In this document: piece by piece, positions 1 to 64,000 of the stretch | Position numbering within the stretch: position 1 is the stretch's first letter | Layout of the letters: every line of letters starts with the position of its first letter | Source: Hyphomicrobiales bacterium | GTDB taxonomy: Bacteria > Pseudomonadota > Alphaproteobacteria > Rhizobiales > Methylopilaceae | Assembly (NCBI GenBank): GCA_022842205.1 | Contig: JALHQA010000004.1 | Coordinates: forward strand, 238,501-302,500 | Reading direction: 5' to 3' | Length of the DNA: 64,000 bases | The notes under the pieces: model-generated | Told to the model about the DNA's origin: nothing | Database searches by the model: none | Seen by the model: only the letters and a program-made list of their open reading frames with translations | Translations under genes and position numbers: made by a program

Positions 1-333
1 AAAAAAGTTGAGCGTTTGATTTAGACAAAGGGTGAAGTTTCGTGAGCGGTGTCAGATTGCCCCAACGGCCGGGGTTTGGGCGGCGCTCTGGAACGGCGAT
101 GGATCGCAATGGGCTTGAGTGGCCCAAACTTGTTATCTAAGGCGCTGTATTTGCTTGAATTCTCCGCTCCCCTAGGGAGCGCCAGCTTTCATTCCGAGCT
201 ATTTCCCAGTTTTCACCGACTGCGCGCGCGGCATCGCGTCTGATCATCTTCGAATAGAGCGAACCGCTTCCGCGGATCGTGAAATCGGCCCATGGCTGGG
301 AGCAAGTGTCGAAATCTCGCGGACGGGCTTTGG
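1..333. other. Left-edge non-coding stretch
   Basis: I see no convincing gene here. It lies downstream of the minus-strand nitrate operon and has lower GC than its surroundings. The only structure I noticed is a short hairpin at 166-180 (GCTCCC-CTA-GGGAGC) without a clear T-run, so it is at best a weak candidate for the operon terminator. A 64-codon GTG-initiated frame at 49-243 on the plus strand has no ribosome binding site and no recognisable protein features. Confidence 0.5.
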
Positions 334-642
334 CTAATTGACATAGGGAAGGCAGACGAGCAGTAGCGTCGCCGATGCCCATGGCGCCGCGCGCTGGAGA
401 TAGGCGGGCGGCACCGAAAGGCGGATCATGGCGTAAATACCGAGCGCCACGGCAGCCGTGATGAGGGCCGAGGCCCATCCGTGCGAATGGAAGGCAAGGA
501 TCGGGGCCGCGAGGAACGCGGTCGTGCCGATCGTCGATTCGGCCACATGCGCGCCGTCGCCGTTTCTCAACAGATTCGTGAATACGAGAAAGCCGAGAGC
601 CGTGGCGGCGGCAAGGGCTGCGATCAGGATCAGATGGTGCAT
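334..642 (-). CDS. Small hydrophobic membrane protein at the end of the nas operon
   Basis: A 102-residue protein with about three to four hydrophobic segments (residues 4-22, 40-55, 60-76 and 88-99), so it is probably an inner-membrane protein. The ATG at 642 overlaps the 3' end of nasA by 13 nt, which indicates translational coupling and co-expression with nitrate assimilation. I do not recognise the family and see no metal or cofactor motif. It is too short to be a nitrate/nitrite permease of the NarK/MFS type. Any role in nitrate metabolism is inferred only from its operon position. Confidence 0.6.
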   Translation of the reverse strand: MHHLILIAALAAATALGFLVFTNLLRNGDGAHVAESTIGTTAFLAAPILAFHSHGWASALITAAVALGIYAMIRLSVPPAYLQRAAPWASATLLLVCLPYVN

Positions 643-3344
643 GCGAGAGGATCCTTTCCACCGGGTGCTGAATCGAACGGTGTTGCGGGGATATGGCCCG
701 CTTCCCGAGAAATGAGGTCACGCAGCTCTGGCAGGCAGGAGCCGCAATTGGTGCCGCAGCGCAAAAGGCGTCCGAGCGCACACGTGTCGCGCGCACCGTC
801 GCCGATGGCGCGTGCTATCCGCGTCTCGCCTACGCCGAAGCAGGAACAGACAATCCGCCCTTCACCTGCGGAAGCCGCGACCGGCCGCGCCGCGAGCACA
901 AGAAGGCGGTCCGCGGCCGGCACCGGCGAGCCCGAGCCGAACAATTCCGCCAGCCATGCCGTATCCGGAAGTTCCCCGGGAGGCGCGACCAGGAGGCACT
1001 CCGTCAGGACACCGCCTGCATCGAAACTGGCCGCCCGGAATATCCCTCGCCTCTTGTCGTGAATGTCCAAGGCATCCTTCCGTTCTTTCATCAGCGACAG
1101 GCCAAGCAGAATGCCTTCGCCGATCGGTTCCTCTCCGGCGAGGCGATAGGCATATCCGCCGGTGACGGCGCTTCGCGACCAATGGGTGAGGCCGCGCGGA
1201 CGGAAGCGGACATGCGACAGGAGAACGCCTTCCCACCGTATGTTCAAAGGCGTGACGCGGGCGGGTGTATGCTTCAGTTCCGGCTGTCCGGACACGGCGT
1301 CGCAAGCGGGATTTACGACGCGGCCAGGCGTTCCGCGCGCCGACAGGTTGTCGGTCCAATGCATCGGAAGAAACGCTTGGCCGGGTTTCTGATCTGTAGT
1401 GTGACGGACCCGCGCGATGGCGCGCCCCCACGAACTGGAGATTTCCGCAATGCCGCCATCGGCAATGCCGAACCGCGCCGCATCCGACGGATGAATATCA
1501 AGCAGGGGCTCGGGGGCCTGGCTCATGAGGCGCGGCACCTCGCCGGTCCGGGTCATGGTGTGCCATTGATCGCGCATGCGGCCGGTGTTCAGTACAAGTG
1601 GCGCGCTATCGTCAGTTGCGTTTGCCGGACCTCGATAGGGCGTTGCGACGAAGCGGGCGCGGCCGTCCGGGGTCGGGAATTTGCGATCCGCAAAAATGCG
1701 TGCCTTTCCGCTTTGCTCGCCGATGGGCACAGGCCACTGGATCGGAGGCAAAAGATCGTATTGACGGTCGTCGAATCCGGCGAGGCCGCCGAGATCGAAA
1801 ACACGCGAGTCATTGTTTTCGAACGTGGAAAGAGCGGCATGCTCCCGGAAAATCTCGGACGGCCGCCGATAGGCAAACGCATCGGCAAAGCCCATGCGGC
1901 GTGCAATCTCCGTCACGATCCACCAGTCCGGCTGCGCTTCTTGCGGGAGCGGCATAAAGGCACGCTGACGGGAAATGCGGCGCTCGCTGTTCGTAACCGT
2001 GCCGTCCTTCTCGCCCCATCCCGCCGCGGGGAGAAGTACATCCGCGAGGCGGCCGGTGTCGGTATCGGCAACGCAGTCGGAAACGACGACGAAATCGCAG
2101 TTCTTCAGCGCCATCCGTACACTGTTGCCGTCCGGGAGACTGGCTGCGGGGTTCGTGCCCATCACCCAGATTGCCTTGATCCGCTTTTCGCCGACAGCAC
2201 TGAACAGATCGACGGCTTTCAGCCCTGGTCGTCCGGCGACACGCGGCGCTCCCCAGAAGCGTCGGACGCGGTCGATGTTCTCCGGCGTGAAATCCATGTG
2301 CGCGGCAAGCTGGTTCGACAGGCCGCCGACCTCACGCCCTCCCATCGCGTTCGGCTGGCCGGTGAAGGAGAACGGTCCCGTGCCGGGACGCCCGATGCGT
2401 CCTGTAGCCAGATGGCAGTTGATGATGGCGTTGACCTTGTCGGTGCCACGGGAGGACTGGTTGACGCCTTGGGAATAGATGGTGACGGTGCGTTCCGTCT
2501 TCGCAAACAGCTCGAAGAACGTGCGGACATCATCCTGTCGCAGGCCGCAAATTTCAGCGATCGTCCTGATGTCGGGAGCATCGGTCCTGGCCTGCTCAAG
2601 CGTCTCATGAAATCCCGTAGTGAATTGGTCGATATAGTCCGAGTCGAGCGACGGCGTGCCGGCAAGATTGGCGAGCAGGCCGTTGAACAACTCGACATCG
2701 GTGCCGGGATTGAGCTGCAAGAAGAGGTCGGCGTCGGCGGCGGTGGCAGTACGGCGCGGGTCGATGGCGACGATTTTCGTGCCGCGGCGCTCGCGTGCGT
2801 CAGTGAGGCGCCGGAACAGGATGGGGTGGCACCACGCGGCGTTCGAGCCGACAAGGACCACCAGATCGGCCTCGTCGAGATCCTCATAGCAGCACGGAAC
2901 AATGTCCTCGCCGAAGGCGCGTGTGTGGCCCGCGACGGAGGATGCCATGCAGAGCCGCGAATTGGTGTCGATATTTGCCGAACCGATGAAGCCCTTCATC
3001 AGCTTGTTGGCGACGTAGTAGTCTTCCGTCAGAAGCTGCCCGGAGACATAGAACGCCACCGAATCCGGACCATGCGCGGCGATAGTTTCGTTAAACCGGC
3101 GGGCAACGAGATCGAGCGCCGTGTTCCAGTCCGCGGGTTCGCCGTCGACCATCGGATGAAGCAGCCGATTCCCGAGACCAAGCGTTTCGCCGAGCGCTGA
3201 ACCTTTGGCGCAGACTCGCCCAAAATTTGTCGGATGTAGTGGGTCGCCCTGGGTCTGCGGCGACGGGCCGCCGAGAACGCCGCACCCGGTGCCGCAGTAT
3301 GGGCATGTCGTCCGAACAGGTTGTGCGGCGGAAAGCGCGTTCAT
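630..3344 (-). CDS. nasA: Assimilatory nitrate reductase, catalytic subunit
   Basis: About 904 residues; reduces nitrate to nitrite in the cytoplasm using Mo-bis-MGD. The N-terminus carries the 4Fe-4S motif CPYCGTGCG with a fourth Cys in RVCAKG, followed by molybdopterin oxidoreductase and dinucleotide-binding domains. The C-terminus (about the last 70 residues) has a BFD-like 2Fe-2S domain (IVCSCF ... CGTNCGSC), typical of NasA-type enzymes and absent from NapA. I chose the ATG at 3344, 8 nt after the upstream stop, because MNA- starts are usual for the family. An in-frame ATG at 3362 would overlap the upstream gene by 11 nt. It is coupled to the CysJ-like reductase upstream, its probable electron donor. 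Confidence 0.95.
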   Translation of the reverse strand: MNALSAAQPVRTTCPYCGTGCGVLGGPSPQTQGDPLHPTNFGRVCAKGSALGETLGLGNRLLHPMVDGEPADWNTALDLVARRFNETIAAHGPDSVAFYVSGQLLTEDYYVANKLMKGFIGSANIDTNSRLCMASSVAGHTRAFGEDIVPCCYEDLDEADLVVLVGSNAAWCHPILFRRLTDARERRGTKIVAIDPRRTATAADADLFLQLNPGTDVELFNGLLANLAGTPSLDSDYIDQFTTGFHETLEQARTDAPDIRTIAEICGLRQDDVRTFFELFAKTERTVTIYSQGVNQSSRGTDKVNAIINCHLATGRIGRPGTGPFSFTGQPNAMGGREVGGLSNQLAAHMDFTPENIDRVRRFWGAPRVAGRPGLKAVDLFSAVGEKRIKAIWVMGTNPAASLPDGNSVRMALKNCDFVVVSDCVADTDTGRLADVLLPAAGWGEKDGTVTNSERRISRQRAFMPLPQEAQPDWWIVTEIARRMGFADAFAYRRPSEIFREHAALSTFENNDSRVFDLGGLAGFDDRQYDLLPPIQWPVPIGEQSGKARIFADRKFPTPDGRARFVATPYRGPANATDDSAPLVLNTGRMRDQWHTMTRTGEVPRLMSQAPEPLLDIHPSDAARFGIADGGIAEISSSWGRAIARVRHTTDQKPGQAFLPMHWTDNLSARGTPGRVVNPACDAVSGQPELKHTPARVTPLNIRWEGVLLSHVRFRPRGLTHWSRSAVTGGYAYRLAGEEPIGEGILLGLSLMKERKDALDIHDKRRGIFRAASFDAGGVLTECLLVAPPGELPDTAWLAELFGSGSPVPAADRLLVLAARPVAASAGEGRIVCSCFGVGETRIARAIGDGARDTCALGRLLRCGTNCGSCLPELRDLISREAGHIPATPFDSAPGGKDPLACTI

Positions 3345-3351
3345 GCGTACA

Positions 3352-4944
3352 TCAATAGACATCGGCCTGATAGCGACCTGCCGCCTTGATCTCGGCGATA
3401 TAGGCTTTCGCCGAAGACGCGTCGCATCCGCGATGCTGCTCAACGATCGCGTGTAGGGTCTTGTCGACATCAGCAGCCATGCGCTTGGCGTCGCCGCAAA
3501 TGTAGAAATGAGCGCCGCGCTCAAGCCATGCGTAAAGCTCCGCGGCGTCCTCGCGCATCTTGTCCTGCACGTAGACTTTCCTGTCGCCGTCGCGCGACCA
3601 GGCAAGCGATAGCTTCGTCAGGATGCCGACGTTCTGCATCGCCGCGAGCTCGTCCTCATAGAAGAAGTCGTTCTCGCGCTTCTGATGCCCGTAGAACAGC
3701 CATGCCCCGCCTTTTGCGTCCGTTGCGAGACGCTCCTGAAGGAACGCGCGAAACGGTGCAATGCCGGTTCCCGGGCCGACCATGATAATCGGCACGTCGC
3801 CGGAGGAGGGCAGGGCGAAGCCATGCGCCTTCTGCACATAGACCGGAAGTGCGGTGTTTCCGGCGATGCGCTCGGCCAGGAATGTGGATGCAACCCCATG
3901 GCGCGAGCGGCCGCCGATATCATAACGCACGGCATCGACTGTCAACGAAAGTCGGCCAGGCGCGGCCTTCGGACTCGACGAAATGGAGTACAGACGCGGA
4001 TGCAGCGGATCGAGCGCCGACAGGAATGCGCCGGCATCGAGCATCGTTGCGGGTGATTTCTCAAGGGCTGCCAGAACGTCGGTGACATCGAGATCGCCGT
4101 CCGGATCCCCGCCTTCCGCCATCCGTGCGAATTTGATCTTCTCGTCCGGATCGGACGCAGCTTCGGCCAGAAGGGTGAACAGTGCGTCCGGCGCCGCGCC
4201 AAGCGCCTTTTCGTGCAGCAGCAAATAGCGGATGCATTTTCCGTCGGTCATGGCGTCACCGGGAAGTCCGAGCCGCTCCATCACCGCATCGACAAGCGAA
4301 GGCTCGTTGATCGGCATGACACCGAACGAATCGCCCGCACGGTAGTCGAGGCCTTCGGGGAGCTGGAATTCGACGTGCCAGGTTTCCTTGGCCGATGCGC
4401 CCTTGTTGAGCCGCGTCCGCGACAGAAATACCGCATCGACCGGATGTTCACGCGAACGGCCGGGGGCCGATTCCGGAACTGCTGCCGCCGCGGTCGGGAC
4501 CGCTTCACCGCCATCGAGTTCGACGGCGAGTTTCTTCAGCATGCGCAGCGTGTCCTTGCCGCCGGGCTGGCAGAGATTGAGGCGCTCTTCCTTCCTCGCG
4601 AAAATCGCATTGGAATAGTCCTCGCAAGTGTAGCCGCACTGGCCGCAGTCCTGCTGCGCCATGGCCGCCATCATGCGGCGCCGGAGCGGGCGCCCGGTGG
4701 CCATGTCCATGCGTTCGTTCAACGGGATTGTCGGATCGTGCCACGGCGCCGCGCCGTCATCGCCGTCACCCGGCGAGGAAGCAGGCATGAGCGCCGCGGC
4801 CTGTTCCGACGAGAGACTTGTCGGTGCGCCTTGCGGAGAGAAAACGGCGGCGAAAAAGCCGTTGAGCCATGCACGTTGTTCCGCGGTAAACGGCGCGTTG
4901 TCGGGCAGCATCGGCACGAAGAAAGGTGCGGGTTGAACGCTCAT
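3352..4944 (-). CDS. CysJ-like NAD(P)H:FAD reductase with N-terminal Fe-S motif
   Basis: 530 residues, usually annotated as sulfite reductase subunit alpha. The C-terminal two thirds is a CysJ/P450-reductase-type module: the FAD motif RLYSISSS, the NADP-binding GPGTGIAPFRAFLQER and the terminal YICGDAKRMAADVD. The flavodoxin (FMN) domain of true CysJ is absent. In its place is a Cys cluster, CGQCGYTCEDY plus a downstream NLCQPG, resembling a 4Fe-4S domain. The start overlaps the nirA stop as ATGA at 4944-4941. Being between nirA and nasA, it most likely feeds electrons from NAD(P)H to one or both reductases; this partner assignment is inference. Confidence 0.85.
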   Translation of the reverse strand: MSVQPAPFFVPMLPDNAPFTAEQRAWLNGFFAAVFSPQGAPTSLSSEQAAALMPASSPGDGDDGAAPWHDPTIPLNERMDMATGRPLRRRMMAAMAQQDCGQCGYTCEDYSNAIFARKEERLNLCQPGGKDTLRMLKKLAVELDGGEAVPTAAAAVPESAPGRSREHPVDAVFLSRTRLNKGASAKETWHVEFQLPEGLDYRAGDSFGVMPINEPSLVDAVMERLGLPGDAMTDGKCIRYLLLHEKALGAAPDALFTLLAEAASDPDEKIKFARMAEGGDPDGDLDVTDVLAALEKSPATMLDAGAFLSALDPLHPRLYSISSSPKAAPGRLSLTVDAVRYDIGGRSRHGVASTFLAERIAGNTALPVYVQKAHGFALPSSGDVPIIMVGPGTGIAPFRAFLQERLATDAKGGAWLFYGHQKRENDFFYEDELAAMQNVGILTKLSLAWSRDGDRKVYVQDKMREDAAELYAWLERGAHFYICGDAKRMAADVDKTLHAIVEQHRGCDASSAKAYIAEIKAAGRYQADVY

Positions 4945-6719
4945 TCGGCGGCCTCCGCGGTGAAGATAGCGGCGAGGTCTGGAATCTCGTGGCGGCGGGT
5001 GAAGGCCGCAAAGCCCTCGTCCGGCGACGCACGGTTTGCCATCCACGATTTCAGCATGGACTCGATCAGCCGCGGGGTGTCTTCCGCCTTTATGTTCTGG
5101 AACAGTTCACGGCCGATCGCGCCGTCCGCACCGAAACCGCCGCCGACACAGATATTGTAGCCGTCGACCGTGTCGCCGTCGTCGGATACGGTCACACGCT
5201 GGCCGATCAGCCCGATGTCGCCGATATAGTGTTGGGCACAGCTGTGGTGACAGCCGGTAAGGTGGATATTGACCGGCCGATCGACCGCGACGCGGCTGTC
5301 GCACCACCGGGCGATTTCTTCGGCGTTGCGCTTGGTCGGCGAGGCGGCAAACTTGCAGCCTTCGCTGCCTGTACAGGCGACAAGTCCGGCGCGAACGGCT
5401 GTCGCGGAGGTGCCCAGCCCGAGCTTGTCGAGTGCGGCAACCGCGAGTTCGACGTCGACGTCCTTGACGCCGGAAATGAGAAGGTTCTGCCAGACTGTGA
5501 GACGAATATCGCCGTCGCCAAGATCACGTGAAACCTTCGCGACGCCTCGCATCTGTTCGACGGTCATCCTGCCGACAGGGAGCACCACGCCAATCCAGTT
5601 CAGCCCGTCCTGCTTCTGCTTATGTATGCCGACATGCGCCTGACGGTCGGAACCGGGGCGCTTAAGAACGGCTTCCGCCGGAACGCGCGTAAGCTTTTCG
5701 CCGATCTTCGCTTCAACCTCGGTCAGGAATCTTTCAAAGCCCCACTCGTCGAGCACATATTTCAGCCGCGCTTTCTTGCGGTCGGTGCGGTCTCCATGAT
5801 CGATGAACACGCGGACGATCGCATCGGACACGCGGGTTGCATCCTCCGGCTTCACGATGACGCCGGTATCGCGCGCCAGATCCTTGTGGCCGGTTATGCC
5901 GCCAAGCGCGAGACGAAACCACGTACCGGGTTCGGCGCCGAATCCATCCTTCACCTCGACTGCCTGGAATCCGATGTCGTTGGTATCCTCCAGCGCCGCG
6001 ATCAGCCCGGCGCCGTCGAACGCGACGTTGAACTTGCGCGGAAGTCCGTACATCTCGCGGGTGTTCAGGATGTGATGGTGCCACTCGCTGGCATAGGCGC
6101 GGGTGTCGATCAGCTCCTGCGGATCGATGCCGGCGGTCGGCGTTCCGGTGACATTGCGGATATTGTCGGCGCCGGAACCCTTGCAGGTCAGACCGAGGGT
6201 AACGAGTTTCTCGAGAACGGCGATGCCGTCCTTCGCGGGAACTTCGCGGATCTGCAGATTGGCGCGCGTCGTCACATGGGCGTAGGGGCCGCCATGCGCT
6301 TCGGCGATGTCGGCAACGCCGGCGAACTGCCAATGCGTGAGGATGCCATTCGGAATACGCAAACGCACCATATAGGAGTCCTGCGTGGGACCTACGAAGA
6401 ACAGGCCGTGATAGCGCCAGCGCAGGACATCCGGCCCTTTTGGATAGACGCCGTCCTTCGCCGCCTTCTTCATGCGCGTATAGGAGTCGAGGCCCATTTC
6501 CTCACGCTTGGCCGCTTCCGCCGGATCGAGTTTTTTGCCCGCCGCTTCGAAGCGTGCCATCGCCTTGTGGCTCGCGGCGTCCGGTCCGGTGGGTTCGGCC
6601 GCTGCTGGGGCGCTACCGACAAAAGCCGTAATGCCGCGGGAAGCGCTCAGCGCGCCGATGCCCGACACGAAGCCTTCGAGATAACGTTTCTGTTCTGGAG
6701 TGAAATCGCCGCCGCTCAT
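4941..6719 (-). CDS. nirA: Ferredoxin-type nitrite reductase (NirA family)
   Basis: 592 residues; six-electron reduction of nitrite to ammonium using siroheme and a 4Fe-4S cluster. It has the duplicated nitrite/sulfite reductase ferredoxin-like half domains. The cluster-binding cysteines are visible as C-x5-C in ACTGSEGCKFA and C-x3-C in HLTGCHHSCAQ. The NirB-type FAD/NADH module is not fused. The ATG at 6719 shares its A with the upstream stop (TGATG), so it is coupled to the FAD oxidoreductase. It might be mistaken for a sulfite reductase, but the nitrate-operon context argues for nitrite. Confidence 0.93.
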   Translation of the reverse strand: MSGGDFTPEQKRYLEGFVSGIGALSASRGITAFVGSAPAAAEPTGPDAASHKAMARFEAAGKKLDPAEAAKREEMGLDSYTRMKKAAKDGVYPKGPDVLRWRYHGLFFVGPTQDSYMVRLRIPNGILTHWQFAGVADIAEAHGGPYAHVTTRANLQIREVPAKDGIAVLEKLVTLGLTCKGSGADNIRNVTGTPTAGIDPQELIDTRAYASEWHHHILNTREMYGLPRKFNVAFDGAGLIAALEDTNDIGFQAVEVKDGFGAEPGTWFRLALGGITGHKDLARDTGVIVKPEDATRVSDAIVRVFIDHGDRTDRKKARLKYVLDEWGFERFLTEVEAKIGEKLTRVPAEAVLKRPGSDRQAHVGIHKQKQDGLNWIGVVLPVGRMTVEQMRGVAKVSRDLGDGDIRLTVWQNLLISGVKDVDVELAVAALDKLGLGTSATAVRAGLVACTGSEGCKFAASPTKRNAEEIARWCDSRVAVDRPVNIHLTGCHHSCAQHYIGDIGLIGQRVTVSDDGDTVDGYNICVGGGFGADGAIGRELFQNIKAEDTPRLIESMLKSWMANRASPDEGFAAFTRRHEIPDLAAIFTAEAAE

Positions 6720-7930
6720 CACGCTGCCTCGCACAGCGCGCGTCCGAAGATCAGGACATCGCGCATGGAGGCGGTATCCGCGCCGCTCTGGATGAGATCG
6801 AAGAAAAATGCGCCGTCGGACGTCTCCCCGTAAAGGACCGCACCGATGAGCCGGCCATTCTTCAGCACCAGCCGCCGGTACGCTCCGCGCCGCGGATCGC
6901 GAAGGATGATGTCCTCACAACCTTCGTCGTGCGAAAAATCTCCTGCGGAAAACAACTCGATGCCGGACACCTTAAGCCGCGTCGCGGTGGGCAGGGGAGC
7001 ATAAGACGCGGTTTCGCCAGCAAGGGTCGCCGCGAGAATTTTTGCCATGTCGTAGAGCGGCGCGATCAGGCCGTGACAGACTCCGTCATGCTCGGCGCAT
7101 TCGCCGGCCGCGAAAATATGCGGATCGCTGGTACGCATCGCGCCATCGACGACGACGCCGCGTGCCGTGACAAGCCCGGCTTCTCGCGCGAGCGCGATGT
7201 CCGGACGAACGCCGATTGCGACCACCACAAGGTCAGCGGGAAGATGGCGACCGTCGGCGAGTTCGACTCCGCGGACCTGCCGCGTGCCCGAAATGCCCGC
7301 CGTCCTTGCGGAACAGACAACCTCTATACCGCGTGCTTCGAGTTCGCGCTGTAGCAGAGAGGCTGCTTCGCGGTCGAGCTGACGCTCCATGAGATGTGGC
7401 ATCAGATGCACGACGGTGACGCCCATGCCGCGCTGTTTCAGTCCATATGCGGCTTCGAGCCCGAGCAATCCGCCTCCGATGACGACGGCACGGGCGCCAT
7501 CGCGCGTCTGCCGCAGCATCGCCTCGACATCACCGGCATTGCGGAATGTCATGACGCCGGGAAGTTCGCTGCCAGGCACCGGCAGAGGAGCGGGCTCGGA
7601 ACCCGTTGCGAGGATCAGCCTGTCATAGGCGAAGCTGCGACCGTCGCCGGTGACGACAATACGCGCGTCCCGGTGTATCGCGGTTACCCGCACGCCGGTG
7701 TGAAGCGCGATGCCGTTTGCTTCATACCAGGCGCGATCATGCGTCACGATCTCGTCGAAGCGTTTCTCACCCGCGAGCATAGGCGAGAGCATGATGCGGC
7801 TATAGGCCGGGTGTGGCTCGGCTCCGAATACGGCGATGTCGTACCGTCCTGGAGCGCGCGCAAGGACTTCCTCGATGGCGCGGATGCCGGCCATGCCGTT
7901 GCCGACGACGAGAAGGCGTTCGCGTATCAT
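6719..7930 (-). CDS. NirB-like FAD/NAD(P)-dependent oxidoreductase
   Basis: 403 residues, two-dinucleotide-binding-domain flavoprotein. The N-terminal FAD motif (LLVVGNGMAGIRAIEEV), the central NAD motif (VVIGGGLLGLEAAYGL) and the FAAGECAEH motif match the reductase half of NirB/NasB and related rubredoxin reductases. It lacks the BFD Fe-S and siroheme domains of full NirB. The start lies directly after the nrtD stop (TAA-ATG). A role as NAD(P)H dehydrogenase in nitrite/nitrate reduction is inferred from its position between the transporter and nirA. Confidence 0.88.
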   Translation of the reverse strand: MIRERLLVVGNGMAGIRAIEEVLARAPGRYDIAVFGAEPHPAYSRIMLSPMLAGEKRFDEIVTHDRAWYEANGIALHTGVRVTAIHRDARIVVTGDGRSFAYDRLILATGSEPAPLPVPGSELPGVMTFRNAGDVEAMLRQTRDGARAVVIGGGLLGLEAAYGLKQRGMGVTVVHLMPHLMERQLDREAASLLQRELEARGIEVVCSARTAGISGTRQVRGVELADGRHLPADLVVVAIGVRPDIALAREAGLVTARGVVVDGAMRTSDPHIFAAGECAEHDGVCHGLIAPLYDMAKILAATLAGETASYAPLPTATRLKVSGIELFSAGDFSHDEGCEDIILRDPRRGAYRRLVLKNGRLIGAVLYGETSDGAFFFDLIQSGADTASMRDVLIFGRALCEAA

Positions 7931-8728
7931 TTACGCAGCCTCGACGAAGCGGTGGCGCTCATACAGGAACTTCAGAACGGCGGAGCGGCACCGCAGATAG
8001 GCAGGATCGCTAACAAGCTCGAGCCGTTTTCGCGGTCGCGCCAGCGGCACGTCGAGAATCTCGCCGATGCGTGCGGACGGGCCGTTCGTCATCATCACGA
8101 TACGGTCGGACAGCAGTACCGCCTCGTCGACATCGTGAGTGATCATCATCACCGTATTGCCGAGCGTCGCGTGGATCTGCATGACCGAGTCCTGCAGATG
8201 CGCGCGGGTTAAGGCGTCAAGCGCACCGAACGGCTCGTCGAGCAGAAGAACCTTCGGCTCCATCGCCAGCGCGCGGGCAATGCCGACGCGCTGCTTCATG
8301 CCGCCGGAAATTTCCGCAGGGCGTTTGTCTTTCGCGTGAACCATCTGCACAAGTTCGAGATTGTGCATCGTCCAGTCATGACGAGCCGCAGCCGATTTCG
8401 ATTTCCGGAAAACCTTGTCCACGGCGAGACGAACGTTCTCGTAGACAGTCAGCCACGGCAGCAGGGAGTGGTTCTGGAACACGACGGCGCGATCAGGTCC
8501 CGGATCGCTGACCTCGCGCTGGTCGAGGAGAACGACGCCGGTCGTTGCAGGAGTGAGTCCCGCGATGATGTTGAGGAGAGTGGATTTTCCGCAGCCCGAA
8601 TGGCCGATGATCGAGATGTATTCACCGCGCTCGACCTTGAGGTCGATGCCGGTGAGAACCTCGGTCGTCGCGCCGCCGCGGGAGAAGGTCTTTCCGACCT
8701 GTTCGATGGAGAGATAGGACTGTCCCAT
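7931..8728 (-). CDS. nrtD: Nitrate ABC transporter ATP-binding protein
   Basis: 265 residues. Walker A GHSGCGKST, Q-loop in VFQNHSLLPWLT, signature SGGMKQRVGIARAL and Walker B VLLLDEPFGALD are intact. It is most like NrtD/SsuB/TauB-type ATPases, and the nitrate context fixes the assignment as NrtD. It has no C-terminal substrate-binding fusion of the NrtC type. It powers import through NrtB. The adjacent genes are nrtB upstream and the FAD oxidoreductase directly downstream. Confidence 0.93.
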   Translation of the reverse strand: MGQSYLSIEQVGKTFSRGGATTEVLTGIDLKVERGEYISIIGHSGCGKSTLLNIIAGLTPATTGVVLLDQREVSDPGPDRAVVFQNHSLLPWLTVYENVRLAVDKVFRKSKSAAARHDWTMHNLELVQMVHAKDKRPAEISGGMKQRVGIARALAMEPKVLLLDEPFGALDALTRAHLQDSVMQIHATLGNTVMMITHDVDEAVLLSDRIVMMTNGPSARIGEILDVPLARPRKRLELVSDPAYLRCRSAVLKFLYERHRFVEAA

Positions 8729-8739
8729 TGCCGGTGTTC

Positions 8740-9630
8740 CTACGAAGTTGTGGTGCCGCGGGTGACGAAATGGGCGATCAGCGCGACGAGGCGGTCAAGG
8801 ATGAAACCGACAATGCCGACATAGATAAGCGCCACGATGATGTCGCTGATGAGCGAGGAGTTCCATGCGTCCCAGATGAAGAAGCCGATGCCGACGCCGC
8901 CGATCAGCATTTCGGCCGCGACGATGGCGAGCCAGCTAAGACCGATGCCGATCTTCAGGCCGGTGAATATGTACGGTGCGGCCGCCGGGATCATGATCTT
9001 CACGGCGTACTCGAAGGGGTTCAGCCGCAGCACCCGCGCGACGTTGACGTAGTCAGGCGGGATGTTGCGGATGCCGACGGCGGTGTTGATGACGACCGGC
9101 CAGACCGCCGTGATGAAGATGACGAAAATCGCCGACGGCTCCCCGCTCTGGAACGCGGCCAGCGCGAGCGGTAGCCAGGCGAGCGGCGGGACCGTGCGGA
9201 GAACCTGAAACAGCGGATCGAGGCCGCGCATGGCCCAGGTTGATTGTCCGATCAGCGTGCCGACGGCGACGCCAACCACGGCCGCAATCGTATAACCGAC
9301 CATGACGCGCTGCAGGCTGGCGAGAAGGTGCCAGAAAAGCCCCTTGTCCAGTCCGCCGCGGTCATAGAACGGATCGGTGATCAGCTCCCATGTATCGGTG
9401 ACGACCTGCGACGGTGGCGGCAGACTTGCACCCTCGCCGCTGCACAGGAACTCCCATAACGCCACGAGTATAAGCAGCGTGATCGCAGGCGGCAGTATTC
9501 TCTCCGCAATACCGCGCAGCATCGGCACTACGGTCGCCGCGAACTGCGGCGCCGGGGCCGGCATTGCCAGGACCTTCGCTTTCGGGAAGGGGCGGACCTT
9601 CTTTTCGGTATCTATTGCTGGAAGGCTCAT
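8740..9630 (-). CDS. nrtB: Nitrate ABC transporter permease
   Basis: 296 residues with about six membrane segments after a roughly 45-residue cytoplasmic N-terminus. The EAA loop of binding-protein-dependent permeases is present (ARVLRLNPFEYAVKIMIPAAAPYIFTG region). It forms the channel for the NrtABD importer. Only 11 nt separate it from nrtD. Confidence 0.92.
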   Translation of the reverse strand: MSLPAIDTEKKVRPFPKAKVLAMPAPAPQFAATVVPMLRGIAERILPPAITLLILVALWEFLCSGEGASLPPPSQVVTDTWELITDPFYDRGGLDKGLFWHLLASLQRVMVGYTIAAVVGVAVGTLIGQSTWAMRGLDPLFQVLRTVPPLAWLPLALAAFQSGEPSAIFVIFITAVWPVVINTAVGIRNIPPDYVNVARVLRLNPFEYAVKIMIPAAAPYIFTGLKIGIGLSWLAIVAAEMLIGGVGIGFFIWDAWNSSLISDIIVALIYVGIVGFILDRLVALIAHFVTRGTTTS

Positions 9631-9662
9631 GTTGCCTCTCCTTGTCGTTACGTTGGCGGCGG

Positions 9663-10970
9663 TCAGGCCGCGGCGCGCTTGATGGTGAGGCTGGCGAGAT
9701 AATCTTCCGGCTTGTCCGGATCGAACACCTTGCCGTCGAAGAAGGTCTCCTTTCCGCGCGAGGTCGATGCCGGGATGTCACTGACGCCGAGTTCCTTGGC
9801 GGCCTCTTTCCAGAGGTCCTCGCGGTTGACCTTGGCGACCATGCCCTTGATGTCCGTATCGGGAGCGAGTTTGCCCCAGCGGATGTCCTCCGTCAGGAAC
9901 CAGAGATCGTGGCTCTGGAACGGATAGGAGGCCTGATCGCGCCAGAATTTCATGAAGTGCGGGCTGGCCAGTTCGACGCGGCCATTGCCGTAATCGAAAT
10001 TGCCCTTGATGCGTTCGATGATGTCCTTTTTGGGGACGTTGAACCAGGCGCGCTTGCCGACAATTTCGGCCATCTCTTCCTTGTTGGCCATGTCGTCGCA
10101 CCACATCTGGGCTTCCTGTACGGCCATCAGCAGGGCCTTCGCGGCGTTGGGATTTGCGTCCACCCAGTCGGCGCGCATGCCAAGGCTCTTTTCGGGATGC
10201 CTGTTCCAGATTTCCGCGGTGTTGGTCGCGGTGTAGCCGATGCCCTGATGAATAAGCTGTTCGTTCCACGGCTCACCGACGCAGAAGGCATCCATCGTGC
10301 CGACTTTCATATTCGCGACCATTTGCGGAGGCGGCACGACAATGGTTTCGACGTCCTGATCCGGGTCGATACCGCCGGCGGCAAGCCAGTAGCGCAGCCA
10401 GAGATCGTGCGTACCTCCGGGAAACGTCATCGCGACTTTGGCGGACTGCCCGGCAGCCTTCTTTTTGGCAAAGGCCTCCTTCAGTTGGCTTGAATCGACC
10501 GTGACATTGAGGTCGGCGTATTCCTTGGCGACGGATATGCCTTGAGAATCGAGATTGAGGCGTGAAAGTATGTACATTGGCAAAGGAACGTTGTTCTGCG
10601 TCACCTTTCCAGCAGAGATGAGATAAGGCATCGGCGTCAGGATGTGCGCACCGTCGATGCCGGCGCCTGCTGAGCCGAGGACGAGATTGTCGCGCGTCGT
10701 GCCCCAACTCGCCTGTTTCACCACTTCAACATCCGGCATGCCGAACTTGGTGAAGAGGCCCTTTTCGCGGGCAATGATGAGGGGCGCGGCGTCTGTGAGG
10801 GCGATATAGCCAAGCACGGCCTTCGTCGTTTCCGGGCCGGCAGCCTGAGCAACATGCGCGCCGAAGGGAAATGCGGTTTTTGCCGCCGCAAGCACAGCTG
10901 TCGTCGACGCCGCACCGAGGAATTTGCGGCGCGAGATGCCTGTTTCTTTGCTCTGTCTTCCAACGCTCAT
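9663..10970 (-). CDS. nrtA: Nitrate ABC transporter substrate-binding protein (NrtA/CmpA family)
   Basis: 435 residues. The N-terminus has a twin-arginine-like signal (SRRKFLG followed by an Ala-rich stretch to about residue 40), so Tat export is likely. The mature part is a periplasmic CmpA/NrtA-type solute binding protein, with FPGGTHDLWLRYWLAAGGIDP and GEPWNEQLIHQGIGY motifs typical of nitrate binders. It is the first structural gene after the leader terminator, hence the gene most directly governed by NasT antitermination. It is homologous to the sensor nasS upstream but is longer and has an export signal, which NasS lacks. Confidence 0.93.
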   Translation of the reverse strand: MSVGRQSKETGISRRKFLGAASTTAVLAAAKTAFPFGAHVAQAAGPETTKAVLGYIALTDAAPLIIAREKGLFTKFGMPDVEVVKQASWGTTRDNLVLGSAGAGIDGAHILTPMPYLISAGKVTQNNVPLPMYILSRLNLDSQGISVAKEYADLNVTVDSSQLKEAFAKKKAAGQSAKVAMTFPGGTHDLWLRYWLAAGGIDPDQDVETIVVPPPQMVANMKVGTMDAFCVGEPWNEQLIHQGIGYTATNTAEIWNRHPEKSLGMRADWVDANPNAAKALLMAVQEAQMWCDDMANKEEMAEIVGKRAWFNVPKKDIIERIKGNFDYGNGRVELASPHFMKFWRDQASYPFQSHDLWFLTEDIRWGKLAPDTDIKGMVAKVNREDLWKEAAKELGVSDIPASTSRGKETFFDGKVFDPDKPEDYLASLTIKRAAA

Positions 10971-10999
10971 CTGTCATTCCTTTCGACTGGTGCCGAAAA

Positions 11000-11045
11000 C
11001 AAAAAAGCCGCTGTCAGCCCGGCTCTTGCCAGGTCGATCAGCGGC
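11000..11045 (-). terminator. Leader terminator between nasS and nrtA (NasT antitermination target)
   Basis: On the minus strand, GCCGCTG and CAGCGGC (7-bp stem, with an inner CCTGGC-AAGA-GCCGGG hairpin) are followed by TTTTTTG and TTTT. This is a textbook intrinsic terminator about 30 nt upstream of the nrtA ATG. A terminator in front of a nitrate operon next to a NasT ANTAR protein is the known arrangement for nitrate-responsive antitermination. A further candidate leader hairpin is GGGCG/CGCCC at 11072-11088. I could not confirm the two A1/G4 hexaloops expected for ANTAR recognition. Confidence 0.8.
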
Positions 11046-11120
11046 ATCGCTTATTGGGGGCACCCGTCGTTGGGCGCTATGCTCGCCCACCCGCACCAGG
11101 CAGCTCGCATTACAATTGAT

Positions 11121-11135
11121 ACAAACTTCGTGCCA
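11121..11135 (-). promoter_or_regulatory. Sigma-54-type promoter in front of the nrt leader
   Basis: The minus strand reads TGGCACGAAGTTTGT. This matches the -24 element TGGCACG fully and the -12 element at TTG, with GT instead of GC. The predicted start of transcription is near 11109, giving a leader of about 140 nt that holds the hairpin and terminator. NtrC/sigma-54 control of nas genes is common in this group. The -12 mismatch keeps this a candidate. Confidence 0.5.
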
Positions 11136-11258
11136 GTTCGGGCGAGAGCGCCGGACCTGCTCAGAAATGAGGGCTTTGCAGGCTTGCGGTTCCCAACGTC
11201 GCGTAAGAGCGGAGAGGAGCGTTCGCTCAATAAACAGGCATGACTGCAAGCTGAGCAG

Positions 11259-12392
11259 TCATTGGCTCGCGGCGAGGAAGCCCTGGATATCGGCGGGATC
11301 GAATGCCGGTCCGGCAAACGCGCCGATCCCGTCATTCACCAGTGGCCTTTGAGTGAGGCTCACAAGAGCAGCATCGTAGACGGTGGGAGAGAAGCAGGCC
11401 GTAACGGCGTCGATCCGCTTGTGGTCGAGAGGAAGCTGCTTCCAGCGTACCATCTGGGAATAGAGCCAGAGGGCCGCGCGCGCATCTGGCCGTGTCAGGG
11501 CCGAGTCGAGCATCAGGTAACGGGGATCCACGCGCGTACGCCCGGACGGATCTACCTGCACTCGTCCAGCCAGCGAACGCTCTATGAGGTAGGGCGGCAG
11601 GTTCAGGCGGCTGGGCGCAGCAAGCAGATGTGAAAGCTCGTCGCGGTTTTCGGCATTGGCGCACCATGAGGTCGCGCGGATAAGCGCGCGCGCGAGCCTG
11701 TTGAGGCAATCGGCATTCTCTTCAGCCCAGCCGGATCGCACGGCCAGCACTTTTTCCGGGCAGGCCGAAACGATGTCGGTACCGAAATGCACGATATGGC
11801 CGATGCCTGCCTCGACCGCGACGCTCGGCCAGGGCGCGCCGACGCAGAAACCATGCACCTGGCTGCTTGTCAGCGCATCAACCATGTAGGGCGGCGGCAG
11901 TACAACGAGTTGCACGTCCTCGTCAGGATCAATCCCGGCGGCGGCCATCCAGAAGCGCAGCAGATAATTGTGCGAGGAGAACGGGAAGGTCATGCCGAAG
12001 GTCAGCTTGCCCGCTCCGTTTTCCGATCGCGCGGCGATCAGCCGCCTCAGCGCCGCGCCGGATGTGCGTGGATCGTCCAGATTTCCCTCTGCAAATGTGT
12101 TCAGCGTCTTGAATGTTTCGTCGCCGAAAAGAATCGAGTTTCCGTTTTCGCTGAGAACGAGCGGCGCGCGGAGCGGCGGACGGCCCGGATCGAGACTCTC
12201 GGAAATCGCAAGCGGCGCGAGAAGATGCGCCGCTTCGAAATGACCGATATTGAGCTTGTCGCGCATGTTCGCCCAGGAGACTTCGCGGGCAAGTTCGAGA
12301 TCGATTCCTTCGTTGGCGGCGAAGCCGCGATCGGCGGCCGCGATCAGCACCGCGGCATCGACAAGCGGAATGAAGCCGGCGCGGATTCTCAT
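11259..12392 (-). CDS. nasS: Nitrate sensor protein of the NasS type
   Basis: 377 residues, homologous to NrtA (shared FPFSSHNYLLRFWMAAAGIDP and GAPWPSVAVEAGIGH motifs) but without a signal peptide, so cytoplasmic. In the NasS-NasT system, NasS binds nitrate or nitrite and then releases NasT. The ATG overlaps the nasT stop as ATGA (12392-12389), which supports a stoichiometric complex. The alternative, a transporter binding protein, is unlikely because no export signal is visible. Confidence 0.92.
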   Translation of the reverse strand: MRIRAGFIPLVDAAVLIAAADRGFAANEGIDLELAREVSWANMRDKLNIGHFEAAHLLAPLAISESLDPGRPPLRAPLVLSENGNSILFGDETFKTLNTFAEGNLDDPRTSGAALRRLIAARSENGAGKLTFGMTFPFSSHNYLLRFWMAAAGIDPDEDVQLVVLPPPYMVDALTSSQVHGFCVGAPWPSVAVEAGIGHIVHFGTDIVSACPEKVLAVRSGWAEENADCLNRLARALIRATSWCANAENRDELSHLLAAPSRLNLPPYLIERSLAGRVQVDPSGRTRVDPRYLMLDSALTRPDARAALWLYSQMVRWKQLPLDHKRIDAVTACFSPTVYDAALVSLTQRPLVNDGIGAFAGPAFDPADIQGFLAASQ

Positions 12393-12967
12393 TTGAGGAG
12401 TTCCGATGCCGTAATGACGGACTGAGCGATCTCCGCGACCTTTTTCTGTTCGTCCATCGCTTTGGAGCGGAGAAGATTGTAGGCATCCTCCTCCGACAGT
12501 CCGCGCGCGCGCATCAGAATGCCTTTCGCGCGGTCGATCAGCTTGCGTTCGGCAAGCGATGTCCTGGCGATATCCAGTTCGCGGCGAAGCTTTTCGAACT
12601 CCTGAAAGCGCGCCACCGCAGTGTCAAGAATGGGCTTTACGCGGCCGGCCGTCAGGCCATCCACGACATAAGCGCTGACACCCGCGCCGACGGCGGCCTT
12701 CATGGCTTCGCTGTCGCTCTGATCGACGAACATGACGATCGGCCGCGGCTGCTCGCGAGTCGCGACCCGGAGCTGCTCGATCATGTCGCGGTCGGGCAGG
12801 TCGAGATCGACGATGAGAATGTCCGGCTCCAATGTTCTGAGCAGATCGAGAAGATGACCGGGGCCGGCTGTTGCGACCTCGACCGACAGGTTTGGATCCT
12901 GGCGCAAGGCCTTCTCGACGATCTCGGCTCGATCCGGATCCTGATCAACCACAAGCACACGCAGCAA
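12389..12967 (-). CDS. nasT: ANTAR-domain antiterminator NasT
   Basis: About 192 residues: a receiver-like domain (VLVVDQDPDRAEIVEKAL ... DILIVDLDLPD) and a C-terminal ANTAR RNA-binding domain (ERKLIDRAKGILMRARGLSEEDAYNLLR). It binds leader RNA to prevent termination upstream of nrtA and is held inactive by NasS without nitrate. No ATG is available near the expected N-terminus. I chose the TTG at 12967 because GAGGGC lies 6 nt upstream and the length then fits the family. The frame stays open to a TTG at 13045, which lacks a ribosome binding site. Confidence 0.9.
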   Translation of the reverse strand: MLRVLVVDQDPDRAEIVEKALRQDPNLSVEVATAGPGHLLDLLRTLEPDILIVDLDLPDRDMIEQLRVATREQPRPIVMFVDQSDSEAMKAAVGAGVSAYVVDGLTAGRVKPILDTAVARFQEFEKLRRELDIARTSLAERKLIDRAKGILMRARGLSEEDAYNLLRSKAMDEQKKVAEIAQSVITASELLK

Positions 12968-13183
12968 CTGTTCGCCCTCTCGACGGCGGGCAAGAAGCAA
13001 CTTGCGCGCCAGAGTCGCTGAATCTGGTGGCAGTGTGCTGCTCAATTTGCCGCAGGGCTGCTGGCAAACGGGCCGATCGTGCGCGGTACGGTAACCATAG
13101 GGAGAGGAGAGAACCCGTGCATCCCGCCATCCGGCCGGGGTGCCGCGGCCGCGCTTTAGGCTGTGCGTACGGGCTGCGGAATG

Positions 13184-13375
13184 TCAGCTGGACAGTTGGG
13201 CAACCAGAAAGACCGACCAGACAGTCTGGGCGATGCAGCAGGAGCAGATGCCGAAGGTGCTGGCCAGCCAATCGGGAACGCGCCAAGCCGGACGATTGTC
13301 GTTGGCGACCGTCTGCGTCAGGAACTCCGACGCAGGGAGATGATAACCCGTATTACAGGCTTGCCTGCAGGTCAT
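13184..13375 (-). CDS. Small Cys-rich hydrophobic ORF
   Basis: 63 codons starting at an ATG with GAGGTGG at 6-7 nt spacing, a good ribosome binding site. The C-terminal half, containing VANDNRPAW and then WLASTFGICSCCIAQTVW, is hydrophobic with a CSCC cluster and could be one membrane segment. I do not recognise the family. It sits in the 530-nt gap between nasT and prfC, which otherwise shows only the hairpin at 13457-13479. Confidence 0.4.
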   Translation of the reverse strand: MTCRQACNTGYHLPASEFLTQTVANDNRPAWRVPDWLASTFGICSCCIAQTVWSVFLVAQLSS

Positions 13376-13456
13376 GGACCACCTCGGAACTGTTCCAAGG
13401 TTAGCGCAAGCTTCCGCGTCCGTCGACGGCACAAATCGGCTATCCCTAGGCAGAGC

Positions 13457-13479
13457 TTCCACCTTTCGGAAAGGTGGAA
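13457..13479. repeat. 10-bp stem, 3-nt loop palindrome downstream of prfC
   Basis: TTCCACCTTT-CGG-AAAGGTGGAA is a perfect inverted repeat. No T-run follows on either strand, so it is not a standard intrinsic terminator. It resembles the short dispersed palindromes common in rhizobial genomes. Another copy in the genome would confirm that; none was noticed in this window. Confidence 0.55.
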
Positions 13480-13579
13480 TTCCGGCGCCGCGCGGGAGGC
13501 GTCTTCGCCGGGCGCAGGCGGTGGACCAGCACATTGCGGCTGTTGATGCCTGCCGCAGCCGGTCGATCTCACATGGAGA

Positions 13580-15166
13580 TCAGCCGCGCTCGCGCACGTC
13601 GGCGAAATTCAGCGCCGGCCAGTCCTGCTTGGCCTGATCGAGCGCCCAGGCGTTCCGGGCGAGGAAAACCAGGGCGCCATCCCTATCCTCGGCCACGGCC
13701 GAGCGGTTCAGATCGAGGAATTTGTCGATCTGGGTCTTGTCTTCGCTGGCTATCCAGCGCGCTGTAACAAAGGGGGCCGGCTCGTAGCGGATCGGCACCC
13801 CATATTCCTTGTCCATACGCGACGCCAGCACGTCGAGCTGAAGCGGGCCGACGACGCCGACGATGGCTTGGGAACCGATCAGGGGGCGGAACACCTGCGT
13901 CACGCCTTCCTCGGCCATATCCTGAAGCGCGCGCCCCAGTTGCTTGGCCTTCATCGGATCGTCCAGATGCACGCGGCGCAGAATTTCCGGCGCGAAATTC
14001 GGGATGCCTTCGAAGCGAATGGCTTCGCCTTCGGTCAGGGTATCGCCGACACGCAGCATGCCGTGGTTTGGTATGCCGATAATGTCGCCGGGCAGGGCTT
14101 CGTCCGCCGTCTCGCGTTCCTGAGCGAAGAAGAAGATCGGCGCGGCGATCGTCACCATGCGGTTCTCGCGAACATGAAACAGCTTCATTCCGCGGCGGAA
14201 GCGGCCCGAGCAGATCCGAACGAAGGCGACGCGGTCGCGGTGGTTCGGGTCCATGTTTGCCTGAACCTTGAACACGAAGCCGGTGACGGGCTTCTCCTCC
14301 GCCGAGACTTCGCGTGCGGTCGCCGGGCGCGTCGTTGGAGGCGGGGCGAAATCGGCCAGCGCCTGCAGCAGTTCGGCGACGCCGAATTCCTTCAGTGCGG
14401 AGCCGAAATAGACCGGCGAAAGGTGGCCTTCGCGAAAGCCGCCGAGATCGAATTTCGGCAGAGCCCCGGCGGCGAGTTCGAGGCCTTCGAGCGCCGGGCC
14501 GAGAATATGCGGCTCGATGCCTTCCTTTTCGAGGTCGGCGGGATTGGAGAACGTAACGACGCGCGACGCGCGGCCCCCGCGTTCCTCGGGAAGGATCGCG
14601 CGCTTTCTCGCGATATCGATGAGGCCGCGGAAGTCCGTGCCGAGTCCGATCGGCCAGGTCTGCGGCGCGAGATCGAGGGCGAGGCCCGAGGCGAGGTCGT
14701 CGAGCAGGGTCAGAGGGTCTACGCCCTCACGGTCGATCTTGTTGATGAAGGTGACGATCGGGATGTCGCGCAGGCGGCAGACTTCGAACAGCTTGCGCGT
14801 CTGGCTCTCGATGCCCTTCGCGGCGTCGATGACCATGACGGCGGCGTCGACGGCGGAAAGTGTTCTGTATGTATCTTCCGAGAAGTCGGAATGGCCCGGC
14901 GTATCCAGGAGATTGAACGTGATGCCGTCTTTCTCGAACGTCATGACGGACGAAGTAACGGAGATGCCGCGCTTCTGCTCGATGTCCATCCAGTCCGAGC
15001 GAGCGCGCCGTCTTTCTCCGCGCGCCTTGACGTCGCCGGCCGCGCGAATGGCGCCGCCCGCGAGCAGCAGGCGCTCGGTGAGTGTGGTTTTGCCCGCGTC
15101 CGGATGCGAAATGATTGCAAAGGTGCGGCGTGAGGTGTGAGGCGCGACGGGGGTGGCTGCGGTCAT
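13580..15166 (-). CDS. prfC: Peptide chain release factor 3
   Basis: 528 residues, the usual RF3 length. GTPase motifs: G1 SHPDAGKTTLTE, G3 DTPGHSDF, G4 NKID. RF3-specific features are the GERRRARSDWMDIEQKRGISVTSS region and the C-terminal TARWIASEDK segment. It recycles RF1/RF2 from the ribosome after termination. It is a single gene with no obvious operon partner; the extensin gene lies 66 nt upstream in the same direction. Confidence 0.96.
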   Translation of the reverse strand: MTAATPVAPHTSRRTFAIISHPDAGKTTLTERLLLAGGAIRAAGDVKARGERRRARSDWMDIEQKRGISVTSSVMTFEKDGITFNLLDTPGHSDFSEDTYRTLSAVDAAVMVIDAAKGIESQTRKLFEVCRLRDIPIVTFINKIDREGVDPLTLLDDLASGLALDLAPQTWPIGLGTDFRGLIDIARKRAILPEERGGRASRVVTFSNPADLEKEGIEPHILGPALEGLELAAGALPKFDLGGFREGHLSPVYFGSALKEFGVAELLQALADFAPPPTTRPATAREVSAEEKPVTGFVFKVQANMDPNHRDRVAFVRICSGRFRRGMKLFHVRENRMVTIAAPIFFFAQERETADEALPGDIIGIPNHGMLRVGDTLTEGEAIRFEGIPNFAPEILRRVHLDDPMKAKQLGRALQDMAEEGVTQVFRPLIGSQAIVGVVGPLQLDVLASRMDKEYGVPIRYEPAPFVTARWIASEDKTQIDKFLDLNRSAVAEDRDGALVFLARNAWALDQAKQDWPALNFADVRERG

Positions 15167-15232
15167 GGCCGCTGGGCTTCCAGGTTCGGGATTTGCCGTT
15201 CAGGTAACAGTCCGGGGAACGAGCGGCAATAA

Positions 15233-16033
15233 CTAGCGGCAATAAGTGGTGCGGCCGTTCTTGCCGCGCCTGGCCAGGTCGAGGTGGAAATGTTCCTCGT
15301 GGGCGGCAACCGGCGGGCCCAGAACGGTGGTGAAAATTCCGCAGGCGCCGTCGCGGATCTCGGTCATGAAACTGAGTTCCGCCTCCCCTTCGCCGCCAAC
15401 TGCAATGATGGTGCCGCCGGCACGTTCAAAGGCGCCGATGTCGATGGCGTTGGCCTGGCCGTGCTCGGAAATCTTGGCTTTGGGATCGCGGTTGCGGCCC
15501 CGGCACTCGTAGCCGCCGGTCTGGCGGAATGCCTTTATCGGTTCGCCGAAATGCTTCTGAGCCGCGGGCTGGACCTTGTGGACGAGCCAGTAAAGCGCGG
15601 TCTTGGCGACCTCGCAGGTCACGGTGATGGGCGTTTCGAAGGTAACCCGCTGTCCGCCTTTCGGCGTGAGGGCGCTCATGCGGATCGGGGTCAATGCCCC
15701 GCAAGCTCCTTCCATGAGGCGCGGAAGGCGTTCGAACTCCACTTCACGTTCGGCTTCGAGTGCATCGCAGACCGGGTCGGGAAGGGGGTCAGGCGGTACT
15801 TCGGCTTCAACAAGACCCGGAGGTGGCGGGGTCGGGCCGACATCGGTCTCGATTTTACCCGGACGTGGCTGAGGAAGCGGAACCGTCTCGCTGGCGGACG
15901 GGGTCGGCGCGGGCGCTTCGGCCTTCGCCGGCGGCCCAAATTCCGCCGGCCGCTCCACGGGCAAGGGCACGGCAAAAGCCGCAGTCGGAAGGGAAAGCGC
16001 CAGCAGAATCGCGGCGCGCAGAAGGTGCAGCAT
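15233..16033 (-). CDS. Extensin-family secreted protein
   Basis: 266 residues. It has an N-terminal signal peptide (about residues 1-22, ending AAFA), a Pro-rich linker to about residue 85, and a C-terminal extensin-like domain with four or more conserved Cys and the motifs GGYECRGRNRD, ISEHGQANAIDIG and AHEEHFHLDL. The His/Asp arrangement is reminiscent of D-Ala-D-Ala carboxypeptidase or LAS-type metallopeptidases, so a cell-wall role is plausible but inferred. Confidence 0.85.
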   Translation of the reverse strand: MLHLLRAAILLALSLPTAAFAVPLPVERPAEFGPPAKAEAPAPTPSASETVPLPQPRPGKIETDVGPTPPPPGLVEAEVPPDPLPDPVCDALEAEREVEFERLPRLMEGACGALTPIRMSALTPKGGQRVTFETPITVTCEVAKTALYWLVHKVQPAAQKHFGEPIKAFRQTGGYECRGRNRDPKAKISEHGQANAIDIGAFERAGGTIIAVGGEGEAELSFMTEIRDGACGIFTTVLGPPVAAHEEHFHLDLARRGKNGRTTYCR

Positions 16034-16067
16034 CCGGAGGAAAGAACGTTGCTGCGGCGAGTAAGTT

Positions 16068-16913
16068 TCAGCGGACTGGTGGATAGGTCACCGAGGCGGT
16101 GGTGACCGTATCGGCGTCCCGGGTTGCGCGCACGGCCGATTGCAGGGCGCCGCCGGCAGCCGCTGAGCGCGCGGCGGGTCCGCTTGCGACGCGTGTGATC
16201 TCGCCGGCAAGCCGTTCGATCTGCGCGCGGAGAAGTGCGATGTCTTCCGAGTCGGTCACAGTGCTGCGCTCCGGGCCATCCTTCTCGGCGCGGGCAATTT
16301 CCAGCTCACCTTGCGTCGCCGCCAGTTCCTGCTTCACGGCCTTGAGCTGCTCTTCCAGCGCATGGACGGTCAGCCTGACCTGAGCAACCTCGTTGACGGC
16401 GGCAATCGTCTCGGCGCGCTGGCTTTCGACAGCGTTGAGAAGATCGGAACGTTCGTCGACCTGCTTCTTGTGAGTGCGCTCATTGGCGGCGAGGCCACCT
16501 TCTGCCTTAGCCAGACGAGACTGCAGCGCGGACATTTCCAGCTTCATCTGGTCGAGAACTTTCTTCGCGCCCCTGACGCGCTCATCGGCGTCGGCGGCCT
16601 TCACGCGCGCTTCTTCAACCGTGCCGCGCATGGAAACGATGGTCGCGTCGCGACGCCCGACATCGGCCATGCTGCGCGTCATGCGCTCGCGCATGAGATT
16701 GGCCTGGCGCTCAAGCTTGCGGTGTTCGATGGCGACTTCGGCGCGCAACAGATCGCGCGAGGCCACGATCTCGTCGCGCGAAAGCGGAAGACGTCGCATG
16801 ATTCGATGCGTCGTCAGACGAACCGCGCGATTCCAAAGCGCCCGTCCCATGAACAACGCTACGAGGCTCGCCGTCAGAAAGCCGAGCGCGGCGTAAAGAA
16901 GCGGCTCGACCAT
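16068..16913 (-). CDS. Membrane-anchored coiled-coil protein
   Basis: 281 residues: one N-terminal membrane helix (about residues 4-24), then a long charged alpha-helical region (about 50-240) with heptad-like Leu/Ala spacing and a low-complexity Ala/Gly tail. There are no catalytic motifs. It is 34 nt upstream of, and co-directional with, the extensin gene, so an envelope-organising function is possible. The family is not recognised. Confidence 0.75.
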   Translation of the reverse strand: MVEPLLYAALGFLTASLVALFMGRALWNRAVRLTTHRIMRRLPLSRDEIVASRDLLRAEVAIEHRKLERQANLMRERMTRSMADVGRRDATIVSMRGTVEEARVKAADADERVRGAKKVLDQMKLEMSALQSRLAKAEGGLAANERTHKKQVDERSDLLNAVESQRAETIAAVNEVAQVRLTVHALEEQLKAVKQELAATQGELEIARAEKDGPERSTVTDSEDIALLRAQIERLAGEITRVASGPAARSAAAGGALQSAVRATRDADTVTTASVTYPPVR

Positions 16914-17008
16914 CTGTCAGCCCGTAAATTCGCCTATCGGTGAGCGCCATACATGCCATGCGGCGGCGCAAGGCGCTAGCCCTGGGGCCATTCTCCCCGG
17001 GGAGAGGC

Positions 17009-17596
17009 TCAGAAGGGGTTCCAGGTCGCGCGCGGCGTGAACTTCAGATAGCCGACATTGACACCGAAACGGGCGCCGACACCCGACTGGATGGGCACGA
17101 GCACAACGCCGTCGATTGTCAGTGCCGTCATGCCAAACCCGCCCACCACATAGGCAGAGCCGTTGACGCCGGGGAAACGACGGATGATCGAGTCCGGACC
17201 GGGAAGATTGTAGACGAGAATCATCGTCCGCGCTCCCTCGCCGCCGAGATCGAAGCCGACGGACGGCCCCTGCCAATAGACCCGGCGCTCGCCGCCATGT
17301 TTCATGTAGAGCTTGCCCTCGCCGTAGCGCAGACCGACGCCGATGGCGCCCGATCCCTCTTGGCCGAGGATGTAGCCGTTGGGCTGGCCCCAGCGGGATC
17401 CGGCGTATTCGACGATCTGCGCCAGCTCGCGGCTGACCACGCCGAAGAATTTATGGCCGCGGCCGATGATCTCGTCAGTCGAATAAGTGCCGGTACGGTC
17501 CGATCCGCTCTGATATTGGGCTGCGGCGGGAAGAGCGGCGGCAAACATCAGGGCCGCGGCGGCAAGGGCCGTCCGGAAGAGCGTGGAAATTCTCAT
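17009..17596 (-). CDS. eipA: DUF1134 envelope protein (EipA-like)
   Basis: 195 residues with a cleavable signal peptide (ends PAAAQ near residue 28). The DUF1134 domain is Gly-rich, with conserved stretches SVGFDLGGEGAR, GPDSIIRRFPGVNGSAYVVGG and GVGARFGVNVGYLKF. Brucella EipA, a periplasmic small beta-barrel protein needed for envelope integrity, belongs to this family. I chose the internal ATG at 17596 over one at 17650 because it gives a signal peptide at the extreme N-terminus and has GAGGATC upstream. Confidence 0.85.
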   Translation of the reverse strand: MRISTLFRTALAAAALMFAAALPAAAQYQSGSDRTGTYSTDEIIGRGHKFFGVVSRELAQIVEYAGSRWGQPNGYILGQEGSGAIGVGLRYGEGKLYMKHGGERRVYWQGPSVGFDLGGEGARTMILVYNLPGPDSIIRRFPGVNGSAYVVGGFGMTALTIDGVVLVPIQSGVGARFGVNVGYLKFTPRATWNPF

Positions 17597-17611
17597 TGCG
17601 TGATGATCCTC

Positions 17612-17632
17612 AAAAAAGGGCCCGGAATGGGC
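17612..17632 (-). terminator. Weak intrinsic terminator after cysQ
   Basis: The minus strand reads GCCC-ATTCC-GGGC followed by CCTTTTTTG. The stem is only 4 bp, but the T-run is good and it lies between the cysQ stop and the eipA start. Confidence 0.35.
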
Positions 17633-17723
17633 AAACGCAACGCCACACAAGGAACGGGCCGCCGCAGGCGACGAAGCGAATTCTTACCGATCTTGCGTTA
17701 AAAAATGTCGAGCCGAAGGCACA

Positions 17724-18515
17724 TCAATCCGGAATGCGGCCCCAGGCGATGAAAGGACCGTTCAGAAAGCCGGTTTTGGTTTTTCCGTACCCGAGCGGGC
17801 CGCCTTCCGGCGTTAGAACACCGCCGCCCGCCGCCGAGAGCAATGCCTCGCCCGCGCCCGTGTCCCATTCCATTGTTCCGACGAAGCGAGCATAGAGATC
17901 CGCGCTGCCTTCCGCGAGCAATGCGAATTTCAAAGCTGAACCAAGGCGTTGGCGGTCCTGGGCGCCGGCGTTGTCAAGGAACGTCTCGGTTTCGGCGTCG
18001 ATGTGGCCGCGGCTGGTTAGAGCAACGGGCGGGACGGCGGGCGAGCGTGTCGATATCGGCGCGAAGGCATCCTCGCCGGGCACCGCGCCCAGCTTGTGGA
18101 GCGCCCGTGCGGCGCCGCGCCCGACCTCGCCCCAATACGTGCGGCCAAGGGCCGGGGCATGGAGAATTCCGAGCACTGGCCGGCCTCCGGAGATCAGCCC
18201 GATATTCACCGTGTATTCGGCGCGCCCGGCCACATATTCCTTGGTGCCGTCGAGCGGATCGAGAACGAGGAATTCATCTCCAAGATCCGGCACGCGGCCA
18301 TTGGCCGTGCTTTCTTCCGCCAGCACCGGGACACCGGGGAATATCCGCGCCAGACCGGCCAGCAGCATTTCCTCGGCCTGCATGTCGGCGTTCGTCACGG
18401 GCGACATATCCGGCTTGGTGTTCAACTTGATGCCGCCCGCCGACAGCTGCACGATAAGACGCCCGGCCTCCGCCGCGAGGCGGGACAGTTCAAAAATATG
18501 AGGGGGGAGGCTCAT
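17724..18515 (-). CDS. cysQ: 3'(2'),5'-bisphosphate nucleotidase
   Basis: 263 residues, inositol monophosphatase superfamily. Metal-binding motifs are visible: LAEES, DPLDGTKEY (the DP-x-DGT motif) and EWDTGAGEALLSAAGG near the C-terminus. It hydrolyses PAP to AMP in sulfate assimilation. No sulfate genes adjoin it. Divergent from chpT, with about 100 nt between the starts. Confidence 0.93.
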   Translation of the reverse strand: MSLPPHIFELSRLAAEAGRLIVQLSAGGIKLNTKPDMSPVTNADMQAEEMLLAGLARIFPGVPVLAEESTANGRVPDLGDEFLVLDPLDGTKEYVAGRAEYTVNIGLISGGRPVLGILHAPALGRTYWGEVGRGAARALHKLGAVPGEDAFAPISTRSPAVPPVALTSRGHIDAETETFLDNAGAQDRQRLGSALKFALLAEGSADLYARFVGTMEWDTGAGEALLSAAGGGVLTPEGGPLGYGKTKTGFLNGPFIAWGRIPD

Positions 18516-18614
18516 CGGGCGGTTTCGGAGGGTGTTCGTACGCGTGGCGCGAATCTCGCGCGCGGTGTATCACGCGACCGCCTCGCAAACCATGCGGCCT
18601 TCAAGGAGTTTCCG

Positions 18615-19259
18615 ATGTCACCCGTCGAACTGGAAAGCCTCGACCTCGCGGCGCTGATTTCCAGCCGCCTTTGCCACGACGTCATCAGCCCCGTCGGCGC
18701 GATCGTCAACGGGCTCGAGGTCCTGGAAGAGGAGAAGGACCCGGCGATGCGCGAGATCGCTCTCGATCTCGTCAAGAAGAGTGCGCAGCAGGCTTCCGCC
18801 CGCTTGCAATTTGCAAGACTGGCTTTTGGCGCCGCAGGGTCAGCCGGTGCGCAGATCGATACCGGCGATGCCGAGCAGGTGGCACGCGCCGTCGTGGCCG
18901 ACGGCAAATCCGAGATCAGCTGGACGGGACCGCGCCTGCTGCTGCCGAAGAACAAGGTGAAGCTCCTTCTCAATCTTCTGACGGTTGCGGTCTCCACCGT
19001 GCCGCGTGGCGGGAAGATTGATGTTTATATTGAAGGCAGCGACCCGGACATCTCGTTCCGTATCGTGACCACCGGTCCGATGGTGCGTGTGCCGAACCAT
19101 GTCGTCGATCTGATCGCGGGCAATCCCGAGAACGGGCATGTCGATGCGCATGTCATTCAGCCCTTTTACACAGGGCTTGTTGCACGGGCGGCAAACATGG
19201 CCGTAACGCTTGAGGCGGAAACGGACTCGGTCGTCATTGCAGCGAAGCCAAAGGCCTGA
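18615..19259 (+). CDS. chpT: Histidine phosphotransferase ChpT
   Basis: 214 residues. The N-terminal dimerisation helix holds the phospho-His motif SSRLCHDVISPVGAIVNGLEVL, and the C-terminal half is a degenerate HATPase-like fold without an ATP-lid G-box, as in ChpT. In Caulobacter ChpT relays phosphate from CckA to CtrA and CpdR. The start at 18615 has AAGGAG 7 nt upstream. ctrA lies 6 kb downstream in this window, so two links of the phosphorelay are close together; cckA is not present. Confidence 0.9.
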   Translation: MSPVELESLDLAALISSRLCHDVISPVGAIVNGLEVLEEEKDPAMREIALDLVKKSAQQASARLQFARLAFGAAGSAGAQIDTGDAEQVARAVVADGKSEISWTGPRLLLPKNKVKLLLNLLTVAVSTVPRGGKIDVYIEGSDPDISFRIVTTGPMVRVPNHVVDLIAGNPENGHVDAHVIQPFYTGLVARAANMAVTLEAETDSVVIAAKPKA

Positions 19260-19414
19260 ACCTGTATTAACGCTTCATTCACCATAACAGCAGGTAACGC
19301 CGGGCAGAGTCTGTCCCGCTTCCGTCTGGGTGCGGCCTCAACTCCGCGGTAACCGTTTCGCTTTACCAATCTTCATGACGCCCGATTGCTTGGGGCTGGC
19401 GTCGGGGGACAGGT

Positions 19415-22258
19415 ATGGACGATCTTCTTCGCGAGTTCCTGACGGAAACCAACGAGTCGTTGGACGTCGTGGATATCGAGCTTGTCAAGTTCGAGCAGGA
19501 TCCCAACAACGCCAAGATTCTCGACAACATTTTCCGCCTGGTCCATACGATTAAGGGCACATGCGGATTTCTCGGACTGCCGCGGCTTGAGGCCATTGCA
19601 CACGCGTCCGAAACCCTGATGGGCAAGTTCCGCGACGGCGCGCGGGTTAATACCGAAGCCGTTACGCTGGTTCTGTCCTCTATCGATCGCATCAAGGCCC
19701 TTCTCGCCGAGCTTGAGCGCACCGAAGCCGAGCCGGAAGGCGAGGACAGGGATATTATTTCGCAGCTTGAGGCGATGTCCGAGGGTGCGATGGCCGGCAA
19801 AGCCGAGCCGGAACCAGCCGCAGCGCCGCCCCCTCCGCTTCCGAAGGAAGACAAGCCGGTCGTTGTACCGGCGCTGGAGCGAGACCTGCGGCCGGGCGAG
19901 GTGTCCGAAGAGGAACTCGAACGCGCCTTCCGTGAAACCGAAACGGAAGAGACGCCGCTCAAGCCTGCCGTTGCTGCGCCTGCCGCGAAGGAACCTCGTC
20001 TGGGCGAGGTGTCCGAAGAAGAACTTGAGCGTGCTTTCCGCGAGGCCGACGGTCCCGAACTCGGGCCAGCAAAATATGTACGCGAAGAGGCCGAACCAAC
20101 ACCGGCCGCGGCACAGGCCGTTCCTGAGCCGAAGAAAGCTGCTGCTGCAGCGAAGAAACCCGCTGCAGTAGCGTCCGGCGACGAAGACCCGGCCGGCAAG
20201 CTCGAGAATTCGATTGCCTCACAGTCGATCCGCGTCGGCGTCGATACGCTTGAACATCTGATGACGATGGTCTCGGAATTGGTGCTGACGCGCAACCAGC
20301 TGCTTGAGATCGTCCGTCATCACGAGGAATCGGAATTCAAGGTCCCGTTACAGCGGCTGTCGAACGTTACCGCCGAACTTCAGGACGGCGTGATGAAGAC
20401 ACGCATGCAGCCGATCGGCAACGCATGGCAGAAGCTGCCGCGTGTCGTGCGTGATCTCGCGCAGGAACTCGGCAAGAAGATTGAGCTCGACATGCATGGT
20501 GCCGAGACCGAACTCGACCGCCAGATTTTGGATATCATCAAGGACCCGCTGACGCATATGGTGCGCAATTCGGCGGATCATGGCCTTGAGCCCACCGAAG
20601 ACCGAAAGATGCTGGGCAAACCCGAGAAGGGCACCATCCGGTTGTCGGCCTTCCATGAGGGTGGTCATATTATCATCCAGATCGCCGATGACGGGCGCGG
20701 GCTGAATGTTGACCGCATTCGGAAGAAAGCTCTCGAGAACGGCCTTGCTACCGAATCTGAACTCGACCGGATGAGCGAAAGCCAAATCCAGAAGTTCATC
20801 TTCCATCCGGGCTTCTCCACGGCCGCTCAGGTAACGAGCGTCTCCGGCCGCGGCGTTGGTATGGACGTCGTAAAGACGAATATCGACCTCATCGGCGGCA
20901 CGATCGATCTGAAGTCGGTGGTCGGCGAGGGCACGACCTTTACGATCAAGATTCCGCTGACGCTGGCCATCGTGCCCGCGCTGATTGTCGAAGTCGCGGG
21001 CGATCGTTTCGCAATCCCGCAGATCGCGGTGATCGAACTCGTCCGCGCAAACTCGCAGTCCGAGCACCAGATCGAACACATAAATTCAACACCGGTGCTG
21101 AGGCTTCGCAACAAGCTCCTGCCGCTGATCCATCTGCGCAAGCTGCTCGGTCTTGAAGAAGCGGCACAAGAGACCGATGGAGTAGGGTTCATCGTTGTCA
21201 CGCAAGTCGGGCCACAGATGTTCGGCATCGTGGTCGATGGCGTGTTTCATACCGAAGAAATCGTCGTCAAGCCGATGTCCTCGCGTCTGCGTCACATCAC
21301 GATGTTCTCCGGTACGACCATTTTGGGCGACGGCTCGGTGATCATGATCATCGACCCCAACGGTATTGCGCATGCCGTTGGCTCCGATCTGTCCTCGCGC
21401 ATGCTCAATCCGCAGGACGCGGAGGAGCAGTCGGGCCCGGCTCAGAACCAGACGGTGTCCATGCTGGTGTTCCGCGCAGGAGGCCAGGAACTAAAGGCGG
21501 TGCCGCTGTCGCTGGTCACCCGCCTGGAGGAAATTGACGTCCGCAAGATCGAGTCGGCAAACGGCCGTCATCTTGTCCAGTATCGTGGCGCGCTGATGCC
21601 GCTCGTCGAAGTAACGGAAGATGCGCGTCTGCGCGAAGATGGCTCGCAGCCGCTGCTGGTGTTCGCCGATGACGGTCGCTCCATGGGTCTCGTGGTCGAC
21701 GAGATCGTCGACATCGTGGAAGACAAGCTCGACATCGAAGTCGGCTCGGATGTGCCCGGCATTCTCGGTTCGGCGGTCGTCAAAGGCCAAGCGACCGAAA
21801 TCATTGATATCGCGCACTACCTGCCGATGGCGTTTGGCGACTGGCTGCACCGCAAGGATCTAGGCGTAGACACACATACGAAGCATCTTCTTTTCGTTGA
21901 TGACAGTGCCTTCTTCCGCAACATGCTGACCCCGGTTCTGCGAGCCGCAGGATATGACGTGACGGCCTGCTCTTCTGGCGGAGAGGCTCTCGCTCTGATG
22001 AAAGCCGGCCGGAAATTCGATATCGTCGTGAGCGATATCGAGATGCCCGAGATGGATGGTTTTGGCCTCGCCGAGGCTGTTCGCGCCGATAGTCATCATC
22101 ACGATGTGCCGATCATTGCCCTGTCGTCGCTCACGAGCGAGGCCGCACTCGAGCGCGGCCGCAAGGCGGGTTTCGACGACTATGTCGCGAAGTTCGACCG
22201 TCCCGGCCTTATCGCGGCGTTGAAGGACGTCAAGCCTGATCTGGAGCGTGCGGCATGA
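19415..22258 (+). CDS. cheA: Chemotaxis histidine kinase CheA with C-terminal receiver
   Basis: 947 residues. Order: Hpt domain (phospho-His44 in RLVHTIKGTCGF), Pro/Ala/Glu-rich linker (about 105-265), dimerisation helices, HATPase (NSADHGLE, DDGRGLN, GRGVGMDVV), two consecutive CheW-like domains, and a C-terminal receiver (LFVDDS ... VVSDIEMPEMDG). The linker contains a near-exact duplication of GEVSEEELERAFRE at residues 161-174 and 197-210. The usual CheY-binding P2 domain is not evident. It heads the cheAWYBR operon; cheW overlaps its stop. Confidence 0.96.
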   Translation: MDDLLREFLTETNESLDVVDIELVKFEQDPNNAKILDNIFRLVHTIKGTCGFLGLPRLEAIAHASETLMGKFRDGARVNTEAVTLVLSSIDRIKALLAELERTEAEPEGEDRDIISQLEAMSEGAMAGKAEPEPAAAPPPPLPKEDKPVVVPALERDLRPGEVSEEELERAFRETETEETPLKPAVAAPAAKEPRLGEVSEEELERAFREADGPELGPAKYVREEAEPTPAAAQAVPEPKKAAAAAKKPAAVASGDEDPAGKLENSIASQSIRVGVDTLEHLMTMVSELVLTRNQLLEIVRHHEESEFKVPLQRLSNVTAELQDGVMKTRMQPIGNAWQKLPRVVRDLAQELGKKIELDMHGAETELDRQILDIIKDPLTHMVRNSADHGLEPTEDRKMLGKPEKGTIRLSAFHEGGHIIIQIADDGRGLNVDRIRKKALENGLATESELDRMSESQIQKFIFHPGFSTAAQVTSVSGRGVGMDVVKTNIDLIGGTIDLKSVVGEGTTFTIKIPLTLAIVPALIVEVAGDRFAIPQIAVIELVRANSQSEHQIEHINSTPVLRLRNKLLPLIHLRKLLGLEEAAQETDGVGFIVVTQVGPQMFGIVVDGVFHTEEIVVKPMSSRLRHITMFSGTTILGDGSVIMIIDPNGIAHAVGSDLSSRMLNPQDAEEQSGPAQNQTVSMLVFRAGGQELKAVPLSLVTRLEEIDVRKIESANGRHLVQYRGALMPLVEVTEDARLREDGSQPLLVFADDGRSMGLVVDEIVDIVEDKLDIEVGSDVPGILGSAVVKGQATEIIDIAHYLPMAFGDWLHRKDLGVDTHTKHLLFVDDSAFFRNMLTPVLRAAGYDVTACSSGGEALALMKAGRKFDIVVSDIEMPEMDGFGLAEAVRADSHHHDVPIIALSSLTSEAALERGRKAGFDDYVAKFDRPGLIAALKDVKPDLERAA

Positions 22259-22728
22259 GTAACCTCAATCGCATCGACCTCGACGGCGAAATCGTCGAGT
22301 ATGTCACTGTCGTCATCGGCGGCCAGCTGTTCGGCCTCCCGATAGGACGCGTCCAGGACGTTTTCTCTCCGGATCGTCTGACTCGCGTTCCGCTCGCTCC
22401 GCAGGAAGTGGCCGGCGTGCTCAATTTGCGCGGCCGTATCGTTACTGCGATCAACATGCGCGTACGCCTCGGTCTCCCGCCGCTCGATACAGGCCGCCCG
22501 CCGATGGCTGTGGGTATCGATCATGGCGGCGAGGCGTACGGACTCCTGATTGACCAGGTAGGCGAGGTAATGAAGCTCCCTGCTGCAGGACGGGAGCCGA
22601 ACCCCGCAAATCTTGATCCCCGCTGGGCGGAAATTTCAGACGGTGTTCATCGTTTGGATGGACAATTGCTCGTTGTTCTCGATGTCGAGGTCACGCTTGA
22701 TCACGCGCGGGAAGCTCTAGCCGCATGA
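22255..22728 (+). CDS. cheW: Chemotaxis coupling protein CheW
   Basis: 157 residues, a single CheW SH3-like domain (GGQLFGLPIGRVQDVF, VPLAPQEVAGVLNLRGRIV). It couples receptors to CheA. The start overlaps cheA as ATGA. No methyl-accepting receptor gene is in the window, so the signal input is encoded elsewhere. Confidence 0.95.
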   Translation: MSNLNRIDLDGEIVEYVTVVIGGQLFGLPIGRVQDVFSPDRLTRVPLAPQEVAGVLNLRGRIVTAINMRVRLGLPPLDTGRPPMAVGIDHGGEAYGLLIDQVGEVMKLPAAGREPNPANLDPRWAEISDGVHRLDGQLLVVLDVEVTLDHAREALAA

Positions 22729-22756
22729 GTATGAAGTGGCCGGAAGGAGTTATGAA

Positions 22757-23122
22757 ATGAAGACCTGTCTCGTCGTGGACGATTCCAGCGTGATCCGGAA
22801 GGTCGCGCGGCGGATTCTCGAAAAGTTCGACTTCAAAATTTCCGAAGCAGAAGACGGCAGTCAGGCGCTTGAGCTGTGTCGTCAGGCAATGCCCGATGCC
22901 GTTCTTCTCGATTGGAACATGCCCGTCATGGACGGCTACGAGTTCCTGAAGGAGCTTCGCTCGATGCCGGGCGGAGATGTGCCAAAGGTGGTGTTCTGCA
23001 CTACGGAAAACGACGTCGCGCACATTGCCCGCGCTCTGCGCGCCGGCGCCAATGAATACATCATGAAACCCTTCGACAAGGACATCGTCGAAGCCAAGTT
23101 CCAGGAAGTGGGCCTTATCTGA
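22757..23122 (+). CDS. cheY: Single-domain response regulator CheY
   Basis: 121 residues, only a receiver domain: acidic pair VVDDS, phospho-acceptor Asp in VLLDWNMPVMDG, Thr in FCTTEND and Lys in IMKPFDKD. The start is the ATG at 22757 preceded by GGAAGGAG. Presumed to act on the flagellar switch (FliN and FliG are encoded at 53-55 kb). Confidence 0.95.
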   Translation: MKTCLVVDDSSVIRKVARRILEKFDFKISEAEDGSQALELCRQAMPDAVLLDWNMPVMDGYEFLKELRSMPGGDVPKVVFCTTENDVAHIARALRAGANEYIMKPFDKDIVEAKFQEVGLI

Positions 23123-23167
23123 AGCGGGGCTTTTTCGCTTCGGAATCTCTTGCGAGCGTAACCGAGT

Positions 23168-24349
23168 ATGCCAGTCGCAGCTGTTGCCCAGCCTGTTCAG
23201 TATGACCGTCCGATACGTGTCATGGTCGTGGACGACGCACTCGTTGTGCGTGGTATCGTTTCAAGATGGCTGAAGGAAGAAAGCGGGATCGAAGTTGTCG
23301 CGACGCATCGTTCGGCGAAGCTGGCGCTTGACGATCTCGACCGATCGAACCCGGATGTCCTGATCCTTGATATCGAAATGCCGGACATGGACGGCGTCAC
23401 CGCGCTTCCGTTGTTCTTGGCCAAGCGCAAGGATCTCGCTGTCATCGTGGCGTCTACGCTGACGCTCCGCAACGCCGAGCTCTCCATCCGCTGCCTTTCG
23501 CTTGGCGCAATGGACTGCCTGGCCAAACCGCAGACATCCGGCGAAATGACATCGACGGCAGATTTCCGCCGCGAACTCACGGAGCGGGTACGTGCGCTCG
23601 GCGGGCGGATCATCAGCCGTTCGCGTCCGGCCATCACTCCGGCGCCGGTCGCGCCAGCGGTCCCGCCGCAGATCACCCAGAATCTGGAGCGGTCTGGTCC
23701 GCCGGATACCAGCTTCTCACGCCGCTCGAACGAGCCGTACAGGCTGCGCAAGTTTCCCGCGACGATGCCGCGAGCCATCGTCATCGGCTCATCAACCGGA
23801 GGCCCGCAGGCGCTGGCGGTGGTGCTCGGGGCAATGAAGAGTGTTTTCCCGCGCGTCCCGGTGCTCATAACGCAGCACATGCCGCCAAGCTTCACTACGA
23901 TTCTGGCAGAACATCTGGGACGCGTTACCGGCGTGGCTTGCCATGAGCCGGTAGACGGCGAACCGGTCAAGGCCGGCATGATTTACATCGCGCCCGGCGG
24001 CCGCCACATGAAAGTTGCGCAGAGCGATCAAGGGCCGGTCGTGCAGATTACCGACGAGCCGCCCGTCAATTTCTGCAAGCCCGCGGTCGATCCACTTTTT
24101 TATTCGGCTCTGAAAATCTGGGGCGGCGGGCTCGCCGCAGTTGTGCTGACAGGCATGGGGGCGGACGGAGCCAGGGGAGCGCTTGCAATCGCGGATGCCG
24201 GCGGCGCGGTGATTGCGCAGGATGAAGAAACCAGCGTGGTTTGGGGAATGCCGGGAGCAACGGCGCATGCCGGCGCGTGTTCGGCCGTCCTTCCGCTGGA
24301 AGCGATCGCACCGCAGGTCGTTCGCTTAGTAACGGGGGAGCGTAGATGA
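23168..24349 (+). CDS. cheB: Chemotaxis methylesterase/glutamine deamidase CheB
   Basis: 393 residues. Receiver domain (VMVVDDAL, Asp in LILDIEMPDMDG), Pro-rich linker, and methylesterase domain with catalytic Ser in GSSTGGPQ, His in TQHMPPSFT and Asp in LTGMGADGARG. It removes methyl groups from receptors. The stop overlaps the cheR start. Confidence 0.95.
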   Translation: MPVAAVAQPVQYDRPIRVMVVDDALVVRGIVSRWLKEESGIEVVATHRSAKLALDDLDRSNPDVLILDIEMPDMDGVTALPLFLAKRKDLAVIVASTLTLRNAELSIRCLSLGAMDCLAKPQTSGEMTSTADFRRELTERVRALGGRIISRSRPAITPAPVAPAVPPQITQNLERSGPPDTSFSRRSNEPYRLRKFPATMPRAIVIGSSTGGPQALAVVLGAMKSVFPRVPVLITQHMPPSFTTILAEHLGRVTGVACHEPVDGEPVKAGMIYIAPGGRHMKVAQSDQGPVVQITDEPPVNFCKPAVDPLFYSALKIWGGGLAAVVLTGMGADGARGALAIADAGGAVIAQDEETSVVWGMPGATAHAGACSAVLPLEAIAPQVVRLVTGERR

Positions 24350-25206
24350 CACCCATAGAACTCGAATTTCTCGGCGGCTTTCTCAAGCAGCGGTCGGGCC
24401 TCGTGCTGGTTGGCGACAAGAGCTATCTCATAGAGAGTCGGCTCATGCCGGTTGCGCGCAAGCACAACATTCCGTCTCTATCGGCGCTCATGACTCAGCT
24501 GCGTGCCGGCAATGCGGCGCTGGAAAGTGAAGTCGTCGAAGCAATGACGACGAACGAAACATTCTTCTTCCGCGACAAGATCCCGTTCGAATTGTTCACA
24601 GAGACCATGCTGCCGTACATCCAGAAGGCGCGCGCCGCTCAGCGCCGTGTTCGCATCTGGTGCGCGGCATGCTCGACGGGGCAGGAGCCGTATTCACTGG
24701 CAATGTTGTTGGAGGAAAATGCTGCGAAATTCCCCGGCTGGGATTTCGAAATCCTTGCGACGGACCTGTCCGGCGAAGTTCTCGCCAAGGCAAAGGCCGG
24801 CAAGTTCAGCCAGTTCGAGGTTCAGCGCGGTCTTCCCATCAATCTGCTCGTAAAGCATTTCGAGCAGGTCGGTGACCTCTGGGAAATCTCGCCGAAAATC
24901 CGCCAGAAAGTGCAGTTCCGTCCGATCAATCTGCTGCGTGATTTCGGTCCACTTGGTGCGTTCGACATCATTTACTGTCGTAACGTACTTATCTATTTCG
25001 ATGAGCCGACGAAGATTGATGTTTTGAACCGGATGTCGGGTGCTCTTGCCCAGGACGGGTTCCTGGTTCTCGGCGCTGCCGAGACCGTGGTTGGTCTGTG
25101 CGACCGGTTCAAATCCGTTCCCGAAAAGCGCGGACTGTATGTGCGCAACGCTGCCGCGGATGCAACTCGTCTTCCGATGCGTCTGGCAGTCGGCGCGGGC
25201 GGTTAA
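24346..25206 (+). CDS. cheR: Chemotaxis protein methyltransferase CheR
   Basis: 286 residues. N-terminal helical domain and a SAM-binding domain with RIWCAACSTGQEPYSLAM and DIIYCRNVLIYFDEPTK. It adds methyl groups to receptor glutamates and opposes CheB. Last gene of the che operon, followed by a strong terminator. Confidence 0.95.
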   Translation: MTPIELEFLGGFLKQRSGLVLVGDKSYLIESRLMPVARKHNIPSLSALMTQLRAGNAALESEVVEAMTTNETFFFRDKIPFELFTETMLPYIQKARAAQRRVRIWCAACSTGQEPYSLAMLLEENAAKFPGWDFEILATDLSGEVLAKAKAGKFSQFEVQRGLPINLLVKHFEQVGDLWEISPKIRQKVQFRPINLLRDFGPLGAFDIIYCRNVLIYFDEPTKIDVLNRMSGALAQDGFLVLGAAETVVGLCDRFKSVPEKRGLYVRNAAADATRLPMRLAVGAGG

Positions 25207-25221
25207 GGGAGAAGGTTCAAC

Positions 25222-25253
25222 AAAAAAGCCCCGCATGACGCGGGGCTTTTTTG
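25222..25253. terminator. Bidirectional terminator between cheR and ctrA
   Basis: AAAAAAGCCCCGC-ATGA-CGCGGGGCTTTTTTG: an 8-bp GC stem flanked by A6 and T6, so it can stop transcription of the converging cheR (plus) and ctrA (minus) genes. Confidence 0.9.
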
Positions 25254-25268
25254 TTGGCGAAAGTAAAA

Positions 25269-25967
25269 TCAGGCAGAGGCTTTGAGATCTTCCGGCGGTT
25301 CGCGCAGCACATAACCGCGGCCCCACACCGTCTCGATGTAGTTCTTGCCGTCGGTGGCCGAAGCGAGCTTCTTGCGCAGCTTGCAGATAAAGACGTCGAT
25401 GATCTTCAGTTCTGGCTCGTCCATGCCGCCATAGAGATGATTGAGGAACATCTCCTTGGTTAGTGTCGTGCCTTTGCGGAGCGAGAGCAGCTCCAGCATC
25501 TGGTATTCCTTGCCGGTCAGATGTACGCGGTTACCCGCGACCTCGACCGTCTTGGTATCCAGATTGACCGTGAGATCGCCGGTGTTGATGACCGACTGGG
25601 CATGACCTTTCGAGCGGCGCACGATCGCATGGATACGGGCGACGAGTTCGTCCTTGTGGAAGGGCTTGGTCAGATAGTCATCGGCGCCAAAGCCGAGACC
25701 GCGAACCTTGTCCTCAATACCGGCAAGGCCGGACAGGATCAGGATGGGGGTCTTGATCTTCGCGACACGCAGCGAGCGCAGAACTTCATAACCCGACATG
25801 TCGGGGAGGTTCAGGTCGAGCAGGATGATATCGTAGTCGTAGAGCTTGCCGAGATCGACACCCTCTTCGCCGAGATCGGTCGTATAAACGTTGAAGCTTT
25901 CCGACTTGAGCATCAATTCGATGCTCTGCGCGGTCGCGCTGTCGTCCTCGATCAGAAGCACGCGCAT
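25269..25967 (-). CDS. ctrA: Cell-cycle master response regulator CtrA
   Basis: 232 residues, OmpR-type. The receiver has EDD, the phospho-acceptor in [10 protein letters not shown] and Lys in LTKPF. The winged helix ([31 protein letters not shown] ... [11 protein letters not shown]) is the near-invariant CtrA type. I chose the ATG at 25967 (MRVLLIEDD), the conserved CtrA N-terminus. It controls division, DNA replication and flagellar class II genes. Its upstream region holds a TTAACCAT half-site and multiple GANTC sites. Divergent from fliI. Confidence 0.96.
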
Positions 25968-26005
25968 ATTTGCCCTCCGCCGGTCAGGCCGGCATTCCCC
26001 CAGAC

Positions 26006-26312
26006 GATTCAACGCTACCCGCGAATGGTTAACAGAGTTTGATTCGCGTCGGCAAGCGCCGGGCCGGAAACTTTCAAGCCTATGGAAAACCTCGATTTTC
26101 AGCCTGAAGAAAGTTTTAACGCACCACTTTAGCTTCAGCCCCTAACCGACTCTTCCGACTCACAGCTTCCGGACTTTCCGAGAGGTTCCCGTGGTTAAAT
26201 TTCCGATGCCAAATCATTAACGACCCGCGTAAACGAACCGTTACCATCCACAAGGAATCACGAAGACGCCCAAATTGAGGATTCCGCTGGCGGCGCAGCC
26301 GCAGCGCGAATC
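26006..26312. promoter_or_regulatory. ctrA-fliI divergent regulatory region, GANTC cluster
   Basis: Between ctrA (starts at 25967, minus) and fliI (starts at 26337, plus) there are seven CcrM-type GANTC sites, beginning at 26006, 26041, 26148, 26157, 26255, 26280 and 26308. About one per 256 nt is expected by chance. In Caulobacter, GANTC methylation state regulates the ctrA P1 promoter. Confidence 0.6.
26025..26032 (-). promoter_or_regulatory. CtrA half-site upstream of ctrA
   Basis: The minus strand reads TTAACCAT, the Caulobacter CtrA core. It lies 58 nt upstream of the ctrA ATG. The partner half at 7-nt spacing is ATCA rather than TTAA, so this is a half-site. Autoregulation is the likely meaning. 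Confidence 0.45.
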
Positions 26313-26336
26313 AGCCCCGCGGCGTAAGAAAGAGCC

Positions 26337-27662
26337 ATGAAAGGCCTCATCCAGGCGGCGCGCGACATTCCCGAACGCGAGATCTTCGGCCGCGTCGTGG
26401 CCGTGCGCGGCCTTCTGGTCGAGGTCGCGGGCCCCCTCGGCACGATGGCGGTCGGCGGCCGCATCGACATCGAGGTCGGGCCGGGGCGGCTGGTGCCCTG
26501 CGAAGTCGTCGGCTTCGCCAATGACCGCGCGCTGCTGATGCCGTTCGCGACGCTGGAAGGCGTCCGGCGCGGCTGCAAGGCGCTGGTCGGCTCGGACCAT
26601 GCCGGCATTCACCCCAATCATCACTGGCTCGGCCGCGTCATCAACGCGATGGGCGAGCCGGTCGACGGCAAGGGCCCGCTGGGCGAAGGCCCGCTGCTGT
26701 ATCCGTTCCGCAATGCGCCGCCTTCCGCCCACGCGCGGCGGCGCGTCGGCCCGCCGCTCGATCTCGGCGTGCGCGCCATCAACACATTCCTCACCTGCTG
26801 CCGCGGCCAGCGCATGGGCATCTTCGCCGGCTCCGGCGTCGGCAAATCCGTGCTGCTGTCGATGCTGGCGAAGAACACCGACGCCGATGTCTCGATCATC
26901 GGCCTTGTCGGCGAACGCGGCCGCGAGGTGCAGGAATTCCTGCAGGACGATCTCGGCCCGGAAGGCCTGAAGCGCGCGATCGTCGTTGTCGCCACCTCGG
27001 ACGAGCCCGCTTTGATGCGCCGCCAGGCGGCATACCTGACGCTGTCGCTCGCCGAATATTTCCGCGACGAGGGCAAGGACGTGCTGTGCATGATCGACTC
27101 GATCACGCGCTTTGCCATGGCGCAGCGCGAAGTCGGCCTGTCCGTCGGCGAGCCGCCGACCGCGAAAGGCTACACGCCGACCGTCTTTTCCGAACTGCCG
27201 AAACTTCTGGAGCGGGCGGGGCCGGGTACGGACGAGGGCACGATCACGGGCCTATTCACCGTGCTGGTCGACGGCGACGACCACAACGAGCCGGTGGCCG
27301 ACGCGGTGCGCGGCATTCTCGACGGCCACATCGTGATGGAGCGCTCGATCGCCGAGCGCGGGCGCTATCCGGCGATCAATGTCCTGAAGTCCGTCTCGCG
27401 CACCATGCCGAAGGCGGCCGACCCGAACTATCTGCGCCATGTGATGAAGGCGCGGCAGGTGATGGCGACGTTTTCGGACATGGAGGAGCTGATCCGCCTC
27501 GGCGCCTACCGGGCCGGCTCCAGCCCCGAAGTGGATGAAGCCATTGAATTAAACGGGCCGCTGGAAGCCTTTTTGTCCCAAGGTAAGGAAGAAGCAACCA
27601 CATTGGGGGATGCTTACATGCGATTGTCGCAAATTGTCGGGGTCCCGGAAACCGGGCGCTAA
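26337..27662 (+). CDS. fliI: Flagellar export ATPase FliI
   Basis: 441 residues. Walker A GSGVGKS, Walker [18 protein letters not shown], and the F1-beta-like [14 protein letters not shown] and SVSRTMP motifs. It powers the flagellar type III export apparatus at the cytoplasmic face. ATG at 26337; fliJ follows 25 nt downstream. It sits apart from the fliF-fliN operon, next to ctrA. Confidence 0.95.
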
Positions 27663-27687
27663 CCTGACGCGTGTATGAGTATCACCC

Positions 27688-28104
27688 ATGAAATCGCGTG
27701 ACACCCTGATCCGCCTGAAGCGCTTCCATGTCGATGAGAAGCGGCGCCGCGTCTCCCAGATCGAGGCGATGATCGCCGAGTTCCAGCGCATGGCCAACGA
27801 CCTCGACCGTGAAATCGAGGCCGAGCAGAAGCGCGCCGGCATCCATGATGTCGCGCATTTCGCCTATCCGACCTATGCCAAGGCGGCCGCAAACCGCCGC
27901 GACAACCTCAAGCGTTCGGCAGAGGACATGAAGGGCCAGCTTCAGGACGCCCAGGACGAACTGGCCGAGGCGTTCGAGGAGCTGAAAAAGGTCGAACTGC
28001 TCGACGAGCGCGACCAGCAGCGCGAAAAGACCGCCGAGACCAAGGCCGACCAGAAGGCGATGGACGATATCGGCCTCGCGCGCCACGGCCGCAAGGCGAG
28101 CTGA
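27688..28104 (+). CDS. fliJ: Flagellar export chaperone FliJ
   Basis: 138 residues, almost entirely charged coiled coil (about 5-125), consistent with the FliJ stalk-like component of the export ATPase. The assignment rests on length, helical character and position directly after fliI, since FliJ sequences diverge strongly. Confidence 0.85.
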   Translation: MKSRDTLIRLKRFHVDEKRRRVSQIEAMIAEFQRMANDLDREIEAEQKRAGIHDVAHFAYPTYAKAAANRRDNLKRSAEDMKGQLQDAQDELAEAFEELKKVELLDERDQQREKTAETKADQKAMDDIGLARHGRKAS

Positions 28105-28116
28105 GCCAACGCTCAT

Positions 28117-28150
28117 CCGTCATGGCAGGGCCTGGCCCTGCCATCCACGA
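28117..28150. repeat. Dispersed palindrome, type A, copy 1
   Basis: ATGGCAGGGCC-T-GGCCCTGCCAT (28122-28144) is a perfect 11-bp inverted repeat, with flanks CCGTC and CCACGA. It is a variant of the common rhizobial element whose reading gives a MAGLVPAIH-like peptide. Related copies lie at 28811-28841 and 30085-30115. Confidence 0.65.
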
Positions 28151-28157
28151 GTTCAAG

Positions 28158-28177
28158 GCCCCCGAAAGGGGGCTTTT
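28158..28177 (+). terminator. Intrinsic terminator after fliJ
   Basis: GCCCCC-GAAA-GGGGGC followed by TTTT: a 6-bp GC stem with a stable GNRA-type loop, 54 nt after the fliJ stop. Confidence 0.75.
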
Positions 28178-28185
28178 CCATTCGC

Positions 28186-28300
28186 CCTCATCCTGAGCCG
28201 GACGGCGAAGCCGTCCGTGTCGAAGGATGCCGGCCGACTCCGACTCGCGTCCATCCTTCGACGCGGCTCATGCTGCGCATGAGTCCGGCTCAGGATGAGG
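28186..28300. repeat. Long imperfect inverted repeat, type B palindrome
   Basis: The left arm CCTCATCCTGAGCCGG and right arm CCGGCTCAGGATGAGG are perfect inverted repeats enclosing inner complementary pieces (GTCGAAGGATG and CATCCTTCGAC). It is of the same kind as the CCCATCCTTCGAGACGG elements at 30213-30308 and is typical of dispersed palindromes in Hyphomicrobiales. Confidence 0.7.
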
Positions 28301-28365
28301 ATGTACGTCGTGGCCGAAAGAAGCCTTTTTATTTTGGCCGAATGCCTGTCTGTTCGTGAGAACGC

Positions 28366-28782
28366 ATGGAGCAGGGCATGCAGGTCAAACGAAGCGGTTC
28401 AGTCCCGACGCGGACCGGGGAAGCGGAGTATTTCACCGGGACGGTTCGTCTCGATCCCCTCGTCGACGCACCGGAGCCGGCGCGCGTGCGCGGTTTTCAC
28501 GTGACGTTCGAGCCCGGTGCACGTACGGCGTGGCACACCCATCCTCTCGGCCAGACACTGATCGTGACGTCCGGACTCGGCCTCGTGCAAAGCTGGGGCG
28601 GCAAAATCGAGGAAATCCGGCCGGGCGATGTCGTCTGGATCGCGCCCGGCGAAAAGCACTGGCACGGCGCGGCGCCCTCAAACGGCATGAGCCACATCGC
28701 CATTCAGGAGGCGCTGGACGGCAACAATGTCGAATGGCTGGAGCAGGTGACGGAGGAGGAATATCGGGGTAGGGGGGAGTGA
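28366..28782 (+). CDS. Cupin-domain protein
   Basis: 138 residues, one double-stranded beta-helix. Cupin motif 1 is [17 protein letters not shown] and motif 2 is [19 protein letters not shown], giving two or three metal-binding His. Proteins of this kind are often annotated as (R)-mandelonitrile lyase-like or carboxymuconolactone-associated cupins; the substrate cannot be inferred. The ATG at 28366 and a second at 28378 are both possible. The gene is isolated between two repeat elements. Confidence 0.82.
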
Positions 28783-28810
28783 GGGACCGGAGGAGAGAAT
28801 CTTGGCAGGG

Positions 28811-28841
28811 ATCGTGGCCGGGCTTGCCCCGGCTGTCACGT
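28811..28841. repeat. Dispersed palindrome, type A, copy 2
   Basis: The sequence GTGGCCGGGCTTGCCCCGGC is a degenerate copy of the type A element found at 28117-28150 and 30085-30115. Confidence 0.5.
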
Positions 28842-28892
28842 AGGGGGTTCCCCTGAGAGTTGAACTTCCTATGATGCGCGCCGGGGGATGAC

Positions 28893-29732
28893 TTGGCCGA
28901 CGCAACGAAAATCGGAAGCGCTTGGAGCGATCTCGAATTAGACGTTATCGTTGCCGACTATTTTTCGATGCTCGCGGATGATCTCGCGGGGCGTCCCTAC
29001 GTCAAAGCGCATCACAGCGCGGTTTTGATGCAACAGATCGGGCGCACCCATCGCTCTGTTGAGTTCAAACATCAAAACATATCAGCCGTTCTAGACGAAT
29101 TGGGGATGCCCTGGATAGGGGGCTACAAGCCGAAGCGAAATTATCAGTTCGCGATCTTCGCTGCGATCGATCGGTACATAAGTGCTCATCGCGATATCAT
29201 TTATGAACCTGTAGCACCGGTCGCGCTCAACTTAGCCGAACCCACGCCACCGATTTTTGTCGCGGCCCCGGTAAATGAACCAAAACCTGAACGACCACAG
29301 GAACTCGAACGCCTTGTACGGAAGTTTGATCCCGTAGAGCGAGACTTTCGCAATAAAGCGCTTGGCCAAGCGGGCGAGGAGTTCGTTCTCGGACTCGAAC
29401 GTAACCGGCTCCTTGCCGAAGGGAGGCCCGATCTTGCGAAAAAGGTACGATGGATTTCAATGGAAGACGGCGATGGGGCGGGATTCGACATACATTCGTT
29501 CGAGAGCGCCGGGACTGATAAGTTAATCGAAGTGAAAACGACGAACGGTTCCGTTCGAACGCCGTTCTACATAACTCGGGTCGAACACGAGGTCGCGCAC
29601 GAGCGCAAGGACGTTTGGCAACTCTATCGCTTGCATCGGTTCGCTCAGAAGCCAGCGATTTTTACGGTCAGACCGCCACTGGTGAATGCGCTCCACCTCG
29701 ATCCCGAAAGTTGGCGAGCGATACCACGCTAA
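28893..29732 (+). CDS. DUF3883 nuclease-like protein, lower GC
   Basis: 279 residues from a TTG start preceded by GGGGGATG. The N-terminal 100 residues (SDLELDVIVADYFSML ... NISAVLDELGMPWIGGYKPKRNYQ) form a module I associate with HNH- and DUF3883-type restriction endonucleases. The C-terminal half is DUF3883: KALGQAGEEFVLGLER, then GAGFDIHSF and KLIEVKTT, which fits a PD-(D/E)xK core (D...ExK). The GC content is visibly below that of its neighbours, and dispersed repeats flank the locus, suggesting acquisition. No partner methylase or helicase is next to it. Nuclease activity is inference. Confidence 0.8.
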   Translation: MADATKIGSAWSDLELDVIVADYFSMLADDLAGRPYVKAHHSAVLMQQIGRTHRSVEFKHQNISAVLDELGMPWIGGYKPKRNYQFAIFAAIDRYISAHRDIIYEPVAPVALNLAEPTPPIFVAAPVNEPKPERPQELERLVRKFDPVERDFRNKALGQAGEEFVLGLERNRLLAEGRPDLAKKVRWISMEDGDGAGFDIHSFESAGTDKLIEVKTTNGSVRTPFYITRVEHEVAHERKDVWQLYRLHRFAQKPAIFTVRPPLVNALHLDPESWRAIPR

Positions 29733-29756
29733 AAGCGCGAATGAGTCCAGAAAACT

Positions 29757-29954
29757 TTATCGGCCCCGACGAGCCAATTTGGTCTGTATGGGGTCTAAAT
29801 CATGCTTGTGAGCAAACCACTGAACGAATTCCAATGGGTTCGCGAACGATCCTCGAAAGTCTTGAAGATCGTCCTTGTCGTATAGCTCAAAAATATCGAG
29901 CGCATATCTTTTCAGCATGTGCGAGGCGGCAGCCTCTATCCATTCGTCGGCCAT
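29757..29954 (-). CDS. Small acidic/helical protein convergent with the DUF3883 gene
   Basis: 65 residues beginning MADEWIEAAASHMLKRYALD, with no Cys and no membrane segment. The ATG has a perfect AAAGGAGG 7 nt upstream, so expression is credible. Stops of this gene and the DUF3883 gene are 24 nt apart. Composition is lower-GC like the nuclease gene. The family is not recognised. The open frame upstream to 30113 runs through a dispersed repeat and should not be included. Confidence 0.6.
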   Translation of the reverse strand: MADEWIEAAASHMLKRYALDIFELYDKDDLQDFRGSFANPLEFVQWFAHKHDLDPIQTKLARRGR

Positions 29955-30084
29955 CGAAGAACCTCCTTTCTGCATCATACATACATACGTGCTTACTGGC
30001 ACAGAAAAAGCGGGGCGCCTTCGGCGCGACTTTTCTCCTGGTCCCGAATCCGGCGCTCGGCTGTGCCTCGCTTGTCCGGGACAC

Positions 30085-30115
30085 GCGTGGATGGCCGGGA
30101 CAAGCCCGGCCATGA
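30085..30115. repeat. Dispersed palindrome, type A, copy 3
   Basis: ATGGCCGGGACAAGCCCGGCCAT is an inverted repeat in opposite orientation to the copies at 28117 and 28811. Read on the minus strand it encodes MAGLVPAIHA, a peptide frequently mis-annotated as an N-terminus in rhizobial genomes. Confidence 0.7.
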
Positions 30116-30143
30116 CGGAGTTTCATCGACAGGTCTGAACCCC

Positions 30144-30308
30144 TCACGCCGCTCGCGCCTGAGGGCGCGAGTCGGCCCTCTCCCTCACGGGGAGAGGGGA
30201 CTGAGGTTGTGGCCCATCCTTCGAGACGGGCCTCGGCCCTCCTCAGGGTGAGGTTTGCTTTTGTTGCCCATCCTTCGAGACGGCGCTGCGCGCCTCCTCA
30301 GGATGAGG
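30144..30308. repeat. Cluster of palindromic elements, including two type B copies
   Basis: It contains CCCTCTCCC-TCAC-GGGGAGAGGG (30176-30198) and two similar type B elements beginning CCCATCCTTCGAGACGG (30213-30252 and 30267-30308), each ending in a GGTGAGG or GGATGAGG arm. There is no coding sequence here. The cluster marks the right side of the accessory patch. Confidence 0.7.
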
Positions 30309-30368
30309 GACAGCACGCCAAGGAAAATAATCCTTGACGGATCGCCGCCGTCGATCTAACCTTTCCTT

Positions 30369-30962
30369 ATGCCTCAACGCCTGCGCCTGAACTTCCCTCC
30401 GGAGAAAAAGCTGGAGGCGCGGCGGGCCTATGACCTCGGCGCGCCGCAGGCCGAGATCGCGGCGATACTCGGATGTTCGCAGGGCACCGTGCACCGGCGG
30501 ATCATGGAATGGGGCTGGGAGCCTGAGCGTTCTCCGCGTCCCTACAGGCGGCGGCGGAGATTCCGCTTCGTGGCGGACGAGCAGGGGCGGTCCGAACAGG
30601 GGCGGTATGGCGACGAGATTCCGCCTTACGGCCTCGGGCCGGAGCGTTTCGAGATGGAGGAGCCGGTTTCGGACGACAATCTCGCCTTGCAGATGAAGCA
30701 GCTTGTGGCGCGCGAGATGCGCCGTGTGCGGACATGCGGCGGGGCGGCGCCCGACGTCGCGCGCACGCTGGCCTCGCTGGCGCAGACGCTGAAGACGCTC
30801 CGCACGCTGCCCGTCGAGGAGGACGAGGCGCACGGGGGCGACGACCTCGATTTCGACCCCGAGGAATATCGCGCCGAGATCGCGCGGCGTCTGGACGAGA
30901 TCGAGGGCCGCGAGACGGAGATCGCGTTCGTCGCGGGATCGACCGACGGCGGCGGAATCTAG
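30369..30962 (+). CDS. Helix-turn-helix protein of unknown function
   Basis: 197 residues. Residues about 15-45 (LEARRAYDLGAPQAEIAAILGCSQGTV and following) look like a homeodomain-like or MerR/terminase-small-subunit-like HTH. A basic Arg-rich patch follows, and then an acidic C-terminal half (EEDEAHGGDDLDFDPEEY). It could be a DNA-binding regulator. It is preceded by the palindromic cluster and converges on the small minus-strand gene at 30970. Confidence 0.6.
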   Translation: MPQRLRLNFPPEKKLEARRAYDLGAPQAEIAAILGCSQGTVHRRIMEWGWEPERSPRPYRRRRRFRFVADEQGRSEQGRYGDEIPPYGLGPERFEMEEPVSDDNLALQMKQLVAREMRRVRTCGGAAPDVARTLASLAQTLKTLRTLPVEEDEAHGGDDLDFDPEEYRAEIARRLDEIEGRETEIAFVAGSTDGGGI

Positions 30963-30969
30963 CCGCCGT

Positions 30970-31254
30970 TTATTCGCCCGGAACCTGACGTCCTGCCGCG
31001 CGGGCGCGGCCCGTGCCGCGCAGCGTGTCGAACGCGTTTCCGATGCCGCGCGAGACGCTTCTGTCCAGCGACTTCATGCCCTGCAGCATGCGCGGGCCGA
31101 ACCGGTTTCTGTCAGATTCCGCGAGCACGGCGGCCGCGTAGGTGCGGCAGCGGTCCTGGTATTCGTTGGGCTGGTCGTCCCAGCCGCCCTGAAATGCACC
31201 ATTCCGCACGGCGGTGTCGTGAATGGCCCGTGCGCACCTCTCCAGAGTGTCCAT
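30970..31254 (-). CDS. Hypothetical protein, 94 residues
   Basis: Starts MDTLERCARAIHDTAV and contains a NEYQDRCRTYAAAVL helix; no signal or membrane segment. The pattern of an N-terminal helix with C-A-R-A-I followed by a second Cys helix recalls small proteins seen in phage-derived and rhizobial genomes. I cannot assign a function. Confidence 0.5.
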   Translation of the reverse strand: MDTLERCARAIHDTAVRNGAFQGGWDDQPNEYQDRCRTYAAAVLAESDRNRFGPRMLQGMKSLDRSVSRGIGNAFDTLRGTGRARAAGRQVPGE

Positions 31255-31370
31255 GAGTATCCCCCATCGGACTTGGCCGCATCACAGGCAAGTTAAACCG
31301 CAGATTGTGACCTTCCGGGGGCAAGCCGCGCGAGGGTTAACGCGGCAGGCAAAGGGAGGGGGCGGGCGGC

Positions 31371-31598
31371 CTAGAGCGCGCGCTCGGGCCGGAGCGCCGC
31401 CGGCAGCGGACGCGGATCGCGCCCCGCGAACAGCGAGGGATTGCGGTCGCGCACCTGCGTGATCTTGCGGTCGGCGTCCGCGAACTGGCGGAACAGCTTC
31501 TCGCTGGCCAGACACACGTCGCGCTCTTCCGCTGTCTTCGCCGCAGCGGCGAGCGCAGCAAAACGGTCTGCCTGTACGGCATAGTTCAAGCGGGGCAT
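31371..31598 (-). CDS. Hypothetical protein, 75 residues
   Basis: Begins MPRLNYAVQADRFAALAAAAKTAEERDVC; helical, Ala-rich, with one Cys. The codon usage fits the surrounding genes. Function unknown. About 110 nt separate it from the 30-residue membrane ORF upstream. Confidence 0.5.
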   Translation of the reverse strand: MPRLNYAVQADRFAALAAAAKTAEERDVCLASEKLFRQFADADRKITQVRDRNPSLFAGRDPRPLPAALRPERAL

Positions 31599-31707
31599 TG
31601 CGAACCTGTCATCGTTGCCGGTCTTCGCGCCGGACAGACGGAGATTTCCGGATGCGTGCCCGATTCGATAGGGGACGCGCGAGTTAGTCCCGGTTTCCCC
31701 AGCCTCC

Positions 31708-31800
31708 TCATGTGAAGATCAACACATAGGTGACGATCTGGATGACGAGAACGAGCGCGAGCCCGTAAGCGAACAGAATGACAGTGCCGATATCGACCAT
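31708..31800 (-). CDS. 30-residue single-pass membrane ORF
   Basis: ATG at 31800 preceded by GGTGGGGAG; it encodes MVDIGTVILFAYGLALVLVI and about 10 more residues ending YVLIFT, one continuous hydrophobic helix. It lies 139 nt downstream of flhA on the same strand. Too short for family recognition; support is the good ribosome binding site and the uninterrupted hydrophobic pattern. Confidence 0.45.
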   Translation of the reverse strand: MVDIGTVILFAYGLALVLVIQIVTYVLIFT

Positions 31801-31939
31801 GACTCCCCACCTCGCCCCCGCGATGCGGAAGGGAACATAGTGCGTCGGCGGCGGGTTGCGACCGCTGCCGCGCACGGTGGTTGACGGAGTGTTGAACCGA
31901 TCGCGGAGTCGTTTCCGGCTTCCCTCTGGCGAGGGAAAC

Positions 31940-34060
31940 TTAGATCGCGGCGACCGTTTTCAAACGCGCGCGCGGGTGGATTTCGCCCTGGCTGAGAACC
32001 GGCGTCTGGCTGCGGAAGCGGTCGACGATCGAGCGCACGAAGGGCCGGATCGAGGCCGAGGTGAGAAGCACCGGAACCTCGCCCTGGCGCGCCGCATCCT
32101 CGAAGCGGTCGCGGACGAGGCCGATGAACTCGTGGAGCTTGGACGGCTGCATCGCGAGCTGGCGGTCGTCCGCGGTGCCGACGATCGATTCCTGGAACGC
32201 CTGCTCCCATTGCGGCGAGAGCACGACGAGCGGCAGCGTGCCGTCCGGCGCGGAATATTGCGCGCAGAGCTGGCGCGCAAGGCGCGAGCGCACATGCTCG
32301 GCGATGGAGGCGGGGTTGCGCGTCCAGCCCACGGCTTCGGCGACACCTTCGAGAATGGTGCCGAGATCGCGTATGGACACGCGCTCGCCGAGCAGGAATT
32401 GCAGCACGCGCTGGAAGCTGGTCATGGAAATCTGCGACGGGATGATGTCCTCGGCGAGTTTCGCCTGTTCCTTCGGCATGTCCTTCAGCAGTTTCGCGAC
32501 CTCGCCATAGGACAGCAGCTCGGCCATGTTGGCCTTGAGGATCTCGGTGATGTGGGTCGAGAGCACGGTCGGCGCGTCGACCACGGTGTAGCCGCGCACG
32601 GTCGCTTCCTCGCGCAGCGCGCCGTCCACCCAGGTCGCCGGCAGGCCGAAGGTCGGCTCGGTGGTGTGATGGCCGGGCATGGAGATCTGGTGGCCGGACG
32701 GGTCCATGACCATGAACTGGCCGGGGAACACCTGGCCGGCACCCGACGGCGTCTCCTTGACCTTGATGATGTAGTTGTTGGCGCCGAGATGGACATTGTC
32801 CAGAAGTCGCACCGACGGCATGACGAAGCCCATGTCGGCGGCGAACTGGCGGCGCAGCGCCTTGATCTGCTCGGTGAGGCGGTCCTGGCCTTCCGGGCCG
32901 TCGACGAGCGGCAGGAGACCGTAGCCGAGCTCGATCTTGAGATCGTCAATACGAAGGGATTCCGAGATCGGCTCCTCGGCCGGGGGAGCTGCGGCCGCGA
33001 CCGCCTCGACCTGCGCGGTGCGCGCGGCTTCGGCGAGAACGGCGCGGTTGGTGCGGTCCACCTTCCAGGCGAGATAGCCGGCGCCGCCCGCGAGCACGAG
33101 GAAAGGCAGGGCGGGAATGCCGGGCAGGAGGGCGATGAAGCCGGTGACGGCGGCCGACATGCCGAGCGCCTTCGGATAGCCCGACAGCTGGGTCATCAGC
33201 GCCTTGTCGGCGGAGCCGGATACGCCGGCCTTGGAGACGAGCAGGCCGGCGGCGGTCGAAACGACGAGCGCGGGGATCTGGGTGACGAGGCCGTCGCCCA
33301 CCGTCAGCAGCGTGTAGGTGGCGCCCGCTTCGCCCATCGACATGTCGTGCTGCGCCATGCCGATGATGATGCCGGCGACGACGTTGATGACAGTGATGAG
33401 AAGGCCGGCGACGGCGTCGCCGCGCACGAATTTCGAGGCGCCGTCCATGGCCCCGAAGAAGGAGCTTTCGTCCTCGAGGTCCTTGCGGCGGCGGCGGGCC
33501 TCGGCCTCGTCGATGAGGCCAGCGGAGAGGTCGGCGTCGACCGCCATCTGCTTGCCGGGCATGGCGTCGAGGGTGAAGCGGGCCGCGACCTCCGCGATGC
33601 GGCCGGAGCCCTTCGTGATGACGACGAAGTTCACGATGACGAGAATCGCGAACACGATGATGCCGATGACGAAATTTCCGCCCATGACGAAATGGCCGAA
33701 GGCCTCGATGACGTGGCCGGCGGCGGCGGTGCCGTTCTGGCCTTCCGACAGGATGAGGCGCGTCGAGGCGAGGTTGAGCGCGAGGCGCATCATGGTCGCG
33801 ACGAGCAGCACGGTCGGGAAGGCGGAGAATTCGAGCGGCTTCTGGATGAACAGCGACGTCATCAGGATGAGGACGGAAAAGATGATTGAGAACGCCAGGA
33901 ACATGTCGAGCATGACCGGCGGCAGCGGCATGATCAGCACGACAAGGATCGTCAGGACGCCGATGGCGAGGCCGAGATCGCTCCTTTTGACGAAAGCGAT
34001 GAAATCGCCCGCGATCTGACGCGGAGCGTTGGCTCCGCTCGCGGCGCTGATATCGGCCAT
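31940..34060 (-). CDS. flhA: Flagellar export apparatus protein FlhA
   Basis: 706 residues. About eight membrane segments in the first 330 residues with the conserved FHIPEP-family loop (LVTQIPALVVSTAAGLLVSKAG), then a large cytoplasmic domain. It forms the export gate that binds chaperone-substrate complexes. I chose the ATG at 34060 (MADISAAS) because AGGAG lies 5 nt upstream; the frame is open further upstream. It is transcribed apart from other fli genes and has its own ftr and CtrA-type elements. Confidence 0.95.
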   Translation of the reverse strand: MADISAASGANAPRQIAGDFIAFVKRSDLGLAIGVLTILVVLIMPLPPVMLDMFLAFSIIFSVLILMTSLFIQKPLEFSAFPTVLLVATMMRLALNLASTRLILSEGQNGTAAAGHVIEAFGHFVMGGNFVIGIIVFAILVIVNFVVITKGSGRIAEVAARFTLDAMPGKQMAVDADLSAGLIDEAEARRRRKDLEDESSFFGAMDGASKFVRGDAVAGLLITVINVVAGIIIGMAQHDMSMGEAGATYTLLTVGDGLVTQIPALVVSTAAGLLVSKAGVSGSADKALMTQLSGYPKALGMSAAVTGFIALLPGIPALPFLVLAGGAGYLAWKVDRTNRAVLAEAARTAQVEAVAAAAPPAEEPISESLRIDDLKIELGYGLLPLVDGPEGQDRLTEQIKALRRQFAADMGFVMPSVRLLDNVHLGANNYIIKVKETPSGAGQVFPGQFMVMDPSGHQISMPGHHTTEPTFGLPATWVDGALREEATVRGYTVVDAPTVLSTHITEILKANMAELLSYGEVAKLLKDMPKEQAKLAEDIIPSQISMTSFQRVLQFLLGERVSIRDLGTILEGVAEAVGWTRNPASIAEHVRSRLARQLCAQYSAPDGTLPLVVLSPQWEQAFQESIVGTADDRQLAMQPSKLHEFIGLVRDRFEDAARQGEVPVLLTSASIRPFVRSIVDRFRSQTPVLSQGEIHPRARLKTVAAI

Positions 34061-34183
34061 TTTTGCTCCTGACGGCACGCGGCGAAACGACGATGCGTAA
34101 GGCGGCGTCGGATTCGGCGCGAGGGCTCTTACTTCCATCCGGCGCCTCCGCGGCCGGACGCCGTCCTACAGGGACGGCGCCGG

Positions 34184-34198
34184 GCAAAAAGCACGCGA
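34184..34198 (-). promoter_or_regulatory. Possible sigma-54 promoter of flhA
   Basis: The minus strand reads TCGCGTGCTTTTTGC; the -12 TTGC is exact but the -24 GG is CG. It lies between the ftr palindrome and the flhA start. Weak on its own. Confidence 0.25.
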
Positions 34199-34240
34199 CG
34201 AAAATCAACAGCACGCGCCGGACTGACAGGTCCGGCTTTA

Positions 34241-34259
34241 CCCGGCAGAATTTGCCGGG
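34241..34259. promoter_or_regulatory. FlbD-type (ftr) palindrome upstream of flhA
   Basis: CCCGGCAGAATTTGCCGGG: 7-bp perfect arms around a 5-nt centre. It is nearly identical to the elements in front of fliF (56523-56541) and fliK (57120-57136). It resembles Caulobacter ftr sites bound by FlbD, and flbD is present in this window. Confidence 0.75.
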
Positions 34260-34266
34260 CGCATGG

Positions 34267-34281
34267 TTAATGCGGAGTTAA
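34267..34281. promoter_or_regulatory. CtrA box upstream of flhA
   Basis: TTAA-TGCGGAG-TTAA is a perfect TTAA-N7-TTAA CtrA site. It is separated from the ftr palindrome by exactly 7 nt and overlaps the stop codon of the upstream hybrid kinase gene. Confidence 0.75.
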
Positions 34282-35993
34282 GTCACGGGTGACAGGCGGA
34301 CGACATTGGAGTCCTGAGCCTCATTCAGGCTCAGAATGCCGGCTATTTTCTCGCCAAGTTCGCTTTCCACGAAGGGCTTATGCACGATCCGGTCTTCGCC
34401 CGCCGCGATAAGCGCCTTGGCGTCGGCATAGCCGGTCGCGAACAGAACCGGGAGTGAAGGCCGGCGCGCCAGGATCTCACGTGCCACCTCGGCGCCGTTC
34501 ATACCCGGCATCGCGAAGTCGAGCAGAACCAGATCGACTTTCGCCAGATCATCCAGCGCTTCAAGGGCAGAGCCGCCGCTGCCGGCCTCGACCACGCGGT
34601 ATCCCAAATCATGGAGGATTGAACTCGTGACCTCGCGTACCGCGCTGTCATCATCGACCAACAGGATGACGGCATCGCCCGTACGACGTTTCGCTGGCGC
34701 CGGCGAAGGTGGCGAAGCTGGCAAAACCTTCTCTTCCGCGCGCGGCAGAAAGAGTTTGACGGAGGTACCTTCGCCAACCGTGGTGTCGATACGAATCCCG
34801 CCGCCGGACTGTTTGGCGAGGCCAAGAACCTGGCTGAGACCGAGGCCGGAGCCTTTTCCGACCTCCTTCGTGGTGAAGAACGGCTCAAATGCCTTGGCAA
34901 GAACCTCAGGCGGCATGCCCGAGCCGGTGTCGCTGACGGAGACGACAACATACTCGCCGGGCTGCGGCTCCTCGGGCAAGCTCTGCGTTTCAACGACGGC
35001 ATTGCTGGTCTCGACCGCCAGAGTACCGCCGACCGCCATGGCATCGCGCGCGTTGATCGCAAGATTGAGAATGACCAGTTCGATCTGGGTCGGATCAATC
35101 ATTGCGGGCCAAAGTCGCGGCGCGAGAACGGTTTCGATCCGCACACTTCCGCCCATCGTGCTTTGAAGCAGATCGCGCATGCTGGTGACGGTTTCGTTCA
35201 AGTCGACGGCGCGCGGTTCGAGTTTCTGCCTTCGTGAAAAAGCCAGCATTTGCGCGGTCAGCTTGGCTCCGCGTTCCGCGGCTTCCGCCATCATGGTCAG
35301 GCGGCGGACCTGACCGGGGTCGGATGCCTGTTTCTGCATCTGCCGCACATTGCCCAGCACCACCGTCAGCAGGTTGTTGAAGTCGTGCGCGACTCCGGAC
35401 GTCAACTGACCGACGGCTTCCAGCCGCTGTGCCTGGCGGAGAGCCGATTCAACTTTCTCACGCTCGACGATCTGGGCGGCGAGCTGACGGTTAGCAGCCG
35501 CAAGCTCGGCCGTACGTTCCTCCACGCGCCGCTCAAGCAATTGCTCCCCCCGCCTGATCTCATCCAGGCGTTCGCGAGCTTCATACTGCCGCAATCGGCC
35601 CCGAAAGGCTGTCCTTACGACACTCACGAGCGTCGTGGGATGAAATGGCCGCTCGAGGAAGCTGACATTGCCGAGCATCGTGGACAGACGCTTGGCGCTC
35701 GGATTCCGTTCCAGGCCGCCACCGCGTTGCGACAGGATGACAAAGGGAAAGTCCGACCACGCCGGTTGGCCGTCGATCCATTCCGACAGTTGCGACAAAT
35801 CCACGTTCTGGAGGGCCTCTTCGACAACGATGGCAGCGGCAGAGCCTTCCGCGATGCGCATGCACAAATCGGCGAGATCGTCGCAGACCAGCGCGCGGAT
35901 ATCGGCTTCGCGCAGGATCGTCGCGGCAATCTGAGCGTCGCGTCCGGCAGGCGCGAGGATCAGAACGCGTTCAGATAACGAGCCCCCAATCAT
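34278..35993 (-). CDS. Hybrid histidine kinase with N-terminal pseudo-receiver
   Basis: 571 residues. Residues about 10-130 fold like a receiver but carry VVEEA where the phospho-Asp strand is expected. Next come a coiled coil (135-190), HisKA with His203 in SGVAHDFNNLLT, HATPase (NLAINARDAM, DTGSGMPPE, GLGLSQV), and a C-terminal receiver with Asp in LVLLDFAMPGMNG and KPF. No membrane segment, so cytosolic. The start overlaps the stop of the KaiC-like gene, indicating a functional pair in which KaiC-like ATPase activity may feed the kinase. Confidence 0.9.
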   Translation of the reverse strand: MIGGSLSERVLILAPAGRDAQIAATILREADIRALVCDDLADLCMRIAEGSAAAIVVEEALQNVDLSQLSEWIDGQPAWSDFPFVILSQRGGGLERNPSAKRLSTMLGNVSFLERPFHPTTLVSVVRTAFRGRLRQYEARERLDEIRRGEQLLERRVEERTAELAAANRQLAAQIVEREKVESALRQAQRLEAVGQLTSGVAHDFNNLLTVVLGNVRQMQKQASDPGQVRRLTMMAEAAERGAKLTAQMLAFSRRQKLEPRAVDLNETVTSMRDLLQSTMGGSVRIETVLAPRLWPAMIDPTQIELVILNLAINARDAMAVGGTLAVETSNAVVETQSLPEEPQPGEYVVVSVSDTGSGMPPEVLAKAFEPFFTTKEVGKGSGLGLSQVLGLAKQSGGGIRIDTTVGEGTSVKLFLPRAEEKVLPASPPSPAPAKRRTGDAVILLVDDDSAVREVTSSILHDLGYRVVEAGSGGSALEALDDLAKVDLVLLDFAMPGMNGAEVAREILARRPSLPVLFATGYADAKALIAAGEDRIVHKPFVESELGEKIAGILSLNEAQDSNVVRLSPVT

Positions 35994-37486
35994 TGCGGCG
36001 GCTTATCCAACAGGGTTTCGCGCTGGCCGACGAAGTCCGGAACGCCCCGCAGCACCCCCTGGAACCCCTGCAAGGGCTCGCCAAGCGTGAGGCCGCGGTT
36101 GTCGATCTCGAACTCACGGATCGTTTTTTCGTGCAAGCCCGCACGTTTCTTGATGATCGACATGGCGCGACGGACCTGTCCGTGGGCCTCGAAATACCTC
36201 AATAGAATGACGGTGTCGGCCAGGTAGGTCACATCGACAGGCGTCTTCATGTCGCCGACAAGTCCATGCTGCGCGACTGTCAGGAGGGTGGTGGCACCCT
36301 GCCGATTCAGATACTGCAGCAGCTCGTGTATGTGCAGCACAAGGAAGTTCTCTTCCGGCATGGCCGCCTGGTAACCGTTGAGACTGTCGATGATGATCGT
36401 CTTGATATCGAACTTGTCGACACATCCGCGAACGGTCGCACTGAATTCGCCGGGCGAAAGTTCGGCGGCATCAATCTGGAAGATTTTCAGCCCTCCGCTT
36501 TCCACCAGTTTTTCGAGATCGACCCCGAGAGTGCGCATCCGGAAGTGAAGGAGACCGATCTCTTCATCGAAGATGAACATCGCGGCCTTCTCTCCCCGGG
36601 CAATCGCGGCAACCGCAAACGCCATCGCGACAAGAGATTTGCCGGTGCCGGCCGGCCCGAGAACAAGGGCACTCGATCCGCGCTCGATCCCGCCGCCGAG
36701 AAGGGCATCCAAAGCGGCATTTCCACTCGATATGGGTGTGCGATCGAAATGGGTTCTGTGTTCCGCCGCGACCAGGCGCGGATAAATTTCAATTCCGCCC
36801 GTCTTGATTTCGAAATCGTGATATCCGCCCCGGAAACGTCGGCCGCGATACTTGATGATACGTACACGCCTGCGTTCGGCGCCGTACTCCGGAGCCAGTT
36901 CCTCCAGCCGCACCACACCGTGGGCGACACTGTGAACGGTCTTGTCCTGGCTGTTGCTGGTCATGTCGTCGAGCAGCACAACCGTCGCCCCGTACCTCGC
37001 GAAGTAGTGCTTGAGCGCAAGCACCTGACGGCGATAGCGCAGAGAACTTTGCGCGAGCAGCCGAATCTCCGAGAGGCTATCGACCACAATGCGATGAGGC
37101 TGGTACTTTTCGATCGCTTCGAAAATCAGCCGGGTGGTCTCGCCAAGTTCCAGGTCCGAAGAATACAGAAGGCTTTGCTGCTGGTTCTCATCAAGGAGGC
37201 TTTCGGGCGGAACCAATTCAAAGATATCAATTCCATCAAGGCTCCAGCCGTGTGACTTGGCGCTTTCCCGGAGTTCTTCTTCGCTTTCCGAAAGTGTGAT
37301 GTAGAGCCCGCGTTCTCCCGCCCGTGTGCCCTCCATAAGAAAGCTCAAGGCAGTTGTCGTCTTGCCCGTGCCGGGACTGCCTTCAAGCAGGTAGACGCGG
37401 TCCCGCTGCAAGCCGCCGGACAGAATATCATCAAGGCCCGCGATGCCCGTGCCTGCCTGGCCGCCGAGCGTCTGAGTTTTTTGCAC
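35990..37486 (-). CDS. KaiC-like double-domain ATPase
   Basis: 498 residues from a GTG start. Two RecA-like KaiC domains: first P-loop GSPGTGKT (residues 36-43) with SESEEEL, and second P-loop GPAGTGKS near residue 278 with FIFDEE. Walker B strands are RIVVDSLSEI and TIIIDSLNG. Length is slightly shorter than cyanobacterial KaiC. No kaiA or kaiB is nearby. It is coupled through ATGA to the hybrid histidine kinase. It probably acts as a signalling or timing ATPase module, as described for KaiC-kinase pairs; clock function is not implied. Confidence 0.9.
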   Translation of the reverse strand: MQKTQTLGGQAGTGIAGLDDILSGGLQRDRVYLLEGSPGTGKTTTALSFLMEGTRAGERGLYITLSESEEELRESAKSHGWSLDGIDIFELVPPESLLDENQQQSLLYSSDLELGETTRLIFEAIEKYQPHRIVVDSLSEIRLLAQSSLRYRRQVLALKHYFARYGATVVLLDDMTSNSQDKTVHSVAHGVVRLEELAPEYGAERRRVRIIKYRGRRFRGGYHDFEIKTGGIEIYPRLVAAEHRTHFDRTPISSGNAALDALLGGGIERGSSALVLGPAGTGKSLVAMAFAVAAIARGEKAAMFIFDEEIGLLHFRMRTLGVDLEKLVESGGLKIFQIDAAELSPGEFSATVRGCVDKFDIKTIIIDSLNGYQAAMPEENFLVLHIHELLQYLNRQGATTLLTVAQHGLVGDMKTPVDVTYLADTVILLRYFEAHGQVRRAMSIIKKRAGLHEKTIREFEIDNRGLTLGEPLQGFQGVLRGVPDFVGQRETLLDKPPQ

Positions 37487-37617
37487 GTCTGGTTCTTTCT
37501 TCCATTAAACCAGAACGATAAACGCCCAAAGCGGGATTTGGATGCATGGGTTATGGCTCTGCATGCGTGTGCGACGGGCCAGACCGGCCACGGGTAGCCC
37601 AAGGCGGAAAAAGGGCC

Positions 37618-38805
37618 TTACCGCCGCGCGATCGCCGCCAGCGCAAGGACAAGCGCGAGATTGACGGCGGCGAGGACAGCGAGCGCGCCGAGCGAGGCAT
37701 TTGCGCCGAAACGCTCGATGGCGATGGCGCCGGCGAGCGGCGCGACGGCCTGGGACAGGAAAGCGGCGCGGGCGAGCTGGCCCATATTGCGCGGGAAGTT
37801 TTTCGCCCCGAACAAGGCGAGCGGCACCGTGCCGCGCGAGATCGACCAGATGCCGTTGCCCGCGCCATAGAGCATCAGGCAGGCGGCCGCGACGACGTAG
37901 CCCGACCACAGCAGCGCGATGCCGGCGCAAATCAGCGCCGAGGCCGTCATCAGCGTAAAGACCGGATGATAGCGCACGCCGAACGCCATCTCCACCACGC
38001 GCGCGCCGACCTGGGACGGGCCGATCAGCGCGCCGAGCGCGACGGCGGCGGCGAGGGCGATGCCGAGACCCTGCAGCAGCGTGAGAAGATGTATGGACAC
38101 AATGGCGAAGATGGCGCTGCCGGCGACGAAGATGGCGGCGAGCAGCGGCATCAGCGCGGAATGGGCGGGCGGCGCGGCTGTGCCTTCGTGCTCCGGCACA
38201 TCGGCGGTGCGCTCCACCGCGCGGCGCGGCAGCGCGAAAAACATCAGTGGCGCCGACACGAAGAGATGCAGGGCCGCATAGGCGAGGCAGGTCTCGCGCC
38301 AGCCGGCATTTTCGACCAGCCACGCCGACAGCGGCCAGCACACCGTCGAGGCGAAGCCGCCGAACAGAGTGAGCGTCGTGATCGCGCCGCGCGCGCGGAC
38401 ACCGTACAGCGTTCCGAGCGTCGAGAACGCCGCGTCATAGAGCGCGGAGCCCATGCCGGCGCCGAGCACGGCCCAGGCGAGAAGATAGAACGGCAGGGAT
38501 GGCGCGAGCGCCATGCCGGCAAGGCCCGCCGCGAGCAGAAGCGAGCCGATCGCAAGGACGCGCGCGCCGCCGAGGCGCTGGATGCTGCGCCCGGCGAAGG
38601 GCGAGACGAGGCCCGAGGAGACAAGGCCGACCGATATGCCCGCGGTGACCCATGTCAACGGCCAGCCGGTGTCGCGCGCGATGGGACCCGCGAGCACGGT
38701 GAGAAGATAATAGGACGAGCCCCAGGCGAAGATCTGGTGCAGGCCGAGGGGGACGATGACGCGCGCCGCGGCCCGCCGGCCCGTTGCCGCCGAGCGCCGC
38801 AACAT
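37618..38805 (-). CDS. MFS transporter in the ars operon
   Basis: 395 residues with about 12 membrane segments; an MFS loop 2-3 motif is visible (GLVSPFAGRSIQRLGG). ATG starts 1 nt after the arsH stop. Its place in the operon suggests export of arsenite or an organoarsenical, as for ArsJ/ArsK/ArsP-type exporters. No adjacent GAPDH gene is present, so ArsJ is unlikely. Substrate unassigned. Confidence 0.85.
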   Translation of the reverse strand: MLRRSAATGRRAAARVIVPLGLHQIFAWGSSYYLLTVLAGPIARDTGWPLTWVTAGISVGLVSSGLVSPFAGRSIQRLGGARVLAIGSLLLAAGLAGMALAPSLPFYLLAWAVLGAGMGSALYDAAFSTLGTLYGVRARGAITTLTLFGGFASTVCWPLSAWLVENAGWRETCLAYAALHLFVSAPLMFFALPRRAVERTADVPEHEGTAAPPAHSALMPLLAAIFVAGSAIFAIVSIHLLTLLQGLGIALAAAVALGALIGPSQVGARVVEMAFGVRYHPVFTLMTASALICAGIALLWSGYVVAAACLMLYGAGNGIWSISRGTVPLALFGAKNFPRNMGQLARAAFLSQAVAPLAGAIAIERFGANASLGALAVLAAVNLALVLALAAIARR

Positions 38806-38806
38806 C

Positions 38807-39514
38807 TCAGATCGACCTGAGCCTGACGCGGGCTTCGAGTTTCACGGCATCTTCCTTGCGCTCGCTGTAGCGGCTGGTGAGATAGCCGGACGCATCGCGC
38901 GTCAGCAGCGTGAATTTCACGAGCTCCTCCATGACATCGACCACGCGGTCGTAATAGGAGGACGGCTTCATGCGCCCGTCTTCGTCGAATTCCTGGAAGG
39001 CCTTGGCGACCGAGGACTGGTTGGGAATGGTGATCATGCGCATCCAGCGGCCAAGGATGCGCATCTGGTTGACGGCGTTGAACGACTGGGAGCCGCCCGA
39101 GACCTGCATCACCGCGAGCGTGCGGCCCTGCGTCGGCCGCACCGAACCGACCGAGAGCGGAATCCAGTCGATCTGTGCCTTGATGATCGCGCTCATGGCG
39201 CCGTGGCGTTCCGGACTTGTCCATACATGTCCTTCGGACCACTCGGACAGCGCGCGCAGCTCCTGAACCTTCGGATGATCGGCGGTGGTCGCGTCCGGCA
39301 GCGGGAGGCCGGCGGGATCGAATATTGCCACTTCGGCGCCGAACGCTTCCAGCAGGCGCGCCGCCTCGAAGGTCAGAAAGCGGCTGTAGGAGCGCTCGCG
39401 CAGCGAGCCGTACAGCATCAGGATGCGCGGTTTGTGGGCGGACAGGGGAACGGCGAGCCGTTCGCGGTCCGGTATATCCAGGGCGGCGGGTACGATGTTG
39501 GGGAGATCAGACAA
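38807..39514 (-). CDS. arsH: Arsenical resistance flavoprotein ArsH
   Basis: 235 residues from a TTG start at 39514 overlapping arsC by 8 nt. The NADPH-dependent FMN reductase fold has the FMN-binding [10 protein letters not shown] and [21 protein letters not shown] with [20 protein letters not shown]. ArsH oxidises trivalent organoarsenicals. The TTG gives the usual SDLPNI-type N-terminus; no ATG is available. Confidence 0.93.
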
Positions 39515-39929
39515 GCCGGGTTCCGTCTTCGGCGATGACCTGCTCGCCGTCTTCCTTGGCGAACTTGCCCTTCTGCGGCAGGGGCAGGATGTCGAGCACC
39601 GCCTCCGACGGACGGCAGAGCCGCGTTCCTTCATCCGTAATGACGAACGGCCGGTTGATAAGAATGGGATGCGCCATCATGGCATCGAGCAACTGATCGT
39701 CGGTCAGAGCGGGATCGCCGAGGCCGAGTTCGGCATAGGGCGTGCCCTTCTCGCGCAGGGTCTCGCGCACGGTGAGGCCCGCCGCCGCGATCATGGCGCG
39801 TAGGTCATCGCGTGACGGCGGCGTCCTGAGATATTCGACCACGCGCGGCTCGATACCGGCGTTGCGGATCAGAGCCAGGGTGTTGCGCGAGGTGCCGCAA
39901 TCCGGATTGTGAAAAATGGTGATGTTCAT
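39507..39929 (-). CDS. arsC: Glutaredoxin-dependent arsenate reductase ArsC
   Basis: 140 residues. The active site is [13 protein letters not shown] with the catalytic Cys11, and the downstream Arg motif is [15 protein letters not shown]. It reduces arsenate to arsenite using glutathione/glutaredoxin. It overlaps the acr3 stop. Confidence 0.95.
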
Positions 39930-41005
39930 CGCGCCGCCTCCGCGCCGCGCTCATACCAGCCGCGCGATGACTTCACGATATGGACGACGTGGAGCATGAC
40001 GGGCACTTCGATCAGAACGCCAACGACAGTGGCGAGCGCGGCGCCGGAGTTCAGGCCGAACAGGCTGATGGCGGCGGCGACCGCAAGCTCGAAGAAGTTG
40101 GATGCGCCGATCAGCGCCGCCGGCGCGGCCACGCACCAGGCGACGCCGAGTTTGCGCGACAGCATGTAGGCGATGCCGGCATTGAGATAGACCTGAATGA
40201 GGATCGGCACCGCGAGCAGCGCGATGATCAGCGGCTGGGCGAGGATCTGTTCGCCCTGGAACGCGAACAGCAGGACGAGCGTCGCGAGCAGCGCGACAAG
40301 CGAGACCGGGCCGAGCCTGGCGAGAACCTTCTCCAGCGCGGGCGTGCCGCCCTTCGCGAGCAGGGCTTTCCGCCAGAGCTGGGCAACGACGACCGGAACG
40401 ACGATGTAAAGACCGACGGAAAGCAGCAGCGTGTCCCACGGAACGGTGATCGAGGCCACGCCGAGCAGAAGCCCGACCAGCGGCGCGAAGGCGAACACCA
40501 TGATGATGTCGTTGAGCGCGACCTGGCTCAGCGTGTAATGCGGCTCGCCATCGCAGAGATTGGACCAGACGAACACCATCGCGGTGCAGGGCGCGGCGGC
40601 GAGAAGAATGAGGCCGGCGATGTAGGACGAAATCTGGTCCTGCGGCAGGTATGATGCGAACAGCCAGCCGATGAAGAACGTGCCGAGAGCCAGCATGGAG
40701 AATGGCTTGACTGCCCAGTTGACGAACAGCGTGACGCCGACGCCGCGCCAGTGCTGCTTGACTTCGTGGAGCGCGCCGAAATCGATCTTCAGCAGCATCG
40801 GCACGATCATCGCCCAGATCAGAATCGCGACCGGGATGTTGACCTTGGCGATTTCGGCGGAGGCGATGGCTCCGAACAGGCCGGGCAGAAGCCAGCCGAG
40901 CGCAATGCCGGCGACGATGCAGAGCGCAACCCAGATGCTGAGATAGCGCTCGAAGAAGGAGATGCCGGGGCGCGGCGCGGATACGGCCAGGTCTGCGGTG
41001 CTCAT
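39926..41005 (-). CDS. acr3: Arsenite efflux transporter Acr3
   Basis: 359 residues, ten-helix ACR3/SBF-type permease. Characteristic segments are LIWAMIVPMLLKIDFGAL, AAPCTAMVFVWSNLCDGEPHYTL (the conserved Cys) and LIGASNFFELAVA. It exports arsenite using the proton motive force. The start at 41005 overlaps the upstream arsC stop as ATGA. Confidence 0.95.
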   Translation of the reverse strand: MSTADLAVSAPRPGISFFERYLSIWVALCIVAGIALGWLLPGLFGAIASAEIAKVNIPVAILIWAMIVPMLLKIDFGALHEVKQHWRGVGVTLFVNWAVKPFSMLALGTFFIGWLFASYLPQDQISSYIAGLILLAAAPCTAMVFVWSNLCDGEPHYTLSQVALNDIIMVFAFAPLVGLLLGVASITVPWDTLLLSVGLYIVVPVVVAQLWRKALLAKGGTPALEKVLARLGPVSLVALLATLVLLFAFQGEQILAQPLIIALLAVPILIQVYLNAGIAYMLSRKLGVAWCVAAPAALIGASNFFELAVAAAISLFGLNSGAALATVVGVLIEVPVMLHVVHIVKSSRGWYERGAEAAR

Positions 41006-41532
41006 GCCGGATCTTTCTGGCGGGACGCCATCGCCGTTGCGCCTTCGGACGCGCCGATCTCCTTCAGCCGCGCCTTCAGCGCCATGCGGTCGAGACTCTC
41101 GAGCGGCAGGGCCGTAAATACGGTGATGCGGTTTCGCATCTGCTTGAAGGCGGTGACGAAGGCCGCCTCGCGCTCGATATCCGTACCCATCACGGCGGCG
41201 GGATCGGCGATGCCCCAATGCGCCTTCATCGGCTGGCCGGGCCAGATCGGGCAGCTTTCCCCGGCGGCGTTGTCGCAAACCGTAAATACGAAATGCATGT
41301 GCGGCGCACCGGGTTCGGCGAACTCGCTCCAGCTCTTGGAGCGCAGGCCGTCGGTGGGATAGCCGAAGCTATCAAGCACTTTCACCGCGAGGGGATTGAC
41401 CTTGCCGCCCGGCGTGCTGCCGGCGGAGAAGGCGTTGAAGCGGCCAGCGCCTTCCTTGCGGAGAATGCTCTCCGCCAGAATGGAGCGCGCGGAATTGGCG
41501 GTGCAGAGAAAGAGAACGTTGAAGGGCTGCAT
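41002..41532 (-). CDS. arsC: Thioredoxin-type (LMW-PTP family) arsenate reductase
   Basis: 176 residues. The P-loop is VLFLCTANSARSILAES (Cys-x5-Arg-Ser), the LMW protein tyrosine phosphatase signature. The partner segment FTVCDNAAGESCPIWPG carries the second and third Cys used in the thioredoxin relay. A second, unrelated arsenate reductase lies two genes downstream. ATG shares one base with the arsR stop (TGATG). Confidence 0.93.
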   Translation of the reverse strand: MQPFNVLFLCTANSARSILAESILRKEGAGRFNAFSAGSTPGGKVNPLAVKVLDSFGYPTDGLRSKSWSEFAEPGAPHMHFVFTVCDNAAGESCPIWPGQPMKAHWGIADPAAVMGTDIEREAAFVTAFKQMRNRITVFTALPLESLDRMALKARLKEIGASEGATAMASRQKDPA

Positions 41533-41873
41533 CAGCAGGTCTCGCAGCATGAGGACAGATCGGCGATGAGCGGCGCGCAGATTTCGGCCCGGCCGCCGCA
41601 GCAATCCTTGAGGACGAAGCCGACGACGCCGCGCAGGCGCTGAAGATCGGCACGGTAGGTGATCGTCGTGCCGCGCCGCTCGGACGAAACGAGGCCGGCG
41701 CGCGCCAGCACCGACAGATGGCTCGACAGAGTGTTCTGCGGCACCGAGAGCGCGCGGGCGATTTCGCCCGCCGGAAGGCCTTCCGGCTCATGGCGGACAA
41801 GAAGGCGGAAGGTCTCGAGCCGCGTCGACTGCGCGAGAGCGGACAAGGCCAGAATGGTGGTTTCTGATTCCAT
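41532..41873 (-). CDS. arsR: Arsenic-responsive repressor ArsR
   Basis: 113 residues from ATG 41873 (MESETTILALSALAQSTRLE). Winged helix with PAGEIARALSVPQNTLSSHLSVLARAGLV. Candidate As(III)-binding cysteines are LKDCCGG, EICAP and the C-terminal SSCCETC, unlike the alpha3 ELCVCDL site of the E. coli type. First gene of the ars operon. The region just upstream (41874-41893) contains an AATT-centred imperfect palindrome that could be its operator. Confidence 0.93.
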   Translation of the reverse strand: MESETTILALSALAQSTRLETFRLLVRHEPEGLPAGEIARALSVPQNTLSSHLSVLARAGLVSSERRGTTITYRADLQRLRGVVGFVLKDCCGGRAEICAPLIADLSSCCETC

Positions 41874-42038
41874 ATATCGAGAATTACCGAAACAGCAAGC
41901 AAGCGTCAAGCGGCCCGGCCATTCCGCGACCGCGACCGGCGGGACCCGGGCGCGTAACCGCGTGCGTAACTGTTACATTCTCCTCCTTGCGGCCTGCCTC
42001 CGGTATCGTGAGCCGCGTTGCAGAGTTCGAGGCAGACC

Positions 42039-42269
42039 ATGCGTTGGATCAACATGATCGCGATCGTCGCGTTCGGCGCCGCGATGCTGATTTTCGCTTT
42101 CCAGAATTTGCAGAGCGTCACGGTTTCCTTTCTCGGACTGAGCGGCAGCGCTCCCATGGCTGTCTGGTCCGTCATTATCTACCTGCTCGGCATGGCCACG
42201 GGCGGCAGCGCGTGGGCGCTGATCCGGTGGGCGTGGGAGGGGTCGAGGACATTTCAACCGAACAGCTAA
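42039..42269 (+). CDS. LapA/DUF1049-like small membrane protein
   Basis: 76 residues from ATG 42039 (MRWINMIAIVAFGAAMLIFA) with two membrane segments separated by the short loop QNLQSVTVSFLGLSGSAP, the usual LapA/DUF1049 pattern. Divergent from arsR. Confidence 0.8.
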   Translation: MRWINMIAIVAFGAAMLIFAFQNLQSVTVSFLGLSGSAPMAVWSVIIYLLGMATGGSAWALIRWAWEGSRTFQPNS

Positions 42270-42342
42270 AAGCGCCCGCCGGCACGTTGCCCTGGCCGGA
42301 AGGGTTCCATAGTCTCATGGGCAAGGGCCGGGGGTCTGACCG

Positions 42343-43335
42343 ATGGCACAGCGTATAACCGAGGTGAGTCCGGTCCGGCCTGCCGCGCGCCGCATCGCGG
42401 TCGTTCTCGCCGCTCTTGCCGGTGTGCTGACGCCGGCCTCCATGCCGCGCGCGGCCGATACCTTGAAAATCGGTGTTTCCGCGTGGCCTTCCGCGGAGGT
42501 GACGGCGCACATCATCGCCGGCGTCGCCAAGCGGCTCGGACTGGAGGCCGAACTTCGTCCTGGCAGCAGCGCCGCGATGCTCCAGGATCTGGCCGGCGGC
42601 GGGCTCGACGTCTATCCGGAGATCTGGTTTCCGAACCTGCAGGCCGAATTCGACAAGGCGAACGCGAACGGCGCGATTGCCCTCAATACATACGGCGTCG
42701 AGACGCAGCAGAACATTTGCGTGACGCGCGCGACGCAGGAGCAGACCGGAATCCAGGCGCTGAGCGATCTTGCCAGGCCGGAGATCGCCGCACAGTTCGA
42801 TACCAACAACGACGGCAAGGGCGAGATCTGGATCGGCGATGAAAGCTGGCGCTCGACCCAGGTGGAGCAGGTACGGGCGCAGAGCTATGGCTACGCCGAG
42901 ACGATGACGCTCCTGCAGGCACCGGAGGATGTCGCGATGGCCGCCGTCGACGTTTCAGCCTCGATAGGCTCGCCCATCGTGTTCTATTGCTACCGTCCAC
43001 ATCACATCTTCGGTCTGCACAAGGTCGTGGCGTTGCGCGAGCCGCGTCATGACGCATCGCGCTGGAGCATCGCGGACGCGAAGGATCCTGACTGGCTGAA
43101 AAAATCACGCGCGGATTCGGCATGGGGCGCATCGCGCTTCCATGTCGGCTATGCGGCGTCGTTGAAACAGCGGGCGCCCGAGATGGCGCGCTTCCTGACC
43201 AATATTTCCTTCGACCCGCCGGACATCGACAAGATGAGCTATGCGGTGCAGGTGGACCGCAAGCCGGCCGAGAAGGTCGCCGAGGAGTGGATGGCGGCGA
43301 ACGCCGGCCGCATCGGCGCATGGATGCAGCGATGA
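42343..43335 (+). CDS. ProX/OpuAC-type periplasmic substrate-binding protein
   Basis: 330 residues, N-terminal signal peptide (to about residue 38). OpuAC fold: KIGVSAWPSAEVTAHIIAGV, LDVYPEIWFPN, YGYAETMTL, FYCYRPHHIF. The ligand is probably a quaternary amine such as glycine betaine or choline. No permease or ATPase gene is adjacent. Its stop overlaps the L,D-transpeptidase start. Confidence 0.85.
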   Translation: MAQRITEVSPVRPAARRIAVVLAALAGVLTPASMPRAADTLKIGVSAWPSAEVTAHIIAGVAKRLGLEAELRPGSSAAMLQDLAGGGLDVYPEIWFPNLQAEFDKANANGAIALNTYGVETQQNICVTRATQEQTGIQALSDLARPEIAAQFDTNNDGKGEIWIGDESWRSTQVEQVRAQSYGYAETMTLLQAPEDVAMAAVDVSASIGSPIVFYCYRPHHIFGLHKVVALREPRHDASRWSIADAKDPDWLKKSRADSAWGASRFHVGYAASLKQRAPEMARFLTNISFDPPDIDKMSYAVQVDRKPAEKVAEEWMAANAGRIGAWMQR

Positions 43336-43994
43336 GGAAAGCCACGAAACGTACCGCCCTCGGCCTTGCCGTCGTCATGACGGCCTCGCTTGCCTCCGCG
43401 CAGGCTTTCAAGACCGAAATCTACGATCCGACGATCAAGAAATGGGTCGCCTACAATCAGGACCAGGCGGTGCGCTATTACCGCAAGAATGGACGCACGC
43501 CGGAAGAGTTCCGCCGCCAGCTGGTCGATTTCCGAACCGCCGAAAAGCCCGGAACGATCATCATCGACGGCAACAGGCATTTTCTCTATCTCGTCCAGCC
43601 CGACTTCAAGGCAATCCGCTATGGCATCGGCGTCGGCCGCGACGGGTTCGGGTGGGCCGGCATCGTGCAGGTTGGCCGCAAGTCGGAATGGCCGGTATGG
43701 ACGCCGCCCGCCGAAATGGTTGCGCGCGATCCCGAGGCGGCGAAGTGGAAGAACGGCATGCCCGGCGGCGAGAACAACCCGCTCGGCGCACGGGCGATGT
43801 ATCTGTACGACAAGGGCAAGGATACGATCTACCGTATCCACGGCACGATCCATCCGTGGTCGATCGGCCTCAACATCTCGTCCGGCTGCATCCGCATGGT
43901 CAACGAGGACATCATCGACCTGTACCAGCGCGTCGATGTCGGCGCCAAGGTGATCGTGCTGATGCAGGGCGCGGCACTCTACAAGGGCGTCTGA
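43332..43994 (+). CDS. L,D-transpeptidase (YkuD domain)
   Basis: 220 residues with a signal peptide. YkuD catalytic motif: His in IHGTIHPWSIG and Ser/Cys in SSGCIRMVNEDI (HGx...SxGCIRM). It makes meso-DAP cross-links or anchors lipoproteins to peptidoglycan. The ATG is in the ATGA overlap with the binding-protein gene. Confidence 0.92.
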   Translation: MRKATKRTALGLAVVMTASLASAQAFKTEIYDPTIKKWVAYNQDQAVRYYRKNGRTPEEFRRQLVDFRTAEKPGTIIIDGNRHFLYLVQPDFKAIRYGIGVGRDGFGWAGIVQVGRKSEWPVWTPPAEMVARDPEAAKWKNGMPGGENNPLGARAMYLYDKGKDTIYRIHGTIHPWSIGLNISSGCIRMVNEDIIDLYQRVDVGAKVIVLMQGAALYKGV

Positions 43995-44021
43995 CACAGC
44001 GACGCCGCAACGGGGGAAGAC

Positions 44022-44327
44022 ATGAAGCGAGGTGGAAAACTCCTGATGCTGCCGATCGCGGCCCTGGCGCTGGCCGGATGCCGGACGACCGCAACGCCCG
44101 ATCAACAGTCCACCGTCCGCAGCGGCGGGGAAACCGCTCCGGCGGACCTGCAGCTCGCCTGCGCGTCGGACGCGGCGACGCGCCTGAACGGCGGAAACAA
44201 CGTGCTTCCGATCAGTTCGGCGCGCGACCCCAACGGTCTTTATCGTGTCGGTTTGCAGCTCAGCGCCGGGCAGGCGGTGTGCGTGATCGACCAGAACGGC
44301 GTCATACAGACGATCGAGAAGGTTTAG
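44022..44327 (+). CDS. Small lipoprotein
   Basis: 101 residues with a lipobox LALAGC ending the signal peptide (Cys about 20) and then a Thr/Ser-rich linker. The rest has Cys pairs in LACASDA and VCVID. Co-directional with the L,D-transpeptidase, 27 nt apart, so an envelope role is plausible. Confidence 0.8.
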   Translation: MKRGGKLLMLPIAALALAGCRTTATPDQQSTVRSGGETAPADLQLACASDAATRLNGGNNVLPISSARDPNGLYRVGLQLSAGQAVCVIDQNGVIQTIEKV

Positions 44328-44364
44328 GCGGCAGGCGGCCGGACCGGCCGGCCGCCTGCGCGTA

Positions 44365-45606
44365 TCAGGCCTTGGCGAAGCTCGCTTCTTCTTCCGGCGG
44401 TGGCGGCGGTGCGCCGTGGATGACGGCCTCGAATGTCCGCAGGCGCTTGTAGACCGACAGCAGCTCGACGATCGTCGTCCAGGAATTGACGAGATACTGG
44501 AAGGAGGAGCGCACCTGCTCGAAGGCGTTGAGCACCTGCTGCATCAGGCCGAGCGTGATCTTTCCGGCGACAATGGACGGCGCGAGGATGATGTAGGGGA
44601 AGATGTTGTCGGTCTGCAGGTAGAAAATGCGGGCGACATTGAAATAGGTGTAGTGGAAGTACAGACGGAAATAGTTGCGCCGTACGTTGGTGAAGAGATC
44701 GGCCACCGTCGGCGGTTGCGCCCGGTCGGCGTTATCCTCGCCATAGACGAGTTCCTTGCGGTAGGCCGCCTCGACACGCTGGTTGCGGAATTCGAGGCCG
44801 GGCAGCTTGATGCCGACAAGCGCGAGGAAGCCGGTGCCGAACGCCGCCCATAGGAGCGCGGCCCAGACCAGCGCGTGGGGCACTTCGCCGAAGATCGGCA
44901 TTTCGGTGATGGTGTAGGAGTATTGCAGCAGGATCGGCAGGAATGCGATCAGCGTCATGACCGAGCTGACGAGATTGACGCCGAGGCCTTCCATCGTCGT
45001 CGAGAAGCGCATCGTGTCTTCCTGCACACGCTGCGAGGCGCCCTCGACCACGCGCAGCCGCGGCCAGTGCGACATGTAGTAGTCGTTCATGGCGTTGCGC
45101 CAGCGAAAGATCCAGTGGCTCATGAAGAAGCGCATGAACACGCCGACGCTGACCGCGACAAAGGCAATGCCGGCGAAAGTCAGCATTTCTCCATAAAATT
45201 CGGCGAGCGTGACGGGGCGCGTCTTGGCGAGCGCGGCCTGCACCATGTCGTAGAACGGTCCGTACCAGGCGTTGACCGCGACCGACACCTGGACCTGGAA
45301 ATAGGTCATGAACAGGATGAGCGCGGAGCCGAGGATCGACCAGCGGGCCCAGGGATGCGGCGCGTAGAACTGCCAGAAGGCGGCGAAGAGCAGCGTCGCG
45401 ATGGTGAAGTAGATGTAGAACCAGATGAAGGAGTCGGACCAGAAGACCGAGACGCGGCCGGCCTGAGCCGGATCGGGCGCCGCGCCGAGCCCAAGCAATG
45501 CGCCCCATCCGGAGGCCCCTCCGTACCAGACGCCCACGCAGACCGCGGTCCACAGCACAACGGACCAGAAAAACAGCTTGGGGTTCGGGAAAAAGGAAAC
45601 GAACAC
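44365..45606 (-). CDS. sbmA: SbmA/BacA-family peptide transporter
   Basis: 413 residues from a GTG at 45606 with GAGGAG 8 nt upstream; the usual family N-terminus ([14 protein letters not shown]) then follows. An ATG at 45660 in frame is less likely. Membrane core of the SbmA/BacA type ([55 protein letters not shown]), without an ATPase domain. It imports peptide antibiotics and is important for rhizobial symbiosis and Brucella persistence. Confidence 0.93.
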
Positions 45607-45808
45607 GGGCGGGCTCCTCGAAAAGCCGCCCGGTATCGCATGTTGCACCAGCAGCGGCACCTGAATGTTTGGAAAGGTTGCGTGCCGACGGCAGGGGCAT
45701 GCCAGCAGGCGAGGCGAGACGCGGTGTCGCAGGGGAATCGGAAGTCTGCGTAATCCGCCGTTAATTTCAACGCTTTAGATAGGGGCGCGTAATCTTTTAC
45801 ATTCACGG

Positions 45809-47362
45809 ATGCGTGGAGTTTTCACCGTGGATTTCGCTGTCTATGACCGCCGGACGCTCAGGCTGCGTTGGGGGCTGGCGATCTGTCTGACCGTCTCCCT
45901 GGCGATCTGGTATCTGACGGATTTTCATCCCGAGCTGTTTGCCGTGTCCAATCCCCAATGGCTCGGCCGCTGCATGATGCTGGCGTCGACCGCGGCCATC
46001 GGGCTGTATGCGAATTCGCTTATCGGCGAATTGCGGCTTCACGCGCACGATCTCTTCCGGCAGGGCGAAAGCGCACGCGATTTCGCCCAGCGCGACCAGC
46101 TGACCGGTGCGTTCAACCGGGCTGCCTTTATCGATGTGCTTTCGGCGAGGGTGCGCGATGCCAAGAGCGGCGCGCCTGTCGCGCTGTTCCTGCTCGATCT
46201 CGACCGTTTCAAGAACATGAACGATGTGTTCGGCCACGCCTTCGGCGACGCCGTGCTGAAACGCGTCGGCGACGTGCTGGCCCGCGAGGCCGGCATCGAC
46301 AATATCGGCCGGCTCGGCGGCGACGAGTTCGCGTTCATGCTGACCGGTGCGGTGTCGCAGTCGACCTGCCAGGCCGTCGGCATGCGCATCATACGCGCGC
46401 TGGCCGAACCCATCTCGATCCAGAACCGCACGACGCAGATCGAAGCCTCGATCGGCGTTGCGTGGAGCCCCGAGCACGACATCGACCGGCTGGACCTGAT
46501 GGGATGCGCCGACCTCGCCCTTTATCAGGCGAAAGAGGACGGGCGCGGCCGTGTGGCGTGCTTTGACGGCAAGGTCATGAAGGAAGAGCGCTACCGGCGG
46601 TCCATCGAACGCGAGCTGCGCGGTGCGATCCTCATGAACGAGCTCGACGTTCACTATCAGCCGATCCTGGATATAGCGGAAACCCGGGTGCGCTCGCTGG
46701 AAGCCCTGGTACGCTGGAAACACCCCGTGCGGGGCATGATCGCGCCGGCCGACTTCATTCCGGTGGCGGAGCGTTCATCGCTGATCGAGATGCTCGGCAA
46801 CTGGGTGTTCGCGCGGGTGTGCGAAGACGCCCGGCGCTGGCCCGATCTCGAGGTCGGGATCAACGTGTCGCCCGCGCAGCTGAGGCGTCCGGAATTCATC
46901 GAGATGGTGCGCGAGACCATCCGGCGCAGCGGCTGCAATCCGCGGAACATCGCCATCGAGATCACGGAAGGTCTGCTGATGGACTGCAGCGGAAGCCAGG
47001 TCACGCATCTGCACGCGCTGAAGGAGATGGGCATCAGCCTCTGGCTGGACGATTTTGGCGCGGGTCATTCCGGCCTCAGCTATCTGCGCGATTTTCCGAT
47101 CGATGTGATCAAGATCGACAAGAGCTTCGTACAGGACATGCGCTCCTCGCACGCAAACCGCGTCTTCGTGTCCACCATCGCGCAGATGGGCCACGGACTC
47201 GACCGTCTCGTCGTCGCGGAAGGCGTCGAGACGGAAGAAGACCTCGTTCTGGTGCGCGCCGCGGGATGCTCGCATGTACAGGGCTTCCATTTCGCGAAGC
47301 CCATGGCCGCGAACATGATCGACTCCTATGTGCGATCGCGGCGCGAGAGCCGGGCCGCCTGA
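45809..47362 (+). CDS. Membrane-bound GGDEF-EAL cyclic-di-GMP protein
   Basis: 517 residues. Two N-terminal membrane helices (about 20-40 and 48-70), then GGDEF domain with intact RLGGDEFAF and RxxD-like region, then EAL domain with LEALVRW, DDFGAGHSGLSYL, KIDKSF, AEGVET and VQGFHF. All catalytic residues for both synthesis and hydrolysis appear present. No sensory domain beyond the membrane helices. The start is ATG 45809 or GTG 45827. Confidence 0.93.
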   Translation: MRGVFTVDFAVYDRRTLRLRWGLAICLTVSLAIWYLTDFHPELFAVSNPQWLGRCMMLASTAAIGLYANSLIGELRLHAHDLFRQGESARDFAQRDQLTGAFNRAAFIDVLSARVRDAKSGAPVALFLLDLDRFKNMNDVFGHAFGDAVLKRVGDVLAREAGIDNIGRLGGDEFAFMLTGAVSQSTCQAVGMRIIRALAEPISIQNRTTQIEASIGVAWSPEHDIDRLDLMGCADLALYQAKEDGRGRVACFDGKVMKEERYRRSIERELRGAILMNELDVHYQPILDIAETRVRSLEALVRWKHPVRGMIAPADFIPVAERSSLIEMLGNWVFARVCEDARRWPDLEVGINVSPAQLRRPEFIEMVRETIRRSGCNPRNIAIEITEGLLMDCSGSQVTHLHALKEMGISLWLDDFGAGHSGLSYLRDFPIDVIKIDKSFVQDMRSSHANRVFVSTIAQMGHGLDRLVVAEGVETEEDLVLVRAAGCSHVQGFHFAKPMAANMIDSYVRSRRESRAA

Positions 47363-47425
47363 CGGCTCGCCGGCATTCAGACGAACGGTTTCCGGGCGGC
47401 GCGGGGCCGCCCGGGCTTTCAGAGA

Positions 47426-48874
47426 TCAGGCGACACGTCCGGCGAAGATGTCCTTGCGGATCACGCCGTGGCAGCCCCAGTTGCCGTCGACGACCTGGGT
47501 GACGCCGAAATCGACGCCGACCGACATCAGGGCAATCGCCTCGTCCTCGGTGAGCCCCTGCGTCGTCATCAGGAATTTCCGCATCTTGCGGAACGCATCC
47601 TTCAGCGCGAGATCGACCGAGCTTTTCGAGAAGATGTCGTTCTGCGCGTTGGGGCCGAGCTCCGCGAGATAGTTCGCATAGCTGTAGCCGTGGACCAGCC
47701 ATTCGGTCTGCGTCTCGAGCATCGGATATTCCAGATCCTCAAGCGCCGTTCCTTCGAGGTCCTTCTTCTTGTGCAGGACGAGCTGGAACGTGCCGGTGAT
47801 CGAACATTCGATGGCGGTGCCGCAGAGTTCGGAGTCGCCTTGCGAGGCATGGGGGTCGCCGACGGACATCAGGCCGCCTTCGACGGCGACGGGGTAATAC
47901 ATCGTCGCCCCCTTGCCGATGCGCCAGTTGTCGATATTGCCGCCGGTCGCCATGGGCGGAATCGAGTTGACGTAGTCGGCTTCGTTCGGCGCCAGCGCGA
48001 TGACGCCGAAATGCGGACGGATCGGCACGCGGACGCCCTTCAGGATGTCCATATTCTTCTTGATCGTGGAGTGATCGACGGGAACGCCCGGATAGTCGAT
48101 CGTCTTGTGAACGATGCCGTCCGGATCGGTCTGCGGTGTCCAGCGATAGTTGTAGTGTGCCTTCGCGAACGGGCTGCCGCCATTGGCATCGACCTCGAAA
48201 ACCGTAATGACTTCGCGGTCCTTCGGCTCCTCGATCTGATCCTTGTAATGGAAGCCCCACCATGCCGCGGCGGTGACACCGAAAGCCTTGCCCTTGTGAT
48301 CGGGATTGGCGGAGGGGCGGAACCTGGTGTCGAGAATGCGCACTTCCAGCACGTCGCCCGGCTCGGCACCGCGCACGAAGACAGGGCCGGTGCAGATATG
48401 CACGCCGAGGCCGCCGCCGCCGCCGATCTTGGTGTCGTTCGGATCGCCCGCGCCGCGGCGCGAGACGTTCTTCTTGTCCTTGGTCCAGGAAAACACGCTC
48501 TCGGCGCCCGGATCGCCCTTCACCATCAGCTCCGAGTCGTCGTTGGCGTGATGCGTCAACGCCTCGATGGTGACGATGTCGCCGCTGTCGATCTCGACCT
48601 GCGGCTTCAGCTTCTTCGAGAAATAGCCCCAGTGAACGGTCTGGTCGTTGGCGGGAAGATAGTGGAAGGCCGGCTGGCCAGCCGCGCGGGCGGCGGAGGC
48701 CTGGGCCAGCGCCGGCGAAACGAGCGATATGCCGCCGCCTGCAAGCGCCGCCGCGCCGCCGGTTGCGACGAACGCGCTCTTCAGAAAATTGCGCCGCTCC
48801 ACCCCGAGCGCTTCCATCATCTTGGCCCGGTGCTTTTCGAACTCCGGACAGTTTCTATCGTCGCCTGCGCACAT
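47426..48874 (-). CDS. Tat-exported acetamidase/formamidase
   Basis: 482 residues. The Tat signal is VERRNFLKSAFVATGG followed by a hydrophobic stretch. The FmdA/AmdA domain shows VHWGYFSKKL, CTGPVFVRGAEPGDVLEV, TGGNIDNWRIGKGATMYYPV and GDPHASQGDSELCGTAIE. It hydrolyses short amides (formamide, acetamide) to the acid and ammonia. The ATG at 48874 has AAGGAG upstream. It is divergent from the AraC-amidase fusion, whose enzyme domain is clearly homologous. Confidence 0.92.
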   Translation of the reverse strand: MCAGDDRNCPEFEKHRAKMMEALGVERRNFLKSAFVATGGAAALAGGGISLVSPALAQASAARAAGQPAFHYLPANDQTVHWGYFSKKLKPQVEIDSGDIVTIEALTHHANDDSELMVKGDPGAESVFSWTKDKKNVSRRGAGDPNDTKIGGGGGLGVHICTGPVFVRGAEPGDVLEVRILDTRFRPSANPDHKGKAFGVTAAAWWGFHYKDQIEEPKDREVITVFEVDANGGSPFAKAHYNYRWTPQTDPDGIVHKTIDYPGVPVDHSTIKKNMDILKGVRVPIRPHFGVIALAPNEADYVNSIPPMATGGNIDNWRIGKGATMYYPVAVEGGLMSVGDPHASQGDSELCGTAIECSITGTFQLVLHKKKDLEGTALEDLEYPMLETQTEWLVHGYSYANYLAELGPNAQNDIFSKSSVDLALKDAFRKMRKFLMTTQGLTEDEAIALMSVGVDFGVTQVVDGNWGCHGVIRKDIFAGRVA

Positions 48875-48990
48875 GTGAGTCTCCTTCTGCACGTCTTCTC
48901 TGGGCGTGCGGACAGGGAGGCTGCGGCGGGAGCATGCGGACCGGAATGGCTGGGAGCGCCCAATTTCTTGCATGGCGGCGGTTGAGCGCT

Positions 48991-49022
48991 CCGGGACAAG
49001 TTTTTGTGCGCGCCGGAACAAG
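48991..49022. promoter_or_regulatory. 22-bp-phased direct repeat in the divergent amidase promoter region
   Basis: CCGGGACAAG (48991-49000) and CCGGAACAAG (49013-49022) match at 9 of 10 positions and are 22 bp apart, two helical turns. AraC-family regulators bind such tandem half-sites. Likely operator for the adjacent fusion regulator. Confidence 0.5.
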
Positions 49023-49151
49023 GGTGCCGGCGGCAAGCCATGCATGATGCTTCCAGCAAAGCGCAACGCACCGGCGAGCCTTGCGGTGGTGGCCGGCCGG
49101 GCGCAGGATGGCGTGCGTCTTGCCTGTCATGGTGCGTCCGCAGGAGGAGAC

Positions 49152-51479
49152 ATGTCAGCGCGTCCGACACTGATTTCGATCGATTCCTTTCCGCTCGCCG
49201 GGCAGCGCAACGCCTGGATGGAGGCGCTCGCCTCCGTCGATCTTGTCTGCCGGCTGCCGGAAGGCGCGGCGCCCACCGGGGAGGTCGGCATCATGCGCTC
49301 GCCCGGAGGTTCGGCGCTGACGCGCCTGCGTTCCTCGGCGCAGCAGGTGACGAGCACGGGCGCCGGACCCGGGCGCGGCACGGAACCGCTTGTCGTGACA
49401 TTCCACACGCACGGGCGCGGCACGCTGCGCGGCGGACAGCCGGGCCGCGAATTCGCCGAGGGCGATGTGTCGATCGCCGACCGCGCGCAGCCCTTCACCT
49501 TCGACCTGCGCGAGGAATTCGAACTCCTGATGCTGGAAATTCCGCGCGAACGGCTGCTGGCGCGGCTGGGGCGCGCACGCATCCAGCTACCGGCCGTGCT
49601 GGGCGCGACGGTGGCCGCCGCGGCGGTGCGGCCGGTGATGCGGACGCTGGCGCTGCATTTCGAACAGATCGGCGACGGCGACCTGACGTCGGCGGAAATC
49701 GCGGTGACGGAACTCATCGCCGGTGCGCTGCTCGGCGAGGCGCGGCTGAAGGATGACGGCACGACGCAGACGCAGGCGGCGCATTTCCGCCGCGTGACGG
49801 CGGCGATCGAGGTGCGGCTCGTCGATCCCGATCTGTCGATGGCGGCGATCGCGACGCAGGAGGGCCTGTCGCAACGCTATATCCAGAAGCTGTTCGAGCT
49901 CCAGGAGATGACGTTTTCCGACTATGTGCGCCAGCGCCGGCTCGACCGCGCGCGGCTCGATCTCGCCGATCCGCGCCATAATGCGGACGGGGTTGCCGAG
50001 ATCGCGTTCCGCTGGGGGTTCCGCGATCCGGCGCATTTCAGCCGCGCGTTCAGCGCCGCATACGGCGTTTCACCCCGCGCGTTCCGCGCCGCGATACCGG
50101 ACGAGCCGCGCAATCTTTTGCGGCGTGGGCGGCCGCTGGAAAAGGGCATGCCGCAAAATGCCGTCGTTACGCTGCCGGGCGCCGAGGAGCGCGTGGCGGA
50201 ACTTCGCGCGCGCGCCGGCGTCTCCGCGCGCCCAAGGAGCGACGAGCGGCGCATCGAGGTCGGCAAGGACAATGTGCATTGGGGCTATCTCAGCCGCTCC
50301 ATCCCGCCGGTGCTGCGCGTTGAATCGGGCGCGGAGGTGGTGATCGAGACGCTGACGCAGCACGCCTATGATGACTATGAGCGGATGATAAAGGGCGATG
50401 CGGCCGCCGAAAGCGTGTTCGCCTGGACCAAGGACGAAAAGGCCGTCGACCGGCGCGGCGCCGGGCCGATGAATGCCAGCATTCTCGGCCGCGGGGCCGG
50501 GGAGGGCTTTGGCGTACATATCTTTACCGGGCCGGTGTTCGTGAACGGCGCGGAGCCGGGCGATGTGCTCGAAGTGCAGATTCTCGATATCGAGCCGCGC
50601 CCAAGTGCGAACCCGGACTTCGAGGGCCGGTGTTTCGCATCGAACGTCTCGGCGTGGTGGGGCTATCAGTATTCCGATCTTCTCGGCGAACCGAAGCCGC
50701 GCGAGATCGTGACCATCTACGAAATGGAACCCGACGGCGATTTCGCGCGCGCGCTCTATTCCTACAAATGGACACCGCAGGTCGACCCGTTCGGCGTGCG
50801 TCATGACACGATGGATTATCCCGGCGTGCCCGTGGACCACGCCAGCGTCGAGAAGCTGTGGAACGTGATGCCGAACATACGCGTGCCGCTTCGCCTGCAT
50901 TTCGGCTGCATGGCGGTGGCGCCGCGCGAGGCGGACCTGATCGATTCCATTCCGCCCGGCTATTTCGGCGGAAACTTCGACAATTGGCGTGCCAGCAAGG
51001 GATCGACGCTCTATCTGCCGGTCGCAGTGCCGGGAGCTTTGTTTTCGGTCGGCGACGGCCATCTGGCGCAGGGCGACGGCGAAATCAACGGCACGGGACT
51101 CGAAGCGTCGTTAACGGGGCGCTTCCGCTTCATCGTGCACAAGCGCGACAAGACGGAGAAAGCCTATCTCAACGGCCTGAACGGCCCGTTGCTGGAAACG
51201 CCAGACGAGTTCGTGCTGCACGGCTTCAGCTATCCGAACTATCTGCGCGATCTCGGCCGCAACGCGCAGTCGGAAATCTACAAGAAGTCCTCGCTGTCGA
51301 AGGCGCTGCGCTCGGCGTTTCGGTCGACGCGCAAATTCCTGATGGACGCATGGGGCCTTAGCGAGGACGAGGCGCTGTCCTTGATTTCGGTCGGTGTCGA
51401 TTTCGGTGTGACGCAGGTCGCGGACGGCAACTGGGGCGTCCACGCCGTCATCCGGAAATCGATGTTCGACCGCGCCTAG
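49152..51479 (+). CDS. AraC-family regulator fused to an acetamidase/formamidase domain
   Basis: 775 residues from ATG 49152 with AGGAGG 5 nt upstream. Residues about 1-195 are an AraC-type sensor domain (VVTFHTHGRG, EFAEGDVSIAD). Residues 212-315 are a double HTH (IATQEGLSQRYIQKLFE; IAFRWGFRDPAHFSRAFSAAYGVSPRAFR). A linker leads to a full amidase domain (365-775) with VHWGYLSRSI, FTGPVFVNGAEPGDVLEV, GGNFDNWRASKGSTLYLPV and GDGHLAQGDGE, so the catalytic signature is kept. No internal start or frameshift separates the parts. It is a candidate autoregulatory trigger enzyme; that is inference. Confidence 0.9.
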   Translation: MSARPTLISIDSFPLAGQRNAWMEALASVDLVCRLPEGAAPTGEVGIMRSPGGSALTRLRSSAQQVTSTGAGPGRGTEPLVVTFHTHGRGTLRGGQPGREFAEGDVSIADRAQPFTFDLREEFELLMLEIPRERLLARLGRARIQLPAVLGATVAAAAVRPVMRTLALHFEQIGDGDLTSAEIAVTELIAGALLGEARLKDDGTTQTQAAHFRRVTAAIEVRLVDPDLSMAAIATQEGLSQRYIQKLFELQEMTFSDYVRQRRLDRARLDLADPRHNADGVAEIAFRWGFRDPAHFSRAFSAAYGVSPRAFRAAIPDEPRNLLRRGRPLEKGMPQNAVVTLPGAEERVAELRARAGVSARPRSDERRIEVGKDNVHWGYLSRSIPPVLRVESGAEVVIETLTQHAYDDYERMIKGDAAAESVFAWTKDEKAVDRRGAGPMNASILGRGAGEGFGVHIFTGPVFVNGAEPGDVLEVQILDIEPRPSANPDFEGRCFASNVSAWWGYQYSDLLGEPKPREIVTIYEMEPDGDFARALYSYKWTPQVDPFGVRHDTMDYPGVPVDHASVEKLWNVMPNIRVPLRLHFGCMAVAPREADLIDSIPPGYFGGNFDNWRASKGSTLYLPVAVPGALFSVGDGHLAQGDGEINGTGLEASLTGRFRFIVHKRDKTEKAYLNGLNGPLLETPDEFVLHGFSYPNYLRDLGRNAQSEIYKKSSLSKALRSAFRSTRKFLMDAWGLSEDEALSLISVGVDFGVTQVADGNWGVHAVIRKSMFDRA

Positions 51480-52831
51480 GCGGCCTGGCCGGCCTGCGGC
51501 GGCGGCACCGGCACGCCCTCCGCATGGTACTGGTTCAGCTTGTTCCTCAGCGTACGGATGGAAATGCCAAGAATATTCGCGGCATGGGTCCGGTTGCCGA
51601 GACAATGGTTGAGTGTGTCGAGGATCAGCGCGCGCTCGACGGCTTCGACTGTGAGGCCGACCAGATTGCGCGTCACGGCTTCGGCGGCGAGAGCGGCCTG
51701 CTGGGCCGGGCCGGAGGCCTGGTCCATACGCGCGCCGTCCGGCTGGCGAATGGCGTCGATTCCGATCTCGTCGCCCTGCGCCAGAAGCACGGCGCGGTGG
51801 ATGGTATTTTCCAGCTCGCGAACGTTTCCGGGGAAGCGCGCCTTCGCCAGTTCCTTCGCGGCTTCCGCCGAAATGAGCCGGTAGGGCAGGCCGTTCGACT
51901 CGGCGAATTTGCGGGCGAAATGCTCGGACAGGACGATGATGTCCTGCGGGCGCTCGCGCAGCGGCGGAATGCGCAGGTTCATGACGTTGAGTCGGTACAG
52001 CAGGTCCTCGCGGAACGTGCCCTTCTTCACTTCGTCCGACAGATTGCGGTTCGAGGTGGCGAGGATGCGGATGTTCACGGGGACGGGGCGCTGGCCGCCG
52101 ACACGGTCGATGACGCGTTCCTGGATGGCGCGGAGCAGCTTGGCCTGCAGCCGCGCATCCATTTCGGAGATTTCGTCGAGCAGCAGCGTGCCGCCGTCCG
52201 CTTCCTCGAATTTGCCGATGCGGCGCGCGACGGCGCCGGTGAACGAGCCTTTCTCGTGGCCGAACAGTTCGGACTCGAGAAGCTGCTCGGGAATGGCCGC
52301 GCAGTTGATGGAGATGAAGGGGCGGCCGGCGCGGTTCGAGCGCGCATGGATGTAGCGCGCGAGCACTTCCTTGCCGGTGCCGCTTTCGCCGGTGATGAGG
52401 ACGGAGGCGTCGGATTTCGCGATCTGCGCCGCGAGATCGACCACGGCCTTCATCGCATCGTCCTTGAAGACGATGTCGTGGCGGTCTTCGGCGACGGCGG
52501 CGAGCACGGCCGCGATCAGTTCCGGGTCGGGCGGAAGCGGTATGTACTCCTTGGCACCGGCGTGGATGGCGGCGACGGCGGCCTTGGCGTCGTTGTCGAT
52601 GCCGCAGGCAACGAGCGGCACATGAATGCGCTCCTCACCGAGCATGCGGACGAGATCTCGGATCGGCTGCCCGACATCGACCATCAGGAGATCGGCGCCA
52701 CGCCCCGCACGCAGGACACGCATGCACTGATCGACATCTTCGGCGTGGGTGACCTTGGCGCCGCGATCCATCGCGATCTTGCTCGCCTGCGTCAGCTGGC
52801 CCGACAGTGTTCCGACAATCATGAGCCGCAT
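51476..52831 (-). CDS. flbD: Sigma-54 activator FlbD
   Basis: 451 residues. The receiver-like domain lacks the acidic pair at its N-terminus (MRLMIVGTLSG). The AAA+ domain has Walker A TGESGTGKE and a sigma-54 loop reading GSFTGA instead of GAFTGA. A Fis-type HTH ends the protein (NRTHAANILGISIRTLRNKLNQY). FlbD binds ftr palindromes and activates class III flagellar genes while repressing fliF. It is the last gene of the fliF operon and its stop overlaps that of the fusion gene by 4 nt. Confidence 0.9.
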   Translation of the reverse strand: MRLMIVGTLSGQLTQASKIAMDRGAKVTHAEDVDQCMRVLRAGRGADLLMVDVGQPIRDLVRMLGEERIHVPLVACGIDNDAKAAVAAIHAGAKEYIPLPPDPELIAAVLAAVAEDRHDIVFKDDAMKAVVDLAAQIAKSDASVLITGESGTGKEVLARYIHARSNRAGRPFISINCAAIPEQLLESELFGHEKGSFTGAVARRIGKFEEADGGTLLLDEISEMDARLQAKLLRAIQERVIDRVGGQRPVPVNIRILATSNRNLSDEVKKGTFREDLLYRLNVMNLRIPPLRERPQDIIVLSEHFARKFAESNGLPYRLISAEAAKELAKARFPGNVRELENTIHRAVLLAQGDEIGIDAIRQPDGARMDQASGPAQQAALAAEAVTRNLVGLTVEAVERALILDTLNHCLGNRTHAANILGISIRTLRNKLNQYHAEGVPVPPPQAGQAA

Positions 52832-52860
52832 GGCTCTCTCCTAAATTTCGAAAGCCGAGC

Positions 52861-53187
52861 TCAGCGCTCGCTCTTGATGATTTCCGTCATGGTGACGCCG
52901 AGCTTTTCGTCGACGAGAACGACCTCGCCGCGCGCGACCAGACGGTCGTTGACATAGATGTCGATGGCTTCGCCGACGCGGCGGTCGAGTTCGAGAACCG
53001 TGCCAGGCTTCAGATTCATCAGATCGCCGACCTCGATCTTGGTGCGGCCAAGAACCGCCGATACGGACACCGGAACGTCGAACACGGCTTCAAGGTCGCT
53101 CGCCGATTTCGGACCTTCGTCCTCGCGGACCGGAGCACCGCCGGGGCCGCCTTCCATCTCGGGCAGGGGCAGGTCGGTATTGCTCAT
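52861..53187 (-). CDS. fliN: Flagellar motor switch protein FliN
   Basis: 108 residues. Acidic N-terminus, then a SpoA domain (VPVSVSAVLGRTKIEVGDLMNLKPGTVLELDR). It forms the C-ring with FliM and FliG; fliM is not in the window. The start overlaps the fliH stop. Confidence 0.95.
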   Translation of the reverse strand: MSNTDLPLPEMEGGPGGAPVREDEGPKSASDLEAVFDVPVSVSAVLGRTKIEVGDLMNLKPGTVLELDRRVGEAIDIYVNDRLVARGEVVLVDEKLGVTMTEIIKSER

Positions 53188-53822
53188 GGCACTTCTCCTT
53201 GCGCATCGGCTTCAACCGACGCGATATGATTATGTATGGTCTTATCGATCGCGGCCTCGATTGCCGCGCGCTCGCGCACGACACCGCCATCGGCCCATTC
53301 GAGGCGGACATCGCCCGGCGCGATCTCGGGCTCGCCGAGAATGATGAGCTTGCCGGCAAAGCCGCGCTCCGCCGCGAGCTTGCCGAGGTGCGTCTTGACG
53401 TCCTCGACGAGACTCTCGTGGACGCGCACGGCGACATGGGGCGCGGTGCGGGCCTCGGCAAAGCATTCCTGCACCGCGCTCTCGATCGCCGAGGCCGGAT
53501 AGCGGTCGATGGCACGGCCGGCGATCTTGCGCGCAAGTTCAAGCGCAAGCTCGATGGCGCCGAGTTCCTGCGCGAGCGCGCGAGCTTCGGAGCGCGCGAT
53601 TTCGAGAGAGATATGTACGGCAAGTTTTTCCATCGCCGCGGCCAGGCGCGCTGGCTGCGCCTGAAGCGCGTTGTGGTGGCCTTCCTTGGACCCGTTGGCG
53701 AAAGCCGTCTGCTCGGCTTCCGACATCGCGGCGAGATGCTGCGACATCGTGAGCATCTCTTCCGCGCGGCGGCGTCCGTCGAAATCGCGGTCGAAGAGGA
53801 AGGGTTTGGCGCCGACAACCAT
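53184..53822 (-). CDS. fliH: Flagellar assembly protein FliH
   Basis: 212 residues, FliH-like: helical N-terminal half with Ala/Gln/Glu-rich coiled coil and a conserved C-terminal domain (FAGKLIILGEPEIAPGDVRLEWADGGVVRE). It regulates FliI. The sequence is divergent, but length and position between fliG and fliN are diagnostic. The ATG overlaps the fliG stop. Confidence 0.9.
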   Translation of the reverse strand: MVVGAKPFLFDRDFDGRRRAEEMLTMSQHLAAMSEAEQTAFANGSKEGHHNALQAQPARLAAAMEKLAVHISLEIARSEARALAQELGAIELALELARKIAGRAIDRYPASAIESAVQECFAEARTAPHVAVRVHESLVEDVKTHLGKLAAERGFAGKLIILGEPEIAPGDVRLEWADGGVVRERAAIEAAIDKTIHNHIASVEADAQGEVP

Positions 53823-54853
53823 CAGAACACCAGCTCGTCGTCGCCGCGGTTCTTGGTGATGAGAATATCGCCCTTGGCGGCGAGATCCTTGGCGACCGCG
53901 ACCATGTGGGACTGCGCCTCATCGACGTCGCGCAGGCGCACCGGCCCCATGGCCTGCATGTCGTCGGCGAGCATCTTGCCGGCGCGCTGCGACATATGTC
54001 CGAGGAAGAAGTCGCGGACGGACTGCGTGGCGCCCTTGAGCGCGATGGTGAGACGGTCGCGCGCGACATTGCGCAGAAGCGTCTGTACCGAGGCCGTGTC
54101 GAGGCGCATGAGGTCGTCGAAGGTGAACATCAGCGCCTTGATGCGCTCCGCCGATTCGCGGTTGTCCTCTTCGAGCGCGGTGAGGAAGCGCGTTTCGGTC
54201 TGGCGGTCGAAGGCGTTGAAGATTTCCGCGATCATTTCATGCGCGTCGCGCCGGCTGGTCTGCGACAGGTTCGACATGAACTCGGTTCTGAGAGTTTCCT
54301 CAACGCGTTCGATGATGTCCTTCTGGACACTTTCGATCGTCAGCATGCGCTTGACGACGTCGAGTGCGAATTCCTCGGGCAGGATTCCGAGCACGCGGGC
54401 GGCATGCTCGGGCCGGATCTTCGACAATACGACCGCGACGGTCTGCGGGTATTCGTTTTTCAGATAGTTGGCGAGCACCTGTTCCTGAACGTTGGACAGC
54501 TTCTCCCACATGTTGCGGCCGGCGGGGCCGCGGATTTCTTCCATGATCTGGGTGACGCGGTCCTTCGGCAGGAAGCCGCCGAGTATGCGTTCGGTCGAAT
54601 CGAAATTGCCCATCAACGCGCCCGTCGTGGACATCTTCGACACGAACTCGACCATCATGTGTTCGACATTGTCGGCCTCGATGACGCCGAGATTGGACAT
54701 CGCGTGCGAGATGTCGCGCACCTCGTCGTCGTCGAGCTGCTTCCAGATCTGCGCGCCGTGCTCCTCGCCGAGCGCGAGCATGAGCATCGCGGCGCGGGCC
54801 GCGCCGGTCATCGGCTTCTTCTGGCCTTGCTGGTTGAGGGCGGGTACGGCCAT
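53822..54853 (-). CDS. fliG: Flagellar motor switch protein FliG
   Basis: 343 residues, with armadillo-type middle and C-terminal domains and the torque-helix charge cluster ([41 protein letters not shown]). The rotor component that contacts the stator. It starts 8 nt after the fliF stop. Confidence 0.95.
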
Positions 54854-54861
54854 GTCTCAGC

Positions 54862-56478
54862 TCACGCGGGTTCCGCCAGCCACTGGCGGATGATGGAAAC
54901 GGTTTCGTTCGGATTGCGCTCGGCGAGTTCACCGACCTTGGCCAGCGACTGCGCGTGGACCTTGCCGTTGACCTGCGCGATCTCGATCATGCGCGCGGTG
55001 GGTTCCGGCGAGCCTAGGGCGGGCGCGGCGGGCGAGGCGGGCGCGGCCAGCCCCGCCGGAGCTTCCTGCACCGCACGCGGGTCCGCCGTCAGGGCGCGGC
55101 GCACGAGCGGGCGGACGACGAGGAACAGGACGAGCAGCGAGACGATGCCGAGCACGGTCAGCTCGATGAGCCGCATCAGATCTTCCTTGGTGACGCCCAA
55201 CAGTCCGAGGCCGGAGGCGTCGGCGATCGGCGTGATGCCGGGCGGTTCGGCGAAGCGCAGGTTGACGACCTCGATCTGATCGCCGCGGCCCTGGTCGAAA
55301 CCGATGGCCGAGCGCACGAGAGCGGCGATGCTGTCGAGCTCTTCCTGGGAGCGGGGAGCGTAGGTGACGGAGCCGGACTGATCGTTCGAGTAAATACCGT
55401 CGACGAGAACGGCGACCGAGATCTTCTTGAGACGGCCGGCTTCGAGGACCTCGGTGCGCGTGGTGCGCGAAATCTCGTAGTTGACGGTTTCATCGGTCTT
55501 CGACGCGGTCTCGCGGTTGTTGCCGCTCTCGGCGTTGTTCTGCTGGTTCGGCAGTTCGTTGGCGACCGAAACGGTGGCCTGGCCTTCGGTGGAGTCGCTT
55601 TCTTCCTCGCGCGTCTGCGTCGAGCGGATGACGCGCGATTCCGGATCGAACAGGTCGGCGGTGTTGGTGACCTTGGAATAGTCGAAGGCGGCGTTGATCT
55701 CGGCGCGGGCGCGGCCGGGGCCGACGACACGCTCGACGATGCCCTGGACCTGATCCTTCATGCGCTTTTCGAAAGCGGCCTCGCGCTCGAGCGCGCCGGC
55801 CGGAAGTCCGTCCTCGCCCATCGAGGCGCCATCGGCGAGCAGGCGTCCGGACTCATCGACGATCGAGATCGCCTGCGGGTCGAGACCCTGAACCGCGGAG
55901 GCGACGAGATGCACGATGGCGCGGACCTGGCCCTGGCCGAGATCGCCCGACACGCGGAGCACGATCGAGGCCGTGGGTTTCGGCGCATCGCGCGCGAACA
56001 GCGGCCGCTCGGGAATGACGAGATGGACGCGGGCAGCGCCGACACGATCGAGCGAGCGGATGGAGCGGGCGAGTTCGCCTTCGAGCGCGCGCAGGCGGTT
56101 TACGTTCTGCAGAAAGCTCGTGGAGGACAGCCCGTCGCCCTTGTCGAAGATTTCCCAGCCGACGCCGCCGCCCGCGGGCAGCCCCTGTTCGGCCAGTTTC
56201 ATCCGGATACGGGCGACCTGATCGGCGGGAACCAGAATGGCGGTGCCGTCGCGCGTCGTCTGATAGGGGATGGCCTGGGCTTCGAGTTCCTTGATGACGG
56301 CCGAGGAGTCCTGGAGCGTCAGGTCGGCGAAGACCGGCACCATGCCGGAATCCGACACGCGCATTGCGACGAAACCGAAAAATCCGACGAGAGTGAGCGT
56401 TACGGCCAGCATGGCCGTCAGGCGCGGGGCGCCGAGGCCTTTCAGAAAATCCAGAATCCCACCCAAAGTCTGCCCCAA
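54862..56478 (-). CDS. fliF: Flagellar MS-ring protein FliF
   Basis: 538 residues. Two membrane helices (about 22-42 and 440-460) flank a periplasmic ring domain (GWEIFDKGDGLSSTSFLQNVNRLRALEGELARSI, ARVHLVIPE). The initiator is a TTG at 56478; no ATG or GTG is close. It heads the fliF-fliG-fliH-fliN-flbD operon and lies 45 nt downstream of an ftr palindrome and a CtrA box. Confidence 0.94.
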   Translation of the reverse strand: MGQTLGGILDFLKGLGAPRLTAMLAVTLTLVGFFGFVAMRVSDSGMVPVFADLTLQDSSAVIKELEAQAIPYQTTRDGTAILVPADQVARIRMKLAEQGLPAGGGVGWEIFDKGDGLSSTSFLQNVNRLRALEGELARSIRSLDRVGAARVHLVIPERPLFARDAPKPTASIVLRVSGDLGQGQVRAIVHLVASAVQGLDPQAISIVDESGRLLADGASMGEDGLPAGALEREAAFEKRMKDQVQGIVERVVGPGRARAEINAAFDYSKVTNTADLFDPESRVIRSTQTREEESDSTEGQATVSVANELPNQQNNAESGNNRETASKTDETVNYEISRTTRTEVLEAGRLKKISVAVLVDGIYSNDQSGSVTYAPRSQEELDSIAALVRSAIGFDQGRGDQIEVVNLRFAEPPGITPIADASGLGLLGVTKEDLMRLIELTVLGIVSLLVLFLVVRPLVRRALTADPRAVQEAPAGLAAPASPAAPALGSPEPTARMIEIAQVNGKVHAQSLAKVGELAERNPNETVSIIRQWLAEPA

Positions 56479-56522
56479 CCGCTAAACAGCCCGCCCCGCG
56501 AAACCGAAGCACTTTGGTCCCG

Positions 56523-56541
56523 CCCGGCAGAAATTGCCGGG
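56523..56541. promoter_or_regulatory. FlbD-type (ftr) palindrome upstream of fliF
   Basis: CCCGGCAGAAATTGCCGGG differs at one position from the flhA element at 34241-34259. In Caulobacter the FlbD site at fliF represses transcription. Confidence 0.75.
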
Positions 56542-56548
56542 TGAGCGG

Positions 56549-56563
56549 TAAATGCCGGGTTAA
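56549..56563. promoter_or_regulatory. CtrA box upstream of fliF
   Basis: The minus strand reads TTAA-CCCGGCA-TTTA, one mismatch from TTAA-N7-TTAA, 7 nt upstream of the ftr palindrome. fliF is CtrA-activated in Caulobacter. Confidence 0.65.
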
Positions 56564-56620
56564 CGCACGGAGAAAGCTCGCGATCCGTCCAGGCGCCTCC
56601 AGAGGGAAGGCGGTTACCGA

Positions 56621-56651
56621 AAAGTAAAACGCCGGCCCATAGGGGCCGGCG
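56621..56651 (-). terminator. Intrinsic terminator after sciP
   Basis: The minus strand has CGCCGGCCC-CTAT-GGGCCGGCG, a perfect 9-bp stem, followed by TTTTACTTTT, 43 nt after the sciP stop. Confidence 0.85.
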
Positions 56652-56693
56652 TCATGTAAAACTTAAGTAATGAAGATGAATTCGCGTTAACCG

Positions 56694-56972
56694 TTATCCG
56701 ACCCGATACTGCTGGATGCGGGTCGTGCGGAGGCCGGCCAGCCCGTGGCGGTCGATCGACGCCTGCCAGGCCAGAAACTCCTCTACGGTCAATGTGTAAC
56801 GCGAACATGCCTCCTCAAGGCTGAGGAGCCCGCCGCGCACGGCCGCCACGACCTCCGCCTTGCGGCGGATGACCCAGCGTTTGGTAGAGGTCGGAGGAAG
56901 ATCCGCAATAGTGAGCGGGCTGCCATCCGGGCCAATTACGTATTTCACCTTGGAACGCGGCAGTTCGGTCAT
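56694..56972 (-). CDS. sciP: CtrA inhibitor SciP (DUF1153)
   Basis: 92 residues from ATG 56972 (MTELPRSKVKYVIGPDGSPL). A compact HTH follows: PPTSTKRWVIRRKAEVVAAVRGGLLSLEEACSRYTLTVEEFLAWQ, near-identical in pattern to SciP. In Caulobacter SciP binds CtrA and blocks RNA polymerase recruitment at CtrA promoters. A CtrA-like box lies upstream at 57028-57042. A GTG-free upstream extension to 56999 is less likely. Confidence 0.93.
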   Translation of the reverse strand: MTELPRSKVKYVIGPDGSPLTIADLPPTSTKRWVIRRKAEVVAAVRGGLLSLEEACSRYTLTVEEFLAWQASIDRHGLAGLRTTRIQQYRVG

Positions 56973-57027
56973 TTGATACTCGCAACTTAGACTGACCAAA
57001 ATTCCTGCGAAGCCTATCTCCGCCGGT

Positions 57028-57042
57028 TTAACATTTGCCTAA
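57028..57042. promoter_or_regulatory. CtrA-like box upstream of sciP
   Basis: TTAA-CATTTGC-CTAA matches TTAA-N7-TTAA with one mismatch, 56 nt upstream of the sciP ATG. Caulobacter sciP is a CtrA target. Confidence 0.5.
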
Positions 57043-57119
57043 ACTGGGATGCGTTGAACTTCAGGGGTTTACCGGGGATGGCCGTAAAGACGAGGCGAGG
57101 CGGGCAGGTCTTGCCGTGT

Positions 57120-57136
57120 CCGGCAGTTTCTGCCGG
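57120..57136. promoter_or_regulatory. FlbD-type (ftr) palindrome upstream of fliK
   Basis: CCGGCA-GTTTC-TGCCGG, with the same arms as the fliF and flhA elements. It is about 90 nt upstream of a sigma-54-type promoter, the classical enhancer distance. Confidence 0.7.
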
Positions 57137-57224
57137 GCATCACACGCCGGAGCCATGGCGGGCAGGCTCGGGCCTAAAGATAATTTTCTATAACAATCAG
57201 ACAGATAGGCGGTTGCGCCCGAAC

Positions 57225-57239
57225 TGGAACAAGGCTTGC
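57225..57239 (+). promoter_or_regulatory. Sigma-54 promoter of fliK-flgD
   Basis: TGGAACAAGGCTTGC: the -24 GG and -12 GC are exact with the right spacing. The predicted start of transcription is near 57250, 18 nt before the fliK ATG. Confidence 0.7.
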
Positions 57240-57267
57240 GACACTTTCCGCGCACGAGGCCCGTTTC

Positions 57268-59073
57268 ATGTCCTTTCTTTTGGCCAATCTTTTCGCTCCG
57301 ACTGCCGCGCCTGGCGCGGCCGGCGGGGTCGTGGGTGCGGCCGGGCAGGGAAATACCGGCGCTTTCGCCGAGGCGCTGAAGGCTTTCCGGGCGAGCGCGC
57401 CCGAAGGAACCGGTGAGGCCGGCGCCGTCATTCCCGGGCAGGCTTTGGGCCTGCAGGTCCAAGGAGCCCCGCAGGCGGCCACCGGTTCAGGCCAGCCGAA
57501 GACGACCACCCAGACGATTGCCGAACTGTCGAGCCAGCTGAATATCGACCCGGCCGTCCTGCAGCGCATCCAGGCCGGGACGGCAACGTCCGGAGATATA
57601 GAGACCCTGAAAGCCGCACTTGTCGAAGCGGGGGTGATAAAGCCCGCAGAGGACGATGCGGCTTCAACGGACGAAACGGCCGCCGTGGCCGGCGTCCAGA
57701 CGACGACGCCTGTCGCGGCCGCGCAAACGCAAACGCAAACTCCGCCACCGCAGACCGACCCCGACTTCGCCGCCGCGCCGGAAGACAATGTCGAGATGGC
57801 GCTGCGCATCGCCGACGAAAAGCGGCCTTATGTTCCGCCGCGTCCAGATCTGACGCCGACAACGACGGATCCGGAAACACCGTCCACGCAACTCAGCGAG
57901 GGCAGGGCATCGACGTCCGCCGCTCCGGCTGCGGCGACACCGGGCACTGCCGAAGGCGCGGGTGCGGCCAAGGATGTGCTGGCCGCCGCGCTGCCGCGCG
58001 CGACCGCCGCCGCTTCCGCCGCGGCATCGGCCGCCGCCGGGACAGCCAAATCCGATACGGCGCCGCCGCCGACCGTTCCGCCGGTTGCCCCGCAGGCGCC
58101 CATACCGCAGGCCGCGCAGGCGATTGCATCGACGCCTCATGTCACGTCCATACAGGCCGAAACCGTGACACCCGCCGCGACGGCGGAAACCCCATCCACG
58201 CCTGGCGCCGCCCAGGCGAAGCCTGAGACCGCGGCCGCGACGCCCGCGCCGGTCGAGACGCCCGAGATCAAGATCGCCGCCAATTCGACCGAAGCCGATG
58301 CGGCGAACGCCGCGCTGTCGGCCCTGACGAAGGACAAGACGGAAACCAAGCCCGGCCCGGCGCAGCCGCAGAAGACCGATGCGGCGCAGCCGACCGCAGT
58401 TCCGACTGAGGGCGAGGCGGCCGATGCTCCGGAAACGCTGGTTGCAAAGACCGTGAATGCCGGCGAAGCGGCGAAGAAGGATGCGAAGCCGGAAACGCCC
58501 GCTCCCGAAAAACCCGTAGCGGCGGAGAAGCCGGCCGCGCCGGAACCCCGCGCGCCGCAGGCACAGGCACAGGCGCAGGCTCCGGTCATGGACAAGCCCA
58601 TACAGATGGACACGGCGCTGCGCTCGGTGCAGCAGATGCAGAGCCTGCCCGCCGCGGCCATTCCGCAGATTGCGAGCGAGATGGCGGCGCGCGCCCGGCA
58701 GGGTGCGACACGGTTTGAAATACGTCTCGATCCGCCGGAGCTCGGCCGCGTCGACGTCCGTATCGAGGTCGACAGCGACGGCCGGGTGCATTCGCGCCTG
58801 ATGGTCGAAAAGAGCGAGACGCTCGACCTTCTGAAGGCCGACCAGCGCGCGCTCGAACGGGCGCTGCACGATGCGGGCTTCAAGTCCGAGCAGAACTCCC
58901 TGTCGTTCTCGCTGCGCGACGATCGCGGCGGACAGGCGAAATACGACCAGCGCTTCCAGCGCGAAATGAATGTACCGACGGTGGCGGCTGAAGAAGAGCC
59001 GGCCCGCCTTGCCGCCGAACTCGCCTATCGCGCGCCGATGCGCGGCGCGGGCGGGATCGACATGCGAGTCTGA
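57268..59073 (+). CDS. fliK: Flagellar hook-length control protein FliK
   Basis: 601 residues. A long Ala/Pro/Thr-rich low-complexity region (about 1-430) serves as the ruler. The C-terminal Flg_hook domain is conserved: TRFEIRLDPPELGRVDVRIEVDSDGRVHSRLMVE and LERALHDAGFKSEQNSLSFSL. It controls hook length and export switching. First gene of the fliK-flgD pair behind a sigma-54-type promoter. Confidence 0.9.
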   Translation: MSFLLANLFAPTAAPGAAGGVVGAAGQGNTGAFAEALKAFRASAPEGTGEAGAVIPGQALGLQVQGAPQAATGSGQPKTTTQTIAELSSQLNIDPAVLQRIQAGTATSGDIETLKAALVEAGVIKPAEDDAASTDETAAVAGVQTTTPVAAAQTQTQTPPPQTDPDFAAAPEDNVEMALRIADEKRPYVPPRPDLTPTTTDPETPSTQLSEGRASTSAAPAAATPGTAEGAGAAKDVLAAALPRATAAASAAASAAAGTAKSDTAPPPTVPPVAPQAPIPQAAQAIASTPHVTSIQAETVTPAATAETPSTPGAAQAKPETAAATPAPVETPEIKIAANSTEADAANAALSALTKDKTETKPGPAQPQKTDAAQPTAVPTEGEAADAPETLVAKTVNAGEAAKKDAKPETPAPEKPVAAEKPAAPEPRAPQAQAQAQAPVMDKPIQMDTALRSVQQMQSLPAAAIPQIASEMAARARQGATRFEIRLDPPELGRVDVRIEVDSDGRVHSRLMVEKSETLDLLKADQRALERALHDAGFKSEQNSLSFSLRDDRGGQAKYDQRFQREMNVPTVAAEEEPARLAAELAYRAPMRGAGGIDMRV

Positions 59074-59084
59074 AGGAGAGCGAG

Positions 59085-59768
59085 ATGGCGGTATCAGGCG
59101 TAACCGGAACCAGCTCGGCGGCCGCAGCCTATAGCAGCGGCGCCAAGATCGCGGACAATTTCCAGACCTTCCTGCAGCTGCTGACGACGCAGCTGCAGAA
59201 CCAGAACCCGCTCGATCCGCTCGACACCAACCAGTTCACGCAGCAGCTGGTGCAGTTCGCCGGCGTCGAACAGCAGATCGCGACCAACGCCACGCTGTCG
59301 GCGCTTCTGACGGCGATGGATTCGAGCCGGCTTACGGGCGCGGTCGATTTCATCGGAAAGCGCATCGTCGCCGAAGGCGCCACGACCGTTCTCGACGAGC
59401 AGAGCGCCGTGTGGAACATCAATGTCGGCGATGACGCGCCGCAGACGACGGTCGTGGTCTACGATGCGGCCGGCAACGAGGTCTATGCGCAGGACATCGC
59501 GCTTGCGGAAGGCGACAATGTCTATGCCTGGCAGGGCAAATCCTCGGATGGCCAGGTGATGCCCGACGGTTTCTACACGCTCCAGGTCATTGCCCGCGAC
59601 GCCCAGGGGCGGGCAGTTTCGGCGAAAACCGACATTCAGGGTGTCGTGACCGGAATCGAACTCGAGGACGGCCAGCCGGTGCTGAAGATCGGCGACACGA
59701 TCCGCGTGAAGCTCGCCAATATCAAGTCCGTGGTCAACCAGAGCGCCGCCGGCGGCGACGACTCCTGA
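59085..59768 (+). CDS. flgD: Flagellar hook-capping protein FlgD
   Basis: 227 residues. N-terminal [36 protein letters not shown] is the FlgD signature. A C-terminal FlgD Ig/Tudor-like part follows ([20 protein letters not shown]). It scaffolds hook polymerisation. 11 nt after fliK. Confidence 0.95.
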
Positions 59769-59872
59769 CCTTTTTCCGGAGTGGCGGAACCGGCCGAGCA
59801 CATCGCCGCACGGGCTGGAACCCCGGCGCCGAAAGGCCTACATTCGGGGCTCGGAAATCCACCCGGTGTGCC

Positions 59873-61027
59873 ATGCCCTTCGATCTTGATCTTTCAGGCC
59901 CCCGCGCCTCGTCCCGCGTCGTCGTGGCGATGTCGGGCGGCGTGGATTCGTCGGTTGTGGCCGCTCTGCTGAAGCGCGAGGGCTATGACGTCGTCGGCGT
60001 GACGCTGCAGCTTTACGATCACGGTGCCGCTGTGCACCGCAAGGGCGCCTGCTGCGCCGGGCAGGACATCAACGATGCCCGCCGCGTGGCCGCCGCGATC
60101 GGCATTCCGCATTATGTGCTCGACTACGAGGCGCGGTTCCGCGAGAAAGTGATCGACCGTTTCGCCGAGAGCTATGCGATGGGCGAGACGCCGATCCCCT
60201 GCGTCGAATGCAACCAGCAGATCAAATTCGCCGATCTGCTCGGCACGGCGCGCGAGCTTGGCGCGGCGGCGATGGCGACGGGTCATTACGTCTCCTCGCG
60301 CGGGCTGCCGGACGGCGGCCGGGCGCTTCATCGCGCCGCGGACCCGGATCGCGACCAGAGCTATTTTCTTTACGGCACGACCAAGGACCAGCTTTCGCTG
60401 CTGCGCTTCCCGCTCGGCGATCTGACCAAGGTGCAGACGCGCGAACTCGCGCGCGAATTCGGCCTGCACATCGCCGACAAGCACGACAGCCAGGACATCT
60501 GCTTCGTGCCGCACGGCTCCTATTCCGATATCGTCGGCAAGCTGAAGCCGGAAGCCGGCGAGCCCGGGGAAATCGTACATATCGACGGACGCGTGCTTGG
60601 CGCACACAAGGGCATCATGCACTACACGGTGGGCCAGCGCCGCGGGCTGGGCCTGTCGCTCGGCGAGGCGCTGTTCGTGGTGGGACTCGATGCGAAACGT
60701 TATCGCGTGGTCGTCGGCCCGCGCGAGGCGCTGGCGACGAAGAAGATCGTGCTGCGCGACGTCAACTGGCTCGGCGACGGCGCGATCGAGGACAATGCGG
60801 ATGTTTTCGTGAAGGTGCGTTCGACGCGCGCGCCGCAGCCCGCGGTTCTGCTGAAGGGCGCGGACGGCGTCGAAGTGATGTTCGCCGACGCGGAAGAGGG
60901 GGTCGCGCCCGGCCAGGCCTGCGTGATCTACGACGCGGACGAGGGGCAGGCCCGCGTTCTCGGCGGCGGCGTCATCGCTTCCGGGACGAAGGTCCGTCTT
61001 CCCGCCGACGCCTACGAGGCCGCCTGA
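59873..61027 (+). CDS. mnmA: tRNA-specific 2-thiouridylase MnmA
   Basis: 384 residues. The PP-loop SGGVDSSV, catalytic Cys in [11 protein letters not shown] and the second Cys in SQDICFVP are present. It thiolates U34 of Lys, Glu and Gln tRNAs. Not functionally related to the flagellar genes before it. Confidence 0.96.
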
Positions 61028-61033
61028 CACATC

Positions 61034-61675
61034 ATGTCGGTACAATACGATCTTGAAGGTCAGCAGCGCGTCTACGAGAAGTGGGCGCCGATCTATGACG
61101 CGGTCTACCACAAGTTTCTGTCGGACGCCCATTCGAGGACGGCAGCAGCGGCCGCGCGTTGCGGCAAGGACATTCTCGAAGTCGGTGTCGGGACCGGTTT
61201 GATCCTGCGCTACTATCCGGTGTCGTGCAATATTTACGGCGTCGATCTTTCCGAGCACATGCTGTCCAAGGCCGTCGAGAAGGTCAGGGAACTCCGGCTC
61301 GGGAACGTGAAACTGCTTGCGAGCATGGATGCCTGCCGGCTCGGCTTTGCCGATGCGAGCTTCGACGCGGTGGCGGTTCCGTTCGTCATTACGCTGGTGC
61401 CAAACCCAGAAGGCGCGCTGGACGAAATCCGCCGCGTGCTGAAACCGGGCGGCGAGATCGTCGTGACATCTAAGCTCGGCGCGGATGACGGCATCGTGCC
61501 GAAGGTCGAGGAGGTGCTTGCGCCGCTGATGAAGAAAGTCGGCTGGAGTTCGCATTTCAAGGTCAGCCGCCTGGAGCGGTGGGCCGAGCGCCACCCCGAT
61601 ATGGAGTTCGTCGGCGTCGAGCCGGTGTTTCCGGCGGGATTTTTCAAGCTCGTGCGCATCAGGAAAAGAGGCTAG
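61034..61675 (+). CDS. SAM-dependent methyltransferase, PmtA-like
   Basis: 213 residues, class I fold: motif I DILEVGVGTGLIL and motifs II/III FDAVAVPFVITLVP and RVLKPGGEIV. The N-terminal VYEKWAPIYDAVYHKFL resembles Rhodobacter/rhizobial phosphatidylethanolamine N-methyltransferases (PmtA), but ubiquinone-type methyltransferases are similar. 6 nt after mnmA. Confidence 0.85.
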   Translation: MSVQYDLEGQQRVYEKWAPIYDAVYHKFLSDAHSRTAAAAARCGKDILEVGVGTGLILRYYPVSCNIYGVDLSEHMLSKAVEKVRELRLGNVKLLASMDACRLGFADASFDAVAVPFVITLVPNPEGALDEIRRVLKPGGEIVVTSKLGADDGIVPKVEEVLAPLMKKVGWSSHFKVSRLERWAERHPDMEFVGVEPVFPAGFFKLVRIRKRG

Positions 61676-61683
61676 CCGCGAAC

Positions 61684-62409
61684 ATGGCGCAGGCCGCTCC
61701 ACTTTACCGGCTGCCCTGCGGCGCCTGCCTCGATTGCGATGTGCGGAGCATGGCGGTATGCGCCGCGCTCGAGGATGACGAGGTCGACGCGCTCGAACGC
61801 ATCATGATATCCAGATCGCTTGAGGCCAATCAGGTCCTTGCCGAAGAGGGCGATCCCAAGACCTACGTCTATACGCTGACCTCCGGCATGCTGCGGCTCT
61901 GTTCGTCGCTGCCGGACGGGCGCCGCCAGATTTCCGGATTCCTGATGCCGGGAGACTATCTCGGTCTTGCGGACGACGATGTGCATACGAGGACTTCCGA
62001 GGCGGTGGCGGATGCCAAGCTCTGTGCGTTTCCGGTTCGGGACATGGACGGTCTGGTAAAGGTCTATCCGCGCCTGTCGGAGCGGCTGCACGGCATGACA
62101 CGCGCCGCGCTCCGCCATGCCCAGGACAACCAGATGATCCTCGGCCGGCTGACGCCGGTCGAGCGGCTTGCGAGCTTTCTTCTCGTGCTGTCGCGCCGCG
62201 CGCGCGAGCACAAGCAGCCCGACAATCCGGTTCTGCTGCCAATGCCGCGTGCGGACATTGCCGATTATCTCGGCCTCACGGTCGAAACCGTGAGCCGCAG
62301 CTTCACAAAGCTCCGCAATGACGGCCTGATCCGGCTGCCGGACGCGCATACGGCGGAGATCGTCGATCGCGATGCGTTGTCGGACCTTGCCGGAATCGAG
62401 CCGCACTAG
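61684..62409 (+). CDS. FNR-type oxygen-sensing transcription regulator
   Basis: 241 residues from ATG 61684. The N-terminal Cys cluster is LPCGACLDCDVRSMAVC, and another Cys occurs in AKLCAFPV, matching the four-Cys 4Fe-4S site of FNR/FnrN proteins. cNMP-binding fold and a Crp-type HTH (PRADIADYLGLTVETVSRSFTKLRNDGLI). The recognition helix is E-x2-SR, the FNR class. A perfect FNR box lies just downstream. Confidence 0.92.
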   Translation: MAQAAPLYRLPCGACLDCDVRSMAVCAALEDDEVDALERIMISRSLEANQVLAEEGDPKTYVYTLTSGMLRLCSSLPDGRRQISGFLMPGDYLGLADDDVHTRTSEAVADAKLCAFPVRDMDGLVKVYPRLSERLHGMTRAALRHAQDNQMILGRLTPVERLASFLLVLSRRAREHKQPDNPVLLPMPRADIADYLGLTVETVSRSFTKLRNDGLIRLPDAHTAEIVDRDALSDLAGIEPH

Positions 62410-62412
62410 TCA

Positions 62413-62426
62413 TTGATTGCAATCAA
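62413..62426. promoter_or_regulatory. FNR/FixK box (anaerobox)
   Basis: TTGATTGCAATCAA is a perfect TTGAT-N4-ATCAA palindrome, immediately after the FNR-type gene and 51 nt before a 41-codon membrane ORF. Confidence 0.85.
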
Positions 62427-62476
62427 TGCGGCACCGGCGCCGCGGTGCTTACCTCGCGCCTATCGAGGAGGCACCG

Positions 62477-62602
62477 ATGCCGGTTGAAACCATCATTGTC
62501 GTTGCAGGCGTCGTCGCGGCGTTCGGATTCTTTGCGATCGTTGTCGGGAATGCGAGCCGCCAGACGGACAGACTGCTGCGCGAACGCACCAGGTCAGACT
62601 GA
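62477..62602 (+). CDS. 41-residue membrane protein controlled by an FNR box
   Basis: ATG at 62477 with GAGGAGG 6 nt upstream. MPVETIIVVAGVVAAFGFFA leads into one membrane helix and a basic tail ending RERTRSD. Its 3' end overlaps the convergent reductase-PAS gene by 9 nt. Family not recognised; size and topology are like small subunits of respiratory complexes. Confidence 0.65.
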   Translation: MPVETIIVVAGVVAAFGFFAIVVGNASRQTDRLLRERTRSD

Positions 62603-63850
62603 CTTTTCCTTGGCCTGCGCCAATTCGGCTTTCAGCGCCTTCATGGCCTGGAAGTTCTTGGTCACATCGCGGATGACGGACGCCATGGCTTCGACCTTGC
62701 CGTCCTTGTCCTTCAGCAGGACGATCGTGAATTCGATGGAATTGCGCGATCCGTCTTTCTTAAGGCCCGGTACGGCGAGGAGGTCGCCGGCGCCATAGCG
62801 GCTTTGTCCGGACGCCACAGTCTGGTTGTAGCCTTCCCAATGGCGGCCCCGGAACTGCTCGGGAATGATGATGTCGAGCGACTGGCCGAGCGCTTCCTTC
62901 TCGGTGAAGCCGAAAATGCGTTCCGCGCCAGGATTCCACAGGATGATCGTGCCGTCGCGGTCGCTGGCGACGACCGCGTCCGATGCGCTGCCGATCAGCG
63001 CAAGGCCGATATCCGCGTCGGCGATCTCAGCTGAATCGCTCCGGCGATATTCCTTTGCGGCGGGCGGCGGCGCGACGGATGCGGGAGCCGGGATGTTCTC
63101 GTCCTCGAACAGATCCTCCACCGGACCGAAGAACTCGTAGTGGACGCGGTCGTGCGGCACGCCGGCCTTCAGAAGGCCGGGAACGAAGGCTCGCAGGAAC
63201 GGCAGGGGACCGCAGACAAAATAATCGGCCTCTTCCAGCGGCGTGTTCTCGCGCAGCCATTCCATCGTGAGATGGCCTTCGTGATTGAAGACATCTCCCG
63301 GCTCGGGCTTTGAATAGAATACCGTCGTGCGGAAATCTTTCTGATGGCGGGCGATTTCGGCGATGTGCTGGCGAAAGGCGTGAACCGCGCCATTGATCGC
63401 GCAATGTACATATTCAGCCTTCAGATCCGGATGGCGGTCGGCAATCGCTTCCGCCATTGCGACCATCGGCGTCTGGCCGACGCCGCCCGAGAGAAAGACG
63501 ACGGGCCGTTTCTGATCGTCAGGCAACACGAAGCTGCCGGACGGCGGCATGACCTTGATGGTCGTGCCGGGCCCGGCTTCGTCATGCAGCCAGCGCGAGA
63601 CGGTGCCCTGCGGCTCGCGTTTCACCGAGATGCGGTAATATTCGCCGTTCGCATCGCAGGAGATCGTGTAGTTGCGCTGGATCTCGCCTTTCCCGGTGAC
63701 GGGAAAGAGAAAGGTCAGATGCTGGCCGGGCCGGTGCCGCTGAATGGGTAATCCATCCGCCGGGCGTAAAATGAACGAGGTGATGATTGAACTTTCGGGC
63801 CGCTTCTCGGCGATCGTGAAAGGCCGCCAGCCGGTCCAGGTCTCGGTCAT
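62594..63850 (-). CDS. Hmp-type FAD/NAD reductase fused to a PAS domain
   Basis: 418 residues from ATG 63850 (MTETWTGWRPFTI). The FAD-binding part (about 1-100: RPGQHLTFLFPV, RNYTISC) and NAD-binding part (VVFLSGGVGQTPMVAM, YFVCGPLPFLRAFVPGL) match the reductase module of flavohaemoglobins, but the globin domain is missing. A linker joins a C-terminal PAS domain (DAVVASDRDGTIILWNPGAERIFGF ... SVIRDVTKNF). The combination is unusual. It may reduce a partner or sense redox state. NO-related function is suggested by an upstream NsrR-like palindrome and the FNR neighbour. Confidence 0.9.
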   Translation of the reverse strand: MTETWTGWRPFTIAEKRPESSIITSFILRPADGLPIQRHRPGQHLTFLFPVTGKGEIQRNYTISCDANGEYYRISVKREPQGTVSRWLHDEAGPGTTIKVMPPSGSFVLPDDQKRPVVFLSGGVGQTPMVAMAEAIADRHPDLKAEYVHCAINGAVHAFRQHIAEIARHQKDFRTTVFYSKPEPGDVFNHEGHLTMEWLRENTPLEEADYFVCGPLPFLRAFVPGLLKAGVPHDRVHYEFFGPVEDLFEDENIPAPASVAPPPAAKEYRRSDSAEIADADIGLALIGSASDAVVASDRDGTIILWNPGAERIFGFTEKEALGQSLDIIIPEQFRGRHWEGYNQTVASGQSRYGAGDLLAVPGLKKDGSRNSIEFTIVLLKDKDGKVEAMASVIRDVTKNFQAMKALKAELAQAKEKSV

Positions 63851-63903
63851 GCATCCCCTCGTTCCTTGGATATTTTCCAATTCGCGTCCTAGCACTCATA
63901 CGA

Positions 63904-63928
63904 AAAGATGCAAGTCATTTGCATAATT
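63904..63928. promoter_or_regulatory. NsrR-like palindrome upstream of the reductase-PAS gene
   Basis: ATGCAA-GTCAT-TTGCAT (63908-63924), with the left half extended to AAGATGCA, resembles one half of an NsrR site. It sits 58 nt upstream of the gene start. Speculative as an NO-responsive operator. Confidence 0.35.
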
Positions 63929-64000
63929 TATAGGCAGAAGCCGGCGCCACCGGTTTGACCGACGTCACCGGCAAACCGCCGGCGCCGGAAGTCTGGTTTC

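Follow-up and report, generated by a model that had tools for sequence, protein, structure and literature searches.

A CtrA box and an ftr palindrome at a fixed 7 nt spacing as a predicted promoter module of early flagellar operons in Hyphomicrobiales

In the stretch of 64,000 nucleotides of Hyphomicrobiales DNA analysed here (the window), a CtrA site, a 7 nt gap and an ftr palindrome are found upstream of flhA and again upstream of fliF. Judged from the sequence and by analogy with studied promoters, this module is very probably a CtrA-activated class II promoter with an FlbD operator over its −10/+1 region, on which assembly-activated FlbD would act as an off-switch. The module is real, conserved and functional-looking, and of a known kind. 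The sequence, geometry, conservation, dependence on the presence of FlbD and operon layout were computed here; binding, the start site, the −10 position, repression and control by FliX are what we infer, with repression and FliX control carried over from C. crescentus.

The module and its surroundings in the window

On the minus strand the flhA module runs from 34281 down to 34241 as TTAACTCCGCATTAA-CCATGCG-CCCGGCAAATTCTGCCGGG and the fliF module from 56563 down to 56523 as TTAACCCGGCATTTA-CCGCTCA-CCCGGCAATTTCTGCCGGG (Table 1). Both genes are early genes, for the export apparatus and the MS ring, respectively, and lie directly downstream of their modules. An earlier note on this DNA, made from the letters, had described an identical module at the two loci. 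Its coordinates and parts at 34241–34281 (palindrome, 7 nt, TTAA-N7-TTAA) are all correct. In the second copy, at 56523–56563, the palindrome and the 7 nt gap are as described, but the CtrA box is not an exact TTAA-N7-TTAA: its plus-strand form, TAAATGCCGGGTTAA, has one mismatch to that pattern and reads TTAA-N7-TTTA on the transcribed strand. The centres of the two palindromes differ, as do the two gaps; order and spacing are identical and the sequence only nearly so, which makes the word slightly too strong for fliF. The note had also placed the palindrome before the CtrA box, which is true of the plus strand. Because flhA and fliF both lie on the minus strand, the functional order is the reverse, with the CtrA box first and the ftr palindrome between box and gene.

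The flhA box, a predicted CtrA full site upstream of the gene, is the only exact match to TTAA-N7-TTAA in the window (0.03 expected). Its first half-site contains the TAA stop codon of the kinase gene upstream. In relatives the first four bases of the gap are kept as CCAT, an extended CtrA half-site, and the last three are kept weakly. That the fliF box is a decayed CtrA site was considered and rejected, since relatives have T at the mismatched position in 39 of their 50 fliF modules, so that most of these carry the TTTA form. Translation of flhA likely starts at the ATG at 34060, which is preceded by GGAG.

Table 1. Features of the module, its regulators and the contrasting fliK promoter in the window (positions of the whole stretch).
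Feature	Position	Strand	Remarks
ftr palindrome at flhA, plus-strand reading CCCGGCAGAATTTGCCGGG	34241–34259		Read on the letters
7 nt gap, flhA module	34260–34266		CCATGCG on the minus strand, CGCATGG on the plus strand
CtrA box at flhA, plus-strand reading TTAATGCGGAGTTAA	34267–34281		Read on the letters
CtrA full site, flhA promoter, TTAACTCCGCATTAA on the transcribed strand	34267–34281	−	Kept in relatives
ftr palindrome at flhA, putative FlbD operator, CCCGGCAAATTCTGCCGGG	34241–34259	−	
flhA (flagellar export apparatus)	31940–34060	−	TIGR01398, 903 bits
CtrA site, fliF promoter, TTAACCCGGCATTTA	56549–56563	−	
7 nt gap, fliF module, CCGCTCA	56542–56548	−	TGAGCGG on the plus strand
ftr palindrome, fliF promoter, CCCGGCAATTTCTGCCGGG	56523–56541	−	Counterpart of C. 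crescentus ftr4
fliF (MS ring)	54862–56478	−	TIGR00206; first of the fliF-fliG-fliH-fliN-flbD run; start codon provisional
flbD	51476–52831	−	NF050807, 800 bits (cut-off 750); end of the fliF-fliG-fliH-fliN-flbD run
ctrA	25269–25967	−	NF045991, 426 bits (cut-off 350); beside fliI
Two tandem ftr cores (57103–57115, 57122–57134)	57103–57134	+	Activator-type layout before fliK-flgD; outside the module
σ54 −24/−12 motif TGGAACAAGGCTTGC	57225–57239	+	Sole window match to TGGNNC-N4-YTTGC

All three regulators are encoded in the genome, with FliX (PF10768) outside the window; the fliN gene of the fliF-flbD run was identified by PF01052. Upstream of flhA, at 34278–37486, the window holds a hybrid histidine kinase gene (34278–35993) and a KaiC-like gene (35990–37486) on the same strand with overlapping ends. 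The divergent interval between ctrA and fliI (25967–26337) contains TTAAC matches near 26028, 26116, 26194 and 26217 and a one-mismatch CtrA box at 26105, which makes CtrA autoregulation and control of fliI from this interval possible.

Exact matches to the pattern CCGGCA-N5-TGCCGG number three in the window; with up to two mismatches there are 16 (mean of 8.5 in shuffles). In the 2.78 Mb genome the exact pattern is found six times, compared with once for a reversed-pattern control. Three further exact palindromes of the genome (C2, C5 and C6) have no CtrA box within 45 nt on either side. The genome-wide pattern search that the earlier note had suggested returned the composite of both sites, at up to three mismatches, only at flhA, fliF and flgB (reversed control: one match with the TWAA pattern and none with the TTAA pattern). 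Frequent occurrence outside flagellar promoters, which the note had considered damaging to its reading, is not seen, all three matches being at flagellar genes. The third copy, TTAACGCGGGATTAA-CCATACA-CCCGGCAATTTCTTCCTA, is located outside the window, some 30 nt ahead of flgB, with fliO and fliP on the divergent side (L009), and the right arm of its ftr palindrome is degenerate. FlbD would probably block flgB as well; the case is weaker because of this degenerate arm and because in C. crescentus CtrA reportedly acts as a repressor of flgB.

Occurrence, spacing and gene arrangement in relatives

Across 199 genomes of the order (taken to be Hyphomicrobiales), which are related and enter all counts and p-values uncorrected for kinship and not as independent events, the composite was found at up to three mismatches in 110. 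It is present in 93 of the 115 genomes with FlbD (FlbD+; 105 over the NF050807 cut-off and ten just below it or partial) compared with 17 of the 84 without (FlbD−), and absent at this threshold from 22 of the FlbD+ genomes. The number of sites per genome is 1.57 in the FlbD+ group, compared with 0.19 for the reversed control, and 0.25 compared with 0.21 in the FlbD− group, i.e. at background. With both regulators encoded in the window and the module tracking FlbD in this way, the assignment of the two sites to CtrA and FlbD that the earlier note had made is well supported at the level of sequence.

Of the matches, a subset of 30 loci was fetched (L010–L039), 24 from FlbD+ and six from FlbD− genomes. 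The flagellar placement of the module is borne out by 22 of the 24, which lie at flhA (nine), flgB (ten), fliO/fliP (two) and fliF (one), the exceptions to class II placement being L014 and L030. None of the six FlbD− loci lies at a flagellar class II gene. L014 (G165:C12) is a good composite located about 1.5 kb from flbD, before an ORF that on inspection by eye resembles LysE; the flhA match of that genome is fragmentary only.

To assess the spacing, all CtrA boxes with no more than one mismatch were paired with all ftr cores in the 600 nt upstream of flhA or fliF. In these regions, which like those of the conservation sets come from the first 180, some of them picked after composite matches had been seen, a gap of exactly 7 nt was found in 34 of 67 flhA regions and 50 of 70 fliF regions of FlbD+ genomes, and the mean over 20 rounds of dinucleotide shuffling was 0.0 at this gap. 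The next commonest gaps at fliF, 6 and 19, had seven pairings each, some of which may be second readings of one promoter. For flhA these first regions are largely replaced by an enlarged set, in which 49 of all 109 FlbD+ regions carry the module. For fliF the enlarged set, a non-random draw of 88 of the 114 FlbD+ genomes besides the window's own, has the module in 64 regions and in 68 when one ftr mismatch is allowed; the other 20 lack it at the 7 nt distance even so. In several fliF regions without the module at this distance the geometry persists, with one half of the CtrA site weaker. In 28 hand-chosen FlbD− genomes that keep flhA or fliF, the module was found in none of 43 regions (0/23 for flhA and 0/20 for fliF).

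Whether flhA carries the module depends strongly on where the gene lies. The flhA set comprises 109 of the 114 FlbD+ genomes besides that of the window, with one flhA each and second copies excluded; G002, G089, G156, G165 and G192, for which no full flhA match was listed, were left out. When flhA is away from flbD (at least 450 nt from it, on the other strand or on another contig; flhA–flbD gaps were copied by hand), the module is present in 46 of 51 genomes, a class that includes 26 genomes with flhA coded elsewhere, on the other strand or on another contig, where broken assemblies may hide the true neighbourhood. When flhA lies directly behind flbD it is present in three of 58. The window follows this rule, its flhA being 17 kb from flbD. 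An flhA gene directly behind flbD might be read from the fliF promoter. The presence of the module when flhA is away, and its usual absence behind flbD, suggests that shut-off of this export-gate gene by FlbD is under selection; the module appears to occur mostly where an early flagellar operon needs a promoter of its own.

Five detached flhA genes depart from the rule. Three (L106, L123 and L330) belong to one family (f12), and the contig of L330 also ends early. L337, from the window's own family, has a detached flhA without the module, and L125 has its box and ftr core one base closer together. Five genomes of the f12 family have a TTTA-N7-TTAAC box followed by GGCGGCAAACTTTGCC at the same spacing (G011:C54:106445, G059:C34:12283, G096:C210:1892, G156:C97:1440 and G128:C24:3401), and three of the five have a detached flhA without the module.

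Promoter geometry and the proposed role of FlbD

CtrA full sites begin near −35 (−39 at C. crescentus ctrA P2; PMC4287350), and transcription starts in R. sphaeroides lie 23–24 nt after the CtrA box (PMC6180460). Transferred from these species, the geometry of the two papers would place the ftr palindrome, at flhA and in the module generally, over about −17 to +2, with its centre near −8. The ftr4 site of C. crescentus has its centre near −8 relative to the start of fliF. According to the mechanism that we propose, CtrA would bind TTAA-N7-TTWA around −35 and recruit the housekeeping RNA polymerase, thereby starting transcription of the operon at a late stage of the cell cycle, while the ftr palindrome 7 nt further on would overlap the −10 element and the start site and serve as the FlbD operator. 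Once the MS ring, switch and export apparatus have been built, FliX would stimulate FlbD, which would then bind ftr and block access of RNA polymerase to the promoters of fliF, flhA and probably flgB; the same FlbD would activate σ54 promoters such as that of fliK, where tandem ftr sites lie some 100 nt upstream. The constancy of the gap would follow from both sites having to fit a single RNA polymerase footprint.

The pattern of conservation in relatives is consistent with this geometry. Conservation extends from the box through CCAT to the end of the palindrome and drops off immediately beyond it, leaving no other −10 candidate at a conserved place downstream. Furthermore, the fliF palindromes are directional: in the arm nearer the CtrA box C27 is kept in 24 of 70 regions and lost in 46, compared with 63 of 70 for its mirror position, G35, and in the core C32 occurs without G30 in 30 regions and the reverse in one (p = 3.6e-12 for the arm and 3e-8 for the core, uncorrected for kinship). 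In this count positions 27 and 35 were unconstrained on either side; the constancy of A28 and T34, which were part of the search pattern (one mismatch allowed), is partly selected and was not used as evidence. The bias points to a constraint beyond the palindrome, as expected if part of ftr doubles as the −10 element; symmetric binding of a dimer would not produce it by itself. At flhA the asymmetry of the left arm is absent (C27 in 50 of 51 and G35 in 47 of 51) and that of the core is weaker (13 versus 2, p = 0.0074). At the predicted −10 place no AT-rich stretch was seen in CtrA boxes that lack ftr, a control sample of only 12 sites.

A bolder reading, which we hold to be rather unlikely, would make the module an assembly-checkpoint cassette that is gained and lost, needed by early operons that leave the fliF-flbD transcript, with the −10 element inside the FlbD operator and a strict register held by direct contacts between CtrA, FlbD and polymerase. 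In its extreme form CtrA and FlbD would touch at the centre-to-centre distance of 24 bp, one displacing or locking the other.

The fixed spacing might instead reflect direct contact of FlbD and CtrA on the DNA, in a cooperative or handover complex to which promoter geometry would be secondary. Across families the gap hardly ever departs from 7 nt, and the sites lie side by side with their centres 24 bp apart, as would suit such a complex. The directional asymmetry of the ftr core, however, fits a −10 element, and Azospirillum (L242) and Pelagibius (L238) have their ftr-like sites on the opposite flank of the CtrA box, which shows that a fixed contact does not hold everywhere; nor is an FlbD–CtrA contact reported in the accessible portions of the literature searched. 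We regard direct contact as unlikely. The cooperative or competitive binding of the two proteins put forward in the earlier note accordingly gives way to the placement of both sites in one promoter, which would explain the fixed gap better; since the two sites do not overlap, direct competition is not required.

That the palindrome is the target of FlbD and not of another regulator, for example another NtrC-type protein with a merely phylogenetic link to FlbD, is suggested by the survey, in which the module is strong with FlbD and at background without it. Proteins of the NtrC type that match the FlbD model at an E-value of 0.001 occur in all 199 genomes, the counts are uncorrected for kinship and the pairing of palindrome with FlbD was made from sequence. 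Yet the 28 FlbD− genomes have the module at none of 23 flhA and none of 20 fliF regions despite their other NtrC-type proteins, and another regulator seems to us very unlikely.

The window also offers an internal contrast to repression by FlbD. The region 57103–57239 has a textbook-like layout for an FlbD-activated promoter, with fliK (PF02120) and flgD (PF03963) downstream of its tandem ftr cores. A single genome thus seems to employ one type of FlbD site in two arrangements: as a pair some 100 nt upstream of a σ54 promoter, at fliK, and singly, 7 nt behind a CtrA box, at flhA and fliF. FlbD belongs to the σ54 activator family, and the same core serves the fliK promoter, which might lead one to expect FlbD to activate flhA and fliF too. 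The single match to the σ54 pattern in the window is at fliK and none is near flhA or fliF, for which σ54 activation was rejected; there, one ftr lies over the inferred promoter in place of paired sites about 100 nt upstream, and FlbD represses fliF in C. crescentus. Activation by FlbD at flhA or fliF is therefore highly improbable, and repression of a CtrA-activated promoter remains the reading that we adopt. Although the motifs are short and the genome is GC-rich, chance resemblance of the two sites has a negligible probability, being refuted by the shuffles (0.0 at 7 nt) and the FlbD− regions and contradicted by the presence of the module at 49 of 109 flhA and 64 of 88 fliF regions of FlbD+ genomes.

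Relation to known flagellar promoters

The closest known system is fliF with ftr4 in C. crescentus, where FlbD represses fliF at ftr4 (PMC3930126) and the activity of a fliF-lacZ fusion rises on deletion of fliX (PMC3096577). The likeness extends to the gene, both regulators, the order of the sites and the 7 nt gap, the last by way of Caulobacter sp. D5 (L235), in which fliF is preceded by TAAAGTCGGCGTTAA-CCATCGA-CTGGGTAAATCCTGCCTAG, likewise with a single ftr palindrome just 3′ of the CtrA site. The window differs in that its palindrome is more perfect and in that the cassette is also found at flhA and, in degenerate form, at flgB; in Caulobacter sp. D5 flhA lies directly behind flbD without the module. 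The principle is already published, as PMC3930126 states that early flagellar genes in general are inhibited by FlbD, and FlbD sites have been mapped in Caulobacter by Fumeaux et al. (cited in PMC12421884). In Methylosinus sporium a 'Motif 3' has been described at flagellar starts (PMC12403871). In the literature searched, as far as its accessible portions go, we found no description of the composite at flhA or flgB, of the strict geometry across the order or of the operon rule. The kind of promoter is thus known from Caulobacter fliF/ftr4, to which the copies at flhA and flgB would add new members.

Other systems share part of the layout. The ftr enhancers of the σ54-dependent class III genes of C. 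crescentus have the same FlbD core, and the fliK promoter of the window fits them, but there the ftr sites come in pairs, about 100 nt upstream, and a CtrA box is missing, whereas the flhA and fliF modules have a single ftr and no σ54 motif. In the CtrA-activated fla2 promoters of R. sphaeroides the CtrA box lies 23–24 nt before the start, and the accessible portion of the account describes no ftr element (PMC6180460). At the flgB/fliO pair of C. crescentus, a shared CtrA site is reported to activate fliO and repress flgB (PMC6180460). In the genome studied here the box similarly lies between divergent flgB and fliO, but on the flgB side an ftr half-site follows 7 nt after it, and we infer activation, the opposite of C. 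crescentus. Composites facing both ways are found at flgB/fliO in some relatives (for example, G002, G014 and G032).

The single-promoter on/off logic of Caulobacter would accordingly be a cassette kept in many Hyphomicrobiales as well as in Caulobacterales, and one that extends to flhA and flgB. Its consensus could be used to find FlbD-repressed operons in unstudied genomes, and the module offers a direct test of the reason for the fixed 7 nt gap.

Among 15 FlbD loci examined in named records, called here by their record titles, 13 hold the start of fliF and ten of these have the 7 nt module at up to three mismatches: Caulobacter sp. D5, two Brevundimonas, Roseibium, Parvibaculum, Phreatobacter, Pseudorhodoplanes, a Hyphomicrobiales MAG, an uncultured alphaproteobacterium and a record titled Bordetella. 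This identifies the fliF module as a Caulobacter-type fliF promoter. The record titled as a Bordetella MAG (L233) has a fliF-flbD-flhA region of alphaproteobacterial type, and its label is probably wrong. A Hyphomonadaceae locus (L240) has a shifted form of the fliF module. In Pelagibius and Azospirillum the ftr-like palindromes at fliF lie upstream of the CtrA box, which suggests a different regulatory layout outside the main group.
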